Origin: Tessaracoccus lacteus
GTDB lineage: Bacteria; Actinomycetota; Actinomycetes; Propionibacteriales; Propionibacteriaceae
Length of the DNA stretch: 64,000 nucleotides
Direction: 5' to 3'
NCBI RefSeq assembly: GCF_029917005.1
Contig: NZ_CP123967.1
Coordinates: forward strand, 1,116,001 to 1,180,000
Positions within the stretch are counted from its first letter, which is position 1. Every line of letters begins with the position of its first letter. A program made the position numbers and the translations under genes. Under the pieces are notes generated by a model. That model was not told the origin of the DNA and did no database searches. It saw nothing but the letters and a program-made list of their open reading frames with translations. This document shows positions 1-64,000 of this stretch, piece after piece.

Positions 1-1
1 T

Positions 2-715
2 CACCCCGACCCCGACGAGATCGAGGACGCCGGGTGCTGTCTGGGCGACCAGGGTCTGCAGCTGGGGGTTGAGGAGGTTGATCTCGTCGTCGAGGTCACG
101 GATCCGTCGCGCCAGGGACCGCAGCGCGGTCATGGTGGAGGACTGGTCGACGGGGCCGTGGGGTCGGCAGGCGGCCAGCTTCGCGTGGAGGGCCTTCCCA
201 GTGAGTCGGCGGTAGGTGTCGCGGACCTGGTCCGGGGCGGTCACGAGCAGGCTTTTGAGTTGGACGATGGCCTGGGTGCGGGCCTTGACCGCGGACTCCC
301 GCGCCGTCAGGAGGACCCGGATCGCTTCAACATTGCCGGTGCCGGGTTTCGGCAGGGGGAGGGTCTCGCCGGTCAGGAGGGTGCGGGCGGCCAGGATCGC
401 GTCCAACGGGTCGGTCTTGCCATGGAGTCTGCGGGCGGCGCGTTTCGGGCGGATCACCTCACGCACTGCGATCCCGGCCCGGGTCAGGAACCGGGACAGG
501 CCCGCCCCATACGACGAGGTTCCCTCGACCCCGACCAGTGCGACCGTCCCGAACGAAGTGACGAAGTCCAGCAGCTGGCGGTACCCGGTGAGACTGGTCT
601 CGATCTCCAGGTCGCCGAGGAGTGCCCCGGTGGTGTGGTCGAGGACCGCGACGTGGTGGGTGGCGAGATGGGTATCGACTCCCGCTACCACTGTGGATGG
701 ATGGGTTGGCATCAT
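2..715 (-). CDS. IS110-family transposase, 3' end beyond window
   Basis: The minus strand is open from an ATG at 715 down to the window edge, giving 238 codons with no stop, so the gene continues outside. The N-terminus reads VVAGVDTHLATHHVAVLD, followed by VALVGVEGTSSYG and then HGKTDPLDA. These place the acidic residues of the RuvC-like DEDD catalytic domain of IS110 recombinases (D in GVDTH, E in GVEGTSS, DxxD in KTDPLDA). The visible part is therefore the N-terminal DEDD domain plus the start of the coiled-coil; the Transposase_20 domain with its catalytic serine lies outside. A second in-frame ATG at 712 is possible. Known IS110 members are guided by a bridge RNA encoded next to the gene. 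Family assignment is firm; completeness and activity cannot be judged here. Confidence 0.9.
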   Translation of the reverse strand, partial: MMPTHPSTVVAGVDTHLATHHVAVLDHTTGALLGDLEIETSLTGYRQLLDFVTSFGTVALVGVEGTSSYGAGLSRFLTRAGIAVREVIRPKRAARRLHGKTDPLDAILAARTLLTGETLPLPKPGTGNVEAIRVLLTARESAVKARTQAIVQLKSLLVTAPDQVRDTYRRLTGKALHAKLAACRPHGPVDQSSTMTALRSLARRIRDLDDEINLLNPQLQTLVAQTAPGVLDLVGVGV

Positions 716-951
716 GTGAGGTGTCGCCTTTCAAGGGGGGTGACACCTGCTCGGGGACCAGGCAGTCAGGACGCTGACGGCGGCTTGCCAATCAAGCCCC
801 AGGCTCCTATCAAGACATGCCACGGGTCCCCGGGCAGGACTCCGAGAATGTGTCCCCGCCCCGGGCGGAGTGGACAGATCAAACCCAAGACACGAAGTCA
901 GTCGAAGGGAGAGCCACACCCCGCCGAGACGAGGACCTAACAAGTATCAGC
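716..951 (-). ncRNA. IS110 5' non-coding region, candidate bridge RNA
   Basis: About 236 bp lie between the transposase start (715) and the point where the neighbouring REP-like unit becomes recognisable (about 952). No convincing ORF occupies it. In the IS110 group this left non-coding region encodes the bridge RNA that specifies target and donor. A short inverted repeat, AGGTGTC/GACACCT, sits just before the start codon. The outer boundary is inferred because the first REP unit begins abruptly at GTCGAAGGG, whereas the next two copies continue leftwards as CCCTGAGCTT. I did not fold the RNA or identify the guide loops, so the ncRNA call is inference from family knowledge. Confidence 0.5.
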
Positions 952-1386
952 GTCGAAGGGCGCCGAGCGGAGCGAGACGGGAAGGTGGTCCGGTTGGGAC
1001 CCTTCGCTTCGCTCAGGGCGTTTCGACAAGCTCAACGACCCGGGTTGGCGTTTCGACAGGCATGTGCTGAGCTTGTCGAAGTGCTCAACGATCCGGTTGC
1101 GGTTCCCTGAGCTTGTCGAAGGGCGCCGAGCGGAGCGAGACGGGAAGGTGGTCCGGTTGGGACCCTTCGCTTCGCTCAGGGCGTTTCGACAAGCTCAACG
1201 ACCCGGGTTGGCGTTTCGACAGGCATGTGCTGAGCTTGTCGAAGTGCTCAACGATCCGGTTGCGGTTCCCTGAGCTTGTCGAAGGGCGTCGAGCGGAGCG
1301 AGACGGGGAGGTGGTCCGGTTGGGGCCCTTCGCTGCGCTCAGGGCGTTTCGGCAGGCTCAACGAACCGGGTGGCTCAACGACCCGG
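952..1386. repeat. REP-like tandem array, 163-bp period
   Basis: Two essentially identical 163-bp units (953-1115 and 1116-1278) and a diverged partial third (1279 to about 1386). Each unit contains GAGCTTGTCGAAGGGCGCC and GAGCGGAGCGAGACGGG, then the complementary CCCTTCGCTTCGCTCAGGGC and TTTCGACAAGCTC, so each can fold into long hairpins in either strand. The array reads through in several frames only because of GC richness; none of those frames looks like protein. The same family recurs at 44280-44785. Nothing else is seen in this stretch. Confidence 0.9.
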
Positions 1387-1387
1387 G

Positions 1388-2026
1388 TCAGCGGTAGCCG
1401 TCCCACAGCGGCGACGGGAAGAGGACGCGCTCATACCGGGCCCACTCGTCAACCAGGTCGATGGGGGGCTCGCGGAACGAGCGGATCTGCATCCCGTCCA
1501 TGGCCGCGATCGCCATCTCGACCAGGCCGCGCTGGTCCTCCCAGGGGCCGACCGCCTCGGGCAGCCGCCACCGCGTGCCGGAGTACAGCCCCCACACGGC
1601 GTCCGGGCGGTTGCGGAAGTAGTCGTGGGCCGGGTGCTCCGGGGAGGCGGCCTCGACGCCCAGCACCATGTAGAGCCGCATCAGCTGAGGGTGCTCCGCA
1701 TTGTGGGCCACCAGGTAGCGCAGGTAGCCGGGCAGTGAGGCGCCGTCGGGGTGCGTCGCGGCCGGGTCGCCGGTCGCGATGTAGTCTTCGGGGTCGAAGC
1801 GGCGGTCGTAGCCCTCCTCTACCAGCAGCCGCAGCAGGCCGTCCTTGGAGCCCACGTAGTGCAGCAGTCCCGGCTGCGTCAGGTCCACCGCGTCCGCGAC
1901 GTCCTGCAGCGACACGCCGTAGAAGCCCCGCTCGCCGACCAGCCGCACGGCGGCGTCAACGATCTGGCGGCGCCGGACCTCAGGCGTCAGGCGGACGCGT
2001 CTGCGGGGGGTCGTCTGGCTCGGCAC
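1388..2026 (-). CDS. TetR/AcrR family transcriptional regulator
   Basis: A 212-residue protein with an N-terminal TetR helix-turn-helix (RRRQIVDAAVRLVGERGFYG ... SLQDVADAVDLTQPGLLHYVGSKDGLL, about residues 15-60) and a helical ligand-binding C-terminal half. I chose the GTG at 2026 because TACGTT (2039-2034) lies exactly 7 nt upstream, which suits a leaderless transcript; a TTG at 2035 is the longer alternative. It lies downstream of the GH42 beta-galactosidase on the same strand, which may be a target, but no operator was matched to it. Its stop codon abuts the REP array. Ligand unknown. Confidence 0.85.
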   Translation of the reverse strand: MPSQTTPRRRVRLTPEVRRRQIVDAAVRLVGERGFYGVSLQDVADAVDLTQPGLLHYVGSKDGLLRLLVEEGYDRRFDPEDYIATGDPAATHPDGASLPGYLRYLVAHNAEHPQLMRLYMVLGVEAASPEHPAHDYFRNRPDAVWGLYSGTRWRLPEAVGPWEDQRGLVEMAIAAMDGMQIRSFREPPIDLVDEWARYERVLFPSPLWDGYR

Positions 2027-2094
2027 GTCACCCAACGTACCGCGCCTCGCGCGGCCGGACGGGCCTTGACATCGACGGGGGACAGGTTTAGTCC

Positions 2095-2223
2095 TTCACC
2101 GGCCGCATCGTCGGCGCCTACGCGCGCACCGGCGTCGTCGACGTTGAGCGCATCGACTACCGGGGGCAGGACGTCGACCGCTGGTCGGCGGACACGGAAA
2201 CGGCCGGGGTCAGGACTCGATGA
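2095..2223 (+). pseudogene. Glycosidase C-terminal remnant (GH43-like?)
   Basis: Between the TetR gene and the GH42 gene the plus strand can be read as FTGRIVGAYARTGVVDVERI followed by DYRGQD, ending at a TGA at 2221. An in-frame TAG stands immediately upstream (2089). The pattern resembles the C-terminal strand of GH43-type glycosidases (FTG..VG.......ADFDWF.Y). It has no start, is about 42 codons long and overlaps the 3' end of the minus-strand GH42 gene. I read it as a decayed gene end; the family is a guess. Confidence 0.35.
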
Positions 2224-4264
2224 TCGCCAGGTCCCAGGCTCCGACGGTCAGGGCCTTGCCCTCCGCGAGCTCGACGCCGTCCAGCACCGAGCGGCCGGCG
2301 ACGGGGGAGCCGATCGTCACGGTGGAGCCGGAGTAGTTCAGCAGGTAGGTGACGTCGCGGCCGCGGCCGTTGGTCCCGCGCCGGACGGTGACCGTCCCCG
2401 CCAGGTCCTGCGGCCAGGACCACAACCCGGCCTCACGCAGCACCAGCTCGAGGACGCCCCGCAGCACCTCCTGCGATGTCACGGTCGCCACATACGTGGC
2501 GGTGCCGTCGCCGAACCGGTTTCGCGTGACCGCGGCGTAGTCGGACCACGCCGGGTGGTCGTAACCGGCCAGGACGTCGGCGCCTCGCGGCACGAGCAGC
2601 TCCAGCAGCCTCCCGGCGGCCGGATCGGCGCCGTCGACCAGCGGCGCGAGCGCCTCGCCCGGCGCCAGCAGCGCGCCGTCGGGCCTGGTGAACTGGTTGT
2701 ACGTCATGCCGAAGACGTCGGTCAGCGCGTGCGGCGCCCGGTCGTGCCAGACCTTGACGTGCTCGTCGGCCACGGCCGTGCGGAGCGTCGAGATCAGGTG
2801 GCCGCCGCGCTCGACGAAGGCCCGCAGCGACGCCAGCGTGTTCTCCGACGCCGTGTACAGCGCCGGGGTCAGCAGCACGTCGTACGCCGTGAGATCCGCG
2901 TCGACGGGGACGAAGTCCACCTCGACGTTCAGGTCGAACAGCGCGTCGTAGACCCAGCGGAGCACGTCGTTGTACGTCGCCGACGGCCCCGCGAGCTCCG
3001 GGAAGCCCGTTTCGAGCGTGAACCACTTCAGCGCAGTGAGGGCCTCGTTGCTCACCATCACTGCGACGCGGTTGGCCTTGCGCAGGTGCAGCAGCGAGGG
3101 CGAGTGCGCGGCCCACTCGCGCCCGACGACGGCGGCCTCGTCGTAGGTGGGGTTGGGCTCGAAGTCGTGAGACAGCAGCCCCTTCCAGTACGTCTCGAAG
3201 GAGTTGTGCAGCGAGTGCCAGTGCCAGTACATGACGCCGTCGGCGCCGCTGGCGAGGTGGCTGTAGGCCTGCAGCCGCAGCTGGCCGGGGTAGGGGAGCC
3301 AGCCCATCTGGCCCTGGGCCTGGGTCTCGAGCACGAGGTAGTTCGCGCCGCCCTTGATCGAGCGCGCCATGTCGCCGCCGAACGCGATCTCGCGCCCGGT
3401 CAGCTGCGACTGTGTCGGGTGGTAGATGTCGACGCCCGCCAGGTCGACCGTGCGGGCGGCCGTGAAGTGGTCCGCCGCGGGCTGCAGCCCGTAGGACCAG
3501 CCCGGCGCCCAGTCGAAGTCGAAGTTCTGCGTGACGAACTGCTCCTCGCGCGTGTACTCGCGCACGATGCCGGCCTGCCAGCCGAGGAAGTTGTCGACCA
3601 GCGAGCGGCGGAACTCGTCCCAGGCGGCGCCGAGCGAGCCGTTGATCGTGCCGCGCACGTCCGGGAAGTCCTCCCAGGCGTCGATGCGGTTGGACCAGTA
3701 GGCCAGGCCGAACGCGTCGTTCATGGCCGCGAGGTCCCCGCCGAAGCGGTCCTTCAGGTGCTTGACGAAGACGCGCTGCGCCCCGACCGAGGCGGTGTCG
3801 TAGTACTTGGTCTCGTTGTCGACCTGGAAGCCGATGATCGCGGGATGGCCTGCGACGTGGCTCAGCAGCGTGCGCATGGCCCGCTCGGCGTGGAACAGGT
3901 ACGCCGGCGACGTGATGTCCATGATCTGGCGGGCGCCGTAGCGGGCCTCGCCGCGGGACGTCTCGGCCAGCACCTCGGGGTGCGAGGCGACGAGCCAGGC
4001 CGGCACCGCGTACGTCGGGGTGCCGACGATGACCTTCATCCCGGCCGCGGACATGGTCTCCAGCGCCTTGTCGACGTGGCTGAGGTCGAAGACCCCGGGC
4101 TGCGGCTCGAGCGAGCTCCAGGTGGACTCCGCGATGCGCACGACGTTCAGCCCGGCGTCGCGCATCATCTCGGCGTCGGTCTCGACCCTGTCGTAGGGCA
4201 GGTACTCCTCGTAGTAGGCCGCCCCGTACAGCAGGTAGTCGTTCGTCGCACGGTTCGTCGTCAC
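2210..4264 (-). CDS. GH42 beta-galactosidase
   Basis: A 684-residue protein matching the length and architecture of glycoside hydrolase family 42: a (beta/alpha)8 barrel at about 10-390, a trimerisation domain at about 390-610 and a small C-terminal beta domain. The acid/base is E151 in QVDNETKYY. The nucleophile is E313 in YLVLETQAQGQ, with MGW just after. It hydrolyses terminal beta-D-galactosides and is cytosolic (no signal peptide). The start is GTG at 4264 with a purine-rich GAGAGAG just upstream. Two palindromes lie between this gene and def (4281-4311 and 4309-4323), suggesting sugar-responsive control. It probably has its own promoter, since def ends about 100 bp upstream. Confidence 0.93.
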   Translation of the reverse strand: MTTNRATNDYLLYGAAYYEEYLPYDRVETDAEMMRDAGLNVVRIAESTWSSLEPQPGVFDLSHVDKALETMSAAGMKVIVGTPTYAVPAWLVASHPEVLAETSRGEARYGARQIMDITSPAYLFHAERAMRTLLSHVAGHPAIIGFQVDNETKYYDTASVGAQRVFVKHLKDRFGGDLAAMNDAFGLAYWSNRIDAWEDFPDVRGTINGSLGAAWDEFRRSLVDNFLGWQAGIVREYTREEQFVTQNFDFDWAPGWSYGLQPAADHFTAARTVDLAGVDIYHPTQSQLTGREIAFGGDMARSIKGGANYLVLETQAQGQMGWLPYPGQLRLQAYSHLASGADGVMYWHWHSLHNSFETYWKGLLSHDFEPNPTYDEAAVVGREWAAHSPSLLHLRKANRVAVMVSNEALTALKWFTLETGFPELAGPSATYNDVLRWVYDALFDLNVEVDFVPVDADLTAYDVLLTPALYTASENTLASLRAFVERGGHLISTLRTAVADEHVKVWHDRAPHALTDVFGMTYNQFTRPDGALLAPGEALAPLVDGADPAAGRLLELLVPRGADVLAGYDHPAWSDYAAVTRNRFGDGTATYVATVTSQEVLRGVLELVLREAGLWSWPQDLAGTVTVRRGTNGRGRDVTYLLNYSGSTVTIGSPVAGRSVLDGVELAEGKALTVGAWDLAIIES

Positions 4265-4280
4265 GGCGCTCTCTCTTGTC

Positions 4281-4311
4281 AGCTCGCCCTCGTTGGCGAT
4301 GAGGGCGAGCT
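4281..4311 (-). promoter_or_regulatory. 11-bp perfect inverted repeat upstream of GH42 gene
   Basis: AGCTCGCCCTC (4281-4291) and GAGGGCGAGCT (4301-4311) are perfectly complementary with a 9-nt loop. It lies 17 nt upstream of the GH42 GTG. It could be an operator, a leader hairpin, or a terminator for def, which ends at 4371 on the same strand; there is no T-tract on the GH42-proximal side. Confidence 0.5.
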
Positions 4312-4323
4312 TACCAAGTAAGC
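4309..4323 (-). promoter_or_regulatory. Putative repressor operator upstream of GH42 gene
   Basis: GCTTACCAAGTAAGC is a perfect 6-bp inverted repeat with a 3-bp spacer, overlapping TAAGCGCTA, which resembles half of a LacI-family operator. No LacI gene is in the window; the nearest regulator is the TetR at 1388-2026. Function inferred from position and symmetry only. Confidence 0.4.
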
Positions 4324-4370
4324 GCTAGATAAGCGATGGTGGAGGCGACGGGACCGCAGTGTCGGACGCC

Positions 4371-5018
4371 TCAGCGGCGCTGCGGGCCCTTCGGGGTGGG
4401 CTCGGCCTGCGGCTCGGTCGAGCCGGGAGGCGTGGCGGCCTTCGCCTTCGGGGAGACGGGCCAGTCGTCCGGGTAGCGCCAGGCCAGCTCCTCGACTTGG
4501 CTGTCGAGCTTGCGTCGGGAGCGCGCCGAGAGTCGGTCGCCGAAGACGGTGCCGTTCAGGTGGTCGGTCTCGTGCTGGAGGCAGCGGGCGAGCAGCCCGG
4601 TGCCCTCGATCGTGATGTCGTTGCCGAAGGCGTCCTGGCCGGTGCAGGTCGACAGGTCGGGGCGAGGAACGCTCTGGTAGCCGCCGGGCCACGACAGGCA
4701 GCCCTCCTCCGACGGGTCGAGGTTGCGGTCCTTGCCCTCGGGGAGAGTGACCACCGGGTTGCAGACCACGCCGCGGCGGATGCGGTCGTCGCCGTCGGGG
4801 CACTCGTAGATGAACACGGCCAGCCCGACGCCGACCTGCGTCGCCGCCAGTCCGACGCCCTCGGCGGCGCGCATGGTCGCGAACATGTCGCGCACCAGCG
4901 TGTGCAGTTCCTCGCCGAACTCGGTCACGGGCTCGGTCTGCTGGTGCATCACGGGGGTGCCCCACCGTGTGATGGGCAGGATCCTGCCGCCCTTGGTCAG
5001 ATCCGGCTGCGTGCTCAT
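4371..5018 (-). CDS. def: Peptide deformylase
   Basis: A 215-residue protein that removes the N-formyl group from nascent polypeptides (metal-dependent, cytosolic). All three family motifs are intact: GVGLAATQVG (54-63), EGCLSWP (105-111, metal ligand C107) and HETDH (149-153, two His ligands and catalytic Glu). The ATG at 5018 is chosen over the upstream in-frame ATG at 5087 because AGGAGG lies 8 nt before it. The C-terminal 30 residues are Pro/Ala-rich and not part of the enzyme fold. It is divergent from xerC, which starts 95 bp away. Confidence 0.95.
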   Translation of the reverse strand: MSTQPDLTKGGRILPITRWGTPVMHQQTEPVTEFGEELHTLVRDMFATMRAAEGVGLAATQVGVGLAVFIYECPDGDDRIRRGVVCNPVVTLPEGKDRNLDPSEEGCLSWPGGYQSVPRPDLSTCTGQDAFGNDITIEGTGLLARCLQHETDHLNGTVFGDRLSARSRRKLDSQVEELAWRYPDDWPVSPKAKAATPPGSTEPQAEPTPKGPQRR

Positions 5019-5113
5019 GCGGCGTCCTCCTGCTGGTCTACAACAGTGGTCAAGTATGCCGCACTGCGTGGCGGTGGCCCCGCTCACGGTGGGTCCGGGC
5101 CAGACTGGGCGGC

Positions 5114-6010
5114 ATGGACCTCGCGCCCGGCTGGGACGCCCTGATCGACGAGTACCGCTCCCATCTGACGGCCGAGCGGGGACTGTCCGTGCACACCGTG
5201 CGCGCCTACACCTCCGACCTCACCGAGCTCGCCGCGCAGGTGGCGGTGCCGCCGTCGGCTGTCACCCTGGCCGGCCTGCGCGGCTGGCTTGCCGCGATGG
5301 CCGACGCCGAGGCCGCGCCCGCGACCGTGCAGCGTCGCGTCGCGTGCGTGCGGGGGTTCTTCGCCTGGGCAGCCCGAGAGGGATATGTGGCGGCTGACCC
5401 GGCGGCACGCCTGAAGGCGCCGAAGCGGGGCAGGCGCCTGCCGAAGGTGCTGTCCGCCGACACCATGGCCGAGGTGCTCGACGGCGCCGAGGTTCGCGCG
5501 GCGGAGGAGGGCAGTGCGATCACGGTGCGCGACGCCGCCCTGCTGGAGATCCTCTACTCGAGCGGGCTCCGCGTCTCCGAACTGGTGGGGCTGCGGCTGC
5601 GCGACGTCGACCGCGAGCGGCGCGCCGTCACCGTCCTCGGCAAGGGCGGCAAGGAGCGCACCGTCCCGCTCGGCACGCCGGCGCTGGCCGCGTTGGACGC
5701 CTGGCTGGCGAGGCGACCGGAGCTCGCCGGGCCGGCCAGCCCCGACACGGTCTTCCTGGGCGAGCGCGGCGGCGCCCTCGACCCGCGGGTGGCCCGCCGC
5801 GTCGTGCACGCCGCCACGGGGCCGGGGGAGGGGGTCGGCCCGCACGCCCTGCGACACGCCATGGCGACGCACCTCGTGGAGGGCGGCGCGGACCTGCGCA
5901 GCGTCCAGGAGATGCTCGGCCACGCGTCGGTGGCCACCACCCAGATCTACACGCATGTCACCTCCGAGCGGCTCAACCAGGCCTACCGACAGGCGCATCC
6001 CCGGGCCTGA
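5114..6010 (+). CDS. xerC: Tyrosine recombinase XerC
   Basis: A 298-residue site-specific recombinase with an N-terminal SAM-like core-binding domain (1-100) and a catalytic domain (110-298). The catalytic set is complete: R153 (SGLRVSE), a Lys in the GKGGK beta-hairpin (about 177), H244/R247 (HALRH), H270 (LGHAS) and nucleophile Y279 (QIYTHV). With XerD it resolves chromosome dimers at dif. XerC rather than XerD is inferred from its position near rpsB, the usual actinobacterial site. No Shine-Dalgarno is evident; CAGACT lies 7 nt before the ATG, so the transcript may be leaderless. Confidence 0.9.
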   Translation: MDLAPGWDALIDEYRSHLTAERGLSVHTVRAYTSDLTELAAQVAVPPSAVTLAGLRGWLAAMADAEAAPATVQRRVACVRGFFAWAAREGYVAADPAARLKAPKRGRRLPKVLSADTMAEVLDGAEVRAAEEGSAITVRDAALLEILYSSGLRVSELVGLRLRDVDRERRAVTVLGKGGKERTVPLGTPALAALDAWLARRPELAGPASPDTVFLGERGGALDPRVARRVVHAATGPGEGVGPHALRHAMATHLVEGGADLRSVQEMLGHASVATTQIYTHVTSERLNQAYRQAHPRA

Positions 6011-6013
6011 GCG

Positions 6014-6898
6014 TCACAGCGTGAGGGGGTCGATCAGCTGCCCGTCCCGCCACGCCATCCAGTGCAGGTGGCACCCCGTCGACAGGCCCGTCGTCCCAAC
6101 GCTGCCGAGCCGTTCCCCGGCCCCGACCCGTTGCCCGACCTGCACCTCGATGCCGGGGAGGTGGTTGTACGCGGTCACCAGCCCGGACCCGTGGTCGACG
6201 AACACCCGCCACCCGTAGGCGGAGCTCCAGAGCGTCCGCGTCACCGTCCCCGCCCACGGCGCCGCGACCGCCGTCCCGCAGGCCGCGGCGATGTCGGAGC
6301 CGTCGTGGAGTGAGGTCACGCCCGTGATCGGATGCACCCGCATCCCGAACCGGGAGGTGATCCGCCCCTGCACGGGCAGCCGGTCCGGCGAGGAGCGCGC
6401 GGGCCCGATGGTCCGGGGCGTCGGAGGCGAGGCCCCGAGGGGGAGGAGCGCGACGACCGGCGCGTCGAGGTAGCCGAGCGGGTCCGCGTAGTCCGCCCCG
6501 TCCGTCAGCCCCCAGTGCAGGCAGGCCCGCGGGCAGTGCCCGGCCAGCAGCGTGCCGATGACCTCGCCCGCCGCGACCACCGTCCCTGCCGATACCGCGG
6601 CCCGCACGGGCTGATAGGTCGTGCGCCAGCCGTTGCCATGGTCCACCGAGACCGTGGCTGTCCCGGCTACGGTACCCGCGAAGGACACGGTGCCCGCGGC
6701 GCCCGCGGCCACGCTCTGGCCGACCTCGCCGGCCAGGTCGACTCCCCGATGCCCCGCCGCGTAGCGGCCCACGTCGTCGAAGGCTCGCAGCACCTCGCCC
6801 TCCACCGGACGGGTCAGGCTGAGGCCCTCTGCCTGGGCCGGGCGAGGGCCGGACAGGAGCGCGAGGACGGTGATGAGGAGCAGCAGGAGGCGTCGCAT
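6014..6898 (-). CDS. Secreted M23 metallopeptidase with two M23 domains
   Basis: 294 residues starting RRLLLLLITVLALLSG, a clear Sec signal peptide cleaved near AQA|EG; this fixes the start at the ATG at 6898. Two LytM-like modules follow. The first (about 30-140) is the actinobacterial type, with HRGVD and CLHWGL in place of HLHW. The second (about 170-290) has SRFGMRVHP, LHDGSD and CHLHW, the complete HxxxD/HxH zinc set. It probably cleaves or remodels peptidoglycan, or activates an amidase if the first domain is inactive. It converges on xerC with only 3 bp between the stops and diverges from rpsB, a common actinobacterial arrangement. Confidence 0.9.
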   Translation of the reverse strand: MRRLLLLLITVLALLSGPRPAQAEGLSLTRPVEGEVLRAFDDVGRYAAGHRGVDLAGEVGQSVAAGAAGTVSFAGTVAGTATVSVDHGNGWRTTYQPVRAAVSAGTVVAAGEVIGTLLAGHCPRACLHWGLTDGADYADPLGYLDAPVVALLPLGASPPTPRTIGPARSSPDRLPVQGRITSRFGMRVHPITGVTSLHDGSDIAAACGTAVAAPWAGTVTRTLWSSAYGWRVFVDHGSGLVTAYNHLPGIEVQVGQRVGAGERLGSVGTTGLSTGCHLHWMAWRDGQLIDPLTL

Positions 6899-6972
6899 AT
6901 GACAGTGATGACCGACCCGGCCCGTCGCGCGTCGAGGAGCGTGCCGCCTGTGGACAGGGCAGGGCACCCGCG

Positions 6973-7003
6973 TTTGTCGCCCGCGAGGTCGCGGGCGTAA
7001 GAT
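6973..7003 (+). promoter_or_regulatory. rpsB promoter
   Basis: TTTGTC (6973-6978) and TAAGAT (6998-7003) are separated by 19 bp (18 if the -35 is read as TTGTCG), leaving a leader of about 120 nt before the rpsB ATG at 7132. I saw no known riboswitch in the leader; ribosomal autoregulation is possible but not shown. Confidence 0.55.
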
Positions 7004-7131
7004 GGGCGGTCGCAACCCGCACGGGTTGACAACGCATGCGCTGCACGGGAGACCGTCGGCCGTCGCAGGGTCCCGCAATGGCGGGTGCGGCGGACGGGCG
7101 CATCAGGCAAGAACCTACGAAAGGAACGGCC

Positions 7132-8013
7132 ATGGCCGTCGTCACCACGCGTCAGCTGCTCGAGAGCGGCGTCCACTTCGGGCACCAGACCCGTCGCTGG
7201 AACCCCAAGATGAAGCGATTCATCTTCACCGAGCGCAACGGCATCTACATCATCGACCTGCAGCTGTCGCTGACCTACATCGACAAGGCGTACAAGTTCG
7301 TCAAGAGCACCGTCGCCCGCGGCGGACAGGTCCTGTTCGTCGGCACGAAGAAGCAGGCCCAGGAGGCCATCGCCGAGCAGGCCACCCGCGTCGGCATGCC
7401 CTACGTCAACCAGCGTTGGCTCGGCGGCATGCTCACCAACTTCCACACCGTCACGAAGCGGATCCAGCGCCTGAAGGAGCTCGAGGCCCTCGACTCCGAC
7501 ACCGCTGCCTCCAGCGGCCTGACGAAGAAGGAGCTCCTGCAGCTCGACCGCGAGCGCACCAAGCTCGACAAGACTCTCGGCGGCATCCGCGACATGGCCA
7601 AGACCCCGCAGGCCGTGTGGATCGTCGACACCAAGAAGGAGCACCTCGCCGTTGACGAGGCCCGCAAGCTGAACATCCCGGTCGTCGGCATCCTCGACAC
7701 CAACTGCGACCCCGACGAGGTCGACTACGCCGTTCCGGGCAACGACGACGCGATCCGCTCCGTCGCCCTGCTGACCCGCATCATCGCCGACGCCGTCGCC
7801 GAGGGCCTCATCGAGCGCTCCGCCGGCAAGTCCGGTGACGAGGCTCAGGCCGAGCCCATGCCCGACTGGGAGCGCGAGCTCCTTGGCGCGGACCAGGCTC
7901 CCGCCGCCGAGGTCGCCGAGGAGGCCACCGACGCCCAGGCCGCCGAGCTGACCGAGGCCGTCGAGGCTCCCGCTGCCGAGGCGCCCGCCGCCGAGGCCAC
8001 CGAAGCCAACTGA
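7132..8013 (+). CDS. rpsB: 30S ribosomal protein S2
   Basis: 293 residues beginning [22 protein letters not shown], the canonical S2 N-terminus, followed by NGIYIIDL and [11 protein letters not shown] small-subunit protein needed for S1/mRNA docking. The ATG at 7132 has AAAGGAAC upstream and replaces longer in-frame starts. The C-terminal 55 residues are an acidic Ala/Glu-rich tail, typical of actinobacterial S2. Followed 34 bp later by tsf, the universal rpsB-tsf pair. Confidence 0.97.
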
Positions 8014-8047
8014 TCTCCACACTCGAGAAGACGGGAAGAACCGACAC

Positions 8048-8857
8048 ATGGCAATCACTGCCGCTGATGTGAAGAAGCTCCGCGACGCCACCGGCGCGGG
8101 CATGATGGACGCCAAGAACGCCCTCGTCGAGGCCGACGGCGACTTCGAGAAGGCCGTTGAGGGCCTGCGTATCTCGGGTCTCGCCAAGGCCGCGAAGCGC
8201 GCTGACCGCGAGGCCACCAACGGCATCGTCGCGGGCCGCGACGGCGTCCTGATCCAGTTCGCCGCTGAGACCGACTTCGTCGCGAAGAACGCCGAGTTCG
8301 TCGGCCTCGCCGACCAGATCGTCGACGCGGTCGCCGCCGCCGGCGCGTCCGACATCGACGCCGCCAACGACGCCACCCTCGCCTCCGGCGAGAAGGTCAT
8401 CGACGCCGTCAAGCACCTCGGCGCGAAGATCGGCGAGAACCTCTCGCTGGCCGCCGTCGCCAACTTCGGCCCCAACTCGCACCTCTACCTCCACCGCCGC
8501 GCCGCGGACCTGCCCCCGCAGGTCGGCGTGATGGTCGAGTTCGAGGGCGACGAGGACCTGGTCCACTCCACCGCGCTGCACATCGCCGCGATGTCCCCGC
8601 GCTGGGTGAACCGTGAGGACGTCCCGGCCGACCTCGTCGAGAACGAGCGTCGCATCGCCGAGGCCACCGCCCGCGAGGAGGGCAAGCCCGAGAAGGCTCT
8701 CGCCCGCATCGTCGAGGGTCGCGTGGGCGGCTTCTTCAAGGACGTCGTGCTCGTCGACCAGGCCGCGGTCTGGGAGGACAAGAAGACGGTCGGCGACGCG
8801 CTCAACGACGGCTCCACCAAGGTGGTGCGTTTCGTTCGCTTCGCCATCGGTGAGTGA
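8048..8857 (+). CDS. tsf: Elongation factor Ts
   Basis: 269 residues with N-terminal UBA-like [21 protein letters not shown] and the EF-Ts core with [11 protein letters not shown]. Catalyses GDP/GTP exchange on EF-Tu. Cotranscribed with rpsB; GACGGGAAGAA precedes the ATG. A strong hairpin follows at 8887-8920. Confidence 0.97.
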
Positions 8858-8886
8858 GCGTCGCCCACCCCAAGTGAAGTAGAGTT

Positions 8887-8920
8887 ACGTGCGCCGTGGC
8901 CTTCGGGCCGCGGCGCACGT
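8887..8920 (+). terminator. UUCG-capped hairpin between tsf and pyrH
   Basis: A 15-bp stem, ACGTGCGCCGTGGCC (8887-8901) with its complement at 8906-8920 (one G-U pair), closed by a TTCG tetraloop. No T-tract follows, so it could be a terminator or attenuator or a processing/stability hairpin separating the rpsB-tsf message from pyrH-frr. Confidence 0.7.
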
Positions 8921-8956
8921 GCCATGTCTGACCACAACCGAAGTTCAGGAGTACTG

Positions 8957-9664
8957 GTGGCCTACCAGCGAGTGTTGTTGAAGCTGTCCGGCGAGGAGTT
9001 CGGGGGTGGCAAGCTCGGCGTCGACCCGCTGGTCGTCGCCGCCATCGCCAAGGAGATCGCCGACGTGGTGCGGTCGGGCACCCAGGTCGCGGTCGTCGTG
9101 GGCGGGGGCAACTACTTCCGCGGAGCCGAGCTGTCGACCAACGGCATGGCCCGCGACCGCGCCGATTACATGGGCATGCTCGGCACCGTGATGAACTCCA
9201 TCGCGCTGCAGGACTTCTGCGAGAAGGAGGGCATCGAGACCCGCGTGCAGTCGGCCATCAGCATGGCGCAGGTCGCCGAGCCCTACATCCCGCGACGCGC
9301 CGAGCGCCACATGGAGAAGGGCCGCCTCGTCATCTTCGGCGCCGGCTCCGGCATGCCGTACTTCTCCACCGACACCGTCGCCGCCCAGCGCGCGCTCGAG
9401 ATCGGGGCCGAGGTGCTGCTGATGGGCAAGCGCGGCGCCGACGGCGTGTACAACAAGGACCCGAACGTCCACGACGACGCGGTCAAGTTCGACTCCCTGA
9501 CCTACGACCAGTTCCTCGCCGCCAACCTCAAGGTCGCCGACGCGACGGCCATCTCGCTGGCCCGCGACAACGACCTGCGCATGGTTTTCTTCAATCTTTC
9601 CGTGCCCGGCAACATCGCCCGCGCGGTCGCCGGTGAGCCCATCGGCACCATCCTCACCCGCTGA
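8957..9664 (+). CDS. pyrH: Uridylate kinase
   Basis: 235 residues: [15 protein letters not shown] (phosphate-binding N-terminus of the amino-acid-kinase fold), [22 protein letters not shown] and [10 protein letters not shown]. Phosphorylates UMP to UDP; UTP-inhibited and GTP-activated in most bacteria. The GTG at 8957 is preferred because AGGAG lies 5 nt upstream; the in-frame ATG at 8924 sits immediately after the hairpin without a ribosome site. Followed by frr with 28 bp between. Confidence 0.95.
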
Positions 9665-9692
9665 CCTGACGGTCGAAACCCAAGGAGATCTC

Positions 9693-10250
9693 ATGATCGA
9701 CACCATCTCGAAGGACGCGGCTGCCAAGATGCAGCAGGCGGTCGACTACGCCCGCGAGGACATGGCCACCATCCGCACCGGCCGCGCCCACCCCGCGATG
9801 TTCAACAAGCTCACCGCCGACTATTACGGCGCCCCGACCCCGATCCAGCAGCTTGCCAGCTTCACGTCACCCGACCCGCGCTCGCTGCTGATCACCCCCT
9901 TCGACCGTTCCGCCATCGGCGCGATCGAGAAGGCCATCCGTGACGCCGACCTCGGCGTGAACCCGAGCAACGACGGCAACGCCGTGCGCATCGTGATGCC
10001 GCAGCTGACCCAGGAGCGCCGCAAGGAGTACATCAAGATGGCCAAGGGCAAGGCCGAGGACGCGAAGATCGCCGTCCGCAACGCCCGCCGCGGCGCCATC
10101 GACGCGCTGAAGAAGGCCCAGAAGGAGGGCGAGATCAGCGAGGATGACCTCACCCGCGCCGAGAAGGCGCTCGACGCCTCCACCAAGAAGTACGTCGAGA
10201 GCGTCGACGAGGTCCTCAAGAACAAGGAAGCCGAGCTCACCGAGATCTGA
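9693..10250 (+). CDS. frr: Ribosome recycling factor
   Basis: 185 residues, the standard RRF length. Motifs include IRTGRAHPAMF, YYGAPTPIQQLA and the long three-helix region ending VDEVLKNKEAEL. Splits post-termination ribosomes with EF-G. The ATG at 9693 follows AAGGAGATCTC. It ends one base before cdsA starts. Confidence 0.97.
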   Translation: MIDTISKDAAAKMQQAVDYAREDMATIRTGRAHPAMFNKLTADYYGAPTPIQQLASFTSPDPRSLLITPFDRSAIGAIEKAIRDADLGVNPSNDGNAVRIVMPQLTQERRKEYIKMAKGKAEDAKIAVRNARRGAIDALKKAQKEGEISEDDLTRAEKALDASTKKYVESVDEVLKNKEAELTEI

Positions 10251-10251
10251 G

Positions 10252-11112
10252 ATGACCGATTCACCGACGCACACCACCACGTCGAAGGCCGGCCGGGACC
10301 TCCCGGCGGCCATCGGCGTGGGCGTCGGTATCTTCCTGGCCGTCGCCGTCGGCCTGCTGTGGGCGCCGTGGTTCTTCGTGGCCGTCGTCGCGCTGGGCCT
10401 GTGCCTTGCTTCGATCGAGATCCACCGGGCCCTGCTGCGGAAGGGGATGAAGGCCGAGGTCGTGCCCATCGCCATCGGCACCGCGGCATCGGTGCTCGGC
10501 GGGTACTTCTTCTCGCGCTGGGACATCGGCATCGTCCCGATCGCCTGGGTGGTGATATGCCTTGCGGCCACCCTGTTGGCCTCGCTCGTCGCGCGCCTGT
10601 TCCGCGGTGCCGAGGGTTTCATCCGCGATGTCAGCGCCAGCGCTTTCATCATCGCCTACATCCCCATGCTCGGCGTGTTCATGCCCCTGCTGATGACGCC
10701 CGACGACGGGCGGCTCAGGATGCTCGCCGTGATCTGCTGCGTCATCGCCTCCGACACGGGTGCCTTCGCCGTCGGCGTCCTGACCGGGCGCCACAAGATG
10801 GCCCCCGCCATCAGCCCGAGCAAGACCTGGGAGGGCTTCGGGGGCGGGGTCGCCGTCTCGGCGATCGTCGGCGCCCTGATGGGCGTGTTCCTGCTCGGCA
10901 CCTCGTGGTGGGCCGGCCTGGCCCTCGGTATCCTCTGCAGCCTCGCGGGCACGGTCGGCGACCTCGTCGAGTCGCTCATCAAGCGCGACGCGGGCATCAA
11001 GGACATGTCGAACTTCCTGCCGGGACACGGCGGCGTGATGGACCGCCTGGACTCGATGCTGGTGGCCGTCCCCGTCGGCTGGCTGGTGCTCTACCTGGCG
11101 CTCGGGGGCTGA
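10252..11112 (+). CDS. cdsA: Phosphatidate cytidylyltransferase
   Basis: 286 residues of a polytopic membrane protein with about eight hydrophobic segments. It carries the CDS signature [12 protein letters not shown] and [11 protein letters not shown]...MDRLDS near the C-terminus. Makes CDP-diacylglycerol from CTP and phosphatidate at the inner leaflet, feeding all phospholipid synthesis. The first 20 residues are hydrophilic. The start is the ATG at 10252, directly after the frr stop, so it is probably translationally coupled. Confidence 0.95.
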
Positions 11113-11150
11113 CCGGGCTCGGCGATGCGGCCATCCGGGGGCTCCTCGCG

Positions 11151-11156
11151 TACAAT
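11151..11156 (+). promoter_or_regulatory. -10 element (TACAAT) upstream of rlmN
   Basis: A good sigma-A -10 hexamer 39 bp after the cdsA stop and 48 bp before the rlmN start; no clear -35. Suggests rlmN has its own promoter. Confidence 0.4.
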
Positions 11157-11204
11157 GGCTTGTCGCCGTTCGGCGGAACCTCCCGAAGAGAGCCTGAGTT
11201 TTTC

Positions 11205-12344
11205 ATGACCGGCACCATGCTGCCCATCGTCTTCGACCCGCCCATGCGCGGTAAGCCGCCGCGCCACTGGTTCGACCTCACGCACGACGAGCGCGTCGAC
11301 GCCACCGTCCGCCTCGGGCTCCCGAAGTTCCGCGCAGACCAGATCTCCCGCCACGTCTTCGACCGACTCGAGGACGACGCCACCCGCTTCACCGACATCC
11401 CGGCCGCGATCCGCGGCGAGCTCGGCGAGCAGCTCTTCCCCGAGCTCCTCGAGAGAGTGACCCAGCGCGCCACCGACGACGGCCGCACGGTCAAGACGCT
11501 GTGGAAGCTGTTCGACGGCTCGCTGCTCGAGTCGGTCCTGATGCGCTACACGCACCGCACCACGCTCTGCATCTCCTCGCAGGCGGGCTGCGGCATGGCA
11601 TGCCCGTTCTGCGCCACCGGCCAGGGCGGCCTCAAGCGCAACCTGTCGCAGGCCGAGATCGTCGCCCAGGTGCTCAAGGCGGACCAGCAGCTGGCCGCCG
11701 GCGCCGTGCCGGGCACCACCGGTCGTCTCAACAACATCGTGTTCATGGGCATGGGGGAGCCGCTCGCCAACTATCGTCAGGTGCTCGGCTCCATCCGAAC
11801 GTTCCTGGAGCCCGGGCCCAACGGGTTCGGCATGAGCGCGCGCGGCATCACGGTCTCCACGGTCGGCCTGGTGCCCCGCATCCAGCAGCTCACCGAGGAG
11901 GGGCTGCCGCTCACTCTCGCCGTGTCGCTGCACGCCCCCGATGACGAACTCCGCGACGAGATCGTGCCGATCAACAACCGCTACAAGGTCGACGAGGTCG
12001 TCGACGCCGCGTGGGAGTACGCGAAGGCGACCAAGCGCCGGGTCTCGATCGAGTACGCCATGATGCGCGACATCAACGACCAGGTCGAGCGGGCAGAGCT
12101 CCTCGCCCAGGTGCTCAAGCGCCGCGGCGACTGGGGCTGGGTGCACGTCAACCTCATCCCGCTGAACCCCACCCCCGGGTCGCGCTGGACGGCGTCGCGC
12201 AAGGCCGACGAGAAGGCGTTCATCGAGACGCTCGAGCGCCGCGGCGTGCCCGTGACCCTGCGCGACACGCGCGGCCAGGACATCGACGGCGCCTGCGGCC
12301 AGCTGGCGGCCAAGAACACCCCGGAGCCACAGCCGGCCGCCTGA
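11205..12344 (+). CDS. rlmN: 23S rRNA (adenine2503-C2)/tRNA methyltransferase RlmN
   Basis: 379 residues. A radical-SAM enzyme with the CxxxCxxC cluster motif in [16 protein letters not shown] (C129, C133, C136) and later [13 protein letters not shown]. The conserved C-terminal Cys is in DGACGQLA. It methylates A2503 of 23S rRNA and some tRNAs using SAM via a methyl-Cys intermediate. The ATG at 11205 gives the standard family length; a second ATG at 11217 is possible since neither has a strong ribosome site. The conserved core block ends here. Confidence 0.95.
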
Positions 12345-12382
12345 TCGACACCCCGCCGTCGCGTCGGTGCGGCACCGGAGTA

Positions 12383-12406
12383 TGGTTCAAACCAATATGA
12401 ACCAAT
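12383..12406 (+). promoter_or_regulatory. Candidate GntR autoregulatory operator
   Basis: TGGTT-CA-AACCA (12383-12394) is an inverted repeat, and AACCAAT recurs 10 bp downstream (12390-12396 and 12400-12406), one helical turn apart, straddling the likely GntR start codon at 12397. Position and symmetry suggest autoregulation of the GntR–ECF operon; no protein-specific consensus supports it. Confidence 0.5.
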
Positions 12407-13122
12407 TGACCTCCGATCATGAGTCCCGGCGCGCGGCCGAGCGCATCCGGCTGCGCGTGGCCGGCCTGGCCCCGGGTACCCGACTGCCTCCCGAGCGCGA
12501 GCTCGCCGACCAGCTCGGCGTGACCCGGACCCTGCTGCGTCACGTGCTCACCGAGCTCGCCGACGAGGGTCTCGTCACCCGCCGCCAGGGCGCGGGCACG
12601 TTCGTGTCCCAGGCGCCCGCCACCGTCGCCTCCGGCCTGTCGCAGGAGCTGTCCCGGCACGGTCTCACCTCAACGGTGCGCCTGCTCTCCGTGGACCGGG
12701 CACCCGCACCCGCAGGGGGACCGCTGGCCGGAGAGGTCACCGTGCTCCGGCGGGCCAGGGACGTCGCGGGGACGACGGTGTCCTACGAGACCTCGCTGAT
12801 CTCCGGGGACGTCGACCTCGACGTCGCGGCTGTCGCCCACGGGTCGCTCTACGCCCAGCTGGCGCGACTGGGGCTCGCCCCCGTCGTCGCCCGCGAGCAG
12901 CTGACGGGCGTCGTCGCCGACGACGAGGCGGCCGCCGTCCTCGGGTGCAGGACCGGAGCCCCGCTCCTGCGCGTGCGCCGGATCGGCAGCGCCGCCTCCG
13001 GGCGGATTGTCGAGGACGTCGTCACCCTGCTGCGCGGCGACCGCTTCCTGCTCGCCACGGCCGCCGACGGCCAGGGCGGCCTCGCGTCCATGCTCACCTA
13101 CACCCATCCACATCAGGACTGA
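12397..13122 (+). CDS. GntR/HutC-family regulator
   Basis: About 241 residues from the ATG at 12397 (GTG 12367 and ATG 12382 are in-frame alternatives). The N-terminal winged HTH reads AERIRLRVAGLAPGTRLPPE, RELADQLGVTRTLLRHVL and VTRRQGAGTFVS. It is followed by a UTRA-like effector domain with YETSLISGD and LLRVRRIG. The stop is 1 bp before the ECF S-component start, so regulator and transporter form one operon. It likely represses the operon through the site overlapping its own start, with a vitamin or precursor as effector (inference). Confidence 0.85.
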   Translation: MNQLTSDHESRRAAERIRLRVAGLAPGTRLPPERELADQLGVTRTLLRHVLTELADEGLVTRRQGAGTFVSQAPATVASGLSQELSRHGLTSTVRLLSVDRAPAPAGGPLAGEVTVLRRARDVAGTTVSYETSLISGDVDLDVAAVAHGSLYAQLARLGLAPVVAREQLTGVVADDEAAAVLGCRTGAPLLRVRRIGSAASGRIVEDVVTLLRGDRFLLATAADGQGGLASMLTYTHPHQD

Positions 13123-13123
13123 C

Positions 13124-13639
13124 ATGACCACTGCCACCACCCGCCGACCCGTCGCCCCCGCCGTGCGCATCGCCCGCGTCGCGATCCTCATCGCGCTCAG
13201 CGCCGTCGGGGCGCTGATTAAGATCCCGAGCCCCGTCGGCACCGTCGCGTTCGACGCGGCCCCGGCGTTCGTCGCTGCTTTCGCGTTCACCATGCCCGAG
13301 GCGGCGCTCGTCGCGTTCCTCGGTCACCTGTTCACCGCCGCCACGAGCGGGTTCCCCCTGACGGTGCCGGTGCACCTGATCGTGGCGGCGATGATGGTCG
13401 TCGCAGTCCTCGCCGGCGGCTGGCTCGCGAGCCGCGTCAATCTGTGGCTCGGCGTGGTCGTGGCGGTCGTCGTCAACGCCGTCGTGGCGCCGCTGGTGCT
13501 CGTCCCGATGTTCGGCTGGGGCTTCTTCATCGGATCGCTGGTGGCGCTGCTGGTCGGCGCTGTCGCCAACGTCGCCGTCGGCGTGATCGTCGCCCGGGCA
13601 CTAGCGGCGGCGGGGCTCGCGGAGACGCCGACGAAGTGA
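13124..13639 (+). CDS. ECF transporter S component
   Basis: 171 residues with about five or six hydrophobic helices. The N-terminal RIARVAILIALSAVGALIKI precedes a conserved loop SPVGTVAFDAAPAFVAA and GHLFTAATSGFPL. This pattern fits the PF12822-like substrate-binding subunits, whose characterised members take up cobalamin or alpha-ribazole (CblT/CbrT type), but I cannot fix the substrate from sequence. The start is the ATG at 13124; earlier ATGs lie inside the GntR gene. The stop overlaps the GTG of the A-A'-T gene (GTGA), indicating strict co-expression. Confidence 0.8.
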   Translation: MTTATTRRPVAPAVRIARVAILIALSAVGALIKIPSPVGTVAFDAAPAFVAAFAFTMPEAALVAFLGHLFTAATSGFPLTVPVHLIVAAMMVVAVLAGGWLASRVNLWLGVVVAVVVNAVVAPLVLVPMFGWGFFIGSLVALLVGAVANVAVGVIVARALAAAGLAETPTK

Positions 13640-15591
13640 CCCTGGTCGAGGGCCTCACTGTCGACTTCGACGACGCCCGCGCGCTGGATGACGTGACCGT
13701 CGATCTGGCCGCGGGCGGGTCGGTGGTCGTCCTGGGCGCCGCCGGTGCCGGCAAGAGCACGCTCGCGCGGGCCGTCGTGGGGCTGATCCCTGACCTGACA
13801 CCCGCCGCCGTCACCGGTCGCGTGGACCGGCCCGACGTCGTGGGCTTCGTCCCGCAGGACGCGGCCGCGGCGCTCATTGAGCCGCGCGTCGGCGACGACG
13901 TCGGCTACGGGCTGCCCGAGGAGCGATCGGCGCTCAGGGTGCCCGCGGCGCTCGCCAGGGTGGGGCTGTCGGGATTCGAGAACCGTCTGACAGGCGAGCT
14001 CAGCGGGGGACAGGTGCAGCGCGTCGCGATCGCGGGGGCGCTCGCTCGGGACGCCGACCTGGTCGTGCTCGACGACCCCACCTCCGAGCTGGACGCCGAG
14101 GGGCGTCGCTCGGTCCTCGACGCGCTGGCCGGCGTCACGTCGCTCGTCACGACGCAGGATCCGGTGGTCGCGGCGGCAGCCGACCGCGTGATCGTCCTGG
14201 CCGGCGGCCGCGTCGCCTATGACGGGACGCCCGAGCGCCTGTACGCCGACGCGGACCGGTGCCGGGGCCTCGGCCTGCGGGTCCCCGCTGTCGGCGGCCT
14301 GCGGGAGCGCCTGAGGCTGGCCCCGGCGGAGGCTCCGGGCGACGTCGTCGCGCGCGTGGCCGGGCTCGACTTCACCTACCCGAACGGAGTCCGGGCGCTG
14401 TCCGGTGCCGACCTGACCGTCTCCCGCGGCGAGGTCGTCGCGCTCCGCGGGGCCAACGGGTCCGGCAAGTCCACGCTGGCCCGCTGCCTGGCCGACCTGC
14501 TGCCCGCGGGCGACGAGGTCCACGTCGAGGGCCGCGTGGCCATGGTCTTCCAGGATCCCGACGCGCAGCTGTTCGCCTCGACCGTGCGGGAGGAGGTCGG
14601 CTACGCCGCCCGCTGTCAGGGAGCCACACCCGCCGAGGGCGGCGCGCGCGTGGACCGGGCGCTGGCCGGGCTCGGGCTGACCGGCGAGGCCGACCTGCAC
14701 CCCATGCGCCTCTCCCGATCCGCACGACAGCTGGTGGCCGTCGCCTCGGCGCTCGCGGCCCGGCCGGACCTGCTGATCCTCGACGAGCCGACCGCAGGCC
14801 TGGACGCCGCCTCCTTCGACGCGGTCGCCCGTGCGATCGCCGACGCGGCCGCCGGGGGAACGGCGGTGCTGCTCGTGACCCACGACGACGAGCTCGCCTC
14901 GCTGGCGACCCGCGTCGTCACCCTGACCGCGCCCGCGACATCAGCCCGGGAGCCCGCGAGGGCGACGGTCGAGGCCACTCCCGTGCGACGTCCCTGGGAC
15001 CCGCGGCTGGTGGCCGCGACGCTGACCGTGGTCGTCGTCGCGCTGGCGCTGCTGAGCTCGTGGCAGGCGCTCGGGGCGATGCTGGTGGCCGGGTTGGTAG
15101 CCCTCCTACTGACCGGTTCGGGGTTGGCGAGGCTGCGCTCGGCGCTGCTGCCGGTCCTTCCGCTCGTCGCCATGATCGGCGTCTTCGGCTACCTGCTGCC
15201 TCCGACCTTCGCGGCCGACCCGCTCGCCTACGCCGCGTCGCTGGTGCTGAGGCTGCTGGCCATGCTCACCTGGACGCTGTGGGCGCTGGCCCGGTTCGAC
15301 GCGGAGCGGGCGATCGCGCTGGCCCGCGCGTCCCGGCTGCCGACGCACCTGGTGCTCGTGGTCACGATCGCCGTGCGCTTCATCCCGACGCTGACCGCAC
15401 GCCTCGATCAGATCCGCCAGGCGCAGCGCTCGCGCGGCGCCCGATTGGACGGCGGCCCGGTGCAGCGGGCCAGGTCGCTGCTCAGCGTCCTGATCCCGCT
15501 GTTCGTCGGCGCGATCCGCACGTCGAACGACCTCGCCGCGGCGCTGGTCGTCCGCGGCGTGGCGCCGGGCCGCAGGGACGACGAGCGCTAG
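13636..15591 (+). CDS. Fused ECF transporter ATPases plus T component (A-A'-T)
   Basis: 651 residues combining three ECF subunits. ABC domain 1 (1-215): Walker A GAAGAGKST (34-42), LSGGQ (122-126), Walker B LVVLDDP, with Asp where the catalytic Glu is expected. ABC domain 2 (240-450): Walker A GANGSGKST (272-280), degenerate signature LSRSARQ (359-365), Walker B LLILDEPTAGLD. EcfT-like membrane domain (about 455-651): five or so helices and the coupling motifs QRSRGARL and ALVVRGVAPG. It energises the adjacent S component. NBD1 Walker B pairs with the NBD2 signature in an ABC dimer, so one composite site looks degenerate and one canonical. GTG start overlaps the S-component stop. Its stop overlaps that of the convergent next gene by CTAG. 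Confidence 0.9.
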   Translation: MTLVEGLTVDFDDARALDDVTVDLAAGGSVVVLGAAGAGKSTLARAVVGLIPDLTPAAVTGRVDRPDVVGFVPQDAAAALIEPRVGDDVGYGLPEERSALRVPAALARVGLSGFENRLTGELSGGQVQRVAIAGALARDADLVVLDDPTSELDAEGRRSVLDALAGVTSLVTTQDPVVAAAADRVIVLAGGRVAYDGTPERLYADADRCRGLGLRVPAVGGLRERLRLAPAEAPGDVVARVAGLDFTYPNGVRALSGADLTVSRGEVVALRGANGSGKSTLARCLADLLPAGDEVHVEGRVAMVFQDPDAQLFASTVREEVGYAARCQGATPAEGGARVDRALAGLGLTGEADLHPMRLSRSARQLVAVASALAARPDLLILDEPTAGLDAASFDAVARAIADAAAGGTAVLLVTHDDELASLATRVVTLTAPATSAREPARATVEATPVRRPWDPRLVAATLTVVVVALALLSSWQALGAMLVAGLVALLLTGSGLARLRSALLPVLPLVAMIGVFGYLLPPTFAADPLAYAASLVLRLLAMLTWTLWALARFDAERAIALARASRLPTHLVLVVTIAVRFIPTLTARLDQIRQAQRSRGARLDGGPVQRARSLLSVLIPLFVGAIRTSNDLAAALVVRGVAPGRRDDER

Positions 15592-16733
15592 ACCCAGCTG
15601 TGGTCGCCGTCGGCGTCCTCCACGCGGCGCCATGGGACGGCCTCGCCGCCCCGGTCGGTGAGGTCGGTGAGCCAGTAGGTGGCGTCCGGGTTCCACCCCG
15701 CGATCAGGCTGCAGGCGGGATCACCCGGCACGGCCCCCTCGACGGGGATCGCACGCCCGGCCGCGGACAGGTACCCGGCGTAGCTCAGGTGGACCGCGTC
15801 GTAGTGCTCGGCGACGGCGGCCCAGTCCGGCACCAGCCAGCGACCTGCCCAGCCCGGCTCGCGGAAGCCGCCCGTGGCGCGGTACCAGTCGTGGCGACGC
15901 AGGGCGGTGACCTCGAGTGGGTGCGCGCGGCAGAGCGACGCCCAGTCCTCCGCGCCGTCGATCTCGAATACCCGCGCCCCGGAGGGCACGGCGACACGCC
16001 GCGCCGTGGCCCGGTCCCATCCGAGGGCGTCCTCGACGAACCAGAGCCCCGACGGGGTGCCGTCGAACAGTTCCCCGCAGGTGACGGGCAGCCCGTGCGG
16101 GGGAGTCGACCACCACTCGCCGCTCCAGTTCGCGGCCGGGTCCGTCGGGCGCTCGCGCCTGGCCACGGCCTCCTCCTCCGAGACCGCGTCGCGCCACGTC
16201 CCCAGCACCGCGACAGCCGGGCAGGGCGGCGGATCCTGCGCCTCCTGCCAGTTCAGGATCACCTGCCGCCCGGGCTCGAAGCCCCCGGCCAGCCAGGCGG
16301 ACGCGGGCGCGGCGCACAGCCGGTCCGCAACGCGTCGGAGGGCCTCCCGTACGGCCGGGTCCGCGCACAGCAGGTCGTCGCCGTCCGGCCCCTGCCAGTA
16401 CATGGCCGCGTCGACGGAGCTGGCCAGGCACGACCTCAGCAGCTCGGGGGTGGGGGTCGGCAGGGGTGAGGTCGCCAGCGCGGCGGCGACGTCCGCCGGC
16501 GTGGCCGACGGGATCTCCTCCGGGTCCACGGGCGGCCACCCGAATCGGGTGATGGACCGGCCGGCCAGCTTCGCCAGTCGATAGCTGGCGTCGAAGGCGG
16601 CGGAGTCGAGCGGGTGCCTGTCCGCGACGTCAGCCTCCCTCCCGAACTCCTGGGCGAAGTCGAGCAGCATTCTGCGGCCGCGAGGGCCGGCGAGCAGCTG
16701 GTCGGCGGAGATCCCACGGCGGGTGGTCGTCAT
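15588..16733 (-). CDS. Conserved actinobacterial protein of unknown function
   Basis: A 381-residue protein I cannot assign. It is rich in Trp, Pro and acidic residues (NWSGEWWSTPPHGLP, AEDWASLCRAHPLEV, AGWNPDATYWLTDL), has no signal peptide, membrane helix or recognised catalytic motif, and looks like a soluble cytosolic protein. TAGCAT (16745-16740) lies 6 nt upstream of the ATG, which suits a leaderless transcript. It converges on the ECF gene with a 4-bp CTAG overlap and diverges from gdhA. No functional link to either neighbour is visible. Confidence 0.75.
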   Translation of the reverse strand: MTTTRRGISADQLLAGPRGRRMLLDFAQEFGREADVADRHPLDSAAFDASYRLAKLAGRSITRFGWPPVDPEEIPSATPADVAAALATSPLPTPTPELLRSCLASSVDAAMYWQGPDGDDLLCADPAVREALRRVADRLCAAPASAWLAGGFEPGRQVILNWQEAQDPPPCPAVAVLGTWRDAVSEEEAVARRERPTDPAANWSGEWWSTPPHGLPVTCGELFDGTPSGLWFVEDALGWDRATARRVAVPSGARVFEIDGAEDWASLCRAHPLEVTALRRHDWYRATGGFREPGWAGRWLVPDWAAVAEHYDAVHLSYAGYLSAAGRAIPVEGAVPGDPACSLIAGWNPDATYWLTDLTDRGGEAVPWRRVEDADGDHSWV

Positions 16734-16769
16734 GGCCCGATGCTAGTGGGATCACCGCGACCCCAGTAG

Positions 16770-18158
<1,389 letters not shown>

Positions 18159-18173
18159 GAGCCGACCTCCTCA

Positions 18174-18203
18174 ATGGGCGCCGCCCACCCGGGCAGCGCC
18201 CAT
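18174..18203 (+). terminator. Hairpin after gdhA
   Basis: ATGGGCGC (18174-18181) pairs perfectly with GCGCCCAT (18196-18203), with an inner GCCC-ACCC-GGGC stem. No T-run follows. Sixteen bp after the gdhA stop. Confidence 0.6.
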
Positions 18204-18371
18204 CTGGCCTCATCGCAGATGAGGGTGAGGGTGGGGTCTGAGTCCTCCGGGTGCGAGTGGTGGTCTCGCGGCCAGGCCGGCGAGGTTCCAGATGCCGGAA
18301 CGGCCGGACTTTGAACGGTTTTCGGGGAGATCAACCCTGGCTTCTGGATTCGCGCGGGTGTACGATTAGGT

Positions 18372-19577
18372 ATGGATTCGTTGGGGGACGCCGGGGCGGA
18401 CGCGTGGGAGGTTGCCTCCCGTCGTGCGGGCGTGATCGCGGGTCAGGCCGCCCAGCTGAATGCGGATCTGGTGGATCTGATGGTCGAGGTGCTGGAGACC
18501 AACTGCTGGTCCGGTGGCGGGATCAGGTCCCCTGAGCATTGGCTGCAGTTGATGACGGCCGTCTCTCCGGCCCATGCGGCCGACATTGTGGCGGTGGCGC
18601 GTCGGAAGGGTGACTTTCCCGAGTTGGAGGCCCGCCTCGCGCGGGGGACCGTGAGCCTGGACCAGCTGGTCGTCGTCGCCCGGCATGTGCCGGCCGAGTA
18701 TGCCGAATCGGTCACCGAGTTCGTGCAGGCAGCGACGGTGTCGCAGTTGCGGCGGGTGTTGCCGAAGTATCTGTTCGAGCCCGGCACGCCGGGGCCGGTG
18801 GAGGATCCTCCCGACCCCGTGGTGCCGGTCGATGACGCGCCGAAGCTGCAGATGGGGCTGCGGGATGGGCGGTTCGTGTTGCGGTTCGACGCGAACCCGT
18901 TGGATGGGGCGCTGGTGGAGCAGGCCATCCGTGAGGCGAAGGATGCGCTGTTCACGGCCGGCGACCCCGACGCCACGTTGGCGGACGGGCTGGTGGAGTG
19001 CGCGTCGAGGAGTCTGCATCAGGCCGCGCCGGCGTCGCGTCGTGAGCATTACCGGGTGCTGGTGCATCTGGATTCGGACGGGAACGGGTGGATCAACAAG
19101 CGTGGCGCCCTGCCATCCAGGTTGATGCGGAAGCTGACCTGCGACGGCACGTTGAAGCCCGTGTGGACCCAGGATGCGAAGCCCGTCTCCGTGGGCCGGA
19201 GTATGCGGATCGTGCCGGAGCGGACGAGGCGGTTGATCGAGGATCGTGACGGGGGTTGCCGGTTCCCCGGCTGCGGTGTGACCGGGTTCCTGGAGAACCA
19301 CCACCTGTTCCACTGGTCAGAGGGCGGCGCGACGGACATGGACACCCTGATCTCGCTGTGTTCCCGGCATCACCGGGAACACCATCAGGGAGAGTTCACC
19401 ATCGATGGCGATCCGGGCATCCCCGCCGGACTGCGGTTCACGAACCGCCACGGGCTGCTCATCGAGCGCGACATCCCCGACGAGATTCCGCCGCCGACTC
19501 ATCCGCCGCCCGATAAGCAGCCGATCCGGGGCTGGATCATGGACACCACCTCCATCAACTTCCGCCCCACCGGCTGA
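18372..19577 (+). CDS. DUF222 / HNH endonuclease domain protein (13E12 type)
   Basis: 401 residues. The N-terminal DUF222 region (about 20-280; AAQLNADLVDLMVEVLETN, HWLQLMTAVSPAHA) is followed by a C-terminal HNH domain: RRLIEDRDGGCRFPGC, FLENHHLFHWSEGGATD and SLCSRHHREHH (about 290-340), holding the metal-binding Cys/His set. Such genes occur in many copies in actinobacteria (13E12 repeat family) and are thought to be mobile homing-type nucleases; the true role is unknown. TACGAT ends 5 nt upstream of the ATG. It is followed by an ISL3 remnant. Confidence 0.9.
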   Translation: MDSLGDAGADAWEVASRRAGVIAGQAAQLNADLVDLMVEVLETNCWSGGGIRSPEHWLQLMTAVSPAHAADIVAVARRKGDFPELEARLARGTVSLDQLVVVARHVPAEYAESVTEFVQAATVSQLRRVLPKYLFEPGTPGPVEDPPDPVVPVDDAPKLQMGLRDGRFVLRFDANPLDGALVEQAIREAKDALFTAGDPDATLADGLVECASRSLHQAAPASRREHYRVLVHLDSDGNGWINKRGALPSRLMRKLTCDGTLKPVWTQDAKPVSVGRSMRIVPERTRRLIEDRDGGCRFPGCGVTGFLENHHLFHWSEGGATDMDTLISLCSRHHREHHQGEFTIDGDPGIPAGLRFTNRHGLLIERDIPDEIPPPTHPPPDKQPIRGWIMDTTSINFRPTG

Positions 19578-19705
19578 ACCATCGACCGAAACCTCTCCGA
19601 TCCGTGTCAGTGTGGTCGCGTCGGTGCGCGGTTGAGGGCCGAGGCCTCCCGATGATGGAGTCTCGCACCGCCCATCCGGTAGTCCCGGCGTGGGCTGCGG
19701 TGGGC

Positions 19706-19804
19706 GGCTCGGCCCTCGGCTTCGGGAACCTCACCCACTACATCGCGCGGAGTCTCCTCGAAGCCGGCGTATTCAGACCACACCTACACCCCCATGGGCG
19801 ATGA
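19706..19804 (+). pseudogene. ISL3-family transposase 3' remnant (left copy)
   Basis: 33 codons starting GSALGFGNLTHYIARSLLEA and continuing GVFRPHLHP to a TGA at 19802. This aligns closely with the end of the ISL3 transposase at 22299-23049 (GSALGFRNLTNYIARSLLEA, GGFRPQLH). Nothing upstream of GSALGF matches, so only the extreme 3' end survives. It lies in the same orientation as the right-hand copy, with the TetR–oleate hydratase pair between them. The rest of 19578-19879 holds no gene that I can support. Confidence 0.75.
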
Positions 19805-19879
19805 GCCGGATGAGCGCTGTGTCACCCCCGCCAAAGAACGGCCGACGATACCTCTGCAGGGGTCTTGCCATGACCGGCA

Positions 19880-19913
19880 TACTGAGTATGCTCGTTAATG
19901 AGTCCACTCAGTA
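19880..19913 (+). promoter_or_regulatory. Operator region of tetR–ohyA
   Basis: TACTGAGT (19880-19887) and ACTCAGTA (19906-19913) form a perfect 8-bp inverted repeat with an 18-bp spacer that itself holds CTCGTTAATGAG (imperfect palindrome). This nested symmetry immediately before the TetR start is typical of TetR autoregulatory operators. The Shine-Dalgarno GTAGGAGG begins at its right edge. Confidence 0.6.
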
Positions 19914-19922
19914 GGAGGCTCG

Positions 19923-20591
19923 ATGGAAGCCCTACGATCGCGTCGGGATCGCAACATGGACGCCAAGCGCGCCCGAATCTTCGCTGCGGCCCACGATCTC
20001 CTCCAAACGCATGGCTACGCCGACATGACCACCCAGCAGGTCTCCGACCGAGCCGATGTGGCCGCAGGCACTCTGTTCCGCTACGCCGCCACTAAGGCCG
20101 ACCTGTTGCTCATGGTCTATAACGAGCGATTCCGTGAGGCGATCACCGAAGGGCGACGCGCCGCCGCTGGGCTGTCAGATCCGATCGAGGCCGTCTTCGC
20201 CCTTGTCATGCCGGTCCTGAAGGGAAGCGCCGAACAGCTGGACACCGCCATCCTGTATCAGCGTGAACTGCTCTTCGGGCACGAGAAGATGCTCCATCGC
20301 CAGACCGGCCTGCAACTCGTGGCAGACCTGGAGGACGGCGTTGCGTCCGCACTGCTCGCGGCCAGCCAAGCGGACGGCCCGCAGGCACGGCTCCTGGCTG
20401 AGCGCGCCGCCCGGCTCATTTTCGCCTGCCTGCACCTGGCGCTGGCTCAGCCCTCCACTGGCGCCCACCCAGACCGGGCGGCCGCCACCGAACTGCACGC
20501 CCAGGTGGCGATCATGGTCGACGGCTTCCTCGTCGGCCTGAACAAGGCCTCATCCGGCGAATCAACCCTCAGCGCGACCAGCCACCTCTGA
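19923..20591 (+). CDS. TetR-family regulator, likely controls oleate hydratase
   Basis: 222 residues with an N-terminal TetR HTH (ARIFAAAHDLLQTHGYADMT, TQQVSDRADVAAGTLFRYAA, about 18-62) and a helical sensor domain. AGGAGG sits directly upstream. It ends 27 bp before the oleate hydratase gene on the same strand, so the two are probably one operon, self-repressed through the palindrome at 19880-19913. A fatty-acid ligand is plausible from the neighbour but not shown. Codon use looks less GC3-biased than the core genes, compatible with transfer. Confidence 0.85.
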   Translation: MEALRSRRDRNMDAKRARIFAAAHDLLQTHGYADMTTQQVSDRADVAAGTLFRYAATKADLLLMVYNERFREAITEGRRAAAGLSDPIEAVFALVMPVLKGSAEQLDTAILYQRELLFGHEKMLHRQTGLQLVADLEDGVASALLAASQADGPQARLLAERAARLIFACLHLALAQPSTGAHPDRAAATELHAQVAIMVDGFLVGLNKASSGESTLSATSHL

Positions 20592-20618
20592 GACGCACCA
20601 ATCGACAAGGAGAACACC

Positions 20619-22298
20619 ATGACTCGCAAGGCTTACCTCATCGGCGCCGGGATCGGCAGCCTATCCGCCGCCGTCTACTTGATTCGCGATGGACACTGGG
20701 ACGGTTCCCAGATCACCATTCTCGGCCTGGAAGACCACGGCGCCAACGACGGCAATCGCGTAGCGGCCTACGAGACCGAGTACGGGCACAAGGCGCTTAG
20801 CAACAAAGCCGGCTTCCTGAACCGCGGCGGCCGGATGCTCAACGAGGAGACCTACGAGAATCTGTGGGACGTCTTGGGCTCGATTCCGTCTCTGACCTCG
20901 CCGGGAAAGACCCTGACCCAGGAGATCCTCGACTTCGATCACGCCCATCCGACCAAGGACATCGGCCGGCTGATGGACACCCGCGGCCCGCGCACTAGAG
21001 GCGATGCCGATGACTACAGCCACATGCAGTTCAGCAAGGCCGATCGCGTGCTGCTGACCAAGCTGATGACGCTGCCAGAATCGCGAGAATCCAGGCTGGA
21101 CGATGTCAGCATCGAAGAGTGGTTCGCCTCCAGCCCGCACTTCTTCACCACCAACTTCTGGAGGATGTGGGAGACCACCTTCGCCTTCCTACGCAGCAAT
21201 TCCGCGATGGAACTTCGCCGCTACATGAACCGGATGATCTTGGAGTTCAGCCGGATCAATACCCTCGAAGGCGTCACGCGGACGCCGTACAACCAGTACG
21301 AGAGCATCATCGTGCCGATGCGCGCCTGGCTCGAAGGCAAGGGCGTCGAGTTCGTCGGCAACCGCAAGGTGACCGAGTTCGTGTTCGCCGATGATGACCC
21401 AATGCGCGACCGGATCACCGTGATCGGGCTGAAGTACGAGCAGGTAGACGAGGACAATCAGCCAGGCCTGATCGATGTGAATGAGGGCGACCTGGTGTTC
21501 TGCACCAACGGCTCGATCACCGACTCCACCTCGCTGGGCGATCTGGACACCGCCATCGTCGAGGACGAACGCTACGCTCCGTCCGCAGCGCTGTGGAAGC
21601 AGGCGACCGAACACTTCTACGGCCTGGGCAACCCCGACAAGTTCTTCGCCGACCGCACCCAGAGCGAGTGGACCAGCTTCACGGTGACCACCAACAACCA
21701 CCTGCTGGTCAACGAAATCTCCGCCATCACCCGACAGCTGCCCGGCAATGCACTGAACACCTTCGTCGACAGCAATGCGGTGGTCTCGCTGGTGATTCAC
21801 CACCAGCCACACTTCGCCGCCCAGCAACCGAACGAAACCGTGTTCTGGGGCTATTCGCTCTACCCGCGACGGACCGGAGACGTCGTGAAGAAGCCCTTCA
21901 TCGAGATGACCGGGCGCGAGATGCTCACCGAAGCGCTCGGCCAGCTCGAACGCGTCGATACCCGGGCGGTGAAGATCTCCGCCAAGACCGAGGAGATCTG
22001 GGATTCGATCGTCAATGTGGTGCCCGCTCACATGCCGTACGCCAGCGCGCTCTTCGCCCGTCGGGCCAAGGGGGACCGCCCGGAGGTGGTGCCCGCCAAC
22101 TCGGTGAACCTCGCCTTCATCAGCCAGTTCGTCGAGATGCCCTTCGACATGGTCTTCACCGAGCAGTACTCGGTTCGAGCCGCCCAGATCGCCGTCTACC
22201 ACTTCCTGGGCATCCCGAGCGAGCGGCTGACCACATTGCACCACTACGAGAAGGACCCGCGCGTGCTGGCCAAAGCTGCCCTCACGATGCTGCGCTGA
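20619..22298 (+). CDS. ohyA: Oleate hydratase
   Basis: 559 residues, FAD-dependent fatty-acid double-bond hydratase (EC 4.2.1.53 family), which turns oleate into 10-hydroxystearate. Features: N-terminal dinucleotide motif KAYLIGAGIGSLSAAVYLIR, the hallmark NRGGRMLNEETYENLWD loop, FTTNFWRMWETTFAF, and a C-terminal membrane-associating region ending HHYEKDPRVLAKAALTMLR. An AAGGAG ribosome site precedes the ATG. These enzymes are linked to detoxifying host or dietary unsaturated fatty acids. The ISL3 fragment starts immediately after its stop, showing where the cassette joins the element. Confidence 0.95.
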   Translation: MTRKAYLIGAGIGSLSAAVYLIRDGHWDGSQITILGLEDHGANDGNRVAAYETEYGHKALSNKAGFLNRGGRMLNEETYENLWDVLGSIPSLTSPGKTLTQEILDFDHAHPTKDIGRLMDTRGPRTRGDADDYSHMQFSKADRVLLTKLMTLPESRESRLDDVSIEEWFASSPHFFTTNFWRMWETTFAFLRSNSAMELRRYMNRMILEFSRINTLEGVTRTPYNQYESIIVPMRAWLEGKGVEFVGNRKVTEFVFADDDPMRDRITVIGLKYEQVDEDNQPGLIDVNEGDLVFCTNGSITDSTSLGDLDTAIVEDERYAPSAALWKQATEHFYGLGNPDKFFADRTQSEWTSFTVTTNNHLLVNEISAITRQLPGNALNTFVDSNAVVSLVIHHQPHFAAQQPNETVFWGYSLYPRRTGDVVKKPFIEMTGREMLTEALGQLERVDTRAVKISAKTEEIWDSIVNVVPAHMPYASALFARRAKGDRPEVVPANSVNLAFISQFVEMPFDMVFTEQYSVRAAQIAVYHFLGIPSERLTTLHHYEKDPRVLAKAALTMLR

Positions 22299-23080
22299 GC
22301 CCTCGCGCGAGCTCGCCGGCGCCGGTCCAGCCAGGCTGCTCGACATGGTCGAGGGCCGCTCCAAGAGCGTGTTCAAGACCTGGCTGGCCGAACGAGACCA
22401 GGCCTGGCGAGACAGCGTGGAGGTGGTCGCGATGGACGGCTTCACCGGGTTCAAGACCGCCACTACCGAAGAGTTGCCCGACGCGGTCGCGGTGATGGAC
22501 CCCTTCCACGTCGTCCGCCTCGCCGGCGACGCCCTCGACAAGTGCCGCCGCCGGATCCAGCAAGACCTTCACGGCCACCGCGGCCGGGCCGGTGACCCGC
22601 TGTACTCCGCCCGCCGCACCCTGCACACCGGCACCGACCTGCTCACCGACAAACAGAAGACCCGGCTCGAGCAGCTGTTCGCCGACGACGCCCACGCCGC
22701 CGTCGAGGTCACCTGGGCGGCCTACCAGCGAATGATCATCGCCTACCGCGAGGCTGACCCTGCTCGCGGCCGCGACCTGATGAACAACTTGATCGCCAGC
22801 CTCAGCAACGGCGTCCCGACCGCGCTCGTCGAACTCCGCTCGCTCGGCCGAACACTCAAGAACCGAGCGGCTGACGTCCTTGCCTACTTCGACCGGCCCG
22901 GCAGCTCCAACGGCCCCACCGAAGCGATCAACGGCCGCCTCGAACACCTCCGAGGCTCCGCACTCGGCTTCCGGAACCTCACCAACTACATCGCCAGATC
23001 ACTACTCGAGGCCGGTGGGTTCAGACCTCAGCTACACCGTGGATTGTGATGAGCCGCTTTACCCTCGATCGTGAAGAGCC
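22299..23080 (+). mobile_element. ISL3-family insertion sequence, 5'-truncated (right copy)
   Basis: A transposase reading frame (about 250 codons, stop at 23047-23049) begins directly after ohyA without a start codon: ELAGAGPARLLD, MVEGRSKSVFKTWLAE, then AMDGFTGF and VMDPFHVV (two catalytic Asp) and GPTEAINGRLEHLRG (catalytic Glu). The N-terminal zinc-binding and HTH parts are missing. Past the stop the sequence runs to GTGAAGAGCC (23071-23080), the complement of GGCTCTTCAC, matching ISL3-type terminal repeats (GGCTCTTC...). No left terminal repeat is present, so the copy cannot transpose on its own. An internal ATG at 22345 could start a fragment protein. Confidence 0.85.
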
Positions 23081-23109
23081 CTATTTCTTTTCCATCAATG
23101 AGACGGGCG

Positions 23110-23138
23110 TTGCGTTCCCGGTTTCTTCCTGCTAGGTT
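23110..23138 (+). promoter_or_regulatory. Promoter of the Cys-leader operon
   Basis: TTGCGT (23110-23115), 17-bp spacer, TAGGTT (23133-23138). The -10 overlaps the left arm of the inverted repeat GGTTTCCC/GGGAAACC (23135-23142 / 23158-23165). The predicted start point is about 23145, some 20 nt before the leader ORF. Confidence 0.5.
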
Positions 23139-23165
23139 TCCCGTACAGCCACTTGAAGGGAAACC
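23135..23165 (+). promoter_or_regulatory. Inverted repeat over -10 and leader ribosome site
   Basis: GGTTTCCC and GGGAAACC are perfectly complementary 8-mers 15 nt apart. The left arm covers the -10 and the right arm covers the Shine-Dalgarno (GAAGGGA, 23155-23161) of the leader ORF. It could be a repressor operator or, if transcription starts further upstream, a hairpin masking the leader ribosome site. Confidence 0.45.
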
Positions 23166-23166
23166 C

Positions 23167-23253
23167 ATGAACGAGAACATGCACGGTCGCTCGGCCGCCG
23201 CGTCCTTCGTCATGCGAATGAGCCCCTGCCGCTGTTGCTGTCGCTTCTGCTGA
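23167..23253 (+). CDS. Cysteine-rich leader peptide (28 aa)
   Basis: An ATG with GAAGGGA 5 nt upstream opens a 28-codon ORF that ends SPCRCCCRFC-stop: five Cys in the last eight codons (TGC, TGT, TGC, TGT, TGC). Short Cys-rich leaders of this kind precede sulfur-assimilation genes in actinobacteria, where ribosome stalling at the Cys cluster under cysteine shortage relieves attenuation. About 200 nt of untranslated leader follow before the first structural gene. I could not identify the downstream structure that would respond to stalling. The peptide itself probably has no function beyond sensing. Confidence 0.75.
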   Translation: MNENMHGRSAAASFVMRMSPCRCCCRFC

Positions 23254-23457
23254 CCCGCCCGCAGCCACTGACACCGCTGTACGCCGGCCCGGTCTCGCAA
23301 CCGCAGCCATCTGCTAGGTCCTGACAGACCACCTGCGCCCCCTGCCGGGCGTTATTGAGTCACCCCCATTGCGTCATGAATGCAACATGCCCTTTTATCG
23401 GCCGAATTGCGGACCCTGGGTGGCGACGCATTCATTTCCTCAGATAAGGACTTCGGC

Positions 23458-24798
23458 ATGCCCGAATATGCCCATTCTCTCCGTGATGTCGATCAGGCTG
23501 CCCCACGTGAGAACCACGTGATCATCGCCTCGAGGGTCTTTCCCGCCACGGGTGCCGCAACCATCATCGTCGGGGCAGTCGTCACCGACGGCGACGGCAT
23601 CGTCTGGGTCGGTCCCGCCTCCGACCTGCCTCAGCGCTGGGCGGAGCAGGCCGTCCACCATCCAGGCGCGACGATCCTTCCCGGCCTCATCGAGACGCAC
23701 GCGCACCTTGGCTCGTACGCCCCGCGCCTTGACCCCCGGCCCGACCGCGACCGGGACGTGGCCCTTGTTGCCTTGTCATCGGCCGCCATGGCCCGTCAGC
23801 TCGCCTCCCTCGGCGTGACAACCGTCCAGAGCCTGGGGTCTCCCCACTATGCGGACGTCGCACTCCGCGACGCGATCGCCTCCGGGGTCCTCGCGGGGCC
23901 CAGGATCGTTGCCGCGGGGCCGCAGCTCACCACCACCGGCGGACATGCCTGGCGCAACGGCGCAGAGGTCGACTCCCTGAGCCAGATTCGAGCCCAGGTG
24001 CGGGCCCACCACAAAGCCGGAGTCGACGTGATCAAGGTGATGGCCACCGGAGGCTTCATGACCGCGGGCACCGCCCCGTGGCACGCACAGTTCACCGAGG
24101 ACGAGCTCCGCGCCGTGGTGGAGGAGGCCCACCGCCTCGGACACCACACCGCGGCTCATGCGCACGGTACCGAGGGAATCCGCCGAGCCGTCCGGGCCGG
24201 GTTCGACTACATCGCCCATGCGAGCTTCGTCGACGAGGCGGGGCGCACGGCGTTCGACAGCGAACTTGCCGACGAACTGGCCCGCAACGGAACCTTCGTG
24301 GACGTCTGCAGCCCGCCGTCCTGGCCCGCCGTGGCCGGTGAGACGATCGCTCCGCGGGCAGCGGAGCTGTACCGCCACGGCGTCCGGTTGGTCACTGGCC
24401 ACGACGTCGGTGCCGTGATCCCAGCCAGCGCCTTCCGCCACGGGCTCGAACAGCTTCACGAGGCCGGCCTGCCAACCACCGAGGTGCTTCTCTCTGCCAC
24501 GTCGCGTGCCGCGGCGGCCGTCGGGCTGGCGGGCCGCACCGGCGTGCTGGCGCCGGGCTACGCAGCGGATCTCATCGTCGTCGACGGCGACCCGACAACT
24601 GACCTCGCGGCGCTGGGCAACCTGCGCTTCATTCTCACCGACGGGCGGCGGTTCACCCCGCAGGCCGTCGAGCCCTTCGACCCGCACCGCCTGCACCCAC
24701 CGGGCGGTGGAGGCCCACAGGAGGCCCGCGCCGCCTACGCGGAGGACCTCACACGCCGACGAGCGCATCCCGATCCCATCCCTCAACCCATCGCCTGA
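23458..24798 (+). CDS. Metal-dependent amidohydrolase
   Basis: 446 residues of the amidohydrolase superfamily (imidazolonepropionase/prolidase-like branch). Metal ligands: H81/H83 in LIETHAHLG, a Lys in DVIKVMATGG (K193, possibly carboxylated), H234/H236 in TAAHAHG, H254 in YIAHASF, and D316 in TGHDVGA. The C-terminal strand GYAADLIVVDGDP is typical. No signal peptide. The ATG at 23458 is chosen because AAGGA lies 7 nt before it; an in-frame ATG at 23380 has no ribosome site. First structural gene behind the Cys leader, so it may hydrolyse an amide or dipeptide bond in the imported sulfur compound. The substrate cannot be read from sequence. Confidence 0.85.
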   Translation: MPEYAHSLRDVDQAAPRENHVIIASRVFPATGAATIIVGAVVTDGDGIVWVGPASDLPQRWAEQAVHHPGATILPGLIETHAHLGSYAPRLDPRPDRDRDVALVALSSAAMARQLASLGVTTVQSLGSPHYADVALRDAIASGVLAGPRIVAAGPQLTTTGGHAWRNGAEVDSLSQIRAQVRAHHKAGVDVIKVMATGGFMTAGTAPWHAQFTEDELRAVVEEAHRLGHHTAAHAHGTEGIRRAVRAGFDYIAHASFVDEAGRTAFDSELADELARNGTFVDVCSPPSWPAVAGETIAPRAAELYRHGVRLVTGHDVGAVIPASAFRHGLEQLHEAGLPTTEVLLSATSRAAAAVGLAGRTGVLAPGYAADLIVVDGDPTTDLAALGNLRFILTDGRRFTPQAVEPFDPHRLHPPGGGGPQEARAAYAEDLTRRRAHPDPIPQPIA

Positions 24799-24816
24799 CA
24801 ACCCAAGGAGTACCCG

Positions 24817-25911
24817 ATGTCCACCCTGACCGATGCTCTCGAGAATGACGTGCGCTCCCGACCGGCGCGCGTCTCCACAGCCTCGTTCCCGGAGACCAAC
24901 GTCGAGCAGACGCCCGACGGAGCATTCCGGCGCCAACGCAACTGGTTCACCACGCGCTTCGGCGAAGGTGACGCACGAGTGCGCCCTGAGGCCGGGCGCT
25001 ACCTCCTGCTCGGCAACCCCGGATGCGGCTGGAACCGTCGTCAGCTCATCACGCTGCGGCTCCTCGGCCTCACCGAGGCCGTCCCCTTCGTGCTGCTCAC
25101 GGGCCGTGACGACAAGGGGTGGCGCATCGCTCCCAGCGGCAATGATCTCGCCCAGCGCTTCGGCAGCAACCTTCTCAACGACTTCTACCGCCGCACCGAT
25201 CCCAACTTCGGCGGCCGTGGCACCTCGCCGACTGTCATCGATTCCGTCACCGGCACCGTCGTGACCAACAACTACCACCCGCTCAGCCTGGACTGGGAGA
25301 CCGCCTGGGCTCCGTTCCACAGGGCTGGGGCCCCCGACCTGTACCCCGAGGCGCTCCGCGCGGAGATCGACCTGCTCAATCAGCAGATCTTCGACGACGT
25401 CAACAACGGCACGTACAAGGTGATCTTCGCCACCAACCCCGAGGCCGCCAGGGCTGCGAAGACAGTCTTCGAGGCGCGACTCGCCGACTACGACTTCCGC
25501 CTCTCCTCTCGTCGGTATCTGTTCGGCGAGCAGCTCACCGACTCCGACATCCGCCTGTTCGTGACGCTCTCCAGCTTCGAGCGCGGCTACCGCCCCGGGA
25601 TCGCCCGCATCTTCGGTGAGGAGAACACCGCGCGGGTGCAGGACTTCCCGAGCCTGTGGGCCTACGCCCGCGACCTGTTCTCCCAGGGGTTCGTGGACGA
25701 CCGGGAGCTGTACTTCCTCGGCCTGCTCCCCGGGCCGTCGGGCGACTACCTCGAGGGCAGCCTTGTGGTCGGCGACGCACCGCTGCCGACTCCCGAGGAG
25801 TCCCTGGCCGCATGGCGCGAGCCTCACGGGCGAGATGCCCTTGGCGGATCGCCGCTGTACTCCGGCCCCGGCGGCGGCGGCAGCTACGAGTTGTGGCACT
25901 TCGCCGACTGA
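24817..25911 (+). CDS. Ecm4/Xi-class GST-like oxidoreductase
   Basis: 364 residues resembling glutathionyl-hydroquinone reductases (YqjG/Ecm4). The N-terminal thioredoxin fold has C70 in LLLGNPGCGWNRRQLI, where the family usually has CPWAHR. Next come DPNFGGRGTSPTVIDSVTGT and an all-helical C-terminal domain with YLFGEQLTDSDIRLFVTL. Family members remove a thiol from aromatic conjugates using the active Cys. Actinobacteria use mycothiol rather than glutathione, so the thiol here is uncertain. AAGGAG precedes the ATG; 18 bp after the amidohydrolase. In context it may release the thiol part of an imported conjugate (inference). Confidence 0.8.
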   Translation: MSTLTDALENDVRSRPARVSTASFPETNVEQTPDGAFRRQRNWFTTRFGEGDARVRPEAGRYLLLGNPGCGWNRRQLITLRLLGLTEAVPFVLLTGRDDKGWRIAPSGNDLAQRFGSNLLNDFYRRTDPNFGGRGTSPTVIDSVTGTVVTNNYHPLSLDWETAWAPFHRAGAPDLYPEALRAEIDLLNQQIFDDVNNGTYKVIFATNPEAARAAKTVFEARLADYDFRLSSRRYLFGEQLTDSDIRLFVTLSSFERGYRPGIARIFGEENTARVQDFPSLWAYARDLFSQGFVDDRELYFLGLLPGPSGDYLEGSLVVGDAPLPTPEESLAAWREPHGRDALGGSPLYSGPGGGGSYELWHFAD

Positions 25912-25945
25912 CGTCTGACGGACCAACACACGAGGAACTGAGGCC

Positions 25946-27304
25946 ATGATCGGACAAGACACCACCCACATCCCGGAGGACCTGCTGCGGTGGGGGCTCG
26001 GCGACGGGCGTGAGCTGCGGCTCGCGCGCACCGACGAGTTCGACCTCGTCGGAGCCCTCCTGCAGGAGGCGTTTACCGCCGGATGCTGGGTCACCCCGCG
26101 CTATCTGCAGCACCTGGGCGACATCGCGAGCCGCGCCGCAGTCTCCCACGTGTGGGTGGTGTCCGACTCCGTCGGTCTGCTCGGCGCCGTCCTCACGCCG
26201 AAGCCACAGCACCACCGCCCCCGGTTGTTCACCTTCAACGTGCTGGGCGTCGCACCCCGCGGGCGCGGGCTCCAGGTCGGCTGGGCGCTGGTGGACCACA
26301 GCGTCGCACTGGCCAGCGCACTCGGGTACGCAGGCCTCGAGCTGCGCTCCAGCCCGCAGATGACCGCGGCCCACGCGCTGTACCGGCGCTACGGGTTTGT
26401 CCGGAGACCCGAGTTCGAGACCGCGGTCGTCGACTCCGGCCAGCGGCTCTTCGCCTTCACCTACCGCGTCGTCGATCCGGCGCCGACGACGCCCATCCCC
26501 TACCAGGAACCAGAGGTGGCCTGGGCCTTCCCCGGCCACCACGAGGAGGAAGCAGTGGACATCACAGAACTGAGGCCCATCGCCAGCAGCCCGCCCGAGC
26601 CCGGCGAGGACGCCCTCGGCGCCCTGCCGCCGGGAGCAAGGGTGCGCATCGACCCCACGAGTCTGCGGGGACGGGCGGCGGCCGCGGCGCTGACGGTCGC
26701 CGGGAGCGGTCAGCTGATCGACTGGGTTGATGCCCCGACCGCCGACCCGGAGCTCATCGTTGACGGCGCCGTCGTGCACATCGACCCCGCGACCCTCGCG
26801 CGCCGGGCCCTCCGGGGGACCCCGTGGTACCAGGCCGAGCAGGCTGCGCGCGTCGACCCGGTCGTCGCGCAGATCAGGGACGATCTGGTCGCCGGGCTGG
26901 AGGACGCGGTCTTCGCCGAGGACCCGGACACACGCACGGCCTCGCTTCGCCTCTTCTACGCCCGCCTCGGCAGGCTCGAGGCGTCGCTCGGCCGGGGGCG
27001 GTGGCTGGTGGGAGACAGGCCGTCGGTCGCGGATCTCGAGCTCTTCGCCGTGCTCATCGCGCTGGACCTGCAACAGCGCGCCCATCTCGCTCCCGGATCC
27101 GCGGCGGTGGCCGACTATCCTCGGCTGTTCGAGCTCGGCCGCAGGCTGCTCGCCGCCGGGGTGCTGCCACCCGAGATCCTCGCGGCGGTCGGGCTGGGTG
27201 GCACCGGCGAGTTGCTCTGGGGCGAGCCCCTGCCCGTCGAGGGGATCGATGACCTGCGCGCCGCGTGGCTGGCGCCAGCGAGCCAGCGCGAGGCGGTCGC
27301 ATGA
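25946..27304 (+). CDS. GNAT acetyltransferase fused to a GST-C-like domain
   Basis: 452 residues with two parts. Residues 1-175 are a GNAT fold: FTFNVLGVAPRGRGLQVGWA covers the acetyl-CoA pyrophosphate loop, and HALYRRYGFVRRPEFE is motif B. Residues about 205-445 lack the thioredoxin half of a GST but show the helical C-terminal fold with WLVGDRPSVADLELFAVLIA, like the Ecm4-type partner upstream. The junction is a Pro/Glu-rich linker. I know of no characterised protein with this fusion. It could acetylate an amino group of a thiol compound such as cysteine. The stop overlaps the next gene's ATG (ATGA), so it is translationally coupled to the importer. Confidence 0.75.
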   Translation: MIGQDTTHIPEDLLRWGLGDGRELRLARTDEFDLVGALLQEAFTAGCWVTPRYLQHLGDIASRAAVSHVWVVSDSVGLLGAVLTPKPQHHRPRLFTFNVLGVAPRGRGLQVGWALVDHSVALASALGYAGLELRSSPQMTAAHALYRRYGFVRRPEFETAVVDSGQRLFAFTYRVVDPAPTTPIPYQEPEVAWAFPGHHEEEAVDITELRPIASSPPEPGEDALGALPPGARVRIDPTSLRGRAAAAALTVAGSGQLIDWVDAPTADPELIVDGAVVHIDPATLARRALRGTPWYQAEQAARVDPVVAQIRDDLVAGLEDAVFAEDPDTRTASLRLFYARLGRLEASLGRGRWLVGDRPSVADLELFAVLIALDLQQRAHLAPGSAAVADYPRLFELGRRLLAAGVLPPEILAAVGLGGTGELLWGEPLPVEGIDDLRAAWLAPASQREAVA

Positions 27305-28284
27305 CCGCCGTGATGGACGCCACGGGACGCCGACGCACCGGCAGACGCCTCGCCTGGCTCATCCTCCGCCGCCTCCTCGCGGCGGTCCTTGTGCTGTGGG
27401 TCGCGGTCACGCTGACCTTCATCGCTGTTCAGCTCACGCCCGGTGACACGGTGTCTCTGCTGCTGGGAGAGAACCGCAACGACCCTGAGCTCAGGGCTCA
27501 GACGATCGCCAGATGGGGACTCGACGAGCCGGTGTGGGTGCAGTACCTCACCTACCTCGCCCGCATCCCGAGCGGTGACCTCGGCATCTCGTACACCCTG
27601 CGCCGACCGGTCGCCGACCTGATCGCCGCAGGCATCGGCCCGACGCTGCAGCTCACGGCTGTCGCCGCGATCGCGGCCATCGTCATCGCGGTGGTCGGCG
27701 CCGTGGCCACGACCGCAGCGGTTCCGGGCCTTCGGCGCGCGGCGGGGGCGGTCGAGCTGGTGCTGTTGTCCGCGCCCCCGTTCTGGCTCGCCATCGTCCT
27801 GCTGTGGGGCATCAGCTTCCAGCTCGGCTGGTTCTCCATCGTGGAGCAGGGCAGCTGGCAGGCCCTCGTGCTGCCCGCAGCATCACTCGCCCTGCCCATC
27901 GGTGCCTACCTCACCCAGGTGCTGGTGGAGGGCATCGACCGGGCCATGGAGCAGCCATTCATCACCACCGCACGCTCGCGGGGCATCTCGCAGTTCGCTG
28001 CCAGAGCCCGCCACGCGCTCCGGCACGCCGCATTGCCGGCCATCCATCTCCTCGGCCTCATCGTCGGGTCGTTGCTCGGCGGGGCCGTGATCGTGGAGCA
28101 GGTCTTCGGCCGCCCCGGCCTCGGCCAGCTGGCCGTCGATGCGGTCACGGTCAAGGACATCCCCCTGATCCTCGGCGTCGCGCTCGTCAGCACGGCGGCG
28201 TTCGTCGTGGCCTCCACGGCCGCCGACATCGTTGCTCTCTCAGCGGACCCCCGGACGCGCGTCGCGGCGGGAGGATCACGATGA
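27301..28284 (+). CDS. Peptide-type ABC transporter permease (DppB/GsiC-like)
   Basis: 327 residues, six or so membrane helices, BPD_transp_1 fold. The N-terminal RRLLAAVLVLWVAVTLTFI and extracellular loop LGENRNDPELRAQ...GLDEPVWVQYLTYL are typical of the first permease of Opp/Dpp/Gsi importers. The EAA-like coupling loop is FITTARSRGISQFAARARHA. ATG at 27301 overlaps the previous stop by 4 bp and its own stop overlaps the next gene likewise. Family importers carry dipeptides, oligopeptides, nickel or glutathione. Confidence 0.92.
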   Translation: MTAVMDATGRRRTGRRLAWLILRRLLAAVLVLWVAVTLTFIAVQLTPGDTVSLLLGENRNDPELRAQTIARWGLDEPVWVQYLTYLARIPSGDLGISYTLRRPVADLIAAGIGPTLQLTAVAAIAAIVIAVVGAVATTAAVPGLRRAAGAVELVLLSAPPFWLAIVLLWGISFQLGWFSIVEQGSWQALVLPAASLALPIGAYLTQVLVEGIDRAMEQPFITTARSRGISQFAARARHALRHAALPAIHLLGLIVGSLLGGAVIVEQVFGRPGLGQLAVDAVTVKDIPLILGVALVSTAAFVVASTAADIVALSADPRTRVAAGGSR

Positions 28285-29150
28285 CCAGCCAGACCATCTC
28301 GGTGTCCGGCCCCTTCACGCTCCGCAGGGTGGGCTCGTTGGGCCTCAGGACCCGGTGGGACGCAGTCCTCGCCGCGGCCGTACTCGCCCTCACGTTCGTG
28401 GCGGTGGTCGCGCCAGGGCTCCTCACCTCGGGCGACCCGCTCGCCGCTGATCCCCTGGCAGCCCACCAGCCGCCCAGCCTCGCCCACCCCGCGGGCACCG
28501 ACATCCAGGGTCGCGACGTCCTGGTCCGCATCATCTACGGCGCCCGACACTCGGTGCTGATCGGGCTGGGGGCGACACTCGTTGCGGTGCTGCTCGGCGT
28601 GTCCCTCGGGGCGCTGGCCGGCGTGGCCAGGGGATGGATCGATCAGGCGGTCTCTCGGCTCGTCGACGTCGTCGCCGCCTTTCCCGAGGTACTCCTCGCA
28701 CTGCTGATGATCGCCTTCACCGGCCGAGGCACGCTCAACCTCATCCTCGCCCTCGGCGTGGCAGGGCTGCCCAAGTACGCGCGCATCATCCGCGGCAACG
28801 TCCGGCTCGCCACAGCCTCCGGCTATGTGGAACAGGCAGCCACCTTCGGCGTCTCACGGACGCGGAGTCTCTTCAGGCACGTCCTGCCCAACGCGCTCGG
28901 TGCGCTCCCGGTGATGGTCACCATCGGCTTCGGAGGCGCGATCATCGGGTCCTCCAGCCTCAGCTTCCTCGGACTCGGCCCGCAGCCTCCCACCGCTGAG
29001 TGGGGGCTCATGCTGTCGGAGTCGCGCGCCTACCTGCGCCAGGCCTGGTGGACCGGCGTGTTCCCAGGCCTCGCCCTCACCACCATCGTCATCGCGGCCA
29101 CCGCGCTCGGCCGCCAGCTCCAGACCGCATACGAGAGGCGCAACCGATGA
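28281..29150 (+). CDS. Peptide-type ABC transporter permease (DppC/GsiD-like)
   Basis: 289 residues, about six helices. Carries the DppC landmarks HPAGTDIQGRDVLVRIIYGA, RLVDVVAAFPEVLLALLMIA and SSLSFLGLGPQPPTAEWG, with the coupling loop YVEQAATFGVSRTRSLFRHV. Forms a heterodimer with the upstream permease. ATGA overlaps on both sides. Confidence 0.92.
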   Translation: MTSQTISVSGPFTLRRVGSLGLRTRWDAVLAAAVLALTFVAVVAPGLLTSGDPLAADPLAAHQPPSLAHPAGTDIQGRDVLVRIIYGARHSVLIGLGATLVAVLLGVSLGALAGVARGWIDQAVSRLVDVVAAFPEVLLALLMIAFTGRGTLNLILALGVAGLPKYARIIRGNVRLATASGYVEQAATFGVSRTRSLFRHVLPNALGALPVMVTIGFGGAIIGSSSLSFLGLGPQPPTAEWGLMLSESRAYLRQAWWTGVFPGLALTTIVIAATALGRQLQTAYERRNR

Positions 29151-30769
29151 ACGCCCTGATCGAGCTCCGCAACCTCAACGTCACCTTCGAGACCCGTCGA
29201 AGGACAGTGCACGCCGTCCGGGGCATCGACCTTGAGATCGGTCGGGGCGAGGCGGTGGCTGTGGTGGGGGAGTCGGGCTCCGGCAAGTCCGTCACCGCCC
29301 GCACCCTCGTCGGGCTCACGGGGCAACGGGCGAGCATCACGGCCGACGAGTTCACGGTCCTTGGCCGCGACGCGCGCAGGTTCACCGAACGCCAATGGCG
29401 CTCGGTACGCGGCCGGCACATCGGGTTGGTGCTGCAGGACGCCCTCAGTTCGCTGGACCCGCTGCGGACGGTGCGTCGCGAGGTCGGAGAGGTCATCCGG
29501 GTCCACCGCACCGTGCCCCGACCTGAGGTGGGCGGAGCGGTGATCGAGGCGCTCGACAGCGTCGGGTTCCCCGACCCGGAGCGACGCGCCGACCAGTTCC
29601 CGCACCAGCTGTCCGGAGGGCTCCGCCAGCGGGCCCTGATTGCGTCGGCCGTGGCCGGTCGCCCCGAGCTCCTGATCGCGGACGAGCCCACCACCGCCCT
29701 CGATGTCACCGTCCAAGCCCAGATCCTGGCGCTGCTGCGTCGCCTTCGTGAGGAGGGCACCGCGATCCTGTTCATCTCGCACGACCTCGCCGTCGTGTCG
29801 CAGCTGGCCGACCGGATCCTTGTCATGCGCGACGGGGCCGTGGTGGAGCAGGGGCCGACCGCTGACGTGCTTGCCTACCCGCAGCACGAGTACACGAGGC
29901 AACTGCTGCGCGCGGTCCCATCCGCAGCCACCCGCGGGCAGCGGCTCGGCCTCGGGCCTGCGAGCCCCGGCCCGCACCCTGCGCCCGTTGCGGGGCGCGG
30001 CGGGCCCATCGTGCTGAGCGCCACAGACGTGCGCCAGTCGTTCGAACTGCCCCAAGGCGGGAGCCTCGCCGCCGTCGACGGCGTCAGCCTGGTGGTCCAC
30101 CGCGGCCGCAAGGTCGGCATCGTGGGGGAGTCCGGTTCGGGCAAGAGCACCCTTGCCCGCGTCCTGCTCGGCCTGCAGCGGCCGGACGCTGGCACGGTGC
30201 TCGTCAACGGACGCCCATGGGGGGCCGACATCGCCGACCGGAGGGCGGTCCAGTTCGTCTCCCAGGACCCGCTCGGTTCCTTCGACCCGCGCTACAACGT
30301 CGGCGAACTCATCTCAGAGCCGCTCCGCGACGTGCTCGATGCACGCGATCGGGCCACACGCGTCGAGGAGGTGATGCGCTCCACGCACCTGGACACCGAA
30401 CTGCTGACCGCCATGCCCCGCGCCCTGTCCGGCGGGCAGCGCCAGCGCGTGTCCATCGCCAGGGCGCTCGCGCTGAGGCCCGCTGTGCTCGTATGCGACG
30501 AGCCGGTCTCTGCCCTCGACGTCTCCATCCAGGCCGAGATTCTCGACCTGCTCGATGAGCTGGTCCGGACCACAGGAACGTCGCTGGTGTTCATTTCGCA
30601 CGACCTCGGCGTGGTGCAGCACCTGGTCGACGACGTCCTCGTGATGAGCCACGGACGCATCGTCGAGGAGGGAGACGTGACGACGGTTCTCACCGAGCCG
30701 CGGCACCCCTACACGCGGGAACTGCTGGCGGCAGTGCCCCGGCTGAGCGGACATCGGAGCGCCGCATGA
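29147..30769 (+). CDS. Peptide-type ABC transporter, fused double ATPase
   Basis: 540 residues containing both NBDs in one chain. NBD1 has Walker A GESGSGKSV, signature LSGGLRQR and Walker B LLIADEPTTALD. NBD2 has GESGSGKST, LSGGQRQR and VLVCDEPVSALD. Each ends in the oligopeptide/dipeptide-type extension (HEYTRQLLRAVP, HPYTRELLAAVP). All ATPase motifs look functional. Powers the permease pair upstream. A 102-bp gap with a small hairpin separates it from the binding-protein gene. Confidence 0.93.
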   Translation: MNALIELRNLNVTFETRRRTVHAVRGIDLEIGRGEAVAVVGESGSGKSVTARTLVGLTGQRASITADEFTVLGRDARRFTERQWRSVRGRHIGLVLQDALSSLDPLRTVRREVGEVIRVHRTVPRPEVGGAVIEALDSVGFPDPERRADQFPHQLSGGLRQRALIASAVAGRPELLIADEPTTALDVTVQAQILALLRRLREEGTAILFISHDLAVVSQLADRILVMRDGAVVEQGPTADVLAYPQHEYTRQLLRAVPSAATRGQRLGLGPASPGPHPAPVAGRGGPIVLSATDVRQSFELPQGGSLAAVDGVSLVVHRGRKVGIVGESGSGKSTLARVLLGLQRPDAGTVLVNGRPWGADIADRRAVQFVSQDPLGSFDPRYNVGELISEPLRDVLDARDRATRVEEVMRSTHLDTELLTAMPRALSGGQRQRVSIARALALRPAVLVCDEPVSALDVSIQAEILDLLDELVRTTGTSLVFISHDLGVVQHLVDDVLVMSHGRIVEEGDVTTVLTEPRHPYTRELLAAVPRLSGHRSAA

Positions 30770-30806
30770 GGTTCAGCACCCAACGCATCAGGTGGTTGTG
30801 TCCACC

Positions 30807-30824
30807 GCCGCCCCGCAGGGCGGC
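30807..30824 (+). other. Intercistronic hairpin before the binding-protein gene
   Basis: GCCGCCC-CGCA-GGGCGGC: a 7-bp stem with a 4-nt loop in the 102-bp gap. May protect or uncouple the binding-protein message so it can be made in excess, as is common for ABC importers. Confidence 0.4.
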
Positions 30825-30871
30825 CTGACCCCGCTACCCAGGAACAGACCACACAATCACAAGGAACAACC

Positions 30872-32551
30872 ATGCCCAAGACCCATCGCCAGCTCAGCAG
30901 GCTGCACAGGACCGCGATCGTGGCCATCGGTGCCGCGCTCGCCCTTCCGCTGGCCGCCTGCGGGACCGGCCAGACCAGTCAACCAGCTCCGGCGGCCTCG
31001 TCGGCATCCCTCACCGAAGGGGGCACGCTCTACTGGGCGGTCGAGACGAAGCTGCAGACGGTCAACCCGCAGCGCAACGGCCAGGACAAGGCGACGCCCA
31101 TCCTCCGCAACGCCTTCGACTCCTATCTGTACCGCACCGAGTCCGGCGAATACGAGCCCTGGCTCGCCCAGGCATACGACGTCTCCGACGACGGCACCAC
31201 CGTCACCCTGACCCTGCGTGATGGCGTCACCTTCAGTGACGGCGCCAAGCTGGACGCGGACGCCGTCGTGGCGAACTTCGACAAGATCACCTCCGAGGGC
31301 TACCTCGCGTCGATCCCCGGAGGCCTTCGCTTCCTCACGAGCTACGAGAAGACCGCAGAAGACCAGGTCACCTTCACGCTCGAGAAGGCCGACGCGCTGT
31401 TCCTCCTCTACCTGTCGGCGACCGCATCCACCCCGCTGTCGCCTGACACGCTCACACTCGACCAGAGCGTCCTCGAGTCCGGTGGCCCCGAGCTCTCCGG
31501 CATCGGCCCGTTCACCATCGACGAGTTCACGCCCAACACGGAACTGTCGTTCGCCAAGCGGCCGGACTACGAGTGGGCGCCGGAGTCGATCGCAGGAGGA
31601 CAGAAGGCGGCTCACCTGGACGAGGTGGTCTACCGCACCTTCGCAGAAGGTGCGACGCGCACGGGGGCCCTGCAACAGGACCAGGTGCAGATCTCCTCCG
31701 ACATCCAGCCGGTGGACGTCGCGGTGTTCGAGGACAGCGACCAGTTCGACTACCAGCGCAACTACGTGTCCGGGCTGCCCTACACGCTGTACTTCAACGT
31801 GTCCAAGGCGCCACTGAATGACGCCGCGGTCCGGGAGGCCTTCGTCAAGGGGTTCGACCTCGACGCGATCCTCTCGGCCATCTACAACGGCGCGTTCGAC
31901 CGGGCCACGGCTCCGGTCAGCGCCCGCGGCCCCTTCGCGGACCCGTCATCGCTCGACGACTACGCCACCGACATCGAGTCGGCCAACCGGCTGCTCGATG
32001 AAGCAGGCTGGACCGAGAGGAACAGCGACGGGATCAGGGTGAAGGACGGCACAACCCTGACCATCCGTGCGGTCTCCGGGGCGCCGTACGTCCGGGAGAG
32101 CCGGGACCAGCTCAACATCGCCATCGGGGCGGCCCTGAAGCAGAACGTCGGGATCGACTACCAGTTCCAGATCGAGGACACGGGCACCGAGACGGCTCGC
32201 ACCGAGGCCAACGATTACGAGGTGTTCGACAACTCCTACGGAGGCGCTGACCCGGCAAGCGGCCTCGATCTGCTCTACCACTCCGACCCGAGCCGCGGAT
32301 TCATCGCGAGGGGCAAGTTCCAGGACGCCACTCTCGACTCGCTGATCGACGAGGGACGTTTCACCACGGACCTCACGACCCGTAAGGAGAACTACACGGA
32401 GCTCCAGCACCTGGTGACCGGCAACTTCTGGGTTCTGCCGCTGTACCAGACGCAGGACAACCTCGCCTCGAGTGGGAAGGTGCACGACATCACCATCGAC
32501 AAGGCGACGGGCCAGCCCTTCGGCGCCTTCACCATCTGGCTCGAGAGCTGA
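30872..32551 (+). CDS. Peptide-type ABC transporter substrate-binding lipoprotein
   Basis: 559 residues of the SBP_bac_5 (cluster C) fold. The signal peptide RTAIVAIGAALALPLAAC ends in a lipobox with C30 as the lipidated Cys. Landmarks: TPILRNAFDSYLYR, PWLAQAYDVSDDGTTVTLTL, DAVVANFDKI, YTLYFNVSKAPLNDAAVREA and DNSYGGADPASGLDLLYHSD. Anchored outside the membrane, it captures the substrate for the upstream permeases and ATPase. AAGGAAC precedes the ATG. Ligand unknown; its place in a Cys-leader operon suggests a sulfur compound. Confidence 0.92.
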   Translation: MPKTHRQLSRLHRTAIVAIGAALALPLAACGTGQTSQPAPAASSASLTEGGTLYWAVETKLQTVNPQRNGQDKATPILRNAFDSYLYRTESGEYEPWLAQAYDVSDDGTTVTLTLRDGVTFSDGAKLDADAVVANFDKITSEGYLASIPGGLRFLTSYEKTAEDQVTFTLEKADALFLLYLSATASTPLSPDTLTLDQSVLESGGPELSGIGPFTIDEFTPNTELSFAKRPDYEWAPESIAGGQKAAHLDEVVYRTFAEGATRTGALQQDQVQISSDIQPVDVAVFEDSDQFDYQRNYVSGLPYTLYFNVSKAPLNDAAVREAFVKGFDLDAILSAIYNGAFDRATAPVSARGPFADPSSLDDYATDIESANRLLDEAGWTERNSDGIRVKDGTTLTIRAVSGAPYVRESRDQLNIAIGAALKQNVGIDYQFQIEDTGTETARTEANDYEVFDNSYGGADPASGLDLLYHSDPSRGFIARGKFQDATLDSLIDEGRFTTDLTTRKENYTELQHLVTGNFWVLPLYQTQDNLASSGKVHDITIDKATGQPFGAFTIWLES

Positions 32552-32565
32552 TCCCACGGCGCCCA

Positions 32566-32609
32566 GACTCTGGCCCCGGATCGCCACCGGGCGGTCCGGG
32601 GCCAGAGTC
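32566..32609. terminator. Bidirectional terminator between SBP gene and purT
   Basis: GACTCTGGCCCCGGA (32566-32580) pairs perfectly with 32595-32609. An inner CGCC-ACCG-GGCG stem extends it to about 20 bp with a tetraloop. It lies between convergent genes, so it can serve both. No T-tract. Confidence 0.8.
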
Positions 32610-32618
32610 GTCGCAGCA

Positions 32619-33827
32619 TCAGGCGGAGGGCAGGTCGATGGTCAGATGGGCAGCGGCCTCCCGGGCGCGGGCGCGGGCCTCATCGACGTCCGCGCCGCGC
32701 GCCAGCGTCACGGCGACGCGACGGCGACCCTCCACCTTCGGCTTGCCGAAGAGCCTGAGCTGCGTCGTCTCGCCGGCCAGCGCGGCGTCCACGCCGCCGA
32801 ACACCGGCACCCCCGTGCCCTCCGCCAGCACGGCGCACGACGCGGCCGCCGGGGCCTCCGGGCCGCCGATCCGCACCGCACCGCCGGCGTGCAGGCCGAG
32901 GATCGCGCGGGCGTGCAGCGCGAATTGCGACAGGTCCTGCGACACCATCGTGACCATGCCCGTGTCGTGGGGACGGGGGCTGACCTCGGAGAACAGCACG
33001 TCGTCTCCGACGATGAACAGCTCGACGCCGAACACCCCCCAGCCGCCCAGCGCCTCGGTGACGCGGCCCGCCACAGCCTGGGCGCGCTCCAGTGCGGCGG
33101 CGGACAGCGCCGCCGGCTGCCACGACTCGCGGTAGTCGCCGTCGACCTGCACGTGCCCGACGGGGTCGAGGAACGACGTGCCGCCCGCGTGGCGGACGGT
33201 CAGCAGCGTGATCTCGGAGTCGAATCTCACGAAGCCCTCGACGATGCAGCGCCCAGCGCCGGCGCGCCCGCCCGCCTGCGCGTGGGCCCAGGCCGCGGCG
33301 AGATCCTCGGCCGAGCGCAGCACCGACTGGCCCTTGCCCGAGGAGCTCATCACGGGCTTGAGGACGCATGGGAAGCCGACGGCGCGGGTCGCCGCGACCA
33401 GCTCGCGTTCGGTGTCGACGAAGCGGTAGGGGGAGGTCGGGAGCCCCAGCTCCTCGGCGGCGAGGCGGCGGATGCCCTCGCGGTCCATCGTCAGCTGCGT
33501 CGCCCTGGCCGTGGGTACCACGCGGATGCCGTCCGCCTCCAGCCCCGCGAGCACGGACGTGGCGATGGCCTCGACCTCGGGCACGATCACGTCCGGGCGC
33601 TCCATCATCACGACGGTGCGCATCGCGATCGGGTCGAGCATGTCGATGACATGGCTGCGGTGCGCCACCTGCATGGCGGGCGCGGCCGCGTAGCGGTCCA
33701 CGGCGATCACCTCGGCCCCAAGGCGCTGCAACTCGATGGCGACCTCCTTGCCCAGCTCGCCTGCGCCGAGCAGCAGGACGCGCGTCGCGTCTGGGGTGAG
33801 GGGGGTGCCGATGCTCACGTGCGTCAT
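32619..33827 (-). CDS. purT: Formate-dependent phosphoribosylglycinamide formyltransferase
   Basis: About 402 residues, ATP-grasp fold. Typical PurT sequence: [54 protein letters not shown], and [16 protein letters not shown]. Converts GAR, formate and ATP to FGAR in purine synthesis, bypassing folate-dependent PurN. The ATG at 33827 is used (sequence [11 protein letters not shown] matches the family N-terminus); an ATG four codons upstream (33839) is equally possible. It converges on the organosulfur operon, sharing the terminator. Confidence 0.93.
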
Positions 33828-33867
33828 GCGATCATCCAACCATCTGGCGACGTGCGATGCGTGGTTG

Positions 33868-34383
33868 TCAGCGGGTCACGCGCTGGCGCTGCGGCGCACG
33901 GCACCCATGCCGACGCTCCGGCGCGGTGGCGTAGCCGAGCACCGTGCAGCGGCGGGGCGTGAGGTCCGACGACGCGACGTGCCCACCTCGGCGGACGAGG
34001 CGGATGCCCGAGAGGTCGAGTGGGAACGTCGAGCCGACGAGGCGCACCCGGACCACCCCGTCGAGGGTCACGAAGCTCTCGACGACGCCCTCGCGCGCGG
34101 TGCCGGGGCGCAGCCGACCGTCGTAGGTGACGTGGTCTCCCACGCGGATGGGGGCCCCCGAGGCGCGCTCCGGCAGGGACACCAGGTCGGCGAGGTAGCG
34201 GTTCTCGTCGGCGTCGCCCGACGGGAAGGGGCGGGACATGGCGGCCAGTTCTGTCGCGCGCGCCCAGCGGGTCGTGGTGCCTCCGGTCAGGCGCAGCAGC
34301 AGCCAGGACTGGTCATCGCTGATGACCTCGTACTGGTCGGAGTTGTCGCGGAGGCGCACTGCACAGCCGTGCCTGTTGGGCAT
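33868..34383 (-). CDS. Hypothetical protein, SH3/KOW-like sequence
   Basis: 171 residues I do not recognise. The middle reads [20 protein letters not shown] and [20 protein letters not shown], suggestive of small beta-barrel folding. The C-terminus is basic ([18 protein letters not shown]). No signal peptide or membrane helix. Stands alone between purT and the APH gene; about 100 bp upstream hold nothing I can assign. Confidence 0.55.
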
Positions 34384-34486
34384 CTACCCGGTCACCCTTC
34401 CTGACCTGCCGGTCATCGCTTCGTCCCCCAGGATGCATCCTGCCAGGAACGGTCACATGCGCGGGGTCGGTTAAGGCAATTACTTG

Positions 34487-35191
34487 TCAGAGGCTGACGG
34501 GGGCGGGTCCCCACGCCTCGCGGTAGAACGCGATGCGGTCGGCGTCCGGCGCGATGCCGTAGGCCTCCCAGAACGGCGCCTGGTGGCCCGGCCCGTAGTT
34601 CCAGTCCAGCGACCAGGAGGCGATCGCCAGGTCGGCCCAGCGGTCCGCGACGCCGAGGTCGCCCAGGTCGACGTGCCCGACGAATCGCCCGTTGGAGCCG
34701 ATGATCGTGTTGGGGGCGCAGGCATCGCCGTGCGCGATGACGAGGTGGTCGATGTCGGTCACATCACCCACCCAGCCGACCGGGCCGAACAGCGAGTCGT
34801 CCGGGTCGAGGGTGTGCAGCATCGCGAGGCCCTCGCCGACTGCTGCCGCGGCCCGGTCCGGCTCGGCCCGCCACCTGGCCGAGACGGCCGACTCGCCGCG
34901 CAGGGCCCCGGTCACGAGCAGCCACTGGTCGCCGTCGTCGACGAAGTCGAACACCCGCGGGCAGAGGTGACGGGAGCTGAGCCAGCTCATCCGCTCGGCC
35001 TCGTCGATCAGGTCGTCGCGGGAGAACTTGGCGAACAGGTCCTTGGCATCCTCGGCCACCAGCCGGGCAGTGATACCGCCATCCTCGTTGAGCCACACGA
35101 GCTCGGCCACGCGGCGGCCGTGCGTCGCGGCCCAACGGTCGATCAGCTCGGGGACCGGCGTGCCGGGCGGGGGAGTCGTCGAAAGCGCCAT
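34487..35191 (-). CDS. APH(3')-like aminoglycoside phosphotransferase family kinase
   Basis: 234 residues from the ATG at 35191. Kinase-like fold with the Brenner motif VIAHGDACAPNTII and the metal-binding GHVDLGDLGVADRWADLAIA, both very close to aminoglycoside 3'-phosphotransferases, plus LVTGALRGESAV typical of APH(3'). It could phosphorylate aminoglycosides or an unrelated metabolite; chromosomal homologues are common in actinobacteria, so resistance is not implied. An AAGGATC precedes the start at a long spacing; the in-frame start at 35239 is a poorer alternative. It diverges from dxr. Confidence 0.8.
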   Translation of the reverse strand: MALSTTPPPGTPVPELIDRWAATHGRRVAELVWLNEDGGITARLVAEDAKDLFAKFSRDDLIDEAERMSWLSSRHLCPRVFDFVDDGDQWLLVTGALRGESAVSARWRAEPDRAAAAVGEGLAMLHTLDPDDSLFGPVGWVGDVTDIDHLVIAHGDACAPNTIIGSNGRFVGHVDLGDLGVADRWADLAIASWSLDWNYGPGHQAPFWEAYGIAPDADRIAFYREAWGPAPVSL

Positions 35192-35269
35192 GATCCCAGG
35201 ATCCTTGCACACTTCGGCTTCCGGCCCCCTATCCCGCACTCGCCACAGGCCCGCCCCAGGCGGCCGACA

Positions 35270-35275
35270 TAGAAT
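35270..35275 (+). promoter_or_regulatory. Leaderless promoter -10 (TAGAAT) of dxr
   Basis: TAGAAT lies 6 nt before the GTG at 35282, placing the transcript start at or next to the start codon; no Shine-Dalgarno is present. Confidence 0.65.
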
Positions 35276-35281
35276 CCCCTG

Positions 35282-36484
35282 GTGCGCACAATCGTCCTGC
35301 TCGGCAGCACCGGCTCCATCGGCACCCAGACCCTCGACGTGATCTCATCGCGCCGCGACCAGTTCCGCGTCGTCGGCCTCGCGGCCGGCGGCGGCAACGT
35401 CGACCTGCTCGCCGCCCAGATCATCGAGTTCGAGCCGGAGGTCGTCGCACTCGCGAAGCCCGCCGCCGCGAATGCGCTGCAGCGCGCCCTCTACGCCGAG
35501 GCCGACCGGCGCGGCTGGAACGCCGGCGAGTATCAGCTGCCGAAGCTGTTGCTCGGCCCAGACGCCGCGACCCAGCTGGCCGCGGCCGACTGCGACGTCG
35601 TCGTCAACGCCATCACGGGCGCCGCCGGGCTGCTGCCGACGCTCGCCACGCTGAAAAAGGGCACGACGCTGGCACTGGCCAACAAGGAGTCCCTGGTCAT
35701 CGGCGGGCGCCTGGTCACCGGCGCGGCACGCCCCGGCCAGATCGTGGCCGTCGACTCCGAGCATTCGGCCTTCGCGCAGGCCCTCCGATCCGGCCGCGCC
35801 GAGGAGGTCCGCCGCCTGATCCTCACCGCGTCCGGCGGACCATTCCGCGGCCGCACCCGCGACGAGCTCGTCGACGTCACGCCGCAGCAGGCCATGGCGC
35901 ACCCCACCTGGGACATGGGCCGCGTCATCACCATCAACTCCGCCACCCTGGTCAACAAGGGCCTCGAGCTCATCGAGGCCGCGCTGCTCTACGATGTCGA
36001 CCTCGACGATGTCGTCGTCACCGTTCACCCCCAGTCGGTCGTGCACTCCATGGTCGAGTTCCACGACGGCGCCACCATCGCCCAGGCCTCCCCACCCGAC
36101 ATGCGGCTGCCCATCGGCATCGCCCTGACCTGGCCCGAGCGGCTGGCCGACGCCTCCGCCCCCTGCGACTGGGCCACGGCCGCCACCTGGACCTTCGAGC
36201 CCCTCGACGCGGACACGTTCGGCGCCGTCGAGCTCGCGCGCACCGCAGGGAAGGCCTCCGGCACGGCCCCCGCCGTGTTCAACGCGGCCAACGAGGCGCT
36301 CGTGGATGCCTTCTGGGCGGGGCGCATCGGGTTCCTCGACATCACCGATATCAACGCGGAGGTCGTCGCGGAGCACCTGGCCGCCGGGCACGTCGCCGAC
36401 GACGACCTCACGGTCGACGCCGTCCTGGCCGCCGACGCGTGGGGCCGGAGCCGTGCCGCCGAGATCGTGGACGAACGCGCGTGA
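35282..36484 (+). CDS. dxr: 1-deoxy-D-xylulose 5-phosphate reductoisomerase
   Basis: 400 residues. NADPH-binding RTIVLLGSTGSIGTQTLDVI at the N-terminus, LANKESLVIGG, metal-site VDSEHSAFAQAL, the flexible loop ASGGPFRG and MAHPTWDMGRVITINSATL..NKGLE. Converts DXP to MEP, the committed step of the MEP isoprenoid pathway; ispG lies two genes downstream. GTG start fits a leaderless transcript. The stop overlaps the GTG of the protease gene. Confidence 0.96.
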   Translation: MRTIVLLGSTGSIGTQTLDVISSRRDQFRVVGLAAGGGNVDLLAAQIIEFEPEVVALAKPAAANALQRALYAEADRRGWNAGEYQLPKLLLGPDAATQLAAADCDVVVNAITGAAGLLPTLATLKKGTTLALANKESLVIGGRLVTGAARPGQIVAVDSEHSAFAQALRSGRAEEVRRLILTASGGPFRGRTRDELVDVTPQQAMAHPTWDMGRVITINSATLVNKGLELIEAALLYDVDLDDVVVTVHPQSVVHSMVEFHDGATIAQASPPDMRLPIGIALTWPERLADASAPCDWATAATWTFEPLDADTFGAVELARTAGKASGTAPAVFNAANEALVDAFWAGRIGFLDITDINAEVVAEHLAAGHVADDDLTVDAVLAADAWGRSRAAEIVDERA

Positions 36485-37764
36485 CCATCGTCCTCACCGT
36501 CGTCTTCGCGCTGCTGTTCTTCGCGCTGATCATGGCGTCCATCGCGCTGCACGAGGTCGGCCACCTCGTGCCGGCGAAGATCTTCGGCGTCAAGGTCACG
36601 CAGTACTTCGTCGGCTTCGGCAGGACGCTGTGGTCGCGTCGCCGCGGCGAGACCGAGTACGGCTTCAAGGCCGTGCCGCTGGGCGGCTACGTCCGGCTCG
36701 TCGGCATGTACCCGCCGGCCAGGGCCTCCGCGAAGCCCGGCTGGCTGACCAGGCTGGCCGACGACGCCCGCGCCGTCGAGTACGAGGAGATCACGCCGGC
36801 CGACGACGGCCGGCTGATGTACCAGAAGAAGACCTGGCAGAAGGTCGTCATCATGCTGGGCGGGCCCGCCATGAACCTGCTGCTCGCGTTCCTGATCTTC
36901 CTCGGGATCAACCTGTTCCACGGCACGTGGCAGGCGACGACCACCGTGGCCGCCGTCAGCGACTGCGTCATCTCCGCGGAGCGCGAGGACCGGACCTGCA
37001 CCGACGCCGACCCCGTCACGCCGGCCAGCGAGGCGGGCATCGAGGTCGGCGACACCATCGTCGAGTTCAACGGCACAGCCATCGGCAGCTGGGACGAGAT
37101 GAGCGAGCTCATCCGCGCCAACGGCGACGGGCCGGCGAGCATCGTCGTCGAACGCGACGGGGAGCGCGTCACCCTGCCGACCGTCAACACCGAGCTCAAC
37201 CACGTCGCCGACACGCTCGACCCGAGCCGCTACGTCGAGGCCGGCTTCCTCGGCGTCTCACCCGGCAGCGAACTCGTGCACGGCGGCCCCGTCGCCACCG
37301 CGAGGCAGATGTGGACCCTCACCCGGCAGTCCGTCGTCGCGCTCGCGAGCTTCCCCGTGCGCGTCTGGAACGTCGCCGCGGACCTGGTCACCGGCCAGCC
37401 CCGCGACGAGAACTCCCCGCTGTCGATCGTCGGCGCCTCCCGGATCGCCGGCGAGATCGGCGTCAGCGACCAGCTGGGCTTCGGCGACAAGGTCGCCACC
37501 TGGATGTCGCTGCTCGGCTCGGTGAACCTGTTCGTCGCGCTGCTGAACCTCGTTCCGCTGCTCCCGCTCGACGGCGGCCACATCGCCGGAGCGGTCTACG
37601 AATGGCTCAAGCGCCGGGCGGCACGCCTGCTCGGCCGGCCCGATCCCGGCCACGTGGACACGGCCCGCGGCCTGCCGCTGACCTACCTCGTCGCGGGCTT
37701 CCTGCTGGTCGGCGGCGTCGTGCTGATCCTCGCTGACATCATCAGCCCCATCTCGCTGTTCTGA
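36481..37764 (+). CDS. Site-2 intramembrane metalloprotease (RseP/Rip1 family)
   Basis: 427 residues. Catalytic HEVGH (H24, H28) lies in the first membrane helix, and the second active-site motif is LNLVPLLPLDGGH near the C-terminus. A PDZ domain sits between (GIEVGDTIVEFNGTAIGSWDEM). It cleaves transmembrane segments, releasing anti-sigma factors or other signal proteins; the M. tuberculosis Rip1 gene has the same dxr–rip1–ispG context. GTG at 36481 overlaps the dxr stop. Confidence 0.93.
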   Translation: MTIVLTVVFALLFFALIMASIALHEVGHLVPAKIFGVKVTQYFVGFGRTLWSRRRGETEYGFKAVPLGGYVRLVGMYPPARASAKPGWLTRLADDARAVEYEEITPADDGRLMYQKKTWQKVVIMLGGPAMNLLLAFLIFLGINLFHGTWQATTTVAAVSDCVISAEREDRTCTDADPVTPASEAGIEVGDTIVEFNGTAIGSWDEMSELIRANGDGPASIVVERDGERVTLPTVNTELNHVADTLDPSRYVEAGFLGVSPGSELVHGGPVATARQMWTLTRQSVVALASFPVRVWNVAADLVTGQPRDENSPLSIVGASRIAGEIGVSDQLGFGDKVATWMSLLGSVNLFVALLNLVPLLPLDGGHIAGAVYEWLKRRAARLLGRPDPGHVDTARGLPLTYLVAGFLLVGGVVLILADIISPISLF

Positions 37765-37785
37765 GGGCGAACGCGGGGGAGCGGC

Positions 37786-37815
37786 TTAGGGACTCCTGCG
37801 TCGGCAGCGTAATCT
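37786..37815 (+). promoter_or_regulatory. ispG promoter, leaderless
   Basis: TTAGGG (37786-37791), 18-bp spacer, TAATCT (37810-37815), then 7 nt to the ATG at 37823. Confidence 0.6.
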
Positions 37816-37822
37816 TGTGCGC

Positions 37823-38965
37823 ATGTCCGTGAACCTTGGTATGCCCGCCGCGCCCGCGCCCGTGCTGACCCCCCGCCGTAAGTCCCGCAAGATCAAGGTC
37901 GGATCGGTCTACGTCGGCGGCGACGCTCCCATCAGCGTGCAGTCGATGTGCACCACCAAGACCACGGACATCAATGCGACGCTGCAGCAGATCGCCGAGC
38001 TGACCGCGACCGGCTGCGACATCGTCCGGGTCGCCGTGCCCAGCCAGGATGACGCCGAGGCGCTGCCTATCATCGCGATGAAGTCAAAGATCCCCGTCAT
38101 CGCCGACATCCACTTCCAGCCGAAGTACGTCTTCGCCGCCATCGACGCCGGATGCGCGGCCGTCCGCGTCAACCCCGGCAACATCCGCCAGTTCGACGAC
38201 AAGGTCGCCGAGATCGCGAAGGCCGCCTCCGAGGCCGGTGTCAGCCTCCGCATCGGCGTCAACGCGGGATCGCTCGACAAGCGACTGCTCGCCAAGTACG
38301 GCGCCCCCACCCCGGAGGCGCTCGTCGAGTCCGCCTTGTGGGAGGCGTCGCTGTTCGAGGACGTCGGCTTCTACGACTTCAAGATCTCCGTCAAGCACAA
38401 CGACCCCGTCGTGATGGTCCGCGCCTACGAACTGCTCGCCGAGAAATGCGACTACCCGCTGCACCTCGGCGTCACCGAGGCCGGGCCGGCGTTCCAGGGC
38501 ACCATCAAGTCGTCGGTCGCCTTCGGCGCGCTCCTGAGCGAGGGGATCGGCGACACGATCCGCGTGTCGCTGTCCGCGCCGCCGGCCGAGGAGGTCAAGG
38601 TCGGGCTCAAGATCCTCGAGTCGCTCAACCTGCGCCCCCGCAAGCTCGACATCGTGTCCTGCCCCTCCTGCGGCCGCGCCCAGGTCGACGTCTACACGCT
38701 CGCCGAGCAGGTCACCAAGGGCCTCGAAGGCATGCAGGCCCCGCTGCGGGTCGCCGTCATGGGCTGCGTCGTCAACGGTCCGGGCGAGGCCCGGGAGGCG
38801 GACCTCGGGGTCGCCTCCGGCAACGGCAAGGGTCAGATCTTCGTCAAGGGTGAGGTCATCAAGACCGTCCCCGAGGCCGAGATCGTCGAGACGCTGCTGG
38901 TCGAGGCCCGCCGGCTGGCCGCCGAGATGGGCGAGGTCGGCGCGCCGGAGGTCAGCGTCTCCTGA
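37823..38965 (+). CDS. ispG: 4-hydroxy-3-methylbut-2-enyl-diphosphate synthase
   Basis: About 380 residues. TIM-barrel start [18 protein letters not shown] and a C-terminal iron-sulfur domain with Cys in SCPSCGR and [14 protein letters not shown]. Reduces MEcPP to HMBPP in the MEP pathway. The ATG at 37823 is preferred over GTG 37817 because TAATCT lies 7 nt before it, consistent with a leaderless message. Confidence 0.96.
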
Positions 38966-39029
38966 TCCCACGGCCGTGGGACGCACGTTTCGGCATCGCC
39001 GATCGGTGGGTCTCGCGTCTCAGGATGGC

Positions 39030-39035
39030 TAGGCT
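39030..39035 (+). promoter_or_regulatory. Leaderless -10 (TAGGCT) of the DUF4081 GNAT gene
   Basis: TAGGCT followed by 7 nt and the ATG at 39043, with no ribosome site. Confidence 0.5.
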
Positions 39036-39042
39036 GACCGCC

Positions 39043-39876
39043 ATGACCGCACGCCTGCGCACCCTCGGCGCCGCCGACCGCGACGAGGCGATGGAGTATC
39101 TCGCCGCCAGCCCCGTCGAGAACCTTTTCCTCATGTCGAAGCTGAACATGTTCGGCATCGACCGCCGCAGGCTCGGCATTCTCTGCGCCTGGCAGCGCGA
39201 CGACCAGATCAGCTCCCTGCTGCTCGACGGCGGGACGGCGTGCGTGGCGGGATTCGACCCGGAGGCCCTGCCGGCGTTCGTGACCGAGCTGGGCCCGGTG
39301 CGGCGCTGCAGCTCCATCGTCGGGCCGGCCATCAGCGTGCTGGGCCTCTACGTCGGCCTGTCCGGCCGCTGGCCTGGAGGCTGGGGCACGGTCTCCAACA
39401 TCCGCCGCCGCCAGCCGCTGATGCTGCTGGACCACGTCAGCGACGTGATTCCCGACCCGCGCGTCAGGCTGCTCGGAACCGGTGACTTCGAGAGCTACCT
39501 CGAGGCGTCCGTGCACATGTACACCGAGGAGATCGGCTCGTCGCCCTACAAGTTCGGGCCCGGCTACGAGCGGTTCGTGATGGACCGCCTGCAGCGCGGC
39601 GACGCCTACGGCATCGTCGAGAACGGCCGGGTGATCTTCAAGGCCGATCTCGGCCCGCAGTACGGGACCCAGGCCCAGCTACAGGGCGTCTGGATCGCGC
39701 CCGACCTCCGCGGCACCGGCCTCAGCGTCCCGGCATTGTCCGGGATGCTCGGGCTCGCCATGCGCCGGTACCCGTCGATCAGCCTGTACGTCAACGACTT
39801 CAACACCCCGGCGCTCCGCGCCTACGAGCGCCTCGGTTTCGTCGAGGTCAGCGCCTTCGCGACCGTGCACTACTGA
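39043..39876 (+). CDS. GNAT acetyltransferase with N-terminal DUF4081
   Basis: 277 residues. The N-terminal half ([33 protein letters not shown]) is the DUF4081 region; the C-terminal half is a GNAT domain ([36 protein letters not shown]). This gene sits between ispG and proS in many actinobacteria; the substrate is unknown. Start chosen at 39043 for the leaderless spacing; a start at 39025 would overlap the -10. Confidence 0.88.
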
Positions 39877-39906
39877 GCCTGTCAGCGCCCCCGGGGCACC
39901 CGGCGG

Positions 39907-39912
39907 TAAGAT
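39907..39912 (+). promoter_or_regulatory. Leaderless -10 (TAAGAT) of proS
   Basis: TAAGAT, 7 nt, then the GTG at 39920; no Shine-Dalgarno. Confidence 0.65.
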
Positions 39913-39919
39913 CGCCCGC

Positions 39920-41695
39920 GTGATTGCCAAGCTCTCGACTCTTTTCGTGCGCACTCTGCGTCAGGACCCCGCCGACGCGGAGGTGCCCAGCCACCGCTGG
40001 CTGGTGAGGGCGGGCTACATCCGCCGCGCCGCGCCCGGCATCTACACGTGGCTGCCGCTCGGGCTCAAGGTCCTGCAGAAGGTCGAGGCCGTCGTCCGCG
40101 AGGAGATGGAGGCCATGGGCGCCCAGGAGGTGCACTTCCCGGCGCTGCTGCCTCGAGAGCCCTACGAGCTGACCAACCGCTGGACCGAGTACGGCGACAA
40201 CCTGTTCCGCGTCGTGGACCGGAAGGGCGCCGACATGCTGCTCGGCCCCACTCACGAGGAGATGTTCACGCTGCTCGTCAAGGACCTGTACTCGTCGTAC
40301 AAGGACCTGCCCCTGTCACTGTTCCAGATCCAGACGAAGTACCGCGACGAGGCCCGCCCGCGCGCAGGCCTGCTGCGCGGCCGCGAGTTCGTGATGAAGG
40401 ACTCCTACTCCTTCGACATCGACGACGCCGGCCTGGAGGCCTCGTACCAGAGGCACCGCGAGGCCTACATCCGGATCTTCACCCGGCTGGGCCTCGACTT
40501 CGTGATCGTCGCCGCGATGGCCGGTGCCATGGGCGGATCCCGCTCCGAGGAGTTCCTGGCCGTCGCGGCCAACGGAGAGGACACGTTCGTCCGCTCGCCG
40601 GGCGGCTACGCGGCCAACGTCGAGGCCGTACGCATCGCGGCTCCCGCGGCGCTGCCCCTCGGCGACGCCCCAGCCATGGCGCTCGTCGAGACGCCCGAGG
40701 TGGGCACCATCGCCGGCGTGGTGGACCTCATGAACTCCAGCCACCCGCGCGAGGACCGCCCGTGGGCCGGCGCCGACACGCTCAAGAACGTCCTGTTCAT
40801 GGTGACCGACCCCGACGGCACCCGCCGCCCGCTCGCGCTGGGCCTGCCGGGCGACCGCGAGGTCGACCTCAAGCGCCTCGAGGCCGCCCTCGAGCCCTCC
40901 GAGGCCGCGGTGTTCACCCCCGACGACTTCGAGAAGTACCCCGACCTGCACGTCGGGTTCATCTCTCCGGTCAGCCTCGACGGCACGCGCGTCCTCGGCG
41001 AGGAGTCGGCCACGGGGATCCGCTACGTCGTCGACCCCCGCGTCGTCGACGGCACGTCCTGGCTCACCGGCGCCAACGTGGTCGACCACCACCTCACCGG
41101 CGTCACCGCGGGTCGCGACTTCACCGCCGACGGCATCCTCGACGTGGCCGAGGTGCGGGAAGGCGACCCGGCCCCCGACGGCTCGGGCCCGCTGCACCTG
41201 GCCCGCGGCATCGAAATGGGTCACATCTTCCAACTCGGGCGCAAGTACGCCGATTCGCTGGACCTGAAGGTCCTGGACCAGAACGGAAAGCTCGTCACCG
41301 TCACCATGGGCTCCTACGGGGTCGGCGTGTCGCGCGCCGTGGCCGCTGTCGCGGAGGAGACCTGCGACGACAAGGGCCTGAGCTGGCCCGTCGAGCTCGC
41401 CCCCTACCAGGTACACATCGTCGCCACAGGCAAGGACCAGGCCGTCTTCGACAAGGCCTTCGAGATCGCCGGCGAGCTGGAGGTCAGCGGGGTCGACGTG
41501 CTCGTCGACGACCGCAAGGCGAGCCCCGGCGTGAAGTTCGCCGACGCGGAGATCATGGGTATGCCCGTCATCCTCGTGGTGGGTCGTGGGCTGGCGGAGG
41601 GGAAGCTGGAGCTCCGCATCCGCGCCACCGGGGAGAAGTCCGAGATCGACGTCGACCACGCCGTGGCGTCGCTGCTGGCGGCGCTCGGCCGGTAG
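39920..41695 (+). CDS. proS: Prolyl-tRNA synthetase, bacterial type
   Basis: 591 residues, class II synthetase of the long bacterial form. Motif 2 region [23 protein letters not shown] (40335-40405), an inserted editing (YbaK-like) domain about residues 220-400, motif 3 [16 protein letters not shown] and an anticodon-binding C-terminus. Charges tRNA-Pro and probably edits Ala-tRNA-Pro. GTG start with a leaderless promoter. Confidence 0.97.
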
Positions 41696-41746
41696 CACCT
41701 CAGCGGGGTCGGTCCGGGACCGCCGAGGGCGTCCGCCGACGCGGTC

Positions 41747-42676
41747 TCAGGCCACCCAGCCCGGCCACGTGGGCACGGAGGAGCCCAGCGCCTGGATGGG
41801 GGAGACCTGCCCCGTGAGTCGGGAGCGCCACACCGACGCATCGTCGGCGGCCACCAGCGACGCGTACCCCTCCAAGAGGTTGCCCTCCAGGCGGGCCCAG
41901 CCGGCGCGGATGGTCGTGGCGTCGTCCATGTCGGTCGGCAGCACGAAGGACGCGGGCTGCTCGGGCACGCCGTCGGTGAACGCGGCCCGCAGCTCGTTGC
42001 GCAACTCCTTCGCGGCGGCCAGGCGGGCGGCGCCCAGCGAGGCAAGGGAATCGGACGAGGAGAGCCTGCCGAGGCCGACGCCGAGGCCGTAGACCAGTGC
42101 CCAGGCGTGGCTGATGGCGACCTCGAGGGCCGCGTTCCGCGTCGGCGCGACGAGCCGTCTGGGGGCGGCGTCGCCCTCGGTCGGCGCCACGGACCGGTCC
42201 AGCAGCGCCGTCGTCGCGGCAGATGCCGACGCCCAGGTCAGCCGCAGGTCGGCCTCGGACGCGGCGGCCGCCGACGAGTTGAGGGCCTTGGCGGCGGCCT
42301 TGATGCGGCTCCTGAGTTCCTTGGCCGCCGAGGTGGCGTTCGCAGGGGTCGCGGGAGTCGCCGCCTCGACGGTGAAGGCGTCCTGCTCCTCGGCAGACAG
42401 CGGATCCGGCAGGCTCAGCAGCGCCAGGTGCGCGTCGACCTGCGTGGATGCCTTCTGCACCCACGCCTGCTCGGTCCAGGCGGGCAGGGTGACGAGGGTC
42501 TGAAGCAGGGCCGACAGCTCGGTCAGGGCGACCTGCGTCGCGGTGTCCTGCGGCGACTGAGTCGGCGCCGGAATCGACGGCGCGAGCGCGGGTTCGCCGT
42601 CGACGACCGGGCTCGCTGCGCATCCCGACACGGTCAGGGCGAGGGCGGCGAGCGCGGCACGTCGGGAGATCAGCAC
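41747..42676 (-). CDS. DUF4439 ferritin-like lipoprotein
   Basis: 309 residues. Signal peptide SRRAALAALALTVSGC with lipobox Cys19, a Thr/Pro/Ala-rich linker, then a long helical region. The C-terminal ALEVAISHAWALVYGLGVGL ... LRNELRAAF ... SFVLPTDMDDATT matches the DUF4439 ferritin-like domain often encoded between proS and rimP in actinobacteria. Role unknown. GTG start at 42676. It diverges from rimP. Confidence 0.8.
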   Translation of the reverse strand: MLISRRAALAALALTVSGCAASPVVDGEPALAPSIPAPTQSPQDTATQVALTELSALLQTLVTLPAWTEQAWVQKASTQVDAHLALLSLPDPLSAEEQDAFTVEAATPATPANATSAAKELRSRIKAAAKALNSSAAAASEADLRLTWASASAATTALLDRSVAPTEGDAAPRRLVAPTRNAALEVAISHAWALVYGLGVGLGRLSSSDSLASLGAARLAAAKELRNELRAAFTDGVPEQPASFVLPTDMDDATTIRAGWARLEGNLLEGYASLVAADDASVWRSRLTGQVSPIQALGSSVPTWPGWVA

Positions 42677-42766
42677 GGCCCCACCTTAGTGTCCGGTTCT
42701 TAGGCGGGTGGGGTGGGTATGCTTGTCCGGCACAACCAACCTCACAACCGGATGCGGAGCCGAAAC

Positions 42767-43252
42767 ATGCAGGAATCCACGCTCACCGCCGTCATCGAGC
42801 CGATTCTGGCGGATCACGGACTGGAGCTCGACCGGCTTGAGGTGACGCCCATCGGGAAGCGTTCCGTGCTGCGCATCACCATCGACGGTGACGGCCCCGA
42901 GGGCCGCGGCCCCCTGCTCGACGACATCGCGCAGGCCTCCCGGCTCATCTCCGAGGCGCTGGACGAGTCGGCCGCCGTCGGCAACGCCCCCTACACGCTC
43001 GAGGTCAGCTCGCGCGGCGTCAGCAAGCCGCTGACCGAGGCCAAACACTTCCGCCGCAACCGCGGGCGGCTCGTCAAGCTCTGGCTCGAGGAGGGCCAGG
43101 TCACGGGCCGCATCCTCGCAGTCGCGGACGAGGTGGTCACCGTCGACATCGACGGGACCGAGCGCCAGGTTCCCCTGGCGGACATCACGAAGGCCGTCGT
43201 CCAGGTGGAGCTGAACCGCCAGGCCGACGACCTCGACGGAGAGGACAACTGA
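42767..43252 (+). CDS. rimP: Ribosome maturation factor RimP
   Basis: 161 residues: N-terminal alpha/beta domain (ESTLTAVIEPILADHGLELD) and C-terminal SH3-like domain (YTLEVSSRGVSKPLTEAKHF, GRLVKLWLEEGQVTGRILAV). Needed for 30S assembly. The ATG at 42767 has GGAG upstream; earlier starts lie in the promoter region. Two bp separate it from nusA. Confidence 0.95.
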   Translation: MQESTLTAVIEPILADHGLELDRLEVTPIGKRSVLRITIDGDGPEGRGPLLDDIAQASRLISEALDESAAVGNAPYTLEVSSRGVSKPLTEAKHFRRNRGRLVKLWLEEGQVTGRILAVADEVVTVDIDGTERQVPLADITKAVVQVELNRQADDLDGEDN

Positions 43253-43254
43253 AC

Positions 43255-44223
43255 ATGGACGTCGATCTTGATGCGCTGCGCACCATCGAGCGGGACCGCG
43301 AGATCCCGATGGACTACCTCCTGAAGACGCTGGAGGACGCGCTGCTCAACGCCTACACCAAGACCCCGAACGCCCTGCGCGGCGTCAAGGTCGAGGTGGA
43401 CCGCAAGTCGGGCAAAGTCGCGGTGCTCGCGCCGGAGTTCAACGATGACGACGAGGTCATTGGCTACTTCGATGACACGCCGGAGGACTTCGGCCGTATC
43501 GCGGCCGCCACGGCTCGTCAGGTCATCTTCCAGCGGATCCGCGAGGCCGAGGACGACCAGAAGTACGGCCACTTCCAGGGCGTGGAGGGCGACATCCTGG
43601 TGGGCACCGTCCAGCAGGACCGCGACTCGAAGGCCATCCGCGTCGACCTGGGCGAGCTCGAGGCCGTCATGCCGCTGGCCGAGCAGGTCCCCGGCGAGGA
43701 CTACGCTCACGGCCGCCGCCTGCGCGTCTACGTCGTGAGCGTTCGCCGCGAGCTGCGCGGCCCGCAGGTCATCGTGTCCCGCACGCACCCCGGCTTGGTG
43801 AAGAAGCTGTTCGCGCTCGAGGTGCCCGAGATCGACAAGGGCGTCGTGGAGATCAAGGAGATCGCCCGCGAGGCCGGCCACCGCACCAAGATCGCCGTGG
43901 TCTCGAACGACCAGAACGTCTCCGCCAAGGGCGCCTTCATCGGCCCGATGGGCCAGCGGGTGCGCGCCGTCACCAACGAGCTGGGCGAGGAGAAGATCGA
44001 CATCGTCGACTTCTCGGAGGACCCGACGAAGTTCGTCGCCGCCGCGCTGTCTCCCGCCAAGGTTCTCTCCGTCACCGTCGTCGACGAGGCCGCCCGCGCC
44101 TGCCGCGCCATCGTGCCGGATTACCAGCTGTCGCTCGCCATCGGCCGCGAGGGTCAGAACGCACGCCTGGCCGCCCGCCTCACCGGCTGGCGCATCGACA
44201 TCCAGCCCGACGTGCAGCGCTGA
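43255..44223 (+). CDS. nusA: Transcription termination/antitermination factor NusA
   Basis: 322 residues, the short actinobacterial form: N-terminal RNAP-binding domain (to about 110), S1 (GDILVGTVQQDRDSKAIRVD), KH1 (SRTHPGLVKKLFALEVPEI...) and KH2 (GREGQNARLAARLTGW). Lacks the C-terminal acidic repeats of E. coli NusA. Modulates pausing, termination and rRNA antitermination. A strong hairpin follows, unlike the usual direct continuation into ylxR-infB. Confidence 0.95.
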   Translation: MDVDLDALRTIERDREIPMDYLLKTLEDALLNAYTKTPNALRGVKVEVDRKSGKVAVLAPEFNDDDEVIGYFDDTPEDFGRIAAATARQVIFQRIREAEDDQKYGHFQGVEGDILVGTVQQDRDSKAIRVDLGELEAVMPLAEQVPGEDYAHGRRLRVYVVSVRRELRGPQVIVSRTHPGLVKKLFALEVPEIDKGVVEIKEIAREAGHRTKIAVVSNDQNVSAKGAFIGPMGQRVRAVTNELGEEKIDIVDFSEDPTKFVAAALSPAKVLSVTVVDEAARACRAIVPDYQLSLAIGREGQNARLAARLTGWRIDIQPDVQR

Positions 44224-44233
44224 GACTGCCTCC

Positions 44234-44267
44234 AGAGCTCCCGTCCCGTTCGCGGGGCGGGAGCTCT
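44234..44267 (+). terminator. UUCG-capped hairpin after nusA
   Basis: AGAGCTCCCGTCCCG (44234-44248) pairs with 44253-44267 (one G-U) across a TTCG loop, 10 bp after the nusA stop. No T-tract. Same design as the tsf–pyrH hairpin. Confidence 0.75.
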
Positions 44268-44279
44268 GCGTCTCTGGTC

Positions 44280-44785
44280 GGTTCCCTGAGCCCACCGCGG
44301 GTCCCTGAGCCTGTCGAAGTGCTCAACGACCCTTTTCCCTGAGCCCACCGCGCTTCCCTGAGCCCACCGCGGTTCCCTGAGCCTGTCGAAGGGCGCCGAG
44401 CGGAGCGAGGCGGGACTCGGGTTGACCCTTCGCTCCGCTCAGGGCGTTTCGACAGGCTCAACGACCCGGAATCGGTTCCCTGAGCCCACCGCGGTTCCCT
44501 GAGCCTGTCGAAGGGCGCCGAGCGGAGAGAGGTCTCCTGATCGCCAAAGCCCCTTCGCTGCGCTCAGGGCGTTTCGACAGGGCCTGTGCTGAGCCTGTCG
44601 AAGTGCTCAACGACCCGGTTCCCTGAGCCTGTCGAAGGGCGCCGAGCGGAGCGAGGCGGGACTCGGGTTGACCCTTCGCTCCGCTCAGGGCGTTTCGACA
44701 GGCTCAACGACCCGGAATCGGTTCCCTGAGGCTCGCCCGGTTCCCTGAGCCTGTCGAAGGGCGCCGAGCGGAGCGAGGTGGTGTA
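44280..44785. repeat. REP-like array (second locus)
   Basis: About 500 bp of repeats of the same family as 952-1386. Recurring blocks: CCCTGAGCCTGTCGAAGGGC, GCCGAGCGGAGCGAGGCGGG, CCCTTCGCTCCGCTCAGGGC, TTTCGACAGGCTCAACGACC and a shorter filler CCCTGAGCCCACCGCGG repeated four times. Forward and reverse blocks alternate, so several long stem-loops are possible. No protein-coding signal is visible here. Confidence 0.9.
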
Positions 44786-44833
44786 CCCGGCCCACGGCAC
44801 GAGGGTGAACGCAGCACCAACAGCTGGTTGCCG

Positions 44834-44839
44834 TACGAT
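44834..44839 (+). promoter_or_regulatory. -10 (TACGAT) of the LtaS-like gene
   Basis: TACGAT then 9 nt to the ATG at 44849; leader of at most a few nucleotides, no ribosome site. Confidence 0.5.
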
Positions 44840-44848
44840 GTCCCGACG

Positions 44849-46726
44849 ATGAGCACCACAGGGAAGATCTTCGACCGACTGCGCCGGCCCCGACATGTCT
44901 GGGGACGGCTGGTCCTGCTGCTCGTGCCCATGGCCGTGATGGGCGTGTGGCTGAAGCTGCTGAGGATCGGCGCGTTCTACTCGGACGCCGGGCCGCTGGA
45001 GGTCGCCGCGAAGGTGTCCTCCGACGTCGCGTTCGGAGCCGCCTGGGTCCTGCTGTGGCTGCTCGCCTGCTACTTCACCCGTGGTCGTCCCCGCAGGACG
45101 CTGTTCTACCTCGCGCACGTTGCGACGCTGGCGTTCGGCCTCCTGACCGTCATCAACCACGAGTACATGATCCGCACGGGCACGCCGCTGACGCTGGCGA
45201 AGATGGCCTTCGCGATCAGCGAGGGAGGGCAGCTCGGCGGGCTGTTCGGGTCACAGATCACGGCCAGCGCCATCGCCCTGATCGTGTTCGTGGTCCTGGC
45301 GACCACCGTGCTGCCGACGGTCCTCGGCTCGCTCGGCTCCCGCCTGATCCGTCGCCGCCCCACCCGGCGCGTCAAGGTGGTCGCCGCCACGGCCCTCGTG
45401 ATGCTGCTGGTGGCCAGCACCTGGACGGCCCCGACGTCGTCCGCCGCGTTCTCTCTGTCGGCACCGGTTCAGCTGGCGATGTCGCCGGTGCGCGAGGCCC
45501 AGGCCTACCCGGCCGCGCTCGGCGAGAGCCCGACGCCCGACCCGGACTCGACGAAGCTCGTCGCCCGGGACGCGTCCGCCGAGCAGAAGAACGTCGTCGT
45601 CATCACGCTGGAGTCGCAGCGGGACTCGTCGACGTTCCCCGAGACCAGCGAGCCCGTCACGCCCATCCTCGACGCGTTGAAGGAGGACGTGGCGATCGCG
45701 CCGGAGCGCGGCTACACGGTGCTGCCGCACACCTCGAAGGCGCTCACCTCCGTCTACTGCGGGCAGACGCCGCCGCTCGACAACCAGAACTCCGAGGCCG
45801 ATCCGGGCTCGCTGCCGATGCGCTGCCTCCCGGAGCTGCTGGCCGAGCAGGGCTACAACACGACCTTCTACCAGAGCGCCACAGAGAACTTCGAGCGTCG
45901 CCGCGGCACGGTCACCAACTTCGGCTTCGATGAGTTCACCCCCGTCGACGAGATGGACACCGCGGGCTACAACAAGGCCGGCTACTTCGGCTGGGAGGAC
46001 GACATCATGCTCGCGCCCGAGCGTGAGTGGCTGGAGGCCAACGGCGACGAGCCGTTCCTGATGGGCATGCTGACCGTCACCGCCCACCACGACTACAACC
46101 TCGACGGCTGGGAGACGATCGACTTTGTCGACGACCCGCTGCTGAACAAGTACCTCAACGTCGTGCACTACCAGGACCAGTTCGTCGGCAAGGTCCTCGA
46201 CATGTTCAAGGACCTCGGCCTCTACGACGACACGATCTTCGTCATCACCGGCGACCACGGCGAGGGCTTCGGCGAACACCGCATCTACCAGCACGACGAC
46301 ACGATCTACGACGAGGGCCTGCGGATCCCGTACCTCATCATCGACCCGTCGCGCGACGCGCAGACCGTCGACGGGGCCGCGAACCAGCTGGCTGTCGTGC
46401 CGACCGTCGCGGACCTGGCCGGGTTCGACCTCGTCAGCAATGACGAGTACCACCCGTCGCTGGTCAGCGGCGATGAGCAGGGCACGCTGTTCGCGACCTG
46501 CTACGCCCGCGGGAAGTGCGCCGCCACGTTCACGGGCGAATACAAGGTCATCCACCACTTCGGGGACCGTCGCGACGAGGTCTTCAACCTCGTCGAGGAC
46601 CCCCACGAGCTGCACGACCTGGCTGCGGAGATGGACAGCGAGTGGATCGCCGAGCAGGCCGACGCGGCGGTGGCCTGGTACCTCACCACCGAGCACGCCT
46701 ACGCCAACTTCCGGGGCGAGGAGTAG
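44849..46726 (+). CDS. LtaS/MdoB-like sulfatase-fold phosphotransferase
   Basis: 625 residues. Five membrane helices in the first 195 residues, then an extracytoplasmic alkaline-phosphatase-type domain. Catalytic elements: metal ligand E255 in VVVITLESQRDS, probable nucleophile T295 in VLPHTSKALT, and ITGDHGEGFGEHR near 470. Relatives transfer phosphoglycerol from phosphatidylglycerol to teichoic acids or glycans; the acceptor here is unknown and the family also includes simple sulfatases/phosphatases. Stop is 2 bp before ylxR. Its position between nusA and ylxR, after a REP array, looks like an insertion into a conserved operon. Confidence 0.85.
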   Translation: MSTTGKIFDRLRRPRHVWGRLVLLLVPMAVMGVWLKLLRIGAFYSDAGPLEVAAKVSSDVAFGAAWVLLWLLACYFTRGRPRRTLFYLAHVATLAFGLLTVINHEYMIRTGTPLTLAKMAFAISEGGQLGGLFGSQITASAIALIVFVVLATTVLPTVLGSLGSRLIRRRPTRRVKVVAATALVMLLVASTWTAPTSSAAFSLSAPVQLAMSPVREAQAYPAALGESPTPDPDSTKLVARDASAEQKNVVVITLESQRDSSTFPETSEPVTPILDALKEDVAIAPERGYTVLPHTSKALTSVYCGQTPPLDNQNSEADPGSLPMRCLPELLAEQGYNTTFYQSATENFERRRGTVTNFGFDEFTPVDEMDTAGYNKAGYFGWEDDIMLAPEREWLEANGDEPFLMGMLTVTAHHDYNLDGWETIDFVDDPLLNKYLNVVHYQDQFVGKVLDMFKDLGLYDDTIFVITGDHGEGFGEHRIYQHDDTIYDEGLRIPYLIIDPSRDAQTVDGAANQLAVVPTVADLAGFDLVSNDEYHPSLVSGDEQGTLFATCYARGKCAATFTGEYKVIHHFGDRRDEVFNLVEDPHELHDLAAEMDSEWIAEQADAAVAWYLTTEHAYANFRGEE

Positions 46727-46728
46727 CG

Positions 46729-46959
46729 GTGCCGGTGCGCACCTGCATCGCGTGCCGCGCCCGCGCCCCCCAGTCGGAGCTTGTGCGTCTGGTGCGCCGC
46801 GGGGATCTCGTCGTCGACGCGACCGCGCCCCGACTGGAGGGGCGGGGCGCCTACGTCCACCGTGGCTGCATCGAGCTTGCCGTGAAGCGGCAGGCGGTAC
46901 GCCGGACGTTCGGCCCCGGCGCCGAACTCGACGCCTCGCTGCGCGCCGATCCGGCCTGA
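46729..46959 (+). CDS. YlxR/RnpM family RNA-binding protein
   Basis: 76 residues: VRTCIACRARAPQSELVRLV, RLEGRGAYVHRGCIELAVKR. The conserved GRGAY/H motif and N-terminal TCIACR mark YlxR (DUF448), usually encoded between nusA and infB and in B. subtilis shown to regulate RNase P. GTG start at 46729 immediately after the upstream stop; too short for the family in any other frame. Confidence 0.9.
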   Translation: MPVRTCIACRARAPQSELVRLVRRGDLVVDATAPRLEGRGAYVHRGCIELAVKRQAVRRTFGPGAELDASLRADPA

Positions 46960-46987
46960 CGCGCGACACGCTCCCGCCACGCGGCGG

Positions 46988-47017
46988 TTGGCCCGACGCG
47001 GCAGGCCGCGTTATGAT
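46988..47017 (+). promoter_or_regulatory. infB promoter
   Basis: TTGGCC (46988-46993), 18 bp, TATGAT (47012-47017), giving a leader of about 155 nt before the infB GTG at 47179. Confidence 0.6.
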
Positions 47018-47094
47018 GTCCCTCGGCCCACGTGCGCGTGGGTGCCATCGTTCCACGCCCCACGGGGCAGCAACCAAAAGGTGGGCTAACGCTC

Positions 47095-47137
47095 ATGACC
47101 ACTCGATGAGTATCAGACGATGACCAAGCACAACTAG
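47095..47137 (+). other. Chain of three overlapping mini-ORFs in the infB leader
   Basis: ATGACCACTCGATGA (47095-47109), ATGAGTATCAGACGATGA (47106-47123) and ATGACCAAGCACAACTAG (47120-47137) encode 4, 5 and 5 codons, each joined to the next by an ATGA overlap. Whether they are translated is unknown. Confidence 0.35.
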
Positions 47138-47178
47138 GGATCCCGGCCTCGGACGGTCGGGACCTGCGAAGGAGAGTA

Positions 47179-50010
47179 GTGGCTAAGCCTCGCGTCCACG
47201 AGATCGCCAAGGAAATCGGGATCACCAGTAAAGAACTGCTGGCCAAGCTGGGGGAGATGGGCGAATACGTCCGCGGACCGTCCTCCACGCTGGAGACGCC
47301 GGTGGTTCGTCGCGTCCGGGAGGCGTACAACGCCCCCGGCGATGACGCCCCCAACACCCCCACCGCGGCACCGGCCCCCAGGCCGGCGCCGAAGCCCGCC
47401 GCGCGTCCGGCCGCCAAGCCGGCCAGCCCGGCGGCCCCCGCCGCGCCGAAGCCTGCCGCCGCGCGCCCCGCGGCACCGGCGGCGCCGACCGCGACCCCCG
47501 GTGCCCCGACCGCGTCGGAGAGCCAGGCCGCGTCCCCGGCGCGTCCTGCCGCCCCGCGCCCGGCCGCGCCGAAGCCGCACGCCCCGGCACCCAAGCCCGC
47601 CGCGCGTCCCGCGGCTAAGGCCCCCGGCAGCCGTTCCGGCGGCGCGCCGGCCCCCGGCCCGCGTCCCCAGGCCCCCGGCCGTCCGGGAGCCCCGACCCCC
47701 GGCCCCCGCAAGCCGGGCGCCCCGCGCCCCGGCAACAACCCGTTCGCCGCGTCCCAGGGCATGGGTACGCAGCAGCGTCGCAACGACCGCCCCGGCGGCG
47801 GTCAGCGTCGCGACGGTGCGGCCCCCCGCTCCGGCGGTGACCAGCAGCGCATGCCGCGCCCAGGCGGCACCGGCGGCCTGCCGGGCATGCCGCGCCCCAA
47901 CCCCGCGATGATGCCGAAGACCGCGAACGCTGCCATCGGCGCGCGCCCGAGCCGTCCCGGCGGCGGCCCCGGCCGTGGTCGTCCCGGCGGCGGCGGTGGC
48001 GGCGGTGGCCGTCCCGGTGCCGGTGGCCCGCCCATGGGAGGCGGCATGGGTGGCGGTCGCGGCGGCGGTCGTGGCCGCAGTGGCGGCACCCAGGGGGCAT
48101 TCGGTCGTGGTGGCTCCGCAGGTAAGCGGGGTCGCAAGTCGAAGAAGCAGCGCAGGCAAGAGTTCGACCAGATGGAGGCCCCGACGATCGGCGGCGTGCG
48201 TCTGCGCAAGGGCGACGGCGCGACCGTCCGCCTGCGTCGCGGCGCCTCGCTGACCGACCTCGCCGAGAAGATCGGCGTGGAGCCGGCGTCGCTGGTGCAG
48301 GTGCTGTTCCACCTCGGCGAGATGGTCACGGCCACGCAGTCCGTCGCCGACGACACCCTCGAGGTGCTGGGCGCCGAGCTCGACTACAACATCGAGGTCG
48401 TCTCGCCCGAGGACGAGGATCGCGAGCTGCTCGAGAGCTTCGACCTGGAGTTCGGCGAGGATCTCGGCGGCGAGGAGGACCTCGCGCCGCGTCCGCCGGT
48501 CGTCACGGTCATGGGCCACGTCGACCACGGAAAGACGAAGCTGCTCGACGCGCTGCGTCACACCAACGTCGTGGCGGGCGAGGCCGGCGGCATCACGCAG
48601 GCCATCGGCGCGTACCAGGTCGAGACCGAGGTCGACGGCAAGGACCGCAAGATCACCTTCATCGACACCCCCGGTCACGAGGCGTTCACCGCCATGCGTG
48701 CCCGCGGAGCGAAGTCGACCGACATCGCGGTGCTCGTGGTCGCGGCCGACGACGGTGTGATGCCCCAGACGATCGAGGCTCTGAACCACGCCAAGGCGGC
48801 CGAGGTGCCGATCGTGGTCGCGGTCAACAAGATCGACAAGGACGCGGCCGACTCGACCCGCGTCCGCGGCCAGCTGTCCGAGTTCGGCCTGGTCCCCGAG
48901 GAGTACGGCGGCGACACCCAGTTCGTCGACGTGTCCGCCGTGACCCGTCAGGGCCTCGACGAGCTGCTCGAGTCCATCGTCCTGACCGCCGACGCGGCCC
49001 TGGACCTGCGCGCCAACCCCGACATGCCCGCCCAGGGCGTGGCGATCGAGGCGCACCTCGACAAGGGCCGCGGCCCGGTTGCCACCGTCCTGGTGCACCG
49101 CGGCACGCTGCACGTCGGCGACTCGATCGTGGCCGGCTCGGCCCACGGCCGCGTCCGCGCCATGATCAATGATCAGGGCGAAACTGTCGACGCCGCCCCG
49201 CCGTCGCTGCCCGTGCAGGTGCTCGGCCTCACCGCCGTGCCCGGCGCTGGCGACAACTTCCTGGTTGTCGACGATGACCGCATGGCCCGACAGATCGCTG
49301 ACAAGCGTGAGGCCCGCATGCGTGCGGCGCAGCAGGCGAAGTCCAGCCGTCGCAAGACCCTCGACCAGCTGTTCGAGCAGCTGGAGAAGGGTGAGACGCA
49401 GGAGCTGTTGCTCATCCTCAAGGGAGACGGCGCCGGTTCCGTCGAGGCCCTCGAGGACGCGCTGTCGAAGATCGAGGTCGGCGACGAGGTGTCGCTGCGG
49501 GTCATCGACCGTGGCGTCGGTGCGATCACCGAGACCAATGTCTCGCTGGCCGCCGCCTCCAAGGCCGTCGTCATCGGCTTCAACGTGCGGCCCACGCCGC
49601 ACGCGCAGCAGCTGGCCGACCGGGAGAACGTGGACATCCGCTTCTACTCGGTCATCTACCAGGCCATCGACGAGATCGAGGCGGCCCTCAAGGGCATGCT
49701 CAAGCCGATCTTCGCCGAGGAGGTCCGCGGACACGCGGAGATCCGCGAGATCTTCCGCTCGTCCAAGTTCGGCAACATCGCGGGTTGCATGGTCACGAAC
49801 GGCTCCATCCGCCGCAACGCCAAGGCGCGTCTGCTGCGCGACGGCGTCGTGATCGCCGACACCTCCATCGCGTCGCTGCGTCGGGAGAAGGATGACGCCT
49901 CCGAGGTCCGCGAGGGCTTCGAGTGCGGCATGACGCTCTCGAACTACAACGACATCAAGATCGGTGACGTCGTGGAGACGTACGAGATGGTGGAGAAGGA
50001 GCGCGAGTGA
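47179..50010 (+). CDS. infB: Translation initiation factor IF-2
   Basis: 943 residues. IF2_N domain (1-55; [20 protein letters not shown]), then about 270 low-complexity Pro/Ala and Gly/Arg-rich residues (60-330), a second IF2_N ([20 protein letters not shown]), and the GTPase: G1 GHVDHGKT (446-453), G3 DTPGHEAF, G4 NKID, then domains II-IV. Delivers fMet-tRNA to the 30S complex. GTG at 47179 with AAGGAGAG upstream. Its stop overlaps the rbfA ATG by one base. Confidence 0.97.
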
Positions 50011-50450
50011 TGGCAAATCCCCGCAACGCGAAGCTGGCCGACCAGATCAAGGTAGTCGTCGCCAAGACCATCGAGCGCCGGGTCAAGGACCCGCGCCTAG
50101 GGTTCGTGACGCTGACCGACGTCCGGCTGACCGGTGACAACCGTGAGGCGACCGTGTTCTACACGGTGCTCGGGGACGACGAGCAGCGCGCCGGCACCGC
50201 CGCCGCGCTGGCGTCGGCCACCGGCATGCTCCGCAGCACGGTCGGTTCTCAGCTGGGGCTCCGCTTCACGCCGACGCTCACGTTCATCGAGGACGCCACG
50301 CCCGAGACGGCCAAGCAGATCGAGGATCTGCTGGCCAGGGTGCAGGCCAGCGACGCCGCTGCGGCTGCGTCGTCCGAGGGGAAGGAGTTCGCCGGCGAGG
50401 CGGACCCCTACCGCAAGCCGAGGCTGTCCGAGGAGGACGACGAGCAGTGA
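50010..50450 (+). CDS. rbfA: Ribosome-binding factor A
   Basis: 146 residues: NAKLADQIKVVVAKTIERRV, KDPRLGFVTLTDVRLTGD and PTLTFIEDATPE, a KH-like fold for 16S maturation. The acidic C-terminal tail (SEEDDEQ) is typical of actinobacteria. ATG at 50010 shares a base with the infB stop; GTG at 50007 is the alternative. Confidence 0.95.
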   Translation: MANPRNAKLADQIKVVVAKTIERRVKDPRLGFVTLTDVRLTGDNREATVFYTVLGDDEQRAGTAAALASATGMLRSTVGSQLGLRFTPTLTFIEDATPETAKQIEDLLARVQASDAAAAASSEGKEFAGEADPYRKPRLSEEDDEQ

Positions 50451-51310
50451 GCTCACCTTCAGGGCTGGTGATCGTCGACAAGCCGTCGGGGGTCACCAGC
50501 CACCAGGTTGTCGGGCGCCTTCGCAGGCTGCTCGGCACCCGCAAGATCGGGCACGCCGGGACTCTGGACCCGATGGCCACCGGGGTGCTGATCCTCGGAG
50601 TCAACCGGGCCACCCGGCTGCTCGGCCACCTTGCCCTGCACGACAAGGAGTACCTCGCCACCGTCCGGCTGGGGGAGTCGTCCCCCACCGACGACGCGGA
50701 CGGCGAGGTCGTCTTCGTGGCCGACGCCACCGGCCTGACCGAGGCCGACGTGGACGCGGCCCTCGAGCCGCAGCGCGGCGACATCCTGCAGCGGCCCTCC
50801 GCCGTCTCCGCTATCAAGGTCGACGGCAAGCGCGCCTACGCGCGCGTGCGCTCGGGTGAGGACGTCGTCCTCAAGGAGCGACCCGTCACGGTCTCGCGCC
50901 TCGAGGTGCTGGGCGTGCGGCCCGCCGGGCGTTGCCTGGACGTCGACCTCGCCGTCGAATGCTCGTCCGGGACCTACGTCCGGTCCATCGCCCGCGACCT
51001 GGGCGACGCGCTCGGGGTGGGCGGCCACCTCACGGCCCTACGCCGTACCCGCATCGGTGGCTACGGCATCGACGACGCCGTTACGCTGGGCGACGAGCCG
51101 CCGCGGCTGATGGGCATGGCCGACGCCGCCCGGCTCAGCTTCCCCGTCGTCGACCTGACCGAGGCTGAGGCGCGGGACGTCGGCTTCGGCCGGTCGCTGC
51201 AGCGCGTCGTCCCGGCCGACCCGACCGGCGTCATCGGCCCGGACGGGGATCTGCTGGCCCTCTACCGACCCTCGGGCAATGGCTCGGTTCCGGTTGCGGT
51301 GCTGGTGTGA
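50447..51310 (+). CDS. truB: tRNA pseudouridine(55) synthase
   Basis: 287 residues. SGLVIVDKPSGVTSHQVV and catalytic D41 in KIGHAGTLDPMATG, then KRAYARVRSGEDV and SSGTYVRSIARDLGD. Makes psi55 in the tRNA T-loop. GTG at 50447 overlaps the rbfA stop (GTGA). Confidence 0.96.
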   Translation: MSSPSGLVIVDKPSGVTSHQVVGRLRRLLGTRKIGHAGTLDPMATGVLILGVNRATRLLGHLALHDKEYLATVRLGESSPTDDADGEVVFVADATGLTEADVDAALEPQRGDILQRPSAVSAIKVDGKRAYARVRSGEDVVLKERPVTVSRLEVLGVRPAGRCLDVDLAVECSSGTYVRSIARDLGDALGVGGHLTALRRTRIGGYGIDDAVTLGDEPPRLMGMADAARLSFPVVDLTEAEARDVGFGRSLQRVVPADPTGVIGPDGDLLALYRPSGNGSVPVAVLV

Positions 51311-51320
51311 GGATGTCACA

Positions 51321-52235
51321 TTGAATCCCGTGAAGGACATCCAGCACGGCAGCGTCGTCGTCATCGGCAACTTCGACGGAGTCCACCAGGGACACCGCAA
51401 GGTGCTGACCGAGGCCACCGGTGACACCCACCACCCCCTGATCGTGGTCACCTTCTGGCCGCATCCCGTCTCAGTGCTGCGGCCCGACAAGGCCCCGAAG
51501 CTGCTGACGGACCTGCGGAGCCGTATCGAGCTGCTCAAGGAGGCGGGCGCCAGCGAGGTGCGCGTCATCCGCTTCACCAAGGACGTCGCGGCCATGTCGC
51601 CTGCGGCCTTCGTCGAGCGTTTCCTGCTGCCGCTGCGTCCTGTCCGGGTCGTGGTGGGGGAGAACTTCCGATTCGGCAACCGGGCCTCGGGCGATGTGTC
51701 CACGCTCGCGGAACTGGGAAAGGGGCACTTCGAGGTGCGCCCGATGTCGCTGGCCTCCGTCGACGAGGAGATCAGCTGTTCCACGGGGGTGCGCGCGGCG
51801 CTCGAGGCAGGTGACGTCCGCACGGCGGCGCTGCATCTGGGTCGTCCGTTCCGCTTCCGTGGGGTCGTTGAGGTCGGGGACCAGCGCGGCCGCGAGCTGG
51901 GCTTCCCCACCGCGAACCTCGCCGTTCCCAACGAGATGGCCGTTCCCGCCGACGGCGTGTACGCCGGCTGGCTGACCAGGCTGGACGAGCCCGACGCCCC
52001 GCGGCTTCCCGCCGCGATCTCGGTGGGCACGAACCCCACGTTCGACGGGGCCGACCACCGCGTCGAGTCCTACGTTCTCGGCCGCACCGACCTCGAGCTG
52101 TACGGCGTGGAGATCGGCGTCGACTTCGTTGACCGCATCCGCGGGCAGGTGCGTTTCGCCGGCATCGCGGCGCTCATCGACCAGATGAACGACGACGTCG
52201 CCGCGACGCGGGTCATGCTCGCGATCGACGACTGA
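51321..52235 (+). CDS. ribF: Bifunctional riboflavin kinase/FAD synthetase
   Basis: 304 residues. FAD synthetase half with VVVIGNFDGVHQGHRKVL and FSCSTG-like EISCSTGVRAAL; riboflavin kinase half with GRPFRFRGVVEVGDQRGREL and GFPTANLAVP. Makes FMN then FAD. Start uncertain: TTG 51321 has GAGG 8 nt upstream; GTG 51330 is possible; the ATG at 51279 would lie 32 bp inside truB. Confidence 0.92.
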   Translation: MNPVKDIQHGSVVVIGNFDGVHQGHRKVLTEATGDTHHPLIVVTFWPHPVSVLRPDKAPKLLTDLRSRIELLKEAGASEVRVIRFTKDVAAMSPAAFVERFLLPLRPVRVVVGENFRFGNRASGDVSTLAELGKGHFEVRPMSLASVDEEISCSTGVRAALEAGDVRTAALHLGRPFRFRGVVEVGDQRGRELGFPTANLAVPNEMAVPADGVYAGWLTRLDEPDAPRLPAAISVGTNPTFDGADHRVESYVLGRTDLELYGVEIGVDFVDRIRGQVRFAGIAALIDQMNDDVAATRVMLAIDD

Positions 52236-52239
52236 GTGC

Positions 52240-52719
52240 CTACAGGGCCGTGAGGCTCTTCTTGTAGATCGCGTAGTGGGTGCTGGGAGTCTCGCCCTCC
52301 TCGACCTGACGCACCTCGGGCTCGTCGACGAAGAGGTGCTCGCCCGTGGGGTGGTATTCCAGCGAAATGTAGAGCGGGACGGCCTTGTAGTTGTTGGGGT
52401 CGACGGCCAGGAAGACCGCCGTGTACCCGCGCTCGCGGGCCGCCTGCTCGATGAAGCGCGTCAGGAGCCGGCCGGCGCCCTGGCGACGGGCGGACTTGAA
52501 CACATACATGTGCCGCAGCTCCGGCGTCAGCTGACCCGCCTCGAAGTCGATGACCGCGCTGCCGACAGGCCGTTCTCCGTCTCGCACGACGGCGAAGATG
52601 ATGCGACCTGTGCCCTGCTGGCGGAAGTGCTCGTCGACCAGCCCCAACTCGGGTCGGTCCTGGTGCTGGCGGAGGACCTCCAGGTCTGCATCGGTTGCTT
52701 GGCTGACGGTCAAGACCAT
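52240..52719 (-). CDS. GNAT family N-acetyltransferase
   Basis: 159 residues: RHMYVFKSARRQGAGRLLTR (acetyl-CoA loop) and AVFLAVDPNNYKAVPLYISL, a small GNAT of unknown substrate. GAGGAGG precedes the ATG. Convergent with ribF, 4 bp between stops. Confidence 0.85.
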   Translation of the reverse strand: MVLTVSQATDADLEVLRQHQDRPELGLVDEHFRQQGTGRIIFAVVRDGERPVGSAVIDFEAGQLTPELRHMYVFKSARRQGAGRLLTRFIEQAARERGYTAVFLAVDPNNYKAVPLYISLEYHPTGEHLFVDEPEVRQVEEGETPSTHYAIYKKSLTAL

Positions 52720-52847
52720 GGCTCCTCCTCGAGTCGATCACTGATGTGGCCTCACATTAGCGCGCGTACGTCCCGTTGAGGAGGGGCTGCGCTTGTGGAG
52801 AACCCCGCGTTGGTCAGGGCAATTAGGCCCGCACCTGCGCCGGATGG

Positions 52848-52853
52848 TAGTCT
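52848..52853 (+). promoter_or_regulatory. -10 (TAGTCT) of rpsO
   Basis: TAGTCT about 95 nt before the rpsO ATG; TTAGGC 19 bp upstream may be the -35. The leader could carry an S15 autoregulatory fold, which I did not resolve. Confidence 0.4.
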
Positions 52854-52947
52854 TCTCAGGTTGCCGTCGATCGGCCACGGCCCGGTAAGAGTCCCGAAAG
52901 CACCCGCGACTGGGACGCCGTGCAGCGAACTGGAAGGAGCACCAAGT

Positions 52948-53211
52948 ATGGATGCAGAGCTGAAGAAGAAGACGATCGAAGAGTACGCGACCGCGCCTGG
53001 TGACACCGGTTCGCCTGACGTGCAGATCGCGCTGCTGTCCAAGCGCATCGCTCACCTGACCGAGCACCTGAAGCAGCACAAGCACGATCACCACAGCCAC
53101 CGTGGCCTGATGCTCATGGTCGGTAAGCGTCGCCGCCTTCTCAACTACGTTGCGAAGAACGACGTCGACCACTACCGCGAGCTCATCGCGCGCCTCGGGC
53201 TGCGTCGCTGA
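52948..53211 (+). CDS. rpsO: 30S ribosomal protein S15
   Basis: 87 residues, full length: [20 protein letters not shown] and [20 protein letters not shown], then [16 protein letters not shown]. Binds the 16S central domain. The ATG at 52948 has GGAAGGAG upstream. A terminator follows. Confidence 0.97.
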
Positions 53212-53228
53212 CCTCGTCTCGACTTCTC

Positions 53229-53263
53229 ACGCAGGGCGTCCCCTTGAAGGGGGCGCCCTGCGT
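53229..53263 (+). terminator. Terminator after rpsO
   Basis: ACGCAGGGCGTCCCC (53229-53243) pairs with 53249-53263 (one G-U), loop TTGAA, then CGTTGTT. Lies between convergent rpsO and the proline enzyme gene. Confidence 0.8.
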
Positions 53264-53276
53264 CGTTGTTCCCGGG

Positions 53277-56200
53277 CTACAGGGAGAGCCTCGCGGTGAG
53301 TTGCGTCGGGTGCCCGAAACGGTGGTTGGTGATGGAGACGGCCTGCTCCCGCACGTAGGGGAGTAGCGCGATCCGGCCGGCCGGCACGCTGGGCCCGTCG
53401 TACACCGTCAGGTCGATCGAGCCGCCGACCGCCGCCAGCAGCGACCGGCTGCCGAGGTGCCGGACCCGGCCGATGGCCGAGGCGTCGAAGGCCGCGTCCG
53501 CGACGACGGTCACGGCGAAGCCTGCGGCCTCGAGCGTGTCCGCCAGGTCGCTGGGCGGCGCGGTGCGGAAGGAGAACCCGACCCGCGAGCCGGCCGCCAG
53601 GGCCGCGGACGCCTCACGGAGCACGTCGCGCGCGCTGGCCTCCTCGACGCGCACCGTGACCGGGACCGGCCGGTAGCGCAGCACGTTGATCTCGCTGACC
53701 AGCGCCGACGGGTCGTGCGTGACGCCGAAGATCGCGCGGGCGGCCGCCTCGTCGGAGACCGCGGCCTGGTGCAGCCAGCGGGCGTCCTCAGCGTCGAGCA
53801 GCCCGACGGCGCGGCCGACGAGTCGAGCGACGGTCGGGGCGCGCAGCGCGCCTCCCGCGACGGGCGCGGCCGGCTCCCAGCGGCCGAAGCCGGTGAGGTA
53901 GTTCGGACCTCCCGCCTTGGTGCCGGGACCGACGGCCGAGCGCTTCCAGCCGCCGAACGGCTGGCGGCGGACGATGGCGCCGGTGATCGTGCGGTTGACG
54001 TAGGCGTTGCCGGCCTGGATCCGGTTGATCCAGCGCTGCACCTCGGTGGCGTCCAACGAATGGAGCCCGGCGGTGAGTCCGTAGCGGGTGCCGTTCTGCC
54101 AGGCAATGGCCTCGTCGAGGTCTCGCGCGGCCATCAGCCCCAGCACGGGGCCGAAGTACTCGGTCTGGTGGAACTCGCTGCCCGGGCGCACGCCGTCGCG
54201 GACCCCGGGTCGCCACAGCCGGTCGTCGAGGCGCTCCGGCTTGAGTAGCCAGCTCTGCCCCGGCTCCAGTTCCGTCAGGCCGCGCAGCAGCTTCTCGCCC
54301 GGCTCCTCCGTCAGGGGACCCATCTCCGCGAGGGGCTCGTCGGGCCAGGCGACCGTCAGCGAGCGGGCGGCGTCGAGGACCTGGTCGAGGAAGCGGCGGG
54401 ACTTCGCCACGTCGCCCACCAGGATGCCGAGCGACGCGGCCGAACACTTCTGGCCGGCGTGCCCGAAGGCCGAGTACACCAGGTCGGCGGCGGCCAGGTC
54501 GAGGTCCGCCGACGGGGTGACGACGATGGCGTTCTTGCCAGAGGTCTCCGCCAGCAGGTGGAGATCCGGGCGCCAGGAGCGGAACAGCTCGGCGGTCTCC
54601 GCCGCGCCGGTGAGGACCACCTGGTCGACGCGGTCGTCCGTGATGAGCTGCTCGCCGAGAGGGCCGTCCTCGATGAACAGCAGCTGCGCTGCGTCGGCCG
54701 GGATCCCCGCCCGGCGGCACGCCTCGATCAGCAGCGCGGCGATCCGACGCGCGGGCGGTGCCGGCTTCAGGATGACGGCCGACCCCGCGGCCAGGGCGGC
54801 GGCGACGCCGCCCAGCGGGATGGCGATGGGGAAGTTCCAGGGGGAGGTGACCAGCACGAGCGCCGGCGGGACGTGCGTCGCGCCGACGACCTGTTCGGCG
54901 GCCAGCGTCGCGTAGTAGTGCGCGAAGTCGCAGGCCTCGGAGACCTCGACGTCGGCCTGGTCGATGAGCTTGCCCACCTCGTCGGCGGCGACGCGGACCA
55001 GGTCGCTGCGCGCGGCCTCGAGCTCGGTTCCGAGGCGGTGCAGCGCGGCGACCCGCTCTTCGACGGGCGTCGAAGCCCACTCGGCCCCCGCCGCGCGGCC
55101 GGCCGCGACGACCCGCGCCACCGTGGCGGCGTCGTCAGTTGTCGCAGCGTCGAGGGTGTCGGCGCCGAGGTCGGGGCAGGGGAGCCCGGCGCGGATGGCC
55201 TCGGCCCAGGCCTGGTTCGCGGGCAGGGCCGGGTCCGTGTCGCTGGTGTTGGCGAAGCCGTCCGTAACGGCACTTCGGATCTGCGTCTGCCAGGCCGTCG
55301 GCACCGGGTCGTCCAGGTGTGTGCAGGCCGCCCGGAAGCGGGCCTCCTCGCGGTCGAGGAAGGCGGGGTCGCTGCCGAGCGAGGCGGCCCCGGACATGAA
55401 GTTCTCCGGAGCGGCGTTCTCCTCGAGCCGGCGCACGAGGTAGGAGATCGCCGAGTCGTACTCGGCGCGCGGGACCACGGGCACGTAGAGCCTCAGCCCG
55501 CCGACCTCGTCGCGGATCACGTGCTGCAGCGGCACCGCCATGCCCGAGAGCATCTCGATGTCGACGGCGCCGGTGACGCCGCGCGCCTTCGCCAGTTCCC
55601 ACGCCATGGCCAGGGTGTAGATGTTGTGGCTCGCGACGCCGATCTGGACGCGGGCCGTGCGCTCCGGCGTCAGGCACCGGTCCAGCGCCCGCAGGTAGGA
55701 CGCGTCCGTGGTCTCCTTGGTGGGGTGCACGGGATTCGGCCAGCCGCGCAGTTCGGCGTGTACCTTCTCCATGGCGAGGTTGGCGCCCTTGACCAGCCGC
55801 ACCTTGATCGGCACCCCGCCGGCGGCGACGCGGGCCGCGGCGAACGTGTCAAGCTCGTCGAGCACGAGGCCGGACTCCCGCAGGTAGGTCTGGATAGCGA
55901 CGCCGGCGCGGAGGCGGAGCAGGTCGGGCTCCATCAGCAGCCGGCGAAACACGTCGAGGGTCAGGTGGAGGTCGCGGTACTCCTCCATGTCCAGGTTGAC
56001 GAACTTCCCCTCCCGGGCGGCGAGCGTCATCAGCGGCCGCAGCCGCTCCACGGCCGCGTCGACGGCCGCGGCGTGCGCCCACTGCGAGTGCGCGCCGAGG
56101 ACGGAGGAGACCTTGATCGAGACGTAGTCGACGTCGTCGCGGGCCAGCAGCTTCGTCGTGGCGTCGAGACGTGCCGCGGCGTGCTCGTCGCCGAGGACGG

Positions 56201-56627
56201 CCTCGCCGAGCAGGTTGATGTTGAGGCCGGATCCGCCGGCACGCAGCCGCTTCAGCACCGGAGCGAGCTGGCCGTGCGTGTCGACGACGAGGTCGCCGAC
56301 CAGCATCGCAAAGGTACGCCGCACGGCCGGCAGCGCGGCGCGCGGCGCGGCGCCGACCGAGCGCATGGCCACGCGCAGCGGTACCGGCAGGAAGTCGACG
56401 GGGCGCTTCGACAGCTCGAGCAGCGCGCGGGAGGCCACCTGGGGGTCCTCGGGGCGCATCACGGAGTCGACGAAGTCCAGTGTGAAGCGCAGCCCGGACG
56501 GGTGCTTCAGGGCGGCGGCCAGGAGCCGTGCGGCCCTGGGCTCGGGGTGGGCGCGGCACTCGTCGGCCCAGCGACGGGCGGTCGCGACGGCGCTCTCGGT
56601 CAGCGAAGCGATGTCGATCTGCTGCAT
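53277..56627 (-). CDS. putA: Bifunctional proline dehydrogenase / P5C dehydrogenase
   Basis: 1116 residues. Proline dehydrogenase barrel about 80-420 (NLDMEEYRDLHLTLDVFRRL, RLVKGANLAMEK, VASHNIYTLAMAWELAK) and an aldehyde dehydrogenase domain about 490-960 with VTSPWNFPIAIPLGGV, E694 in LAETSGKNA and nucleophile C728 in GHAGQKCSAAS. A C-terminal region of about 150 residues follows. It lacks the N-terminal ribbon-helix-helix of E. coli PutA, so it should not act as its own repressor. Oxidises proline to glutamate. The start is the ATG at 56627; the frame stays open far upstream across the pnp antisense strand, which is a GC artefact. It lies opposite to and between rpsO and pnp. Confidence 0.93.
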   Translation of the reverse strand: MQQIDIASLTESAVATARRWADECRAHPEPRAARLLAAALKHPSGLRFTLDFVDSVMRPEDPQVASRALLELSKRPVDFLPVPLRVAMRSVGAAPRAALPAVRRTFAMLVGDLVVDTHGQLAPVLKRLRAGGSGLNINLLGEAVLGDEHAAARLDATTKLLARDDVDYVSIKVSSVLGAHSQWAHAAAVDAAVERLRPLMTLAAREGKFVNLDMEEYRDLHLTLDVFRRLLMEPDLLRLRAGVAIQTYLRESGLVLDELDTFAAARVAAGGVPIKVRLVKGANLAMEKVHAELRGWPNPVHPTKETTDASYLRALDRCLTPERTARVQIGVASHNIYTLAMAWELAKARGVTGAVDIEMLSGMAVPLQHVIRDEVGGLRLYVPVVPRAEYDSAISYLVRRLEENAAPENFMSGAASLGSDPAFLDREEARFRAACTHLDDPVPTAWQTQIRSAVTDGFANTSDTDPALPANQAWAEAIRAGLPCPDLGADTLDAATTDDAATVARVVAAGRAAGAEWASTPVEERVAALHRLGTELEAARSDLVRVAADEVGKLIDQADVEVSEACDFAHYYATLAAEQVVGATHVPPALVLVTSPWNFPIAIPLGGVAAALAAGSAVILKPAPPARRIAALLIEACRRAGIPADAAQLLFIEDGPLGEQLITDDRVDQVVLTGAAETAELFRSWRPDLHLLAETSGKNAIVVTPSADLDLAAADLVYSAFGHAGQKCSAASLGILVGDVAKSRRFLDQVLDAARSLTVAWPDEPLAEMGPLTEEPGEKLLRGLTELEPGQSWLLKPERLDDRLWRPGVRDGVRPGSEFHQTEYFGPVLGLMAARDLDEAIAWQNGTRYGLTAGLHSLDATEVQRWINRIQAGNAYVNRTITGAIVRRQPFGGWKRSAVGPGTKAGGPNYLTGFGRWEPAAPVAGGALRAPTVARLVGRAVGLLDAEDARWLHQAAVSDEAAARAIFGVTHDPSALVSEINVLRYRPVPVTVRVEEASARDVLREASAALAAGSRVGFSFRTAPPSDLADTLEAAGFAVTVVADAAFDASAIGRVRHLGSRSLLAAVGGSIDLTVYDGPSVPAGRIALLPYVREQAVSITNHRFGHPTQLTARLSL

Positions 56628-56678
56628 GAGTACATGGTGACCTACGCGCACCGATGGCGTCGATTCGGGTCTGACAGC

Positions 56679-56684
56679 TAGAAT
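56679..56684 (+). promoter_or_regulatory. -10 (TAGAAT) of pnp
   Basis: TAGAAT with a leader of about 185 nt before the pnp GTG at 56874. A long leader fits PNPase autocontrol known in other bacteria; no specific fold resolved. Confidence 0.5.
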
Positions 56685-56873
56685 GTGGACGGCCTGGAGT
56701 TCTTCAGGCATGTCAATGTGCGGCCCAGAGCGGTGTGAGTCTGGTCCTCGGTAGTGGCCCTCGGGTTCCCCCGTGCTGGGGAGGCCCCGCAGGCCTCGAT
56801 CGAAGACCGGCTGGCGCGACGGGGAAGAGCCCCGTGGGTTCTCGGGCGCACAGCTACCGAAAGGAGCCTGTCC

Positions 56874-59078
56874 GTGGAAGGACCAGGCATCGAATTCGCC
56901 GAAGCCATCATCGACAACGGCAAGCACGGCAAGCACACCGTCCGCTTCGAGGCGGGCGTGCTCGCGCAGCAGGCCGACGGCTCGGCCGCGGTCTACCTCG
57001 ACGGCGACACCATGCTGCTGTCGGCGACCACCGCCCAGAAGACCCCGCGCGACGCGATCGACTTCTTCCCGCTGACGGTCGACGTCGAGGAGCGCATGTA
57101 CGCCGCGGGCCGCATCCCCGGCTCGTTCTTCCGTCGTGAGGGCCGCCCGGGCGAAGGTGCGATCCTCGCCTGCCGCCTCATCGACCGCCCGCTGCGCCCC
57201 GCCTTCGTCAAGGGTCTGCGCAACGAGGTCCAGGTCGTCGTGACCGTGCTGGCCCTCAACCCCAACGTCATGTACGACGTGGTGGCCATCAACGCCGCCT
57301 CCATGTCGACCCAGATCGCCGGGCTGCCCTTCTCCGGCCCGATCGGCGGCGTGCGCGTAGCCCTGATCGACGACCAGTGGGTCTGCTTCCCGACCGTCGA
57401 GCAGGTCGCGAAGTCGACCTTCCAGATGGTCGTCGCGGGCCGCGTCCTCGAGGACGGCGACGTCGCGATCATGATGGTCGAGGCCGGCGGCACCGAGGCC
57501 ACCTGGGAACTCGTCCGCGCCGGGAAGACCGCGCCGACCGAGGAGATCGTCGGACAGGGCCTCGAGGCCGCGAAGCCCTTCATCAAGACCCTGTGCGACG
57601 CGCAGTCGGAGCTCGCGGCCAAGCTGCCGAAGGAGACCTACGACTTCCCGGTCTTCCGCGACTACCAGGACGACGTCTTCGCCGCCGTCGAGGAGCTCGC
57701 CGCGACCCGGATCGGCGAGGCGATGACCATCGCCGGCAAGCAGGAGCGCGACGACGCCACGCACGCCATCCGCCAGGAGGTCACCGAGGCGCTCGCCGAG
57801 CGTTTCGCCGGCCGGACCAATGAGATCTCGGCCGCCGTCAAGGCGCTGACCAAGAAGATCGTCCGCCACCGCACCCTGACCGAGAAGGTCCGCATCGACG
57901 GCCGTGGTGTCACCGACATCCGCGCGCTGTCCGCCGAGGTTGCGGTCATCCCGCGGGTGCACGGCTCTGCGCTGTTCCAGCGTGGCGAGACCCAGATCCT
58001 TGGCGTCTCCACCCTGAACATGCTGGACATGGAGCAGAAGATCGACACGCTCTCGCCGGAGACGACGAAGCGCTACATGCACAACTACAACTTCCCGCCC
58101 TTCTCGACCGGTGAGACCGGCCGCGTCGGGTCGCCGAAGCGCCGCGAGATCGGCCACGGGGCGCTCGCCGAGCGTGCGCTCGTGCCCGTGCTGCCGACCC
58201 GCACCGAGTTCCCCTACGCGATCCGTCAGGTCTCCGAGGCGCTGGGCTCCAACGGCTCCACCTCGATGGGCTCGGTCTGCGCGTCCACCATGTCGCTGCT
58301 GAACGCCGGCGTGCCGCTGAAGGCCCCCGTGGCCGGCATCGCCATGGGCCTCATGAGCGAGGACGTCGACGGCGAGACCCGGTACATCGCGCTGACCGAC
58401 ATCCTGGGCGCCGAGGACGCGCTGGGCGACATGGACTTCAAGGTCGCGGGCACCCGTGACTTCGTCACCGCCCTCCAGCTCGACACGAAGCTCAACGGCA
58501 TCCCCGCCTCCGAGCTCCAGAAGGCTCTCCTGCAGGCCCGTGACGCCCGGCACACCCTGCTCGACGTCATGGGCGAGGCCATCGACATGCCCGACGAGAT
58601 GAGCCCCTACGCGCCGCGGATCATCTCCCTGCGCATCCCGGTCGACAAGATCGGCGAGGTCATCGGCCCCAAGGGCAAGGTCATCAACACGATCCAGGAC
58701 GAGACCGGCGCCAACATCTCCCTCGAGGACGACGGCACCGTCTACGTCGGCGCGGAGTCGGGCGAGGCCGCGGAGGCCGCCGTCGCGCAGATCAACGCCA
58801 TCGCGAACCCGCACATGCCGGAGCGCGGCGAGCGTTACCTGGGCACCGTCGTGAAGTTGACCAGCTTCGGTGCCTTCGTGTCGCTGATGCCGGGCAAGGA
58901 CGGCCTGCTGCACATCTCGAAGCTCCGCGTGCTCGCCGGTGGCAAGCGCGTCGAGGACGTCGAGGACGTGCTGAGCGTCGGCCAGAAGCTGCAGGTTGAG
59001 ATCTCCGACATCGATGACCGCGGCAAGCTGTCGCTGGTCCCCGTCGTCGAGGAGACCGAGGCGGCCGACGAGGCCTGA
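56874..59078 (+). CDS. pnp: Polyribonucleotide nucleotidyltransferase
   Basis: 734 residues: two RNase PH domains (1-220; 320-560), a KH domain ([20 protein letters not shown]) and an S1 domain ([20 protein letters not shown]). [10 protein letters not shown] and the second-core motif [14 protein letters not shown] are intact. A 3'-5' phosphorolytic exonuclease; in actinobacteria it also adds 3' tails. GTG at 56874 has AAAGGAG upstream. Confidence 0.97.
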
Positions 59079-59098
59079 GCCTCACGCTGAACGCCTGA

Positions 59099-59133
59099 GA
59101 AGGGGGCGCCGGGGATTCCCCGGCGCCCCCTTC
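59099..59133 (+). terminator. Terminator after pnp
   Basis: A 16-bp perfect stem, GAAGGGGGCGCCGGGG (59099-59114) with its complement 59118-59133, and a 3-nt ATT loop, 20 bp after the pnp stop. Confidence 0.85.
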
Positions 59134-59194
59134 GTGCGCTCCGTGGGGCTTTCGACGTGTGGTTGACTGGGGAGGACAGCGAAGGAGACCAGCA

Positions 59195-59935
59195 ATGAGC
59201 GAGATCAGGGTCGGCGTGTTCGGCGCCAGTGGGCGGATGGGCAGCCAGGTCGTCCACGCGGTGGACAAGGCCGAGGGCATGACCATCGTCGGGGGAGTGG
59301 ACATCGGCGAGCCACGCGAGACGGTCGGGCCAGCTCAGGTCATCGTCGACTTCACGCATCCGGACGCCGTGATGGACAACATCGAGTGGGCGGTCAGCCA
59401 CGGCATCAACATGGTCATCGGCACCACGGGATTCACACCGGAGCGCATCGCGCGCGTGCGAGAACTGGTCGAGGCCCATCCGAAGGTCGGCGTGCTGATC
59501 GCGTCGAACTTCGGCATCGGCGCCATCCTGATGATGCGGTTCGCGGAGATCGCGGCGAAGTTCTACCCGTCGGTCGAGATCATCGAGCTGCACCACCCCA
59601 ACAAGGCCGACGCGCCGTCGGGCACGGCCGCGACGACCGCACGCCGGATCGCCGCTGCCCGCGACGAGGCCGGGCTCGGCCCGGTCCCGGACGCGACGGT
59701 GCACGACGACCGCGCCCGTGGCGCGGTCATCGACGGCATCCACGTGCACGGCGTGCGGCTGCAGGGGCTGGTCGCGCACCAGGAGGTGCTGTTCGGGCAG
59801 GCAGGGGAGACGCTGACGATCCGGGAGGACTCCTACGACCGGGTCTCCTTCATGCCCGGCGTCGTCGCGGGCATCCGCCACATCGTCGCGCACCCCGGCC
59901 TGACCCTCGAGATGGACGACGTCCTCGACTTCTGA
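59195..59935 (+). CDS. dapB: 4-hydroxy-tetrahydrodipicolinate reductase
   Basis: 246 residues. NAD(P)-binding RVGVFGASGRMGSQV, DFTHPDAVMDN, and the substrate motif ELHHPNKADAPSGTA. Reduces HTPA in lysine/diaminopimelate synthesis. ATG at 59195 with AAGGAG upstream; the earlier ATG at 59159 lacks a ribosome site. Confidence 0.96.
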   Translation: MSEIRVGVFGASGRMGSQVVHAVDKAEGMTIVGGVDIGEPRETVGPAQVIVDFTHPDAVMDNIEWAVSHGINMVIGTTGFTPERIARVRELVEAHPKVGVLIASNFGIGAILMMRFAEIAAKFYPSVEIIELHHPNKADAPSGTAATTARRIAAARDEAGLGPVPDATVHDDRARGAVIDGIHVHGVRLQGLVAHQEVLFGQAGETLTIREDSYDRVSFMPGVVAGIRHIVAHPGLTLEMDDVLDF

Positions 59936-59962
59936 CCCTCCCTTAGGAGACTCCCGACCCTC

Positions 59963-60022
59963 CCCGAAAATCGGTCAGTGATCGATTCTCCCCGGTCCGG
60001 CGTCGAGAATCGCCCACTGCCT
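59963..60022 (+). repeat. 60-bp inverted repeat, left copy
   Basis: Matches the reverse complement of 60624-60683 at 57 of 60 positions, starting CCCGAAAATCGG and ending CGCCCACTGCCT. The pair brackets the GNAT gene at 60077-60610. Only 27 bp after dapB. Confidence 0.9.
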
Positions 60023-60063
60023 CGCCCCGTCCGCCGAAGTCACCGTCGCGCGAGCGGTCTGAC

Positions 60064-60069
60064 TACGAT
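60064..60069 (+). promoter_or_regulatory. Leaderless -10 (TACGAT) of the IR-flanked GNAT gene
   Basis: TACGAT, 7 nt, then the ATG at 60077. Confidence 0.55.
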
Positions 60070-60076
60070 GGGGCGC

Positions 60077-60610
60077 ATGTCTGCCATCGACACCGTCCGC
60101 CTCGCCCTGCCTTCCGAGGCCGTCGACGTCGCTCGCATCCAGCGGCGCGCCTGGAGCGAGTCGGAGGTGCTGGCGGCGGCGGTGGCCGACATGCCCGCCG
60201 ATGAGGCGGCCCGCGCCTGGCACGAGGCGATCGTCAAGCCGCCGCTGGCGCACTTCCGGGTGCTCGTCGCGATCGGGGATGCGGGCGTCGTCGGATTCGC
60301 GGTCACGGGGCCTTCGCCAGACGACGACGCCGACGAGCGCGACGGGGCCATCGGCGAGTTCGTGGTGGACCCGAAGTTCCGCGGCCACGGGCACGGCTCG
60401 CGGCTCATCAACGCGGCCGTCGACACGCTGCGCACCGACGGCTACCACGTCGCGACGATGTGGGTCCGGGCCGCCGACGACGCGTTGCGCGCGTTCCTCG
60501 TCGGGTGCGGGTGGGGTGCCGACGGCGCCCACCAGGAGGTCGCCGTCGACGAGTCGGGGGTGCACACCAAGCTGGTGCGCCTGCACACCGACATCTCGCC
60601 GGCCGGCTGA
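60077..60610 (+). CDS. GNAT family N-acetyltransferase
   Basis: 177 residues: GAIGEFVVDPKFRGHGHGSR (acetyl-CoA-binding loop), then LINAAVDTLRTDGY and ALRAFLVGCGWGADG. Substrate unknown. Start set by the leaderless promoter spacing; an in-frame ATG at 60068 would lie within the -10. The gene with its promoter is enclosed by a near-perfect 60-bp inverted repeat, suggesting a cassette. Confidence 0.85.
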   Translation: MSAIDTVRLALPSEAVDVARIQRRAWSESEVLAAAVADMPADEAARAWHEAIVKPPLAHFRVLVAIGDAGVVGFAVTGPSPDDDADERDGAIGEFVVDPKFRGHGHGSRLINAAVDTLRTDGYHVATMWVRAADDALRAFLVGCGWGADGAHQEVAVDESGVHTKLVRLHTDISPAG

Positions 60611-60623
60611 CCGTCGCACGCAC

Positions 60624-60683
60624 AGGCAGTGGGCGTTTCTCGTCGCCGGACCGGGGAGAATCGATCACTGACCGATTCTCGGG
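60624..60683 (-). repeat. 60-bp inverted repeat, right copy
   Basis: Reverse-complement partner of 59963-60022. It also contains its own hairpin GAGAATCG-9 nt-CGATTCTC, which may terminate the GNAT transcript. Confidence 0.9.
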
Positions 60684-60743
60684 ATGGGCCGGGGCGCCGT
60701 GCTGTCGAGGGCCGCTGACGGGCCGATCGGGGCCGGGACACAC

Positions 60744-60749
60744 TAGGGT
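60744..60749 (+). promoter_or_regulatory. Leaderless -10 (TAGGGT) of the RNase J gene
   Basis: TAGGGT, 7 nt, then the ATG at 60757. Confidence 0.55.
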
Positions 60750-60756
60750 GAGACCC

Positions 60757-62433
60757 ATGAACGATGTGAAGACGCCGCCGAAACTGGCCCCCGGAACCCT
60801 GCGCGTGATCCCGCTGGGCGGGCTGGGCGACGTCGGCCGGAACATGACCGCGTTCGAGATCGACGGCCAGATCGCCCTCGTCGACTGCGGCGTCCTCTTC
60901 CCCGAGGACCACCACCCCGGCGTCGACCTCATCCTCCCCGCCCTCGACTACCTCGAGGGGCGCGAGCAGGACATCGTGGCCCTGGTGCTCACCCACGGCC
61001 ACGAGGACCACATCGGCGCCGTTCCCTACCTCCTGAAGCGCCGCCCCGACATCCCGGTCTACGGCTCCAAGCTGACGCTGGCCTTCGTCGCCGCGAAGCT
61101 CCGCGAGCACCGCATCAGGAACTTCACCCTCGACGCGGTCGAGGAGGGCGACATCCTCGAGATCGGGAACTACGAGTTCGAGTTCCTGGCCGTCAACCAC
61201 TCCATCCCCGACGCGTTGGCCGTCGCCATCCGCACCAAGGCCGGCCTGGTGCTCCACACAGGCGACTTCAAGATGGACCAGCTGCCCCTCGACGGCCGCA
61301 TCACCGACCTGCGCGGCTTCGCCCGCCTCGGTGAGGAGGGCGTCGATCTGTTCATGGCCGACTCCACCAACGCCGAGGTGCCCGGCTTCACCACCCCCGA
61401 GCGCGACACCGTCCCCGCGATCCAGCGGGTGTTCGAGAGCTCCACTGGCAAGCTGATCGTTGCCTGCTTCGCGTCGCACGTGCACCGCGTGCAGCAGATC
61501 CTCAACCAGGCCGTCCGCTACGACCGCAAGGTGGTCTACGTCGGCCGCTCGATGGTCCGCAACATGTCGACGGCCCGAGACCTCGGCTACCTGCAGGTCC
61601 CGGCGGGTACGCTGATCGAGCTGAAGGACATCGACAAGTACCCCAAGGACAAGGTCGTCATCGTCTCCACGGGGTCGCAGGGTGAGCCGCTCGCCGCGCT
61701 GAGCCGCATCGCGAACAAGGACCACCCCGTCATCGAGGTCGGCCCCGGCGACACGGTCCTGCTGGCCAGCTCCCTGATCCCCGGCAACGAGAACTCCGTC
61801 TACCGCGTGATCAACGCGCTGTCGAAGCTCGGCGCCAACGTCGTGCACAAGGGCAACGCGCTGGTGCACGTCTCCGGCCACGCCTCGGCCGGCGAACTGC
61901 TCTACTGCTACAACATCCTGCGCCCGAAGAACGCCCTGCCGGTGCACGGCGAGGCGCGTCACCTCATCGCCAACGGCAAGCTCGCCGAGCTGACGGGCGT
62001 GCCGCACGAGCGCGTGCTGGTGATCGGCGACGGAGACGTCGTCGACCTGAAGGACGGCGTCGCGAAGCAGGTGGGCTCCATCGACGCGAGCTACATCTTC
62101 GTCGACGGCTCCTTCGTCGGGGACATCTCCGACTCGATCATGGACCGCCGCATCCTGGGCGAGGAGGGGTTCGTCTCCGTCATCACGGTCGTCGACCTGC
62201 ACAACCGGAAGATCGTCTCCGGCCCAGAGGTCCAGATCCGCGGCCTCGCCGAGGACGACTCGGTGTTCGAGGACGCACGCTCCCGCGTCGCGAAGGCGCT
62301 CGAGGACGCGATGAACGACGGCGTCAACGACGCCTACCGGCTGCAGCAGATCACACGCCGCACCGTCGGCCAGTGGGTGAGCAAGCGCCTGCGTCGCCGC
62401 CCGATGATCGTCCCGGTGGTCGTCACGACGTAG
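60757..62433 (+). CDS. rnj: Ribonuclease J
   Basis: 558 residues: metallo-beta-lactamase core with H80/H82/D84/H85 in LTHGHEDHIGA, a beta-CASP insert (FASHVHRVQQIL, VSTGSQGEPLAAL, PVHGEARHL) and a C-terminal domain. 5'-3' exonuclease/endonuclease for rRNA and mRNA processing. The ATG at 60757 is chosen by leaderless spacing; earlier starts run through the inverted repeat. Confidence 0.96.
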   Translation: MNDVKTPPKLAPGTLRVIPLGGLGDVGRNMTAFEIDGQIALVDCGVLFPEDHHPGVDLILPALDYLEGREQDIVALVLTHGHEDHIGAVPYLLKRRPDIPVYGSKLTLAFVAAKLREHRIRNFTLDAVEEGDILEIGNYEFEFLAVNHSIPDALAVAIRTKAGLVLHTGDFKMDQLPLDGRITDLRGFARLGEEGVDLFMADSTNAEVPGFTTPERDTVPAIQRVFESSTGKLIVACFASHVHRVQQILNQAVRYDRKVVYVGRSMVRNMSTARDLGYLQVPAGTLIELKDIDKYPKDKVVIVSTGSQGEPLAALSRIANKDHPVIEVGPGDTVLLASSLIPGNENSVYRVINALSKLGANVVHKGNALVHVSGHASAGELLYCYNILRPKNALPVHGEARHLIANGKLAELTGVPHERVLVIGDGDVVDLKDGVAKQVGSIDASYIFVDGSFVGDISDSIMDRRILGEEGFVSVITVVDLHNRKIVSGPEVQIRGLAEDDSVFEDARSRVAKALEDAMNDGVNDAYRLQQITRRTVGQWVSKRLRRRPMIVPVVVTT

Positions 62434-62458
62434 TCGCCGCGTGGTGGGCCGCCCCGGT

Positions 62459-62487
62459 TTGACCCGCTGCAGCCCGCCGCGTAAAGT
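62459..62487 (+). promoter_or_regulatory. rplU–rpmA promoter
   Basis: TTGACC (62459-62464), 17 bp, TAAAGT (62482-62487): the best sigma-A match in the window. Leader of about 77 nt before the rplU GTG. Confidence 0.75.
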
Positions 62488-62571
62488 AGCCCATCGGTGC
62501 ATTGCCCCCTGGTTTGATATCGGGTCGGGCGTCCCCAACGCTTTTGAAGTTGAAACGAAGGTAGGTCAGTC

Positions 62572-62880
62572 GTGTACGCGATCGTGCGCAACGGTGGCCG
62601 TCAGCACAAGGTTGCTGTCGGTGACGTCCTGGACATCGATCTGGTGTCCGAAGAGGTCGGCGGTACCGTCACCCTGCAGCCGCTGCTGCTGGTCGACGGC
62701 GACTCGATCACCTCTGACGCGAAGAAGCTCGACAAGGTGTCCGTCACCGCCGAGGTTCTTGGCGAGACCAAGGGCCCGAAGATCCGGATCCTGAAGTACA
62801 AGAACAAGACCGGTTACAAGAAGCGCCAGGGTCACCGTCAGCGGTACACCCAGGTCAAGGTCACCGACATCAAGGCCTGA
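62572..62880 (+). CDS. rplU: 50S ribosomal protein L21
   Basis: 102 residues: [57 protein letters not shown] start at 62572. Followed 13 bp later by rpmA, the universal pair. Confidence 0.97.
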
Positions 62881-62893
62881 GGAGGAACTTCAG

Positions 62894-63145
62894 ATGGCAC
62901 ACAAGAAGGGCGCGTCCTCGACGCGCAACGGTCGTGACTCGAACGCTCAGCGTCTCGGCGTCAAGCGCTACGGCGGTCAGGTTGTCGGCGCGGGCGAGAT
63001 CCTCGTCCGTCAGCGTGGCACCCACTTCCACCCCGGCGACGGCGTCGGTCGTGGCGGCGACGACACGCTGTTCGCTCTCGTTGAGGGCCAGGTCGAGTTC
63101 GGCGTGAAGCGCGGTCGTCGCGTCGTCAACGTCGTCCCCGCCTGA
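62894..63145 (+). CDS. rpmA: 50S ribosomal protein L27
   Basis: 83 residues: [40 protein letters not shown]. The N-terminus reaches the peptidyl-transferase centre; no cleavable extension of the Firmicutes type. GGAGGAA precedes the ATG. Confidence 0.97.
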
Positions 63146-63164
63146 TCCGGGAAGACACTCTCCG

Positions 63165-63198
63165 AGAAACGGCCCTTCGGGGCCGTTTCTTCGTTTTT
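63165..63198 (+). terminator. Intrinsic terminator after rpmA
   Basis: AGAAACGGCCC-TTCG-GGGCCGTTTCT (63165-63190), followed by TCGTTTTT: an 11-bp stem, UUCG loop and T-tract. The only textbook Rho-independent terminator in the window. Confidence 0.92.
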
Positions 63199-63274
63199 GC
63201 AGGCACGAACCGCGCGGATGACCCGCGCCGCGGTCGCAGTAAGCTGGCCGCAACCGACCCCTAGGAGTCACTTC

Positions 63275-64000
63275 ATGGCCATCCCCTCGTTCGTCGACCG
63301 GGTGAAGCTCACCGTCCAGGCAGGCAACGGCGGCCACGGCTGCGCCTCCATCCACCGTGAGAAGTTCAAGCCCCTCGGGGGACCCGACGGCGGCAACGGC
63401 GGCGAGGGCGGCTCGATCGTGCTGAAAGTCGATGACTCGCTGTCCACCCTGGTCGAGTACCACCGGCAGTCGGTCCGGAAGGCCACCAACGGGCAGCCCG
63501 GCATGGGCGACTTCCGCCATGGCGCCCGCGGTGAGTCGGTGGTGCTGGCGGTGCCGAAGGGCACCGTCGTGACGGACGCGGAGACGGGGGAACTGCTGGC
63601 CGACCTGACGACGCCGGGCGAGGAGCTCGTCGTCGCGCAGGGCGGCAGGGGAGGCCTCGGCAACGCCGCGCTGGCCACGGCGGCCCGCAAGGCCCCAGGC
63701 TTCGCTTTGCTGGGTGAGGAGGGTTCATCGCGCCTGATCCAGCTCGAGCTCAAGGTCGTCGCCGACGTCGGCCTCGTCGGATTCCCGTCGGCCGGCAAGT
63801 CGTCGCTGGTGGCCGCCATCTCCCGCGCCCGGCCGAAGATCGCCGACTACCCCTTCACGACGCTCGTCCCGAACCTCGGCGTGGTCGTCGCGGGTGACGT
63901 CACCTACACCGTCGCCGACGTGCCCGGCCTCATCGAGGGCGCCTCGGAGGGTCGGGGTCTCGGCTTCGACTTCCTCCGCCACATCGAGCGCTGCCAGGCC
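63275..64000 (+). CDS. obgE: GTPase Obg, 3' end beyond window
   Basis: 242 codons visible. The glycine-rich Obg fold ([35 protein letters not shown]) is followed by the G domain: G1 GFPSAGKSS, switch region [13 protein letters not shown]3 [21 protein letters not shown] ribosome-associated GTPase essential in most bacteria. ATG at 63275 with CTAGGAG upstream; TAAGCT at 63240 may be its -10. The remaining G motifs and the C-terminal domain lie outside. Confidence 0.96.

Follow-up and report, generated by a model that had tools for sequence, protein, structure and literature searches.

A putative cysteine-sensing leader peptide upstream of an importer and GST operon in Tessaracoccus lacteus and its relatives

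The 64,000-nucleotide stretch of Tessaracoccus lacteus DNA analyzed here, referred to below as the window, contains an operon whose genes lie on the same strand with short gaps between them (Table 1). A prolidase-like amidohydrolase gene comes first and is followed by the genes for a Xi-class GST (GSTX), a GNAT acetyltransferase fused to a GST C-terminal domain, and the components of an Opp-type importer. With an importer and with prolidase-like and Xi-GST enzymes, the downstream genes may serve cysteine metabolism. In one relative (G527, locus L225, oriented positions 3371-4347) a cysteine synthase gene, cysK, adjoins the GNAT-GSTX pair; by eye, the frame of this cysteine synthase has an in-frame TAG near its 5' end. 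Its products probably import a compound that contains cysteine or a thiol and then open it. The GNAT-GST fusion is unusual, as 7 of 394 genomes of the class matched it at 1e-15, the own genome among them and the other six only partially. The hairpin at the end of the operon is long and GC-rich and adjoins a convergent gene; two sub-threshold Rfam matches at this hairpin were not believed.

Table 1. Features of the leader and operon region, in window coordinates
Feature	Position	Strand	Basis or remark
Predicted promoter, -35 TTGCGT (23110-23115), 17 nt, -10 TAGGTT (23133-23138)	23110..23138	+	3/6 matches per hexamer
8-bp inverted repeat, GGTTTCCC (23135-23142) / GGGAAACC (23158-23165)	23135..23165	+	overlaps predicted -10 and SD; putative role
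Shine-Dalgarno GAAGGGA of leader ORF	23155..23161	+	sequence
Leader ORF, MNENMHGRSAAASFVMRMSPCRCCCRFC*	23167..23253	+	28 codons + TGA
Cys-codon tract (C R C C C R F C), proposed stall site	23227..23250	+	sequence
204-nt leader between ORF and operon	23254..23457	+	C over G
Shine-Dalgarno AAGGAC of first operon gene	23446..23451	+	sequence
Amidohydrolase, Xaa-Pro dipeptidase/arginine carboxypeptidase-like (prolidase-like), first gene	23458..24798	+	family match; ortholog alignment supports start
Xi-class GST / glutathionyl-hydroquinone-reductase-like protein (GSTX)	24817..25911	+	family match
GNAT acetyltransferase fused to GST C-terminal domain	25946..27304	+	family match
Opp/Nik-type ABC permease 1	27304..28284	+	family match; start approximate
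Opp-type ABC permease 2	28281..29150	+	translation read by eye; start approximate
Fused double ABC ATPase (OppDF-like)	29144..30769	+	family match
Family-5 substrate-binding lipoprotein	30872..32551	+	nearest model TIGR04028, below its cut-off
Strong GC-rich hairpin at operon end, terminator candidate	32555..32618	+	sub-threshold microRNA-model match shows hairpin

A part of an ISL3-type transposase gene (22345-23049) and an oleate hydratase gene lie upstream of the operon. The preliminary description had noted an ORF of 28 codons with a good Shine-Dalgarno (SD) sequence, five Cys codons among its last eight and a leader of roughly 200 nt behind it. This description was confirmed. The Cys codons are numbers 21, 23, 24, 25, and 28, and 204 nt separate the stop codon from the ATG of the amidohydrolase. 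Across 129 SD-preceded short-ORF ends in the window, the leader ORF is the only one with at least five Cys in the last eight residues, where the binomial expectation is 0.0004, and the runner-up, one other ORF, has four. In the window and in L227 of the sister genome alike, the ISL3-type transposase part immediately precedes the leader; its end is identical at 64 of 90 positions between the two, versus 349 of 358 from the promoter to the operon start.

We compared the regions upstream of orthologous operons. In the sister genome (G033), the leader ORF is identical at 86 of 87 positions, the single change being AAC to AGC, and the 204-nt leader at 197 of 204. The GNAT-GST protein, searched against genome contigs, returned two loci, one of them partial (L182) and the other (L181) in a Propionicimonas MAG with the operon. 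Six proteins of L181 align with those of the window at 48-82% identity (permease 2 left out), and its leader ORF likewise has 28 codons and Cys near the stop, with a peptide different from that of the window. L181 is on the same contig as L210, and the family as surveyed includes this MAG, although Propionicimonas belongs to Nocardioidaceae according to NCBI. Of 198 family genomes, 18, the own included, have a close GST ortholog, with 25 matches listed; 20 regions covering 22 of these matches were compared, two more were added later, and the last match is the window itself.

This comparison, which had been proposed together with the ORF, was positive. In 17 of the 22 clusters, a short ORF whose tail bears Cys stands ahead of the operon, whichever gene leads (L209, L210, L212-L216, L223, L224, L226-L228, L229-L232, and L237, where L229-L232 are upstream extensions of L217, L218, L220, and L221), and leaders occur in all seven genera having a GST match. 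Where importer genes come before the GST, in four regions, the leader stands before the permease every time (twice at the strict and twice at the relaxed level defined below). The core of an SD sequence lies ahead of 16 of 18 leaders, that of the window included, and is missing in L231 and L232. The remaining five clusters have no clear leader: L211 is a solitary GST, L219 and L236 have the GST within another gene cluster, L222 has no leader between the contig end and the GST, and L225 has a doubtful ...APCCR* ahead of the interrupted cysK.

Counted strictly, as ORFs of 10-50 codons with an SD and at least three Cys in the last 12 residues, within 450 nt upstream, leaders were found in 10 of 20 ortholog regions with 0.045 expected, and three strict hits fell elsewhere, in 596,690 other strand-bases. 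Without the two strict hits known beforehand (G033 and Propionicimonas), the count was 8 of 18 with 0.041 expected. Six more regions had leaders at a relaxed level (two Cys, some without an SD core), and the two last regions added one strict match. Because the relaxed level was picked after the misses were seen, the enrichment figure is taken from the strict level. The first strict version had a length limit of 60, later 50, and an extra cluster filter. The leaders include several close pairs (window/L227, L223/L224, L229/L230, L231/L232, and L228/L237) and are thus not independent of one another. Since the loci are related and the 450-nt span was set after hits had been seen, the Poisson values overstate the strength of the result, and the count of seven genera is a safer guide.

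The leaders also differ from ordinary genes in their choice of Cys codon. Over 17 leaders (the window and 16 others), UGU, the rare Cys codon, was used 41 times and UGC 20 times (41/61 UGU), compared with 43 and 267 (43/310 UGU) in gene-like ORFs, a mechanically assembled set of ten window ORFs and the longest ORFs with GC3 > 0.8 in the loci, to which L227 contributed none. Other pyrimidine-ending codons in the same leaders are mostly C-ending (T 42, C 160; 42/202, p 4e-11 versus Cys, and p 9e-8 with one leader per close pair), which indicates that the bias belongs to Cys. L237, outside the count, uses UGU for all four of its Cys codons, and the window leader for two of five. Selection for UGU could reflect either slow decoding or the needs of pairing. 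The bias is an inexpensive, easily checked marker with which to look for further Cys sensors.

Taken as a whole, the sequence features make it highly probable that the ORF at 23167-23253 encodes a cysteine-sensing leader peptide that acts as a ribosome-stalling attenuator on the importer/GST operon. The earlier suggestion of a leader peptide on which stalled ribosomes report a lack of cysteine is supported by the Cys-tail leaders in the ortholog clusters. Ribosomes would initiate at the SD of the leader ORF itself and read through the first 20 codons. During a shortage of Cys-tRNA, they would halt within the C-R-C-C-C tract, close to the end of the ORF, and this stall would change what becomes of the mRNA and allow expression of the downstream operon; if cysteine is plentiful, the ribosome would finish and depart, and operon expression would stay low. 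In the window, the coupling would be either translational or a block of Rho-dependent termination in the C-rich 204-nt leader. Translation of the leader ORF, the response to cysteine, and this coupling step are what we infer from the sequence.

For translational coupling, the cost of opening the SD and start codon was modeled for 17 leaders, with the full RNA and with the RNA downstream of a stalled ribosome, using 30 shuffles each. Stalling lowered the modeled cost by 7.0 kcal/mol in L223, 9.0 in L224, 3.4 in L228, 6.8 in L229, and 2.6 in L230, drops that were matched by at most one of the 30 shuffles in each case. L215 had a drop of 1.3 kcal/mol, which 13% of shuffles reached, and in the remaining eleven leaders the change was small or negative (-5.7 in L232). 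The window copy is one of these eleven, since stalling barely alters its opening cost (0.5 kcal/mol, equaled by 17% of shuffles).

The Cys tract itself may be the masking strand in some of the relatives. The tail pairs with the ribosome-binding site (RBS) over 10 bp in L223 and L224, despite spacers of 245 and 138 nt, and tail-to-RBS complementarity as good as that of L229, L230, L226, and L216 was found in 0.5-3.5% of control stretches. The complementarity was less marked in L214 (7.7%) and L228 (9%), and the other leaders did not rise above chance level, among them that of the window, where 61% of control stretches were as good. Between L229 and L230, the paired stretch carries a compensatory change from C-G to U-A, and the next position changes from G-C to G-U. 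In a partner-swap test, the pairing signal was modest, with values of 0.003 over all 17 loci and 0.036 when 13 representatives were used. Because the tract is complementary to the SD or start codon of the first gene in some relatives, by prediction, a ribosome parked on it would free the ribosome site. These results thus point to a likely translational switch in some genera, while a masked ribosome site opened by stalling was not found by modeling in the window copy. In the relatives, the pairing between the Cys tract and the start region is a direct handle on how stalling becomes expression.

Alternatively, the same sensor could be coupled through Rho, in that a ribosome that has finished the ORF bares the C-rich leader for Rho and a stalled one shields it, as in tna. 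We regard this as plausible, if short of probable. The scan for terminators, which covered the window and L181, revealed no intrinsic terminator between the leader ORF and the operon, and the window leader is no more structured than its shuffles, whereas those of L181 (z -2.55) and L224 are. Because the leader is C-rich, lacks an intrinsic terminator, and is not unusually structured, Rho is a candidate in the window copy, where the model also gave no SD switch. In 23254-23438, C amounts to 38% and G to 25%, placing this segment at the 96.5th percentile of same-length stretches on both window strands, and five of 17 leaders exceed the 99th percentile of their own locus in C over G, although these control stretches are other than 5' leaders. 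Against this coupling, C is about equal to G in four leaders (L210, L214, L223, and L232). Rho coupling has been suggested for mycobacterial cys leaders in passages of an earlier survey, whose authors called the prediction weak (PMC1262725).

The preliminary description had also noted an 8-bp inverted repeat spanning the -10 and the SD and had suggested that, as an operator or hairpin, it may add a second layer of control to ribosome stalling. The repeat is real, with two perfect 8-bp arms around a 15-nt spacer, and a repeat of this kind occurred in 3% of shuffles of 23130-23253 and 1.25% of shuffles of 23100-23167; the whole window contains 82 such repeats. As evidence, it is weaker than the Cys-tail ORF. 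The palindrome is unchanged in the sister genome, which says little because the sister sequence is nearly identical throughout, and it is missing from the 15 further leader loci tested; different inverted repeats, of at least 7 bp, are present in six of these. An RNA hairpin over the SD was rejected because a transcript beginning about 7 nt past the predicted -10 would not include the left arm, an argument that takes the start from the -10 position of a promoter that a stricter consensus scan missed. The proposed second layer was therefore not upheld, as the repeat is confined to the window and its sister and the predicted transcript begins beyond the left arm. A DNA operator at the palindrome, where a repressor would bind as an additional control, is conceivable but unlikely, even with its perfect arms across the -10 and SD; a loose counterpart seen by eye in the 5' region of L210 (GTTTTCC / GGAAGAC) lies downstream of the predicted -10. 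Separately, GTATAC-like palindromic stretches were seen by eye near predicted promoters upstream of the leaders in L215, L216, L223, L231, and L232, and these are possibly an operator common to the five loci.

Two readings dispense with sensing altogether. Leader genes near structural genes are described as common in Actinobacteria in part of a published survey (PMC4833913), and translation of the ORF could aid that of the operon by reinitiation. The same part of the survey gives a distance peak of 10-11 bp, compared with 204 nt here and 113-297 nt across 17 leaders, and reinitiation leaves the Cys tails and the UGU bias unexplained, making it very improbable. We consider it equally hard to credit that the product is a functional Cys-rich micro-peptide, which would bind metal or be modified. 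Five Cys within eight residues could suit such a peptide; between genera, however, the peptides, of 14 to 30 residues, have little in common but the Cys tail, with variable spacing, the window peptide has no NCBIfam or Pfam match, and no modification enzyme appeared among the operon genes run against families. A chance ORF can be practically dismissed, for although short ORFs are abundant and two further window ORFs pass the looser level of three Cys in the last 12 (shuffle mean 0.7), 5-of-8 Cys ends were absent from 30 dinucleotide shuffles of the 64-kb window and leaders recur across the ortholog clusters.

Leaders of this type were also sought beyond the GST orthologs. With the 28-residue peptide as a query over 394 class genomes, only low-scoring alignments were found besides its own match, and none of the 29 that were placed in context resembled a true leader, suggesting that peptide similarity is unfit for finding such leaders. 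The pattern TGYNNNTGYTGYTGY gave 32 matches in the own genome, and the 30 examined included no other leader; apart from the leader itself, they had no start codon before the motif, lay far from a stop codon, or fell in frames of at least 185 codons. At 29 loci of GST paralogs in the class (~35-46% identity), no leader was found upstream of the GST, and two strict hits lay elsewhere. The 18-kb stretch around cysH/cysD of the own genome has no leader upstream of these genes and two strict hits elsewhere in the stretch. Over 30 cysH/cysD loci, the own included, with 1.5-kb flanks, there were two strict hits, neither of them plausible as a leader. In another family of the order, an SD-led Cys-tail ORF (L157:1471-1521, MILRMRISLCCRCCCR*) stands before a gene for a 137-residue protein without a Pfam match.

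A probable cysteine-sensing leader ahead of this uncharacterized operon leads to the prediction that the operon supplies cysteine or sulfur. We tentatively extend this to a family-wide cysteine 'ribulon', possible rather than probable, in which UGU-keeping leader ORFs would govern an unrecognized import and opening pathway for cysteine- or thiol-conjugated compounds and one RNA stretch would be both hungry-codon sensor and anti-ribosome-site strand. If this were true, the leader would reveal what an otherwise unassigned operon does.

Canestrari et al. reportedly described polycysteine leaderless sORF attenuators in Mycobacterium smegmatis in 2020. As in the window, these are short ORFs that stand ahead of an operon, in first place, and have their Cys codons in a contiguous cluster, and their expression is tied to cysteine supply via ribosome speed, which is what we propose for the window leader. 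Cysteine-responsive attenuation by such polycysteine sORFs is also described in three further papers (PMC9031893, PMC13236596, PMC9094748). Masking of the ribosome site, reportedly part of the M. smegmatis mechanism, is possible for the Cys tract in some relatives and was not found in the window copy. The mycobacterial sORFs belong to another bacterial family and a different operon, and they are leaderless, whereas the window leader is SD-led with a predicted 5' UTR of ~20 nt; this UTR and the SD cores point away from leaderless translation in the leaders studied here, whose transcript starts are predicted. The UGU bias is a feature noted in the present leaders.

Comparable leaders have been predicted elsewhere. 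Seliverstov et al. 2005 (PMC1262725) predict leader peptides with Cys runs ahead of the cys operons of Mycobacterium and P. acnes and ahead of Bifidobacterium cbs. Like that of the window, these have a run of Cys codons near the stop and no conserved terminator, but they precede the cys operon or cbs rather than an importer/Xi-GST/amidohydrolase operon. The uORFC-8-2 motif upstream of cysS in Rhodobacterales, as presented in part of its source (PMC8632094), is likewise a uORF whose Cys codons have been interpreted as a sensor that works by stalling; it has an intrinsic terminator and tandem Cys at codons 14-15, mostly UGC, in contrast to the window copy, where no terminator was found, and to the prevalence of UGU over the family. 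A classical transcription attenuator of the trp/his type would also include an intrinsic terminator, and none lies between the window ORF and the operon. Among the matches listed in a literature search of titles and abstract beginnings, which took in few subscription journals, none dealt with this operon or with UGU bias in leaders. Overall, the analysis gives good support to a cysteine-sensing leader of a known kind, SD-led and ahead of an operon that our searches had not shown under such control. It takes this class of leader ORF beyond the cys genes of mycobacteria to an importer/GST operon of a different actinobacterial family, in which most of the leaders are SD-led.
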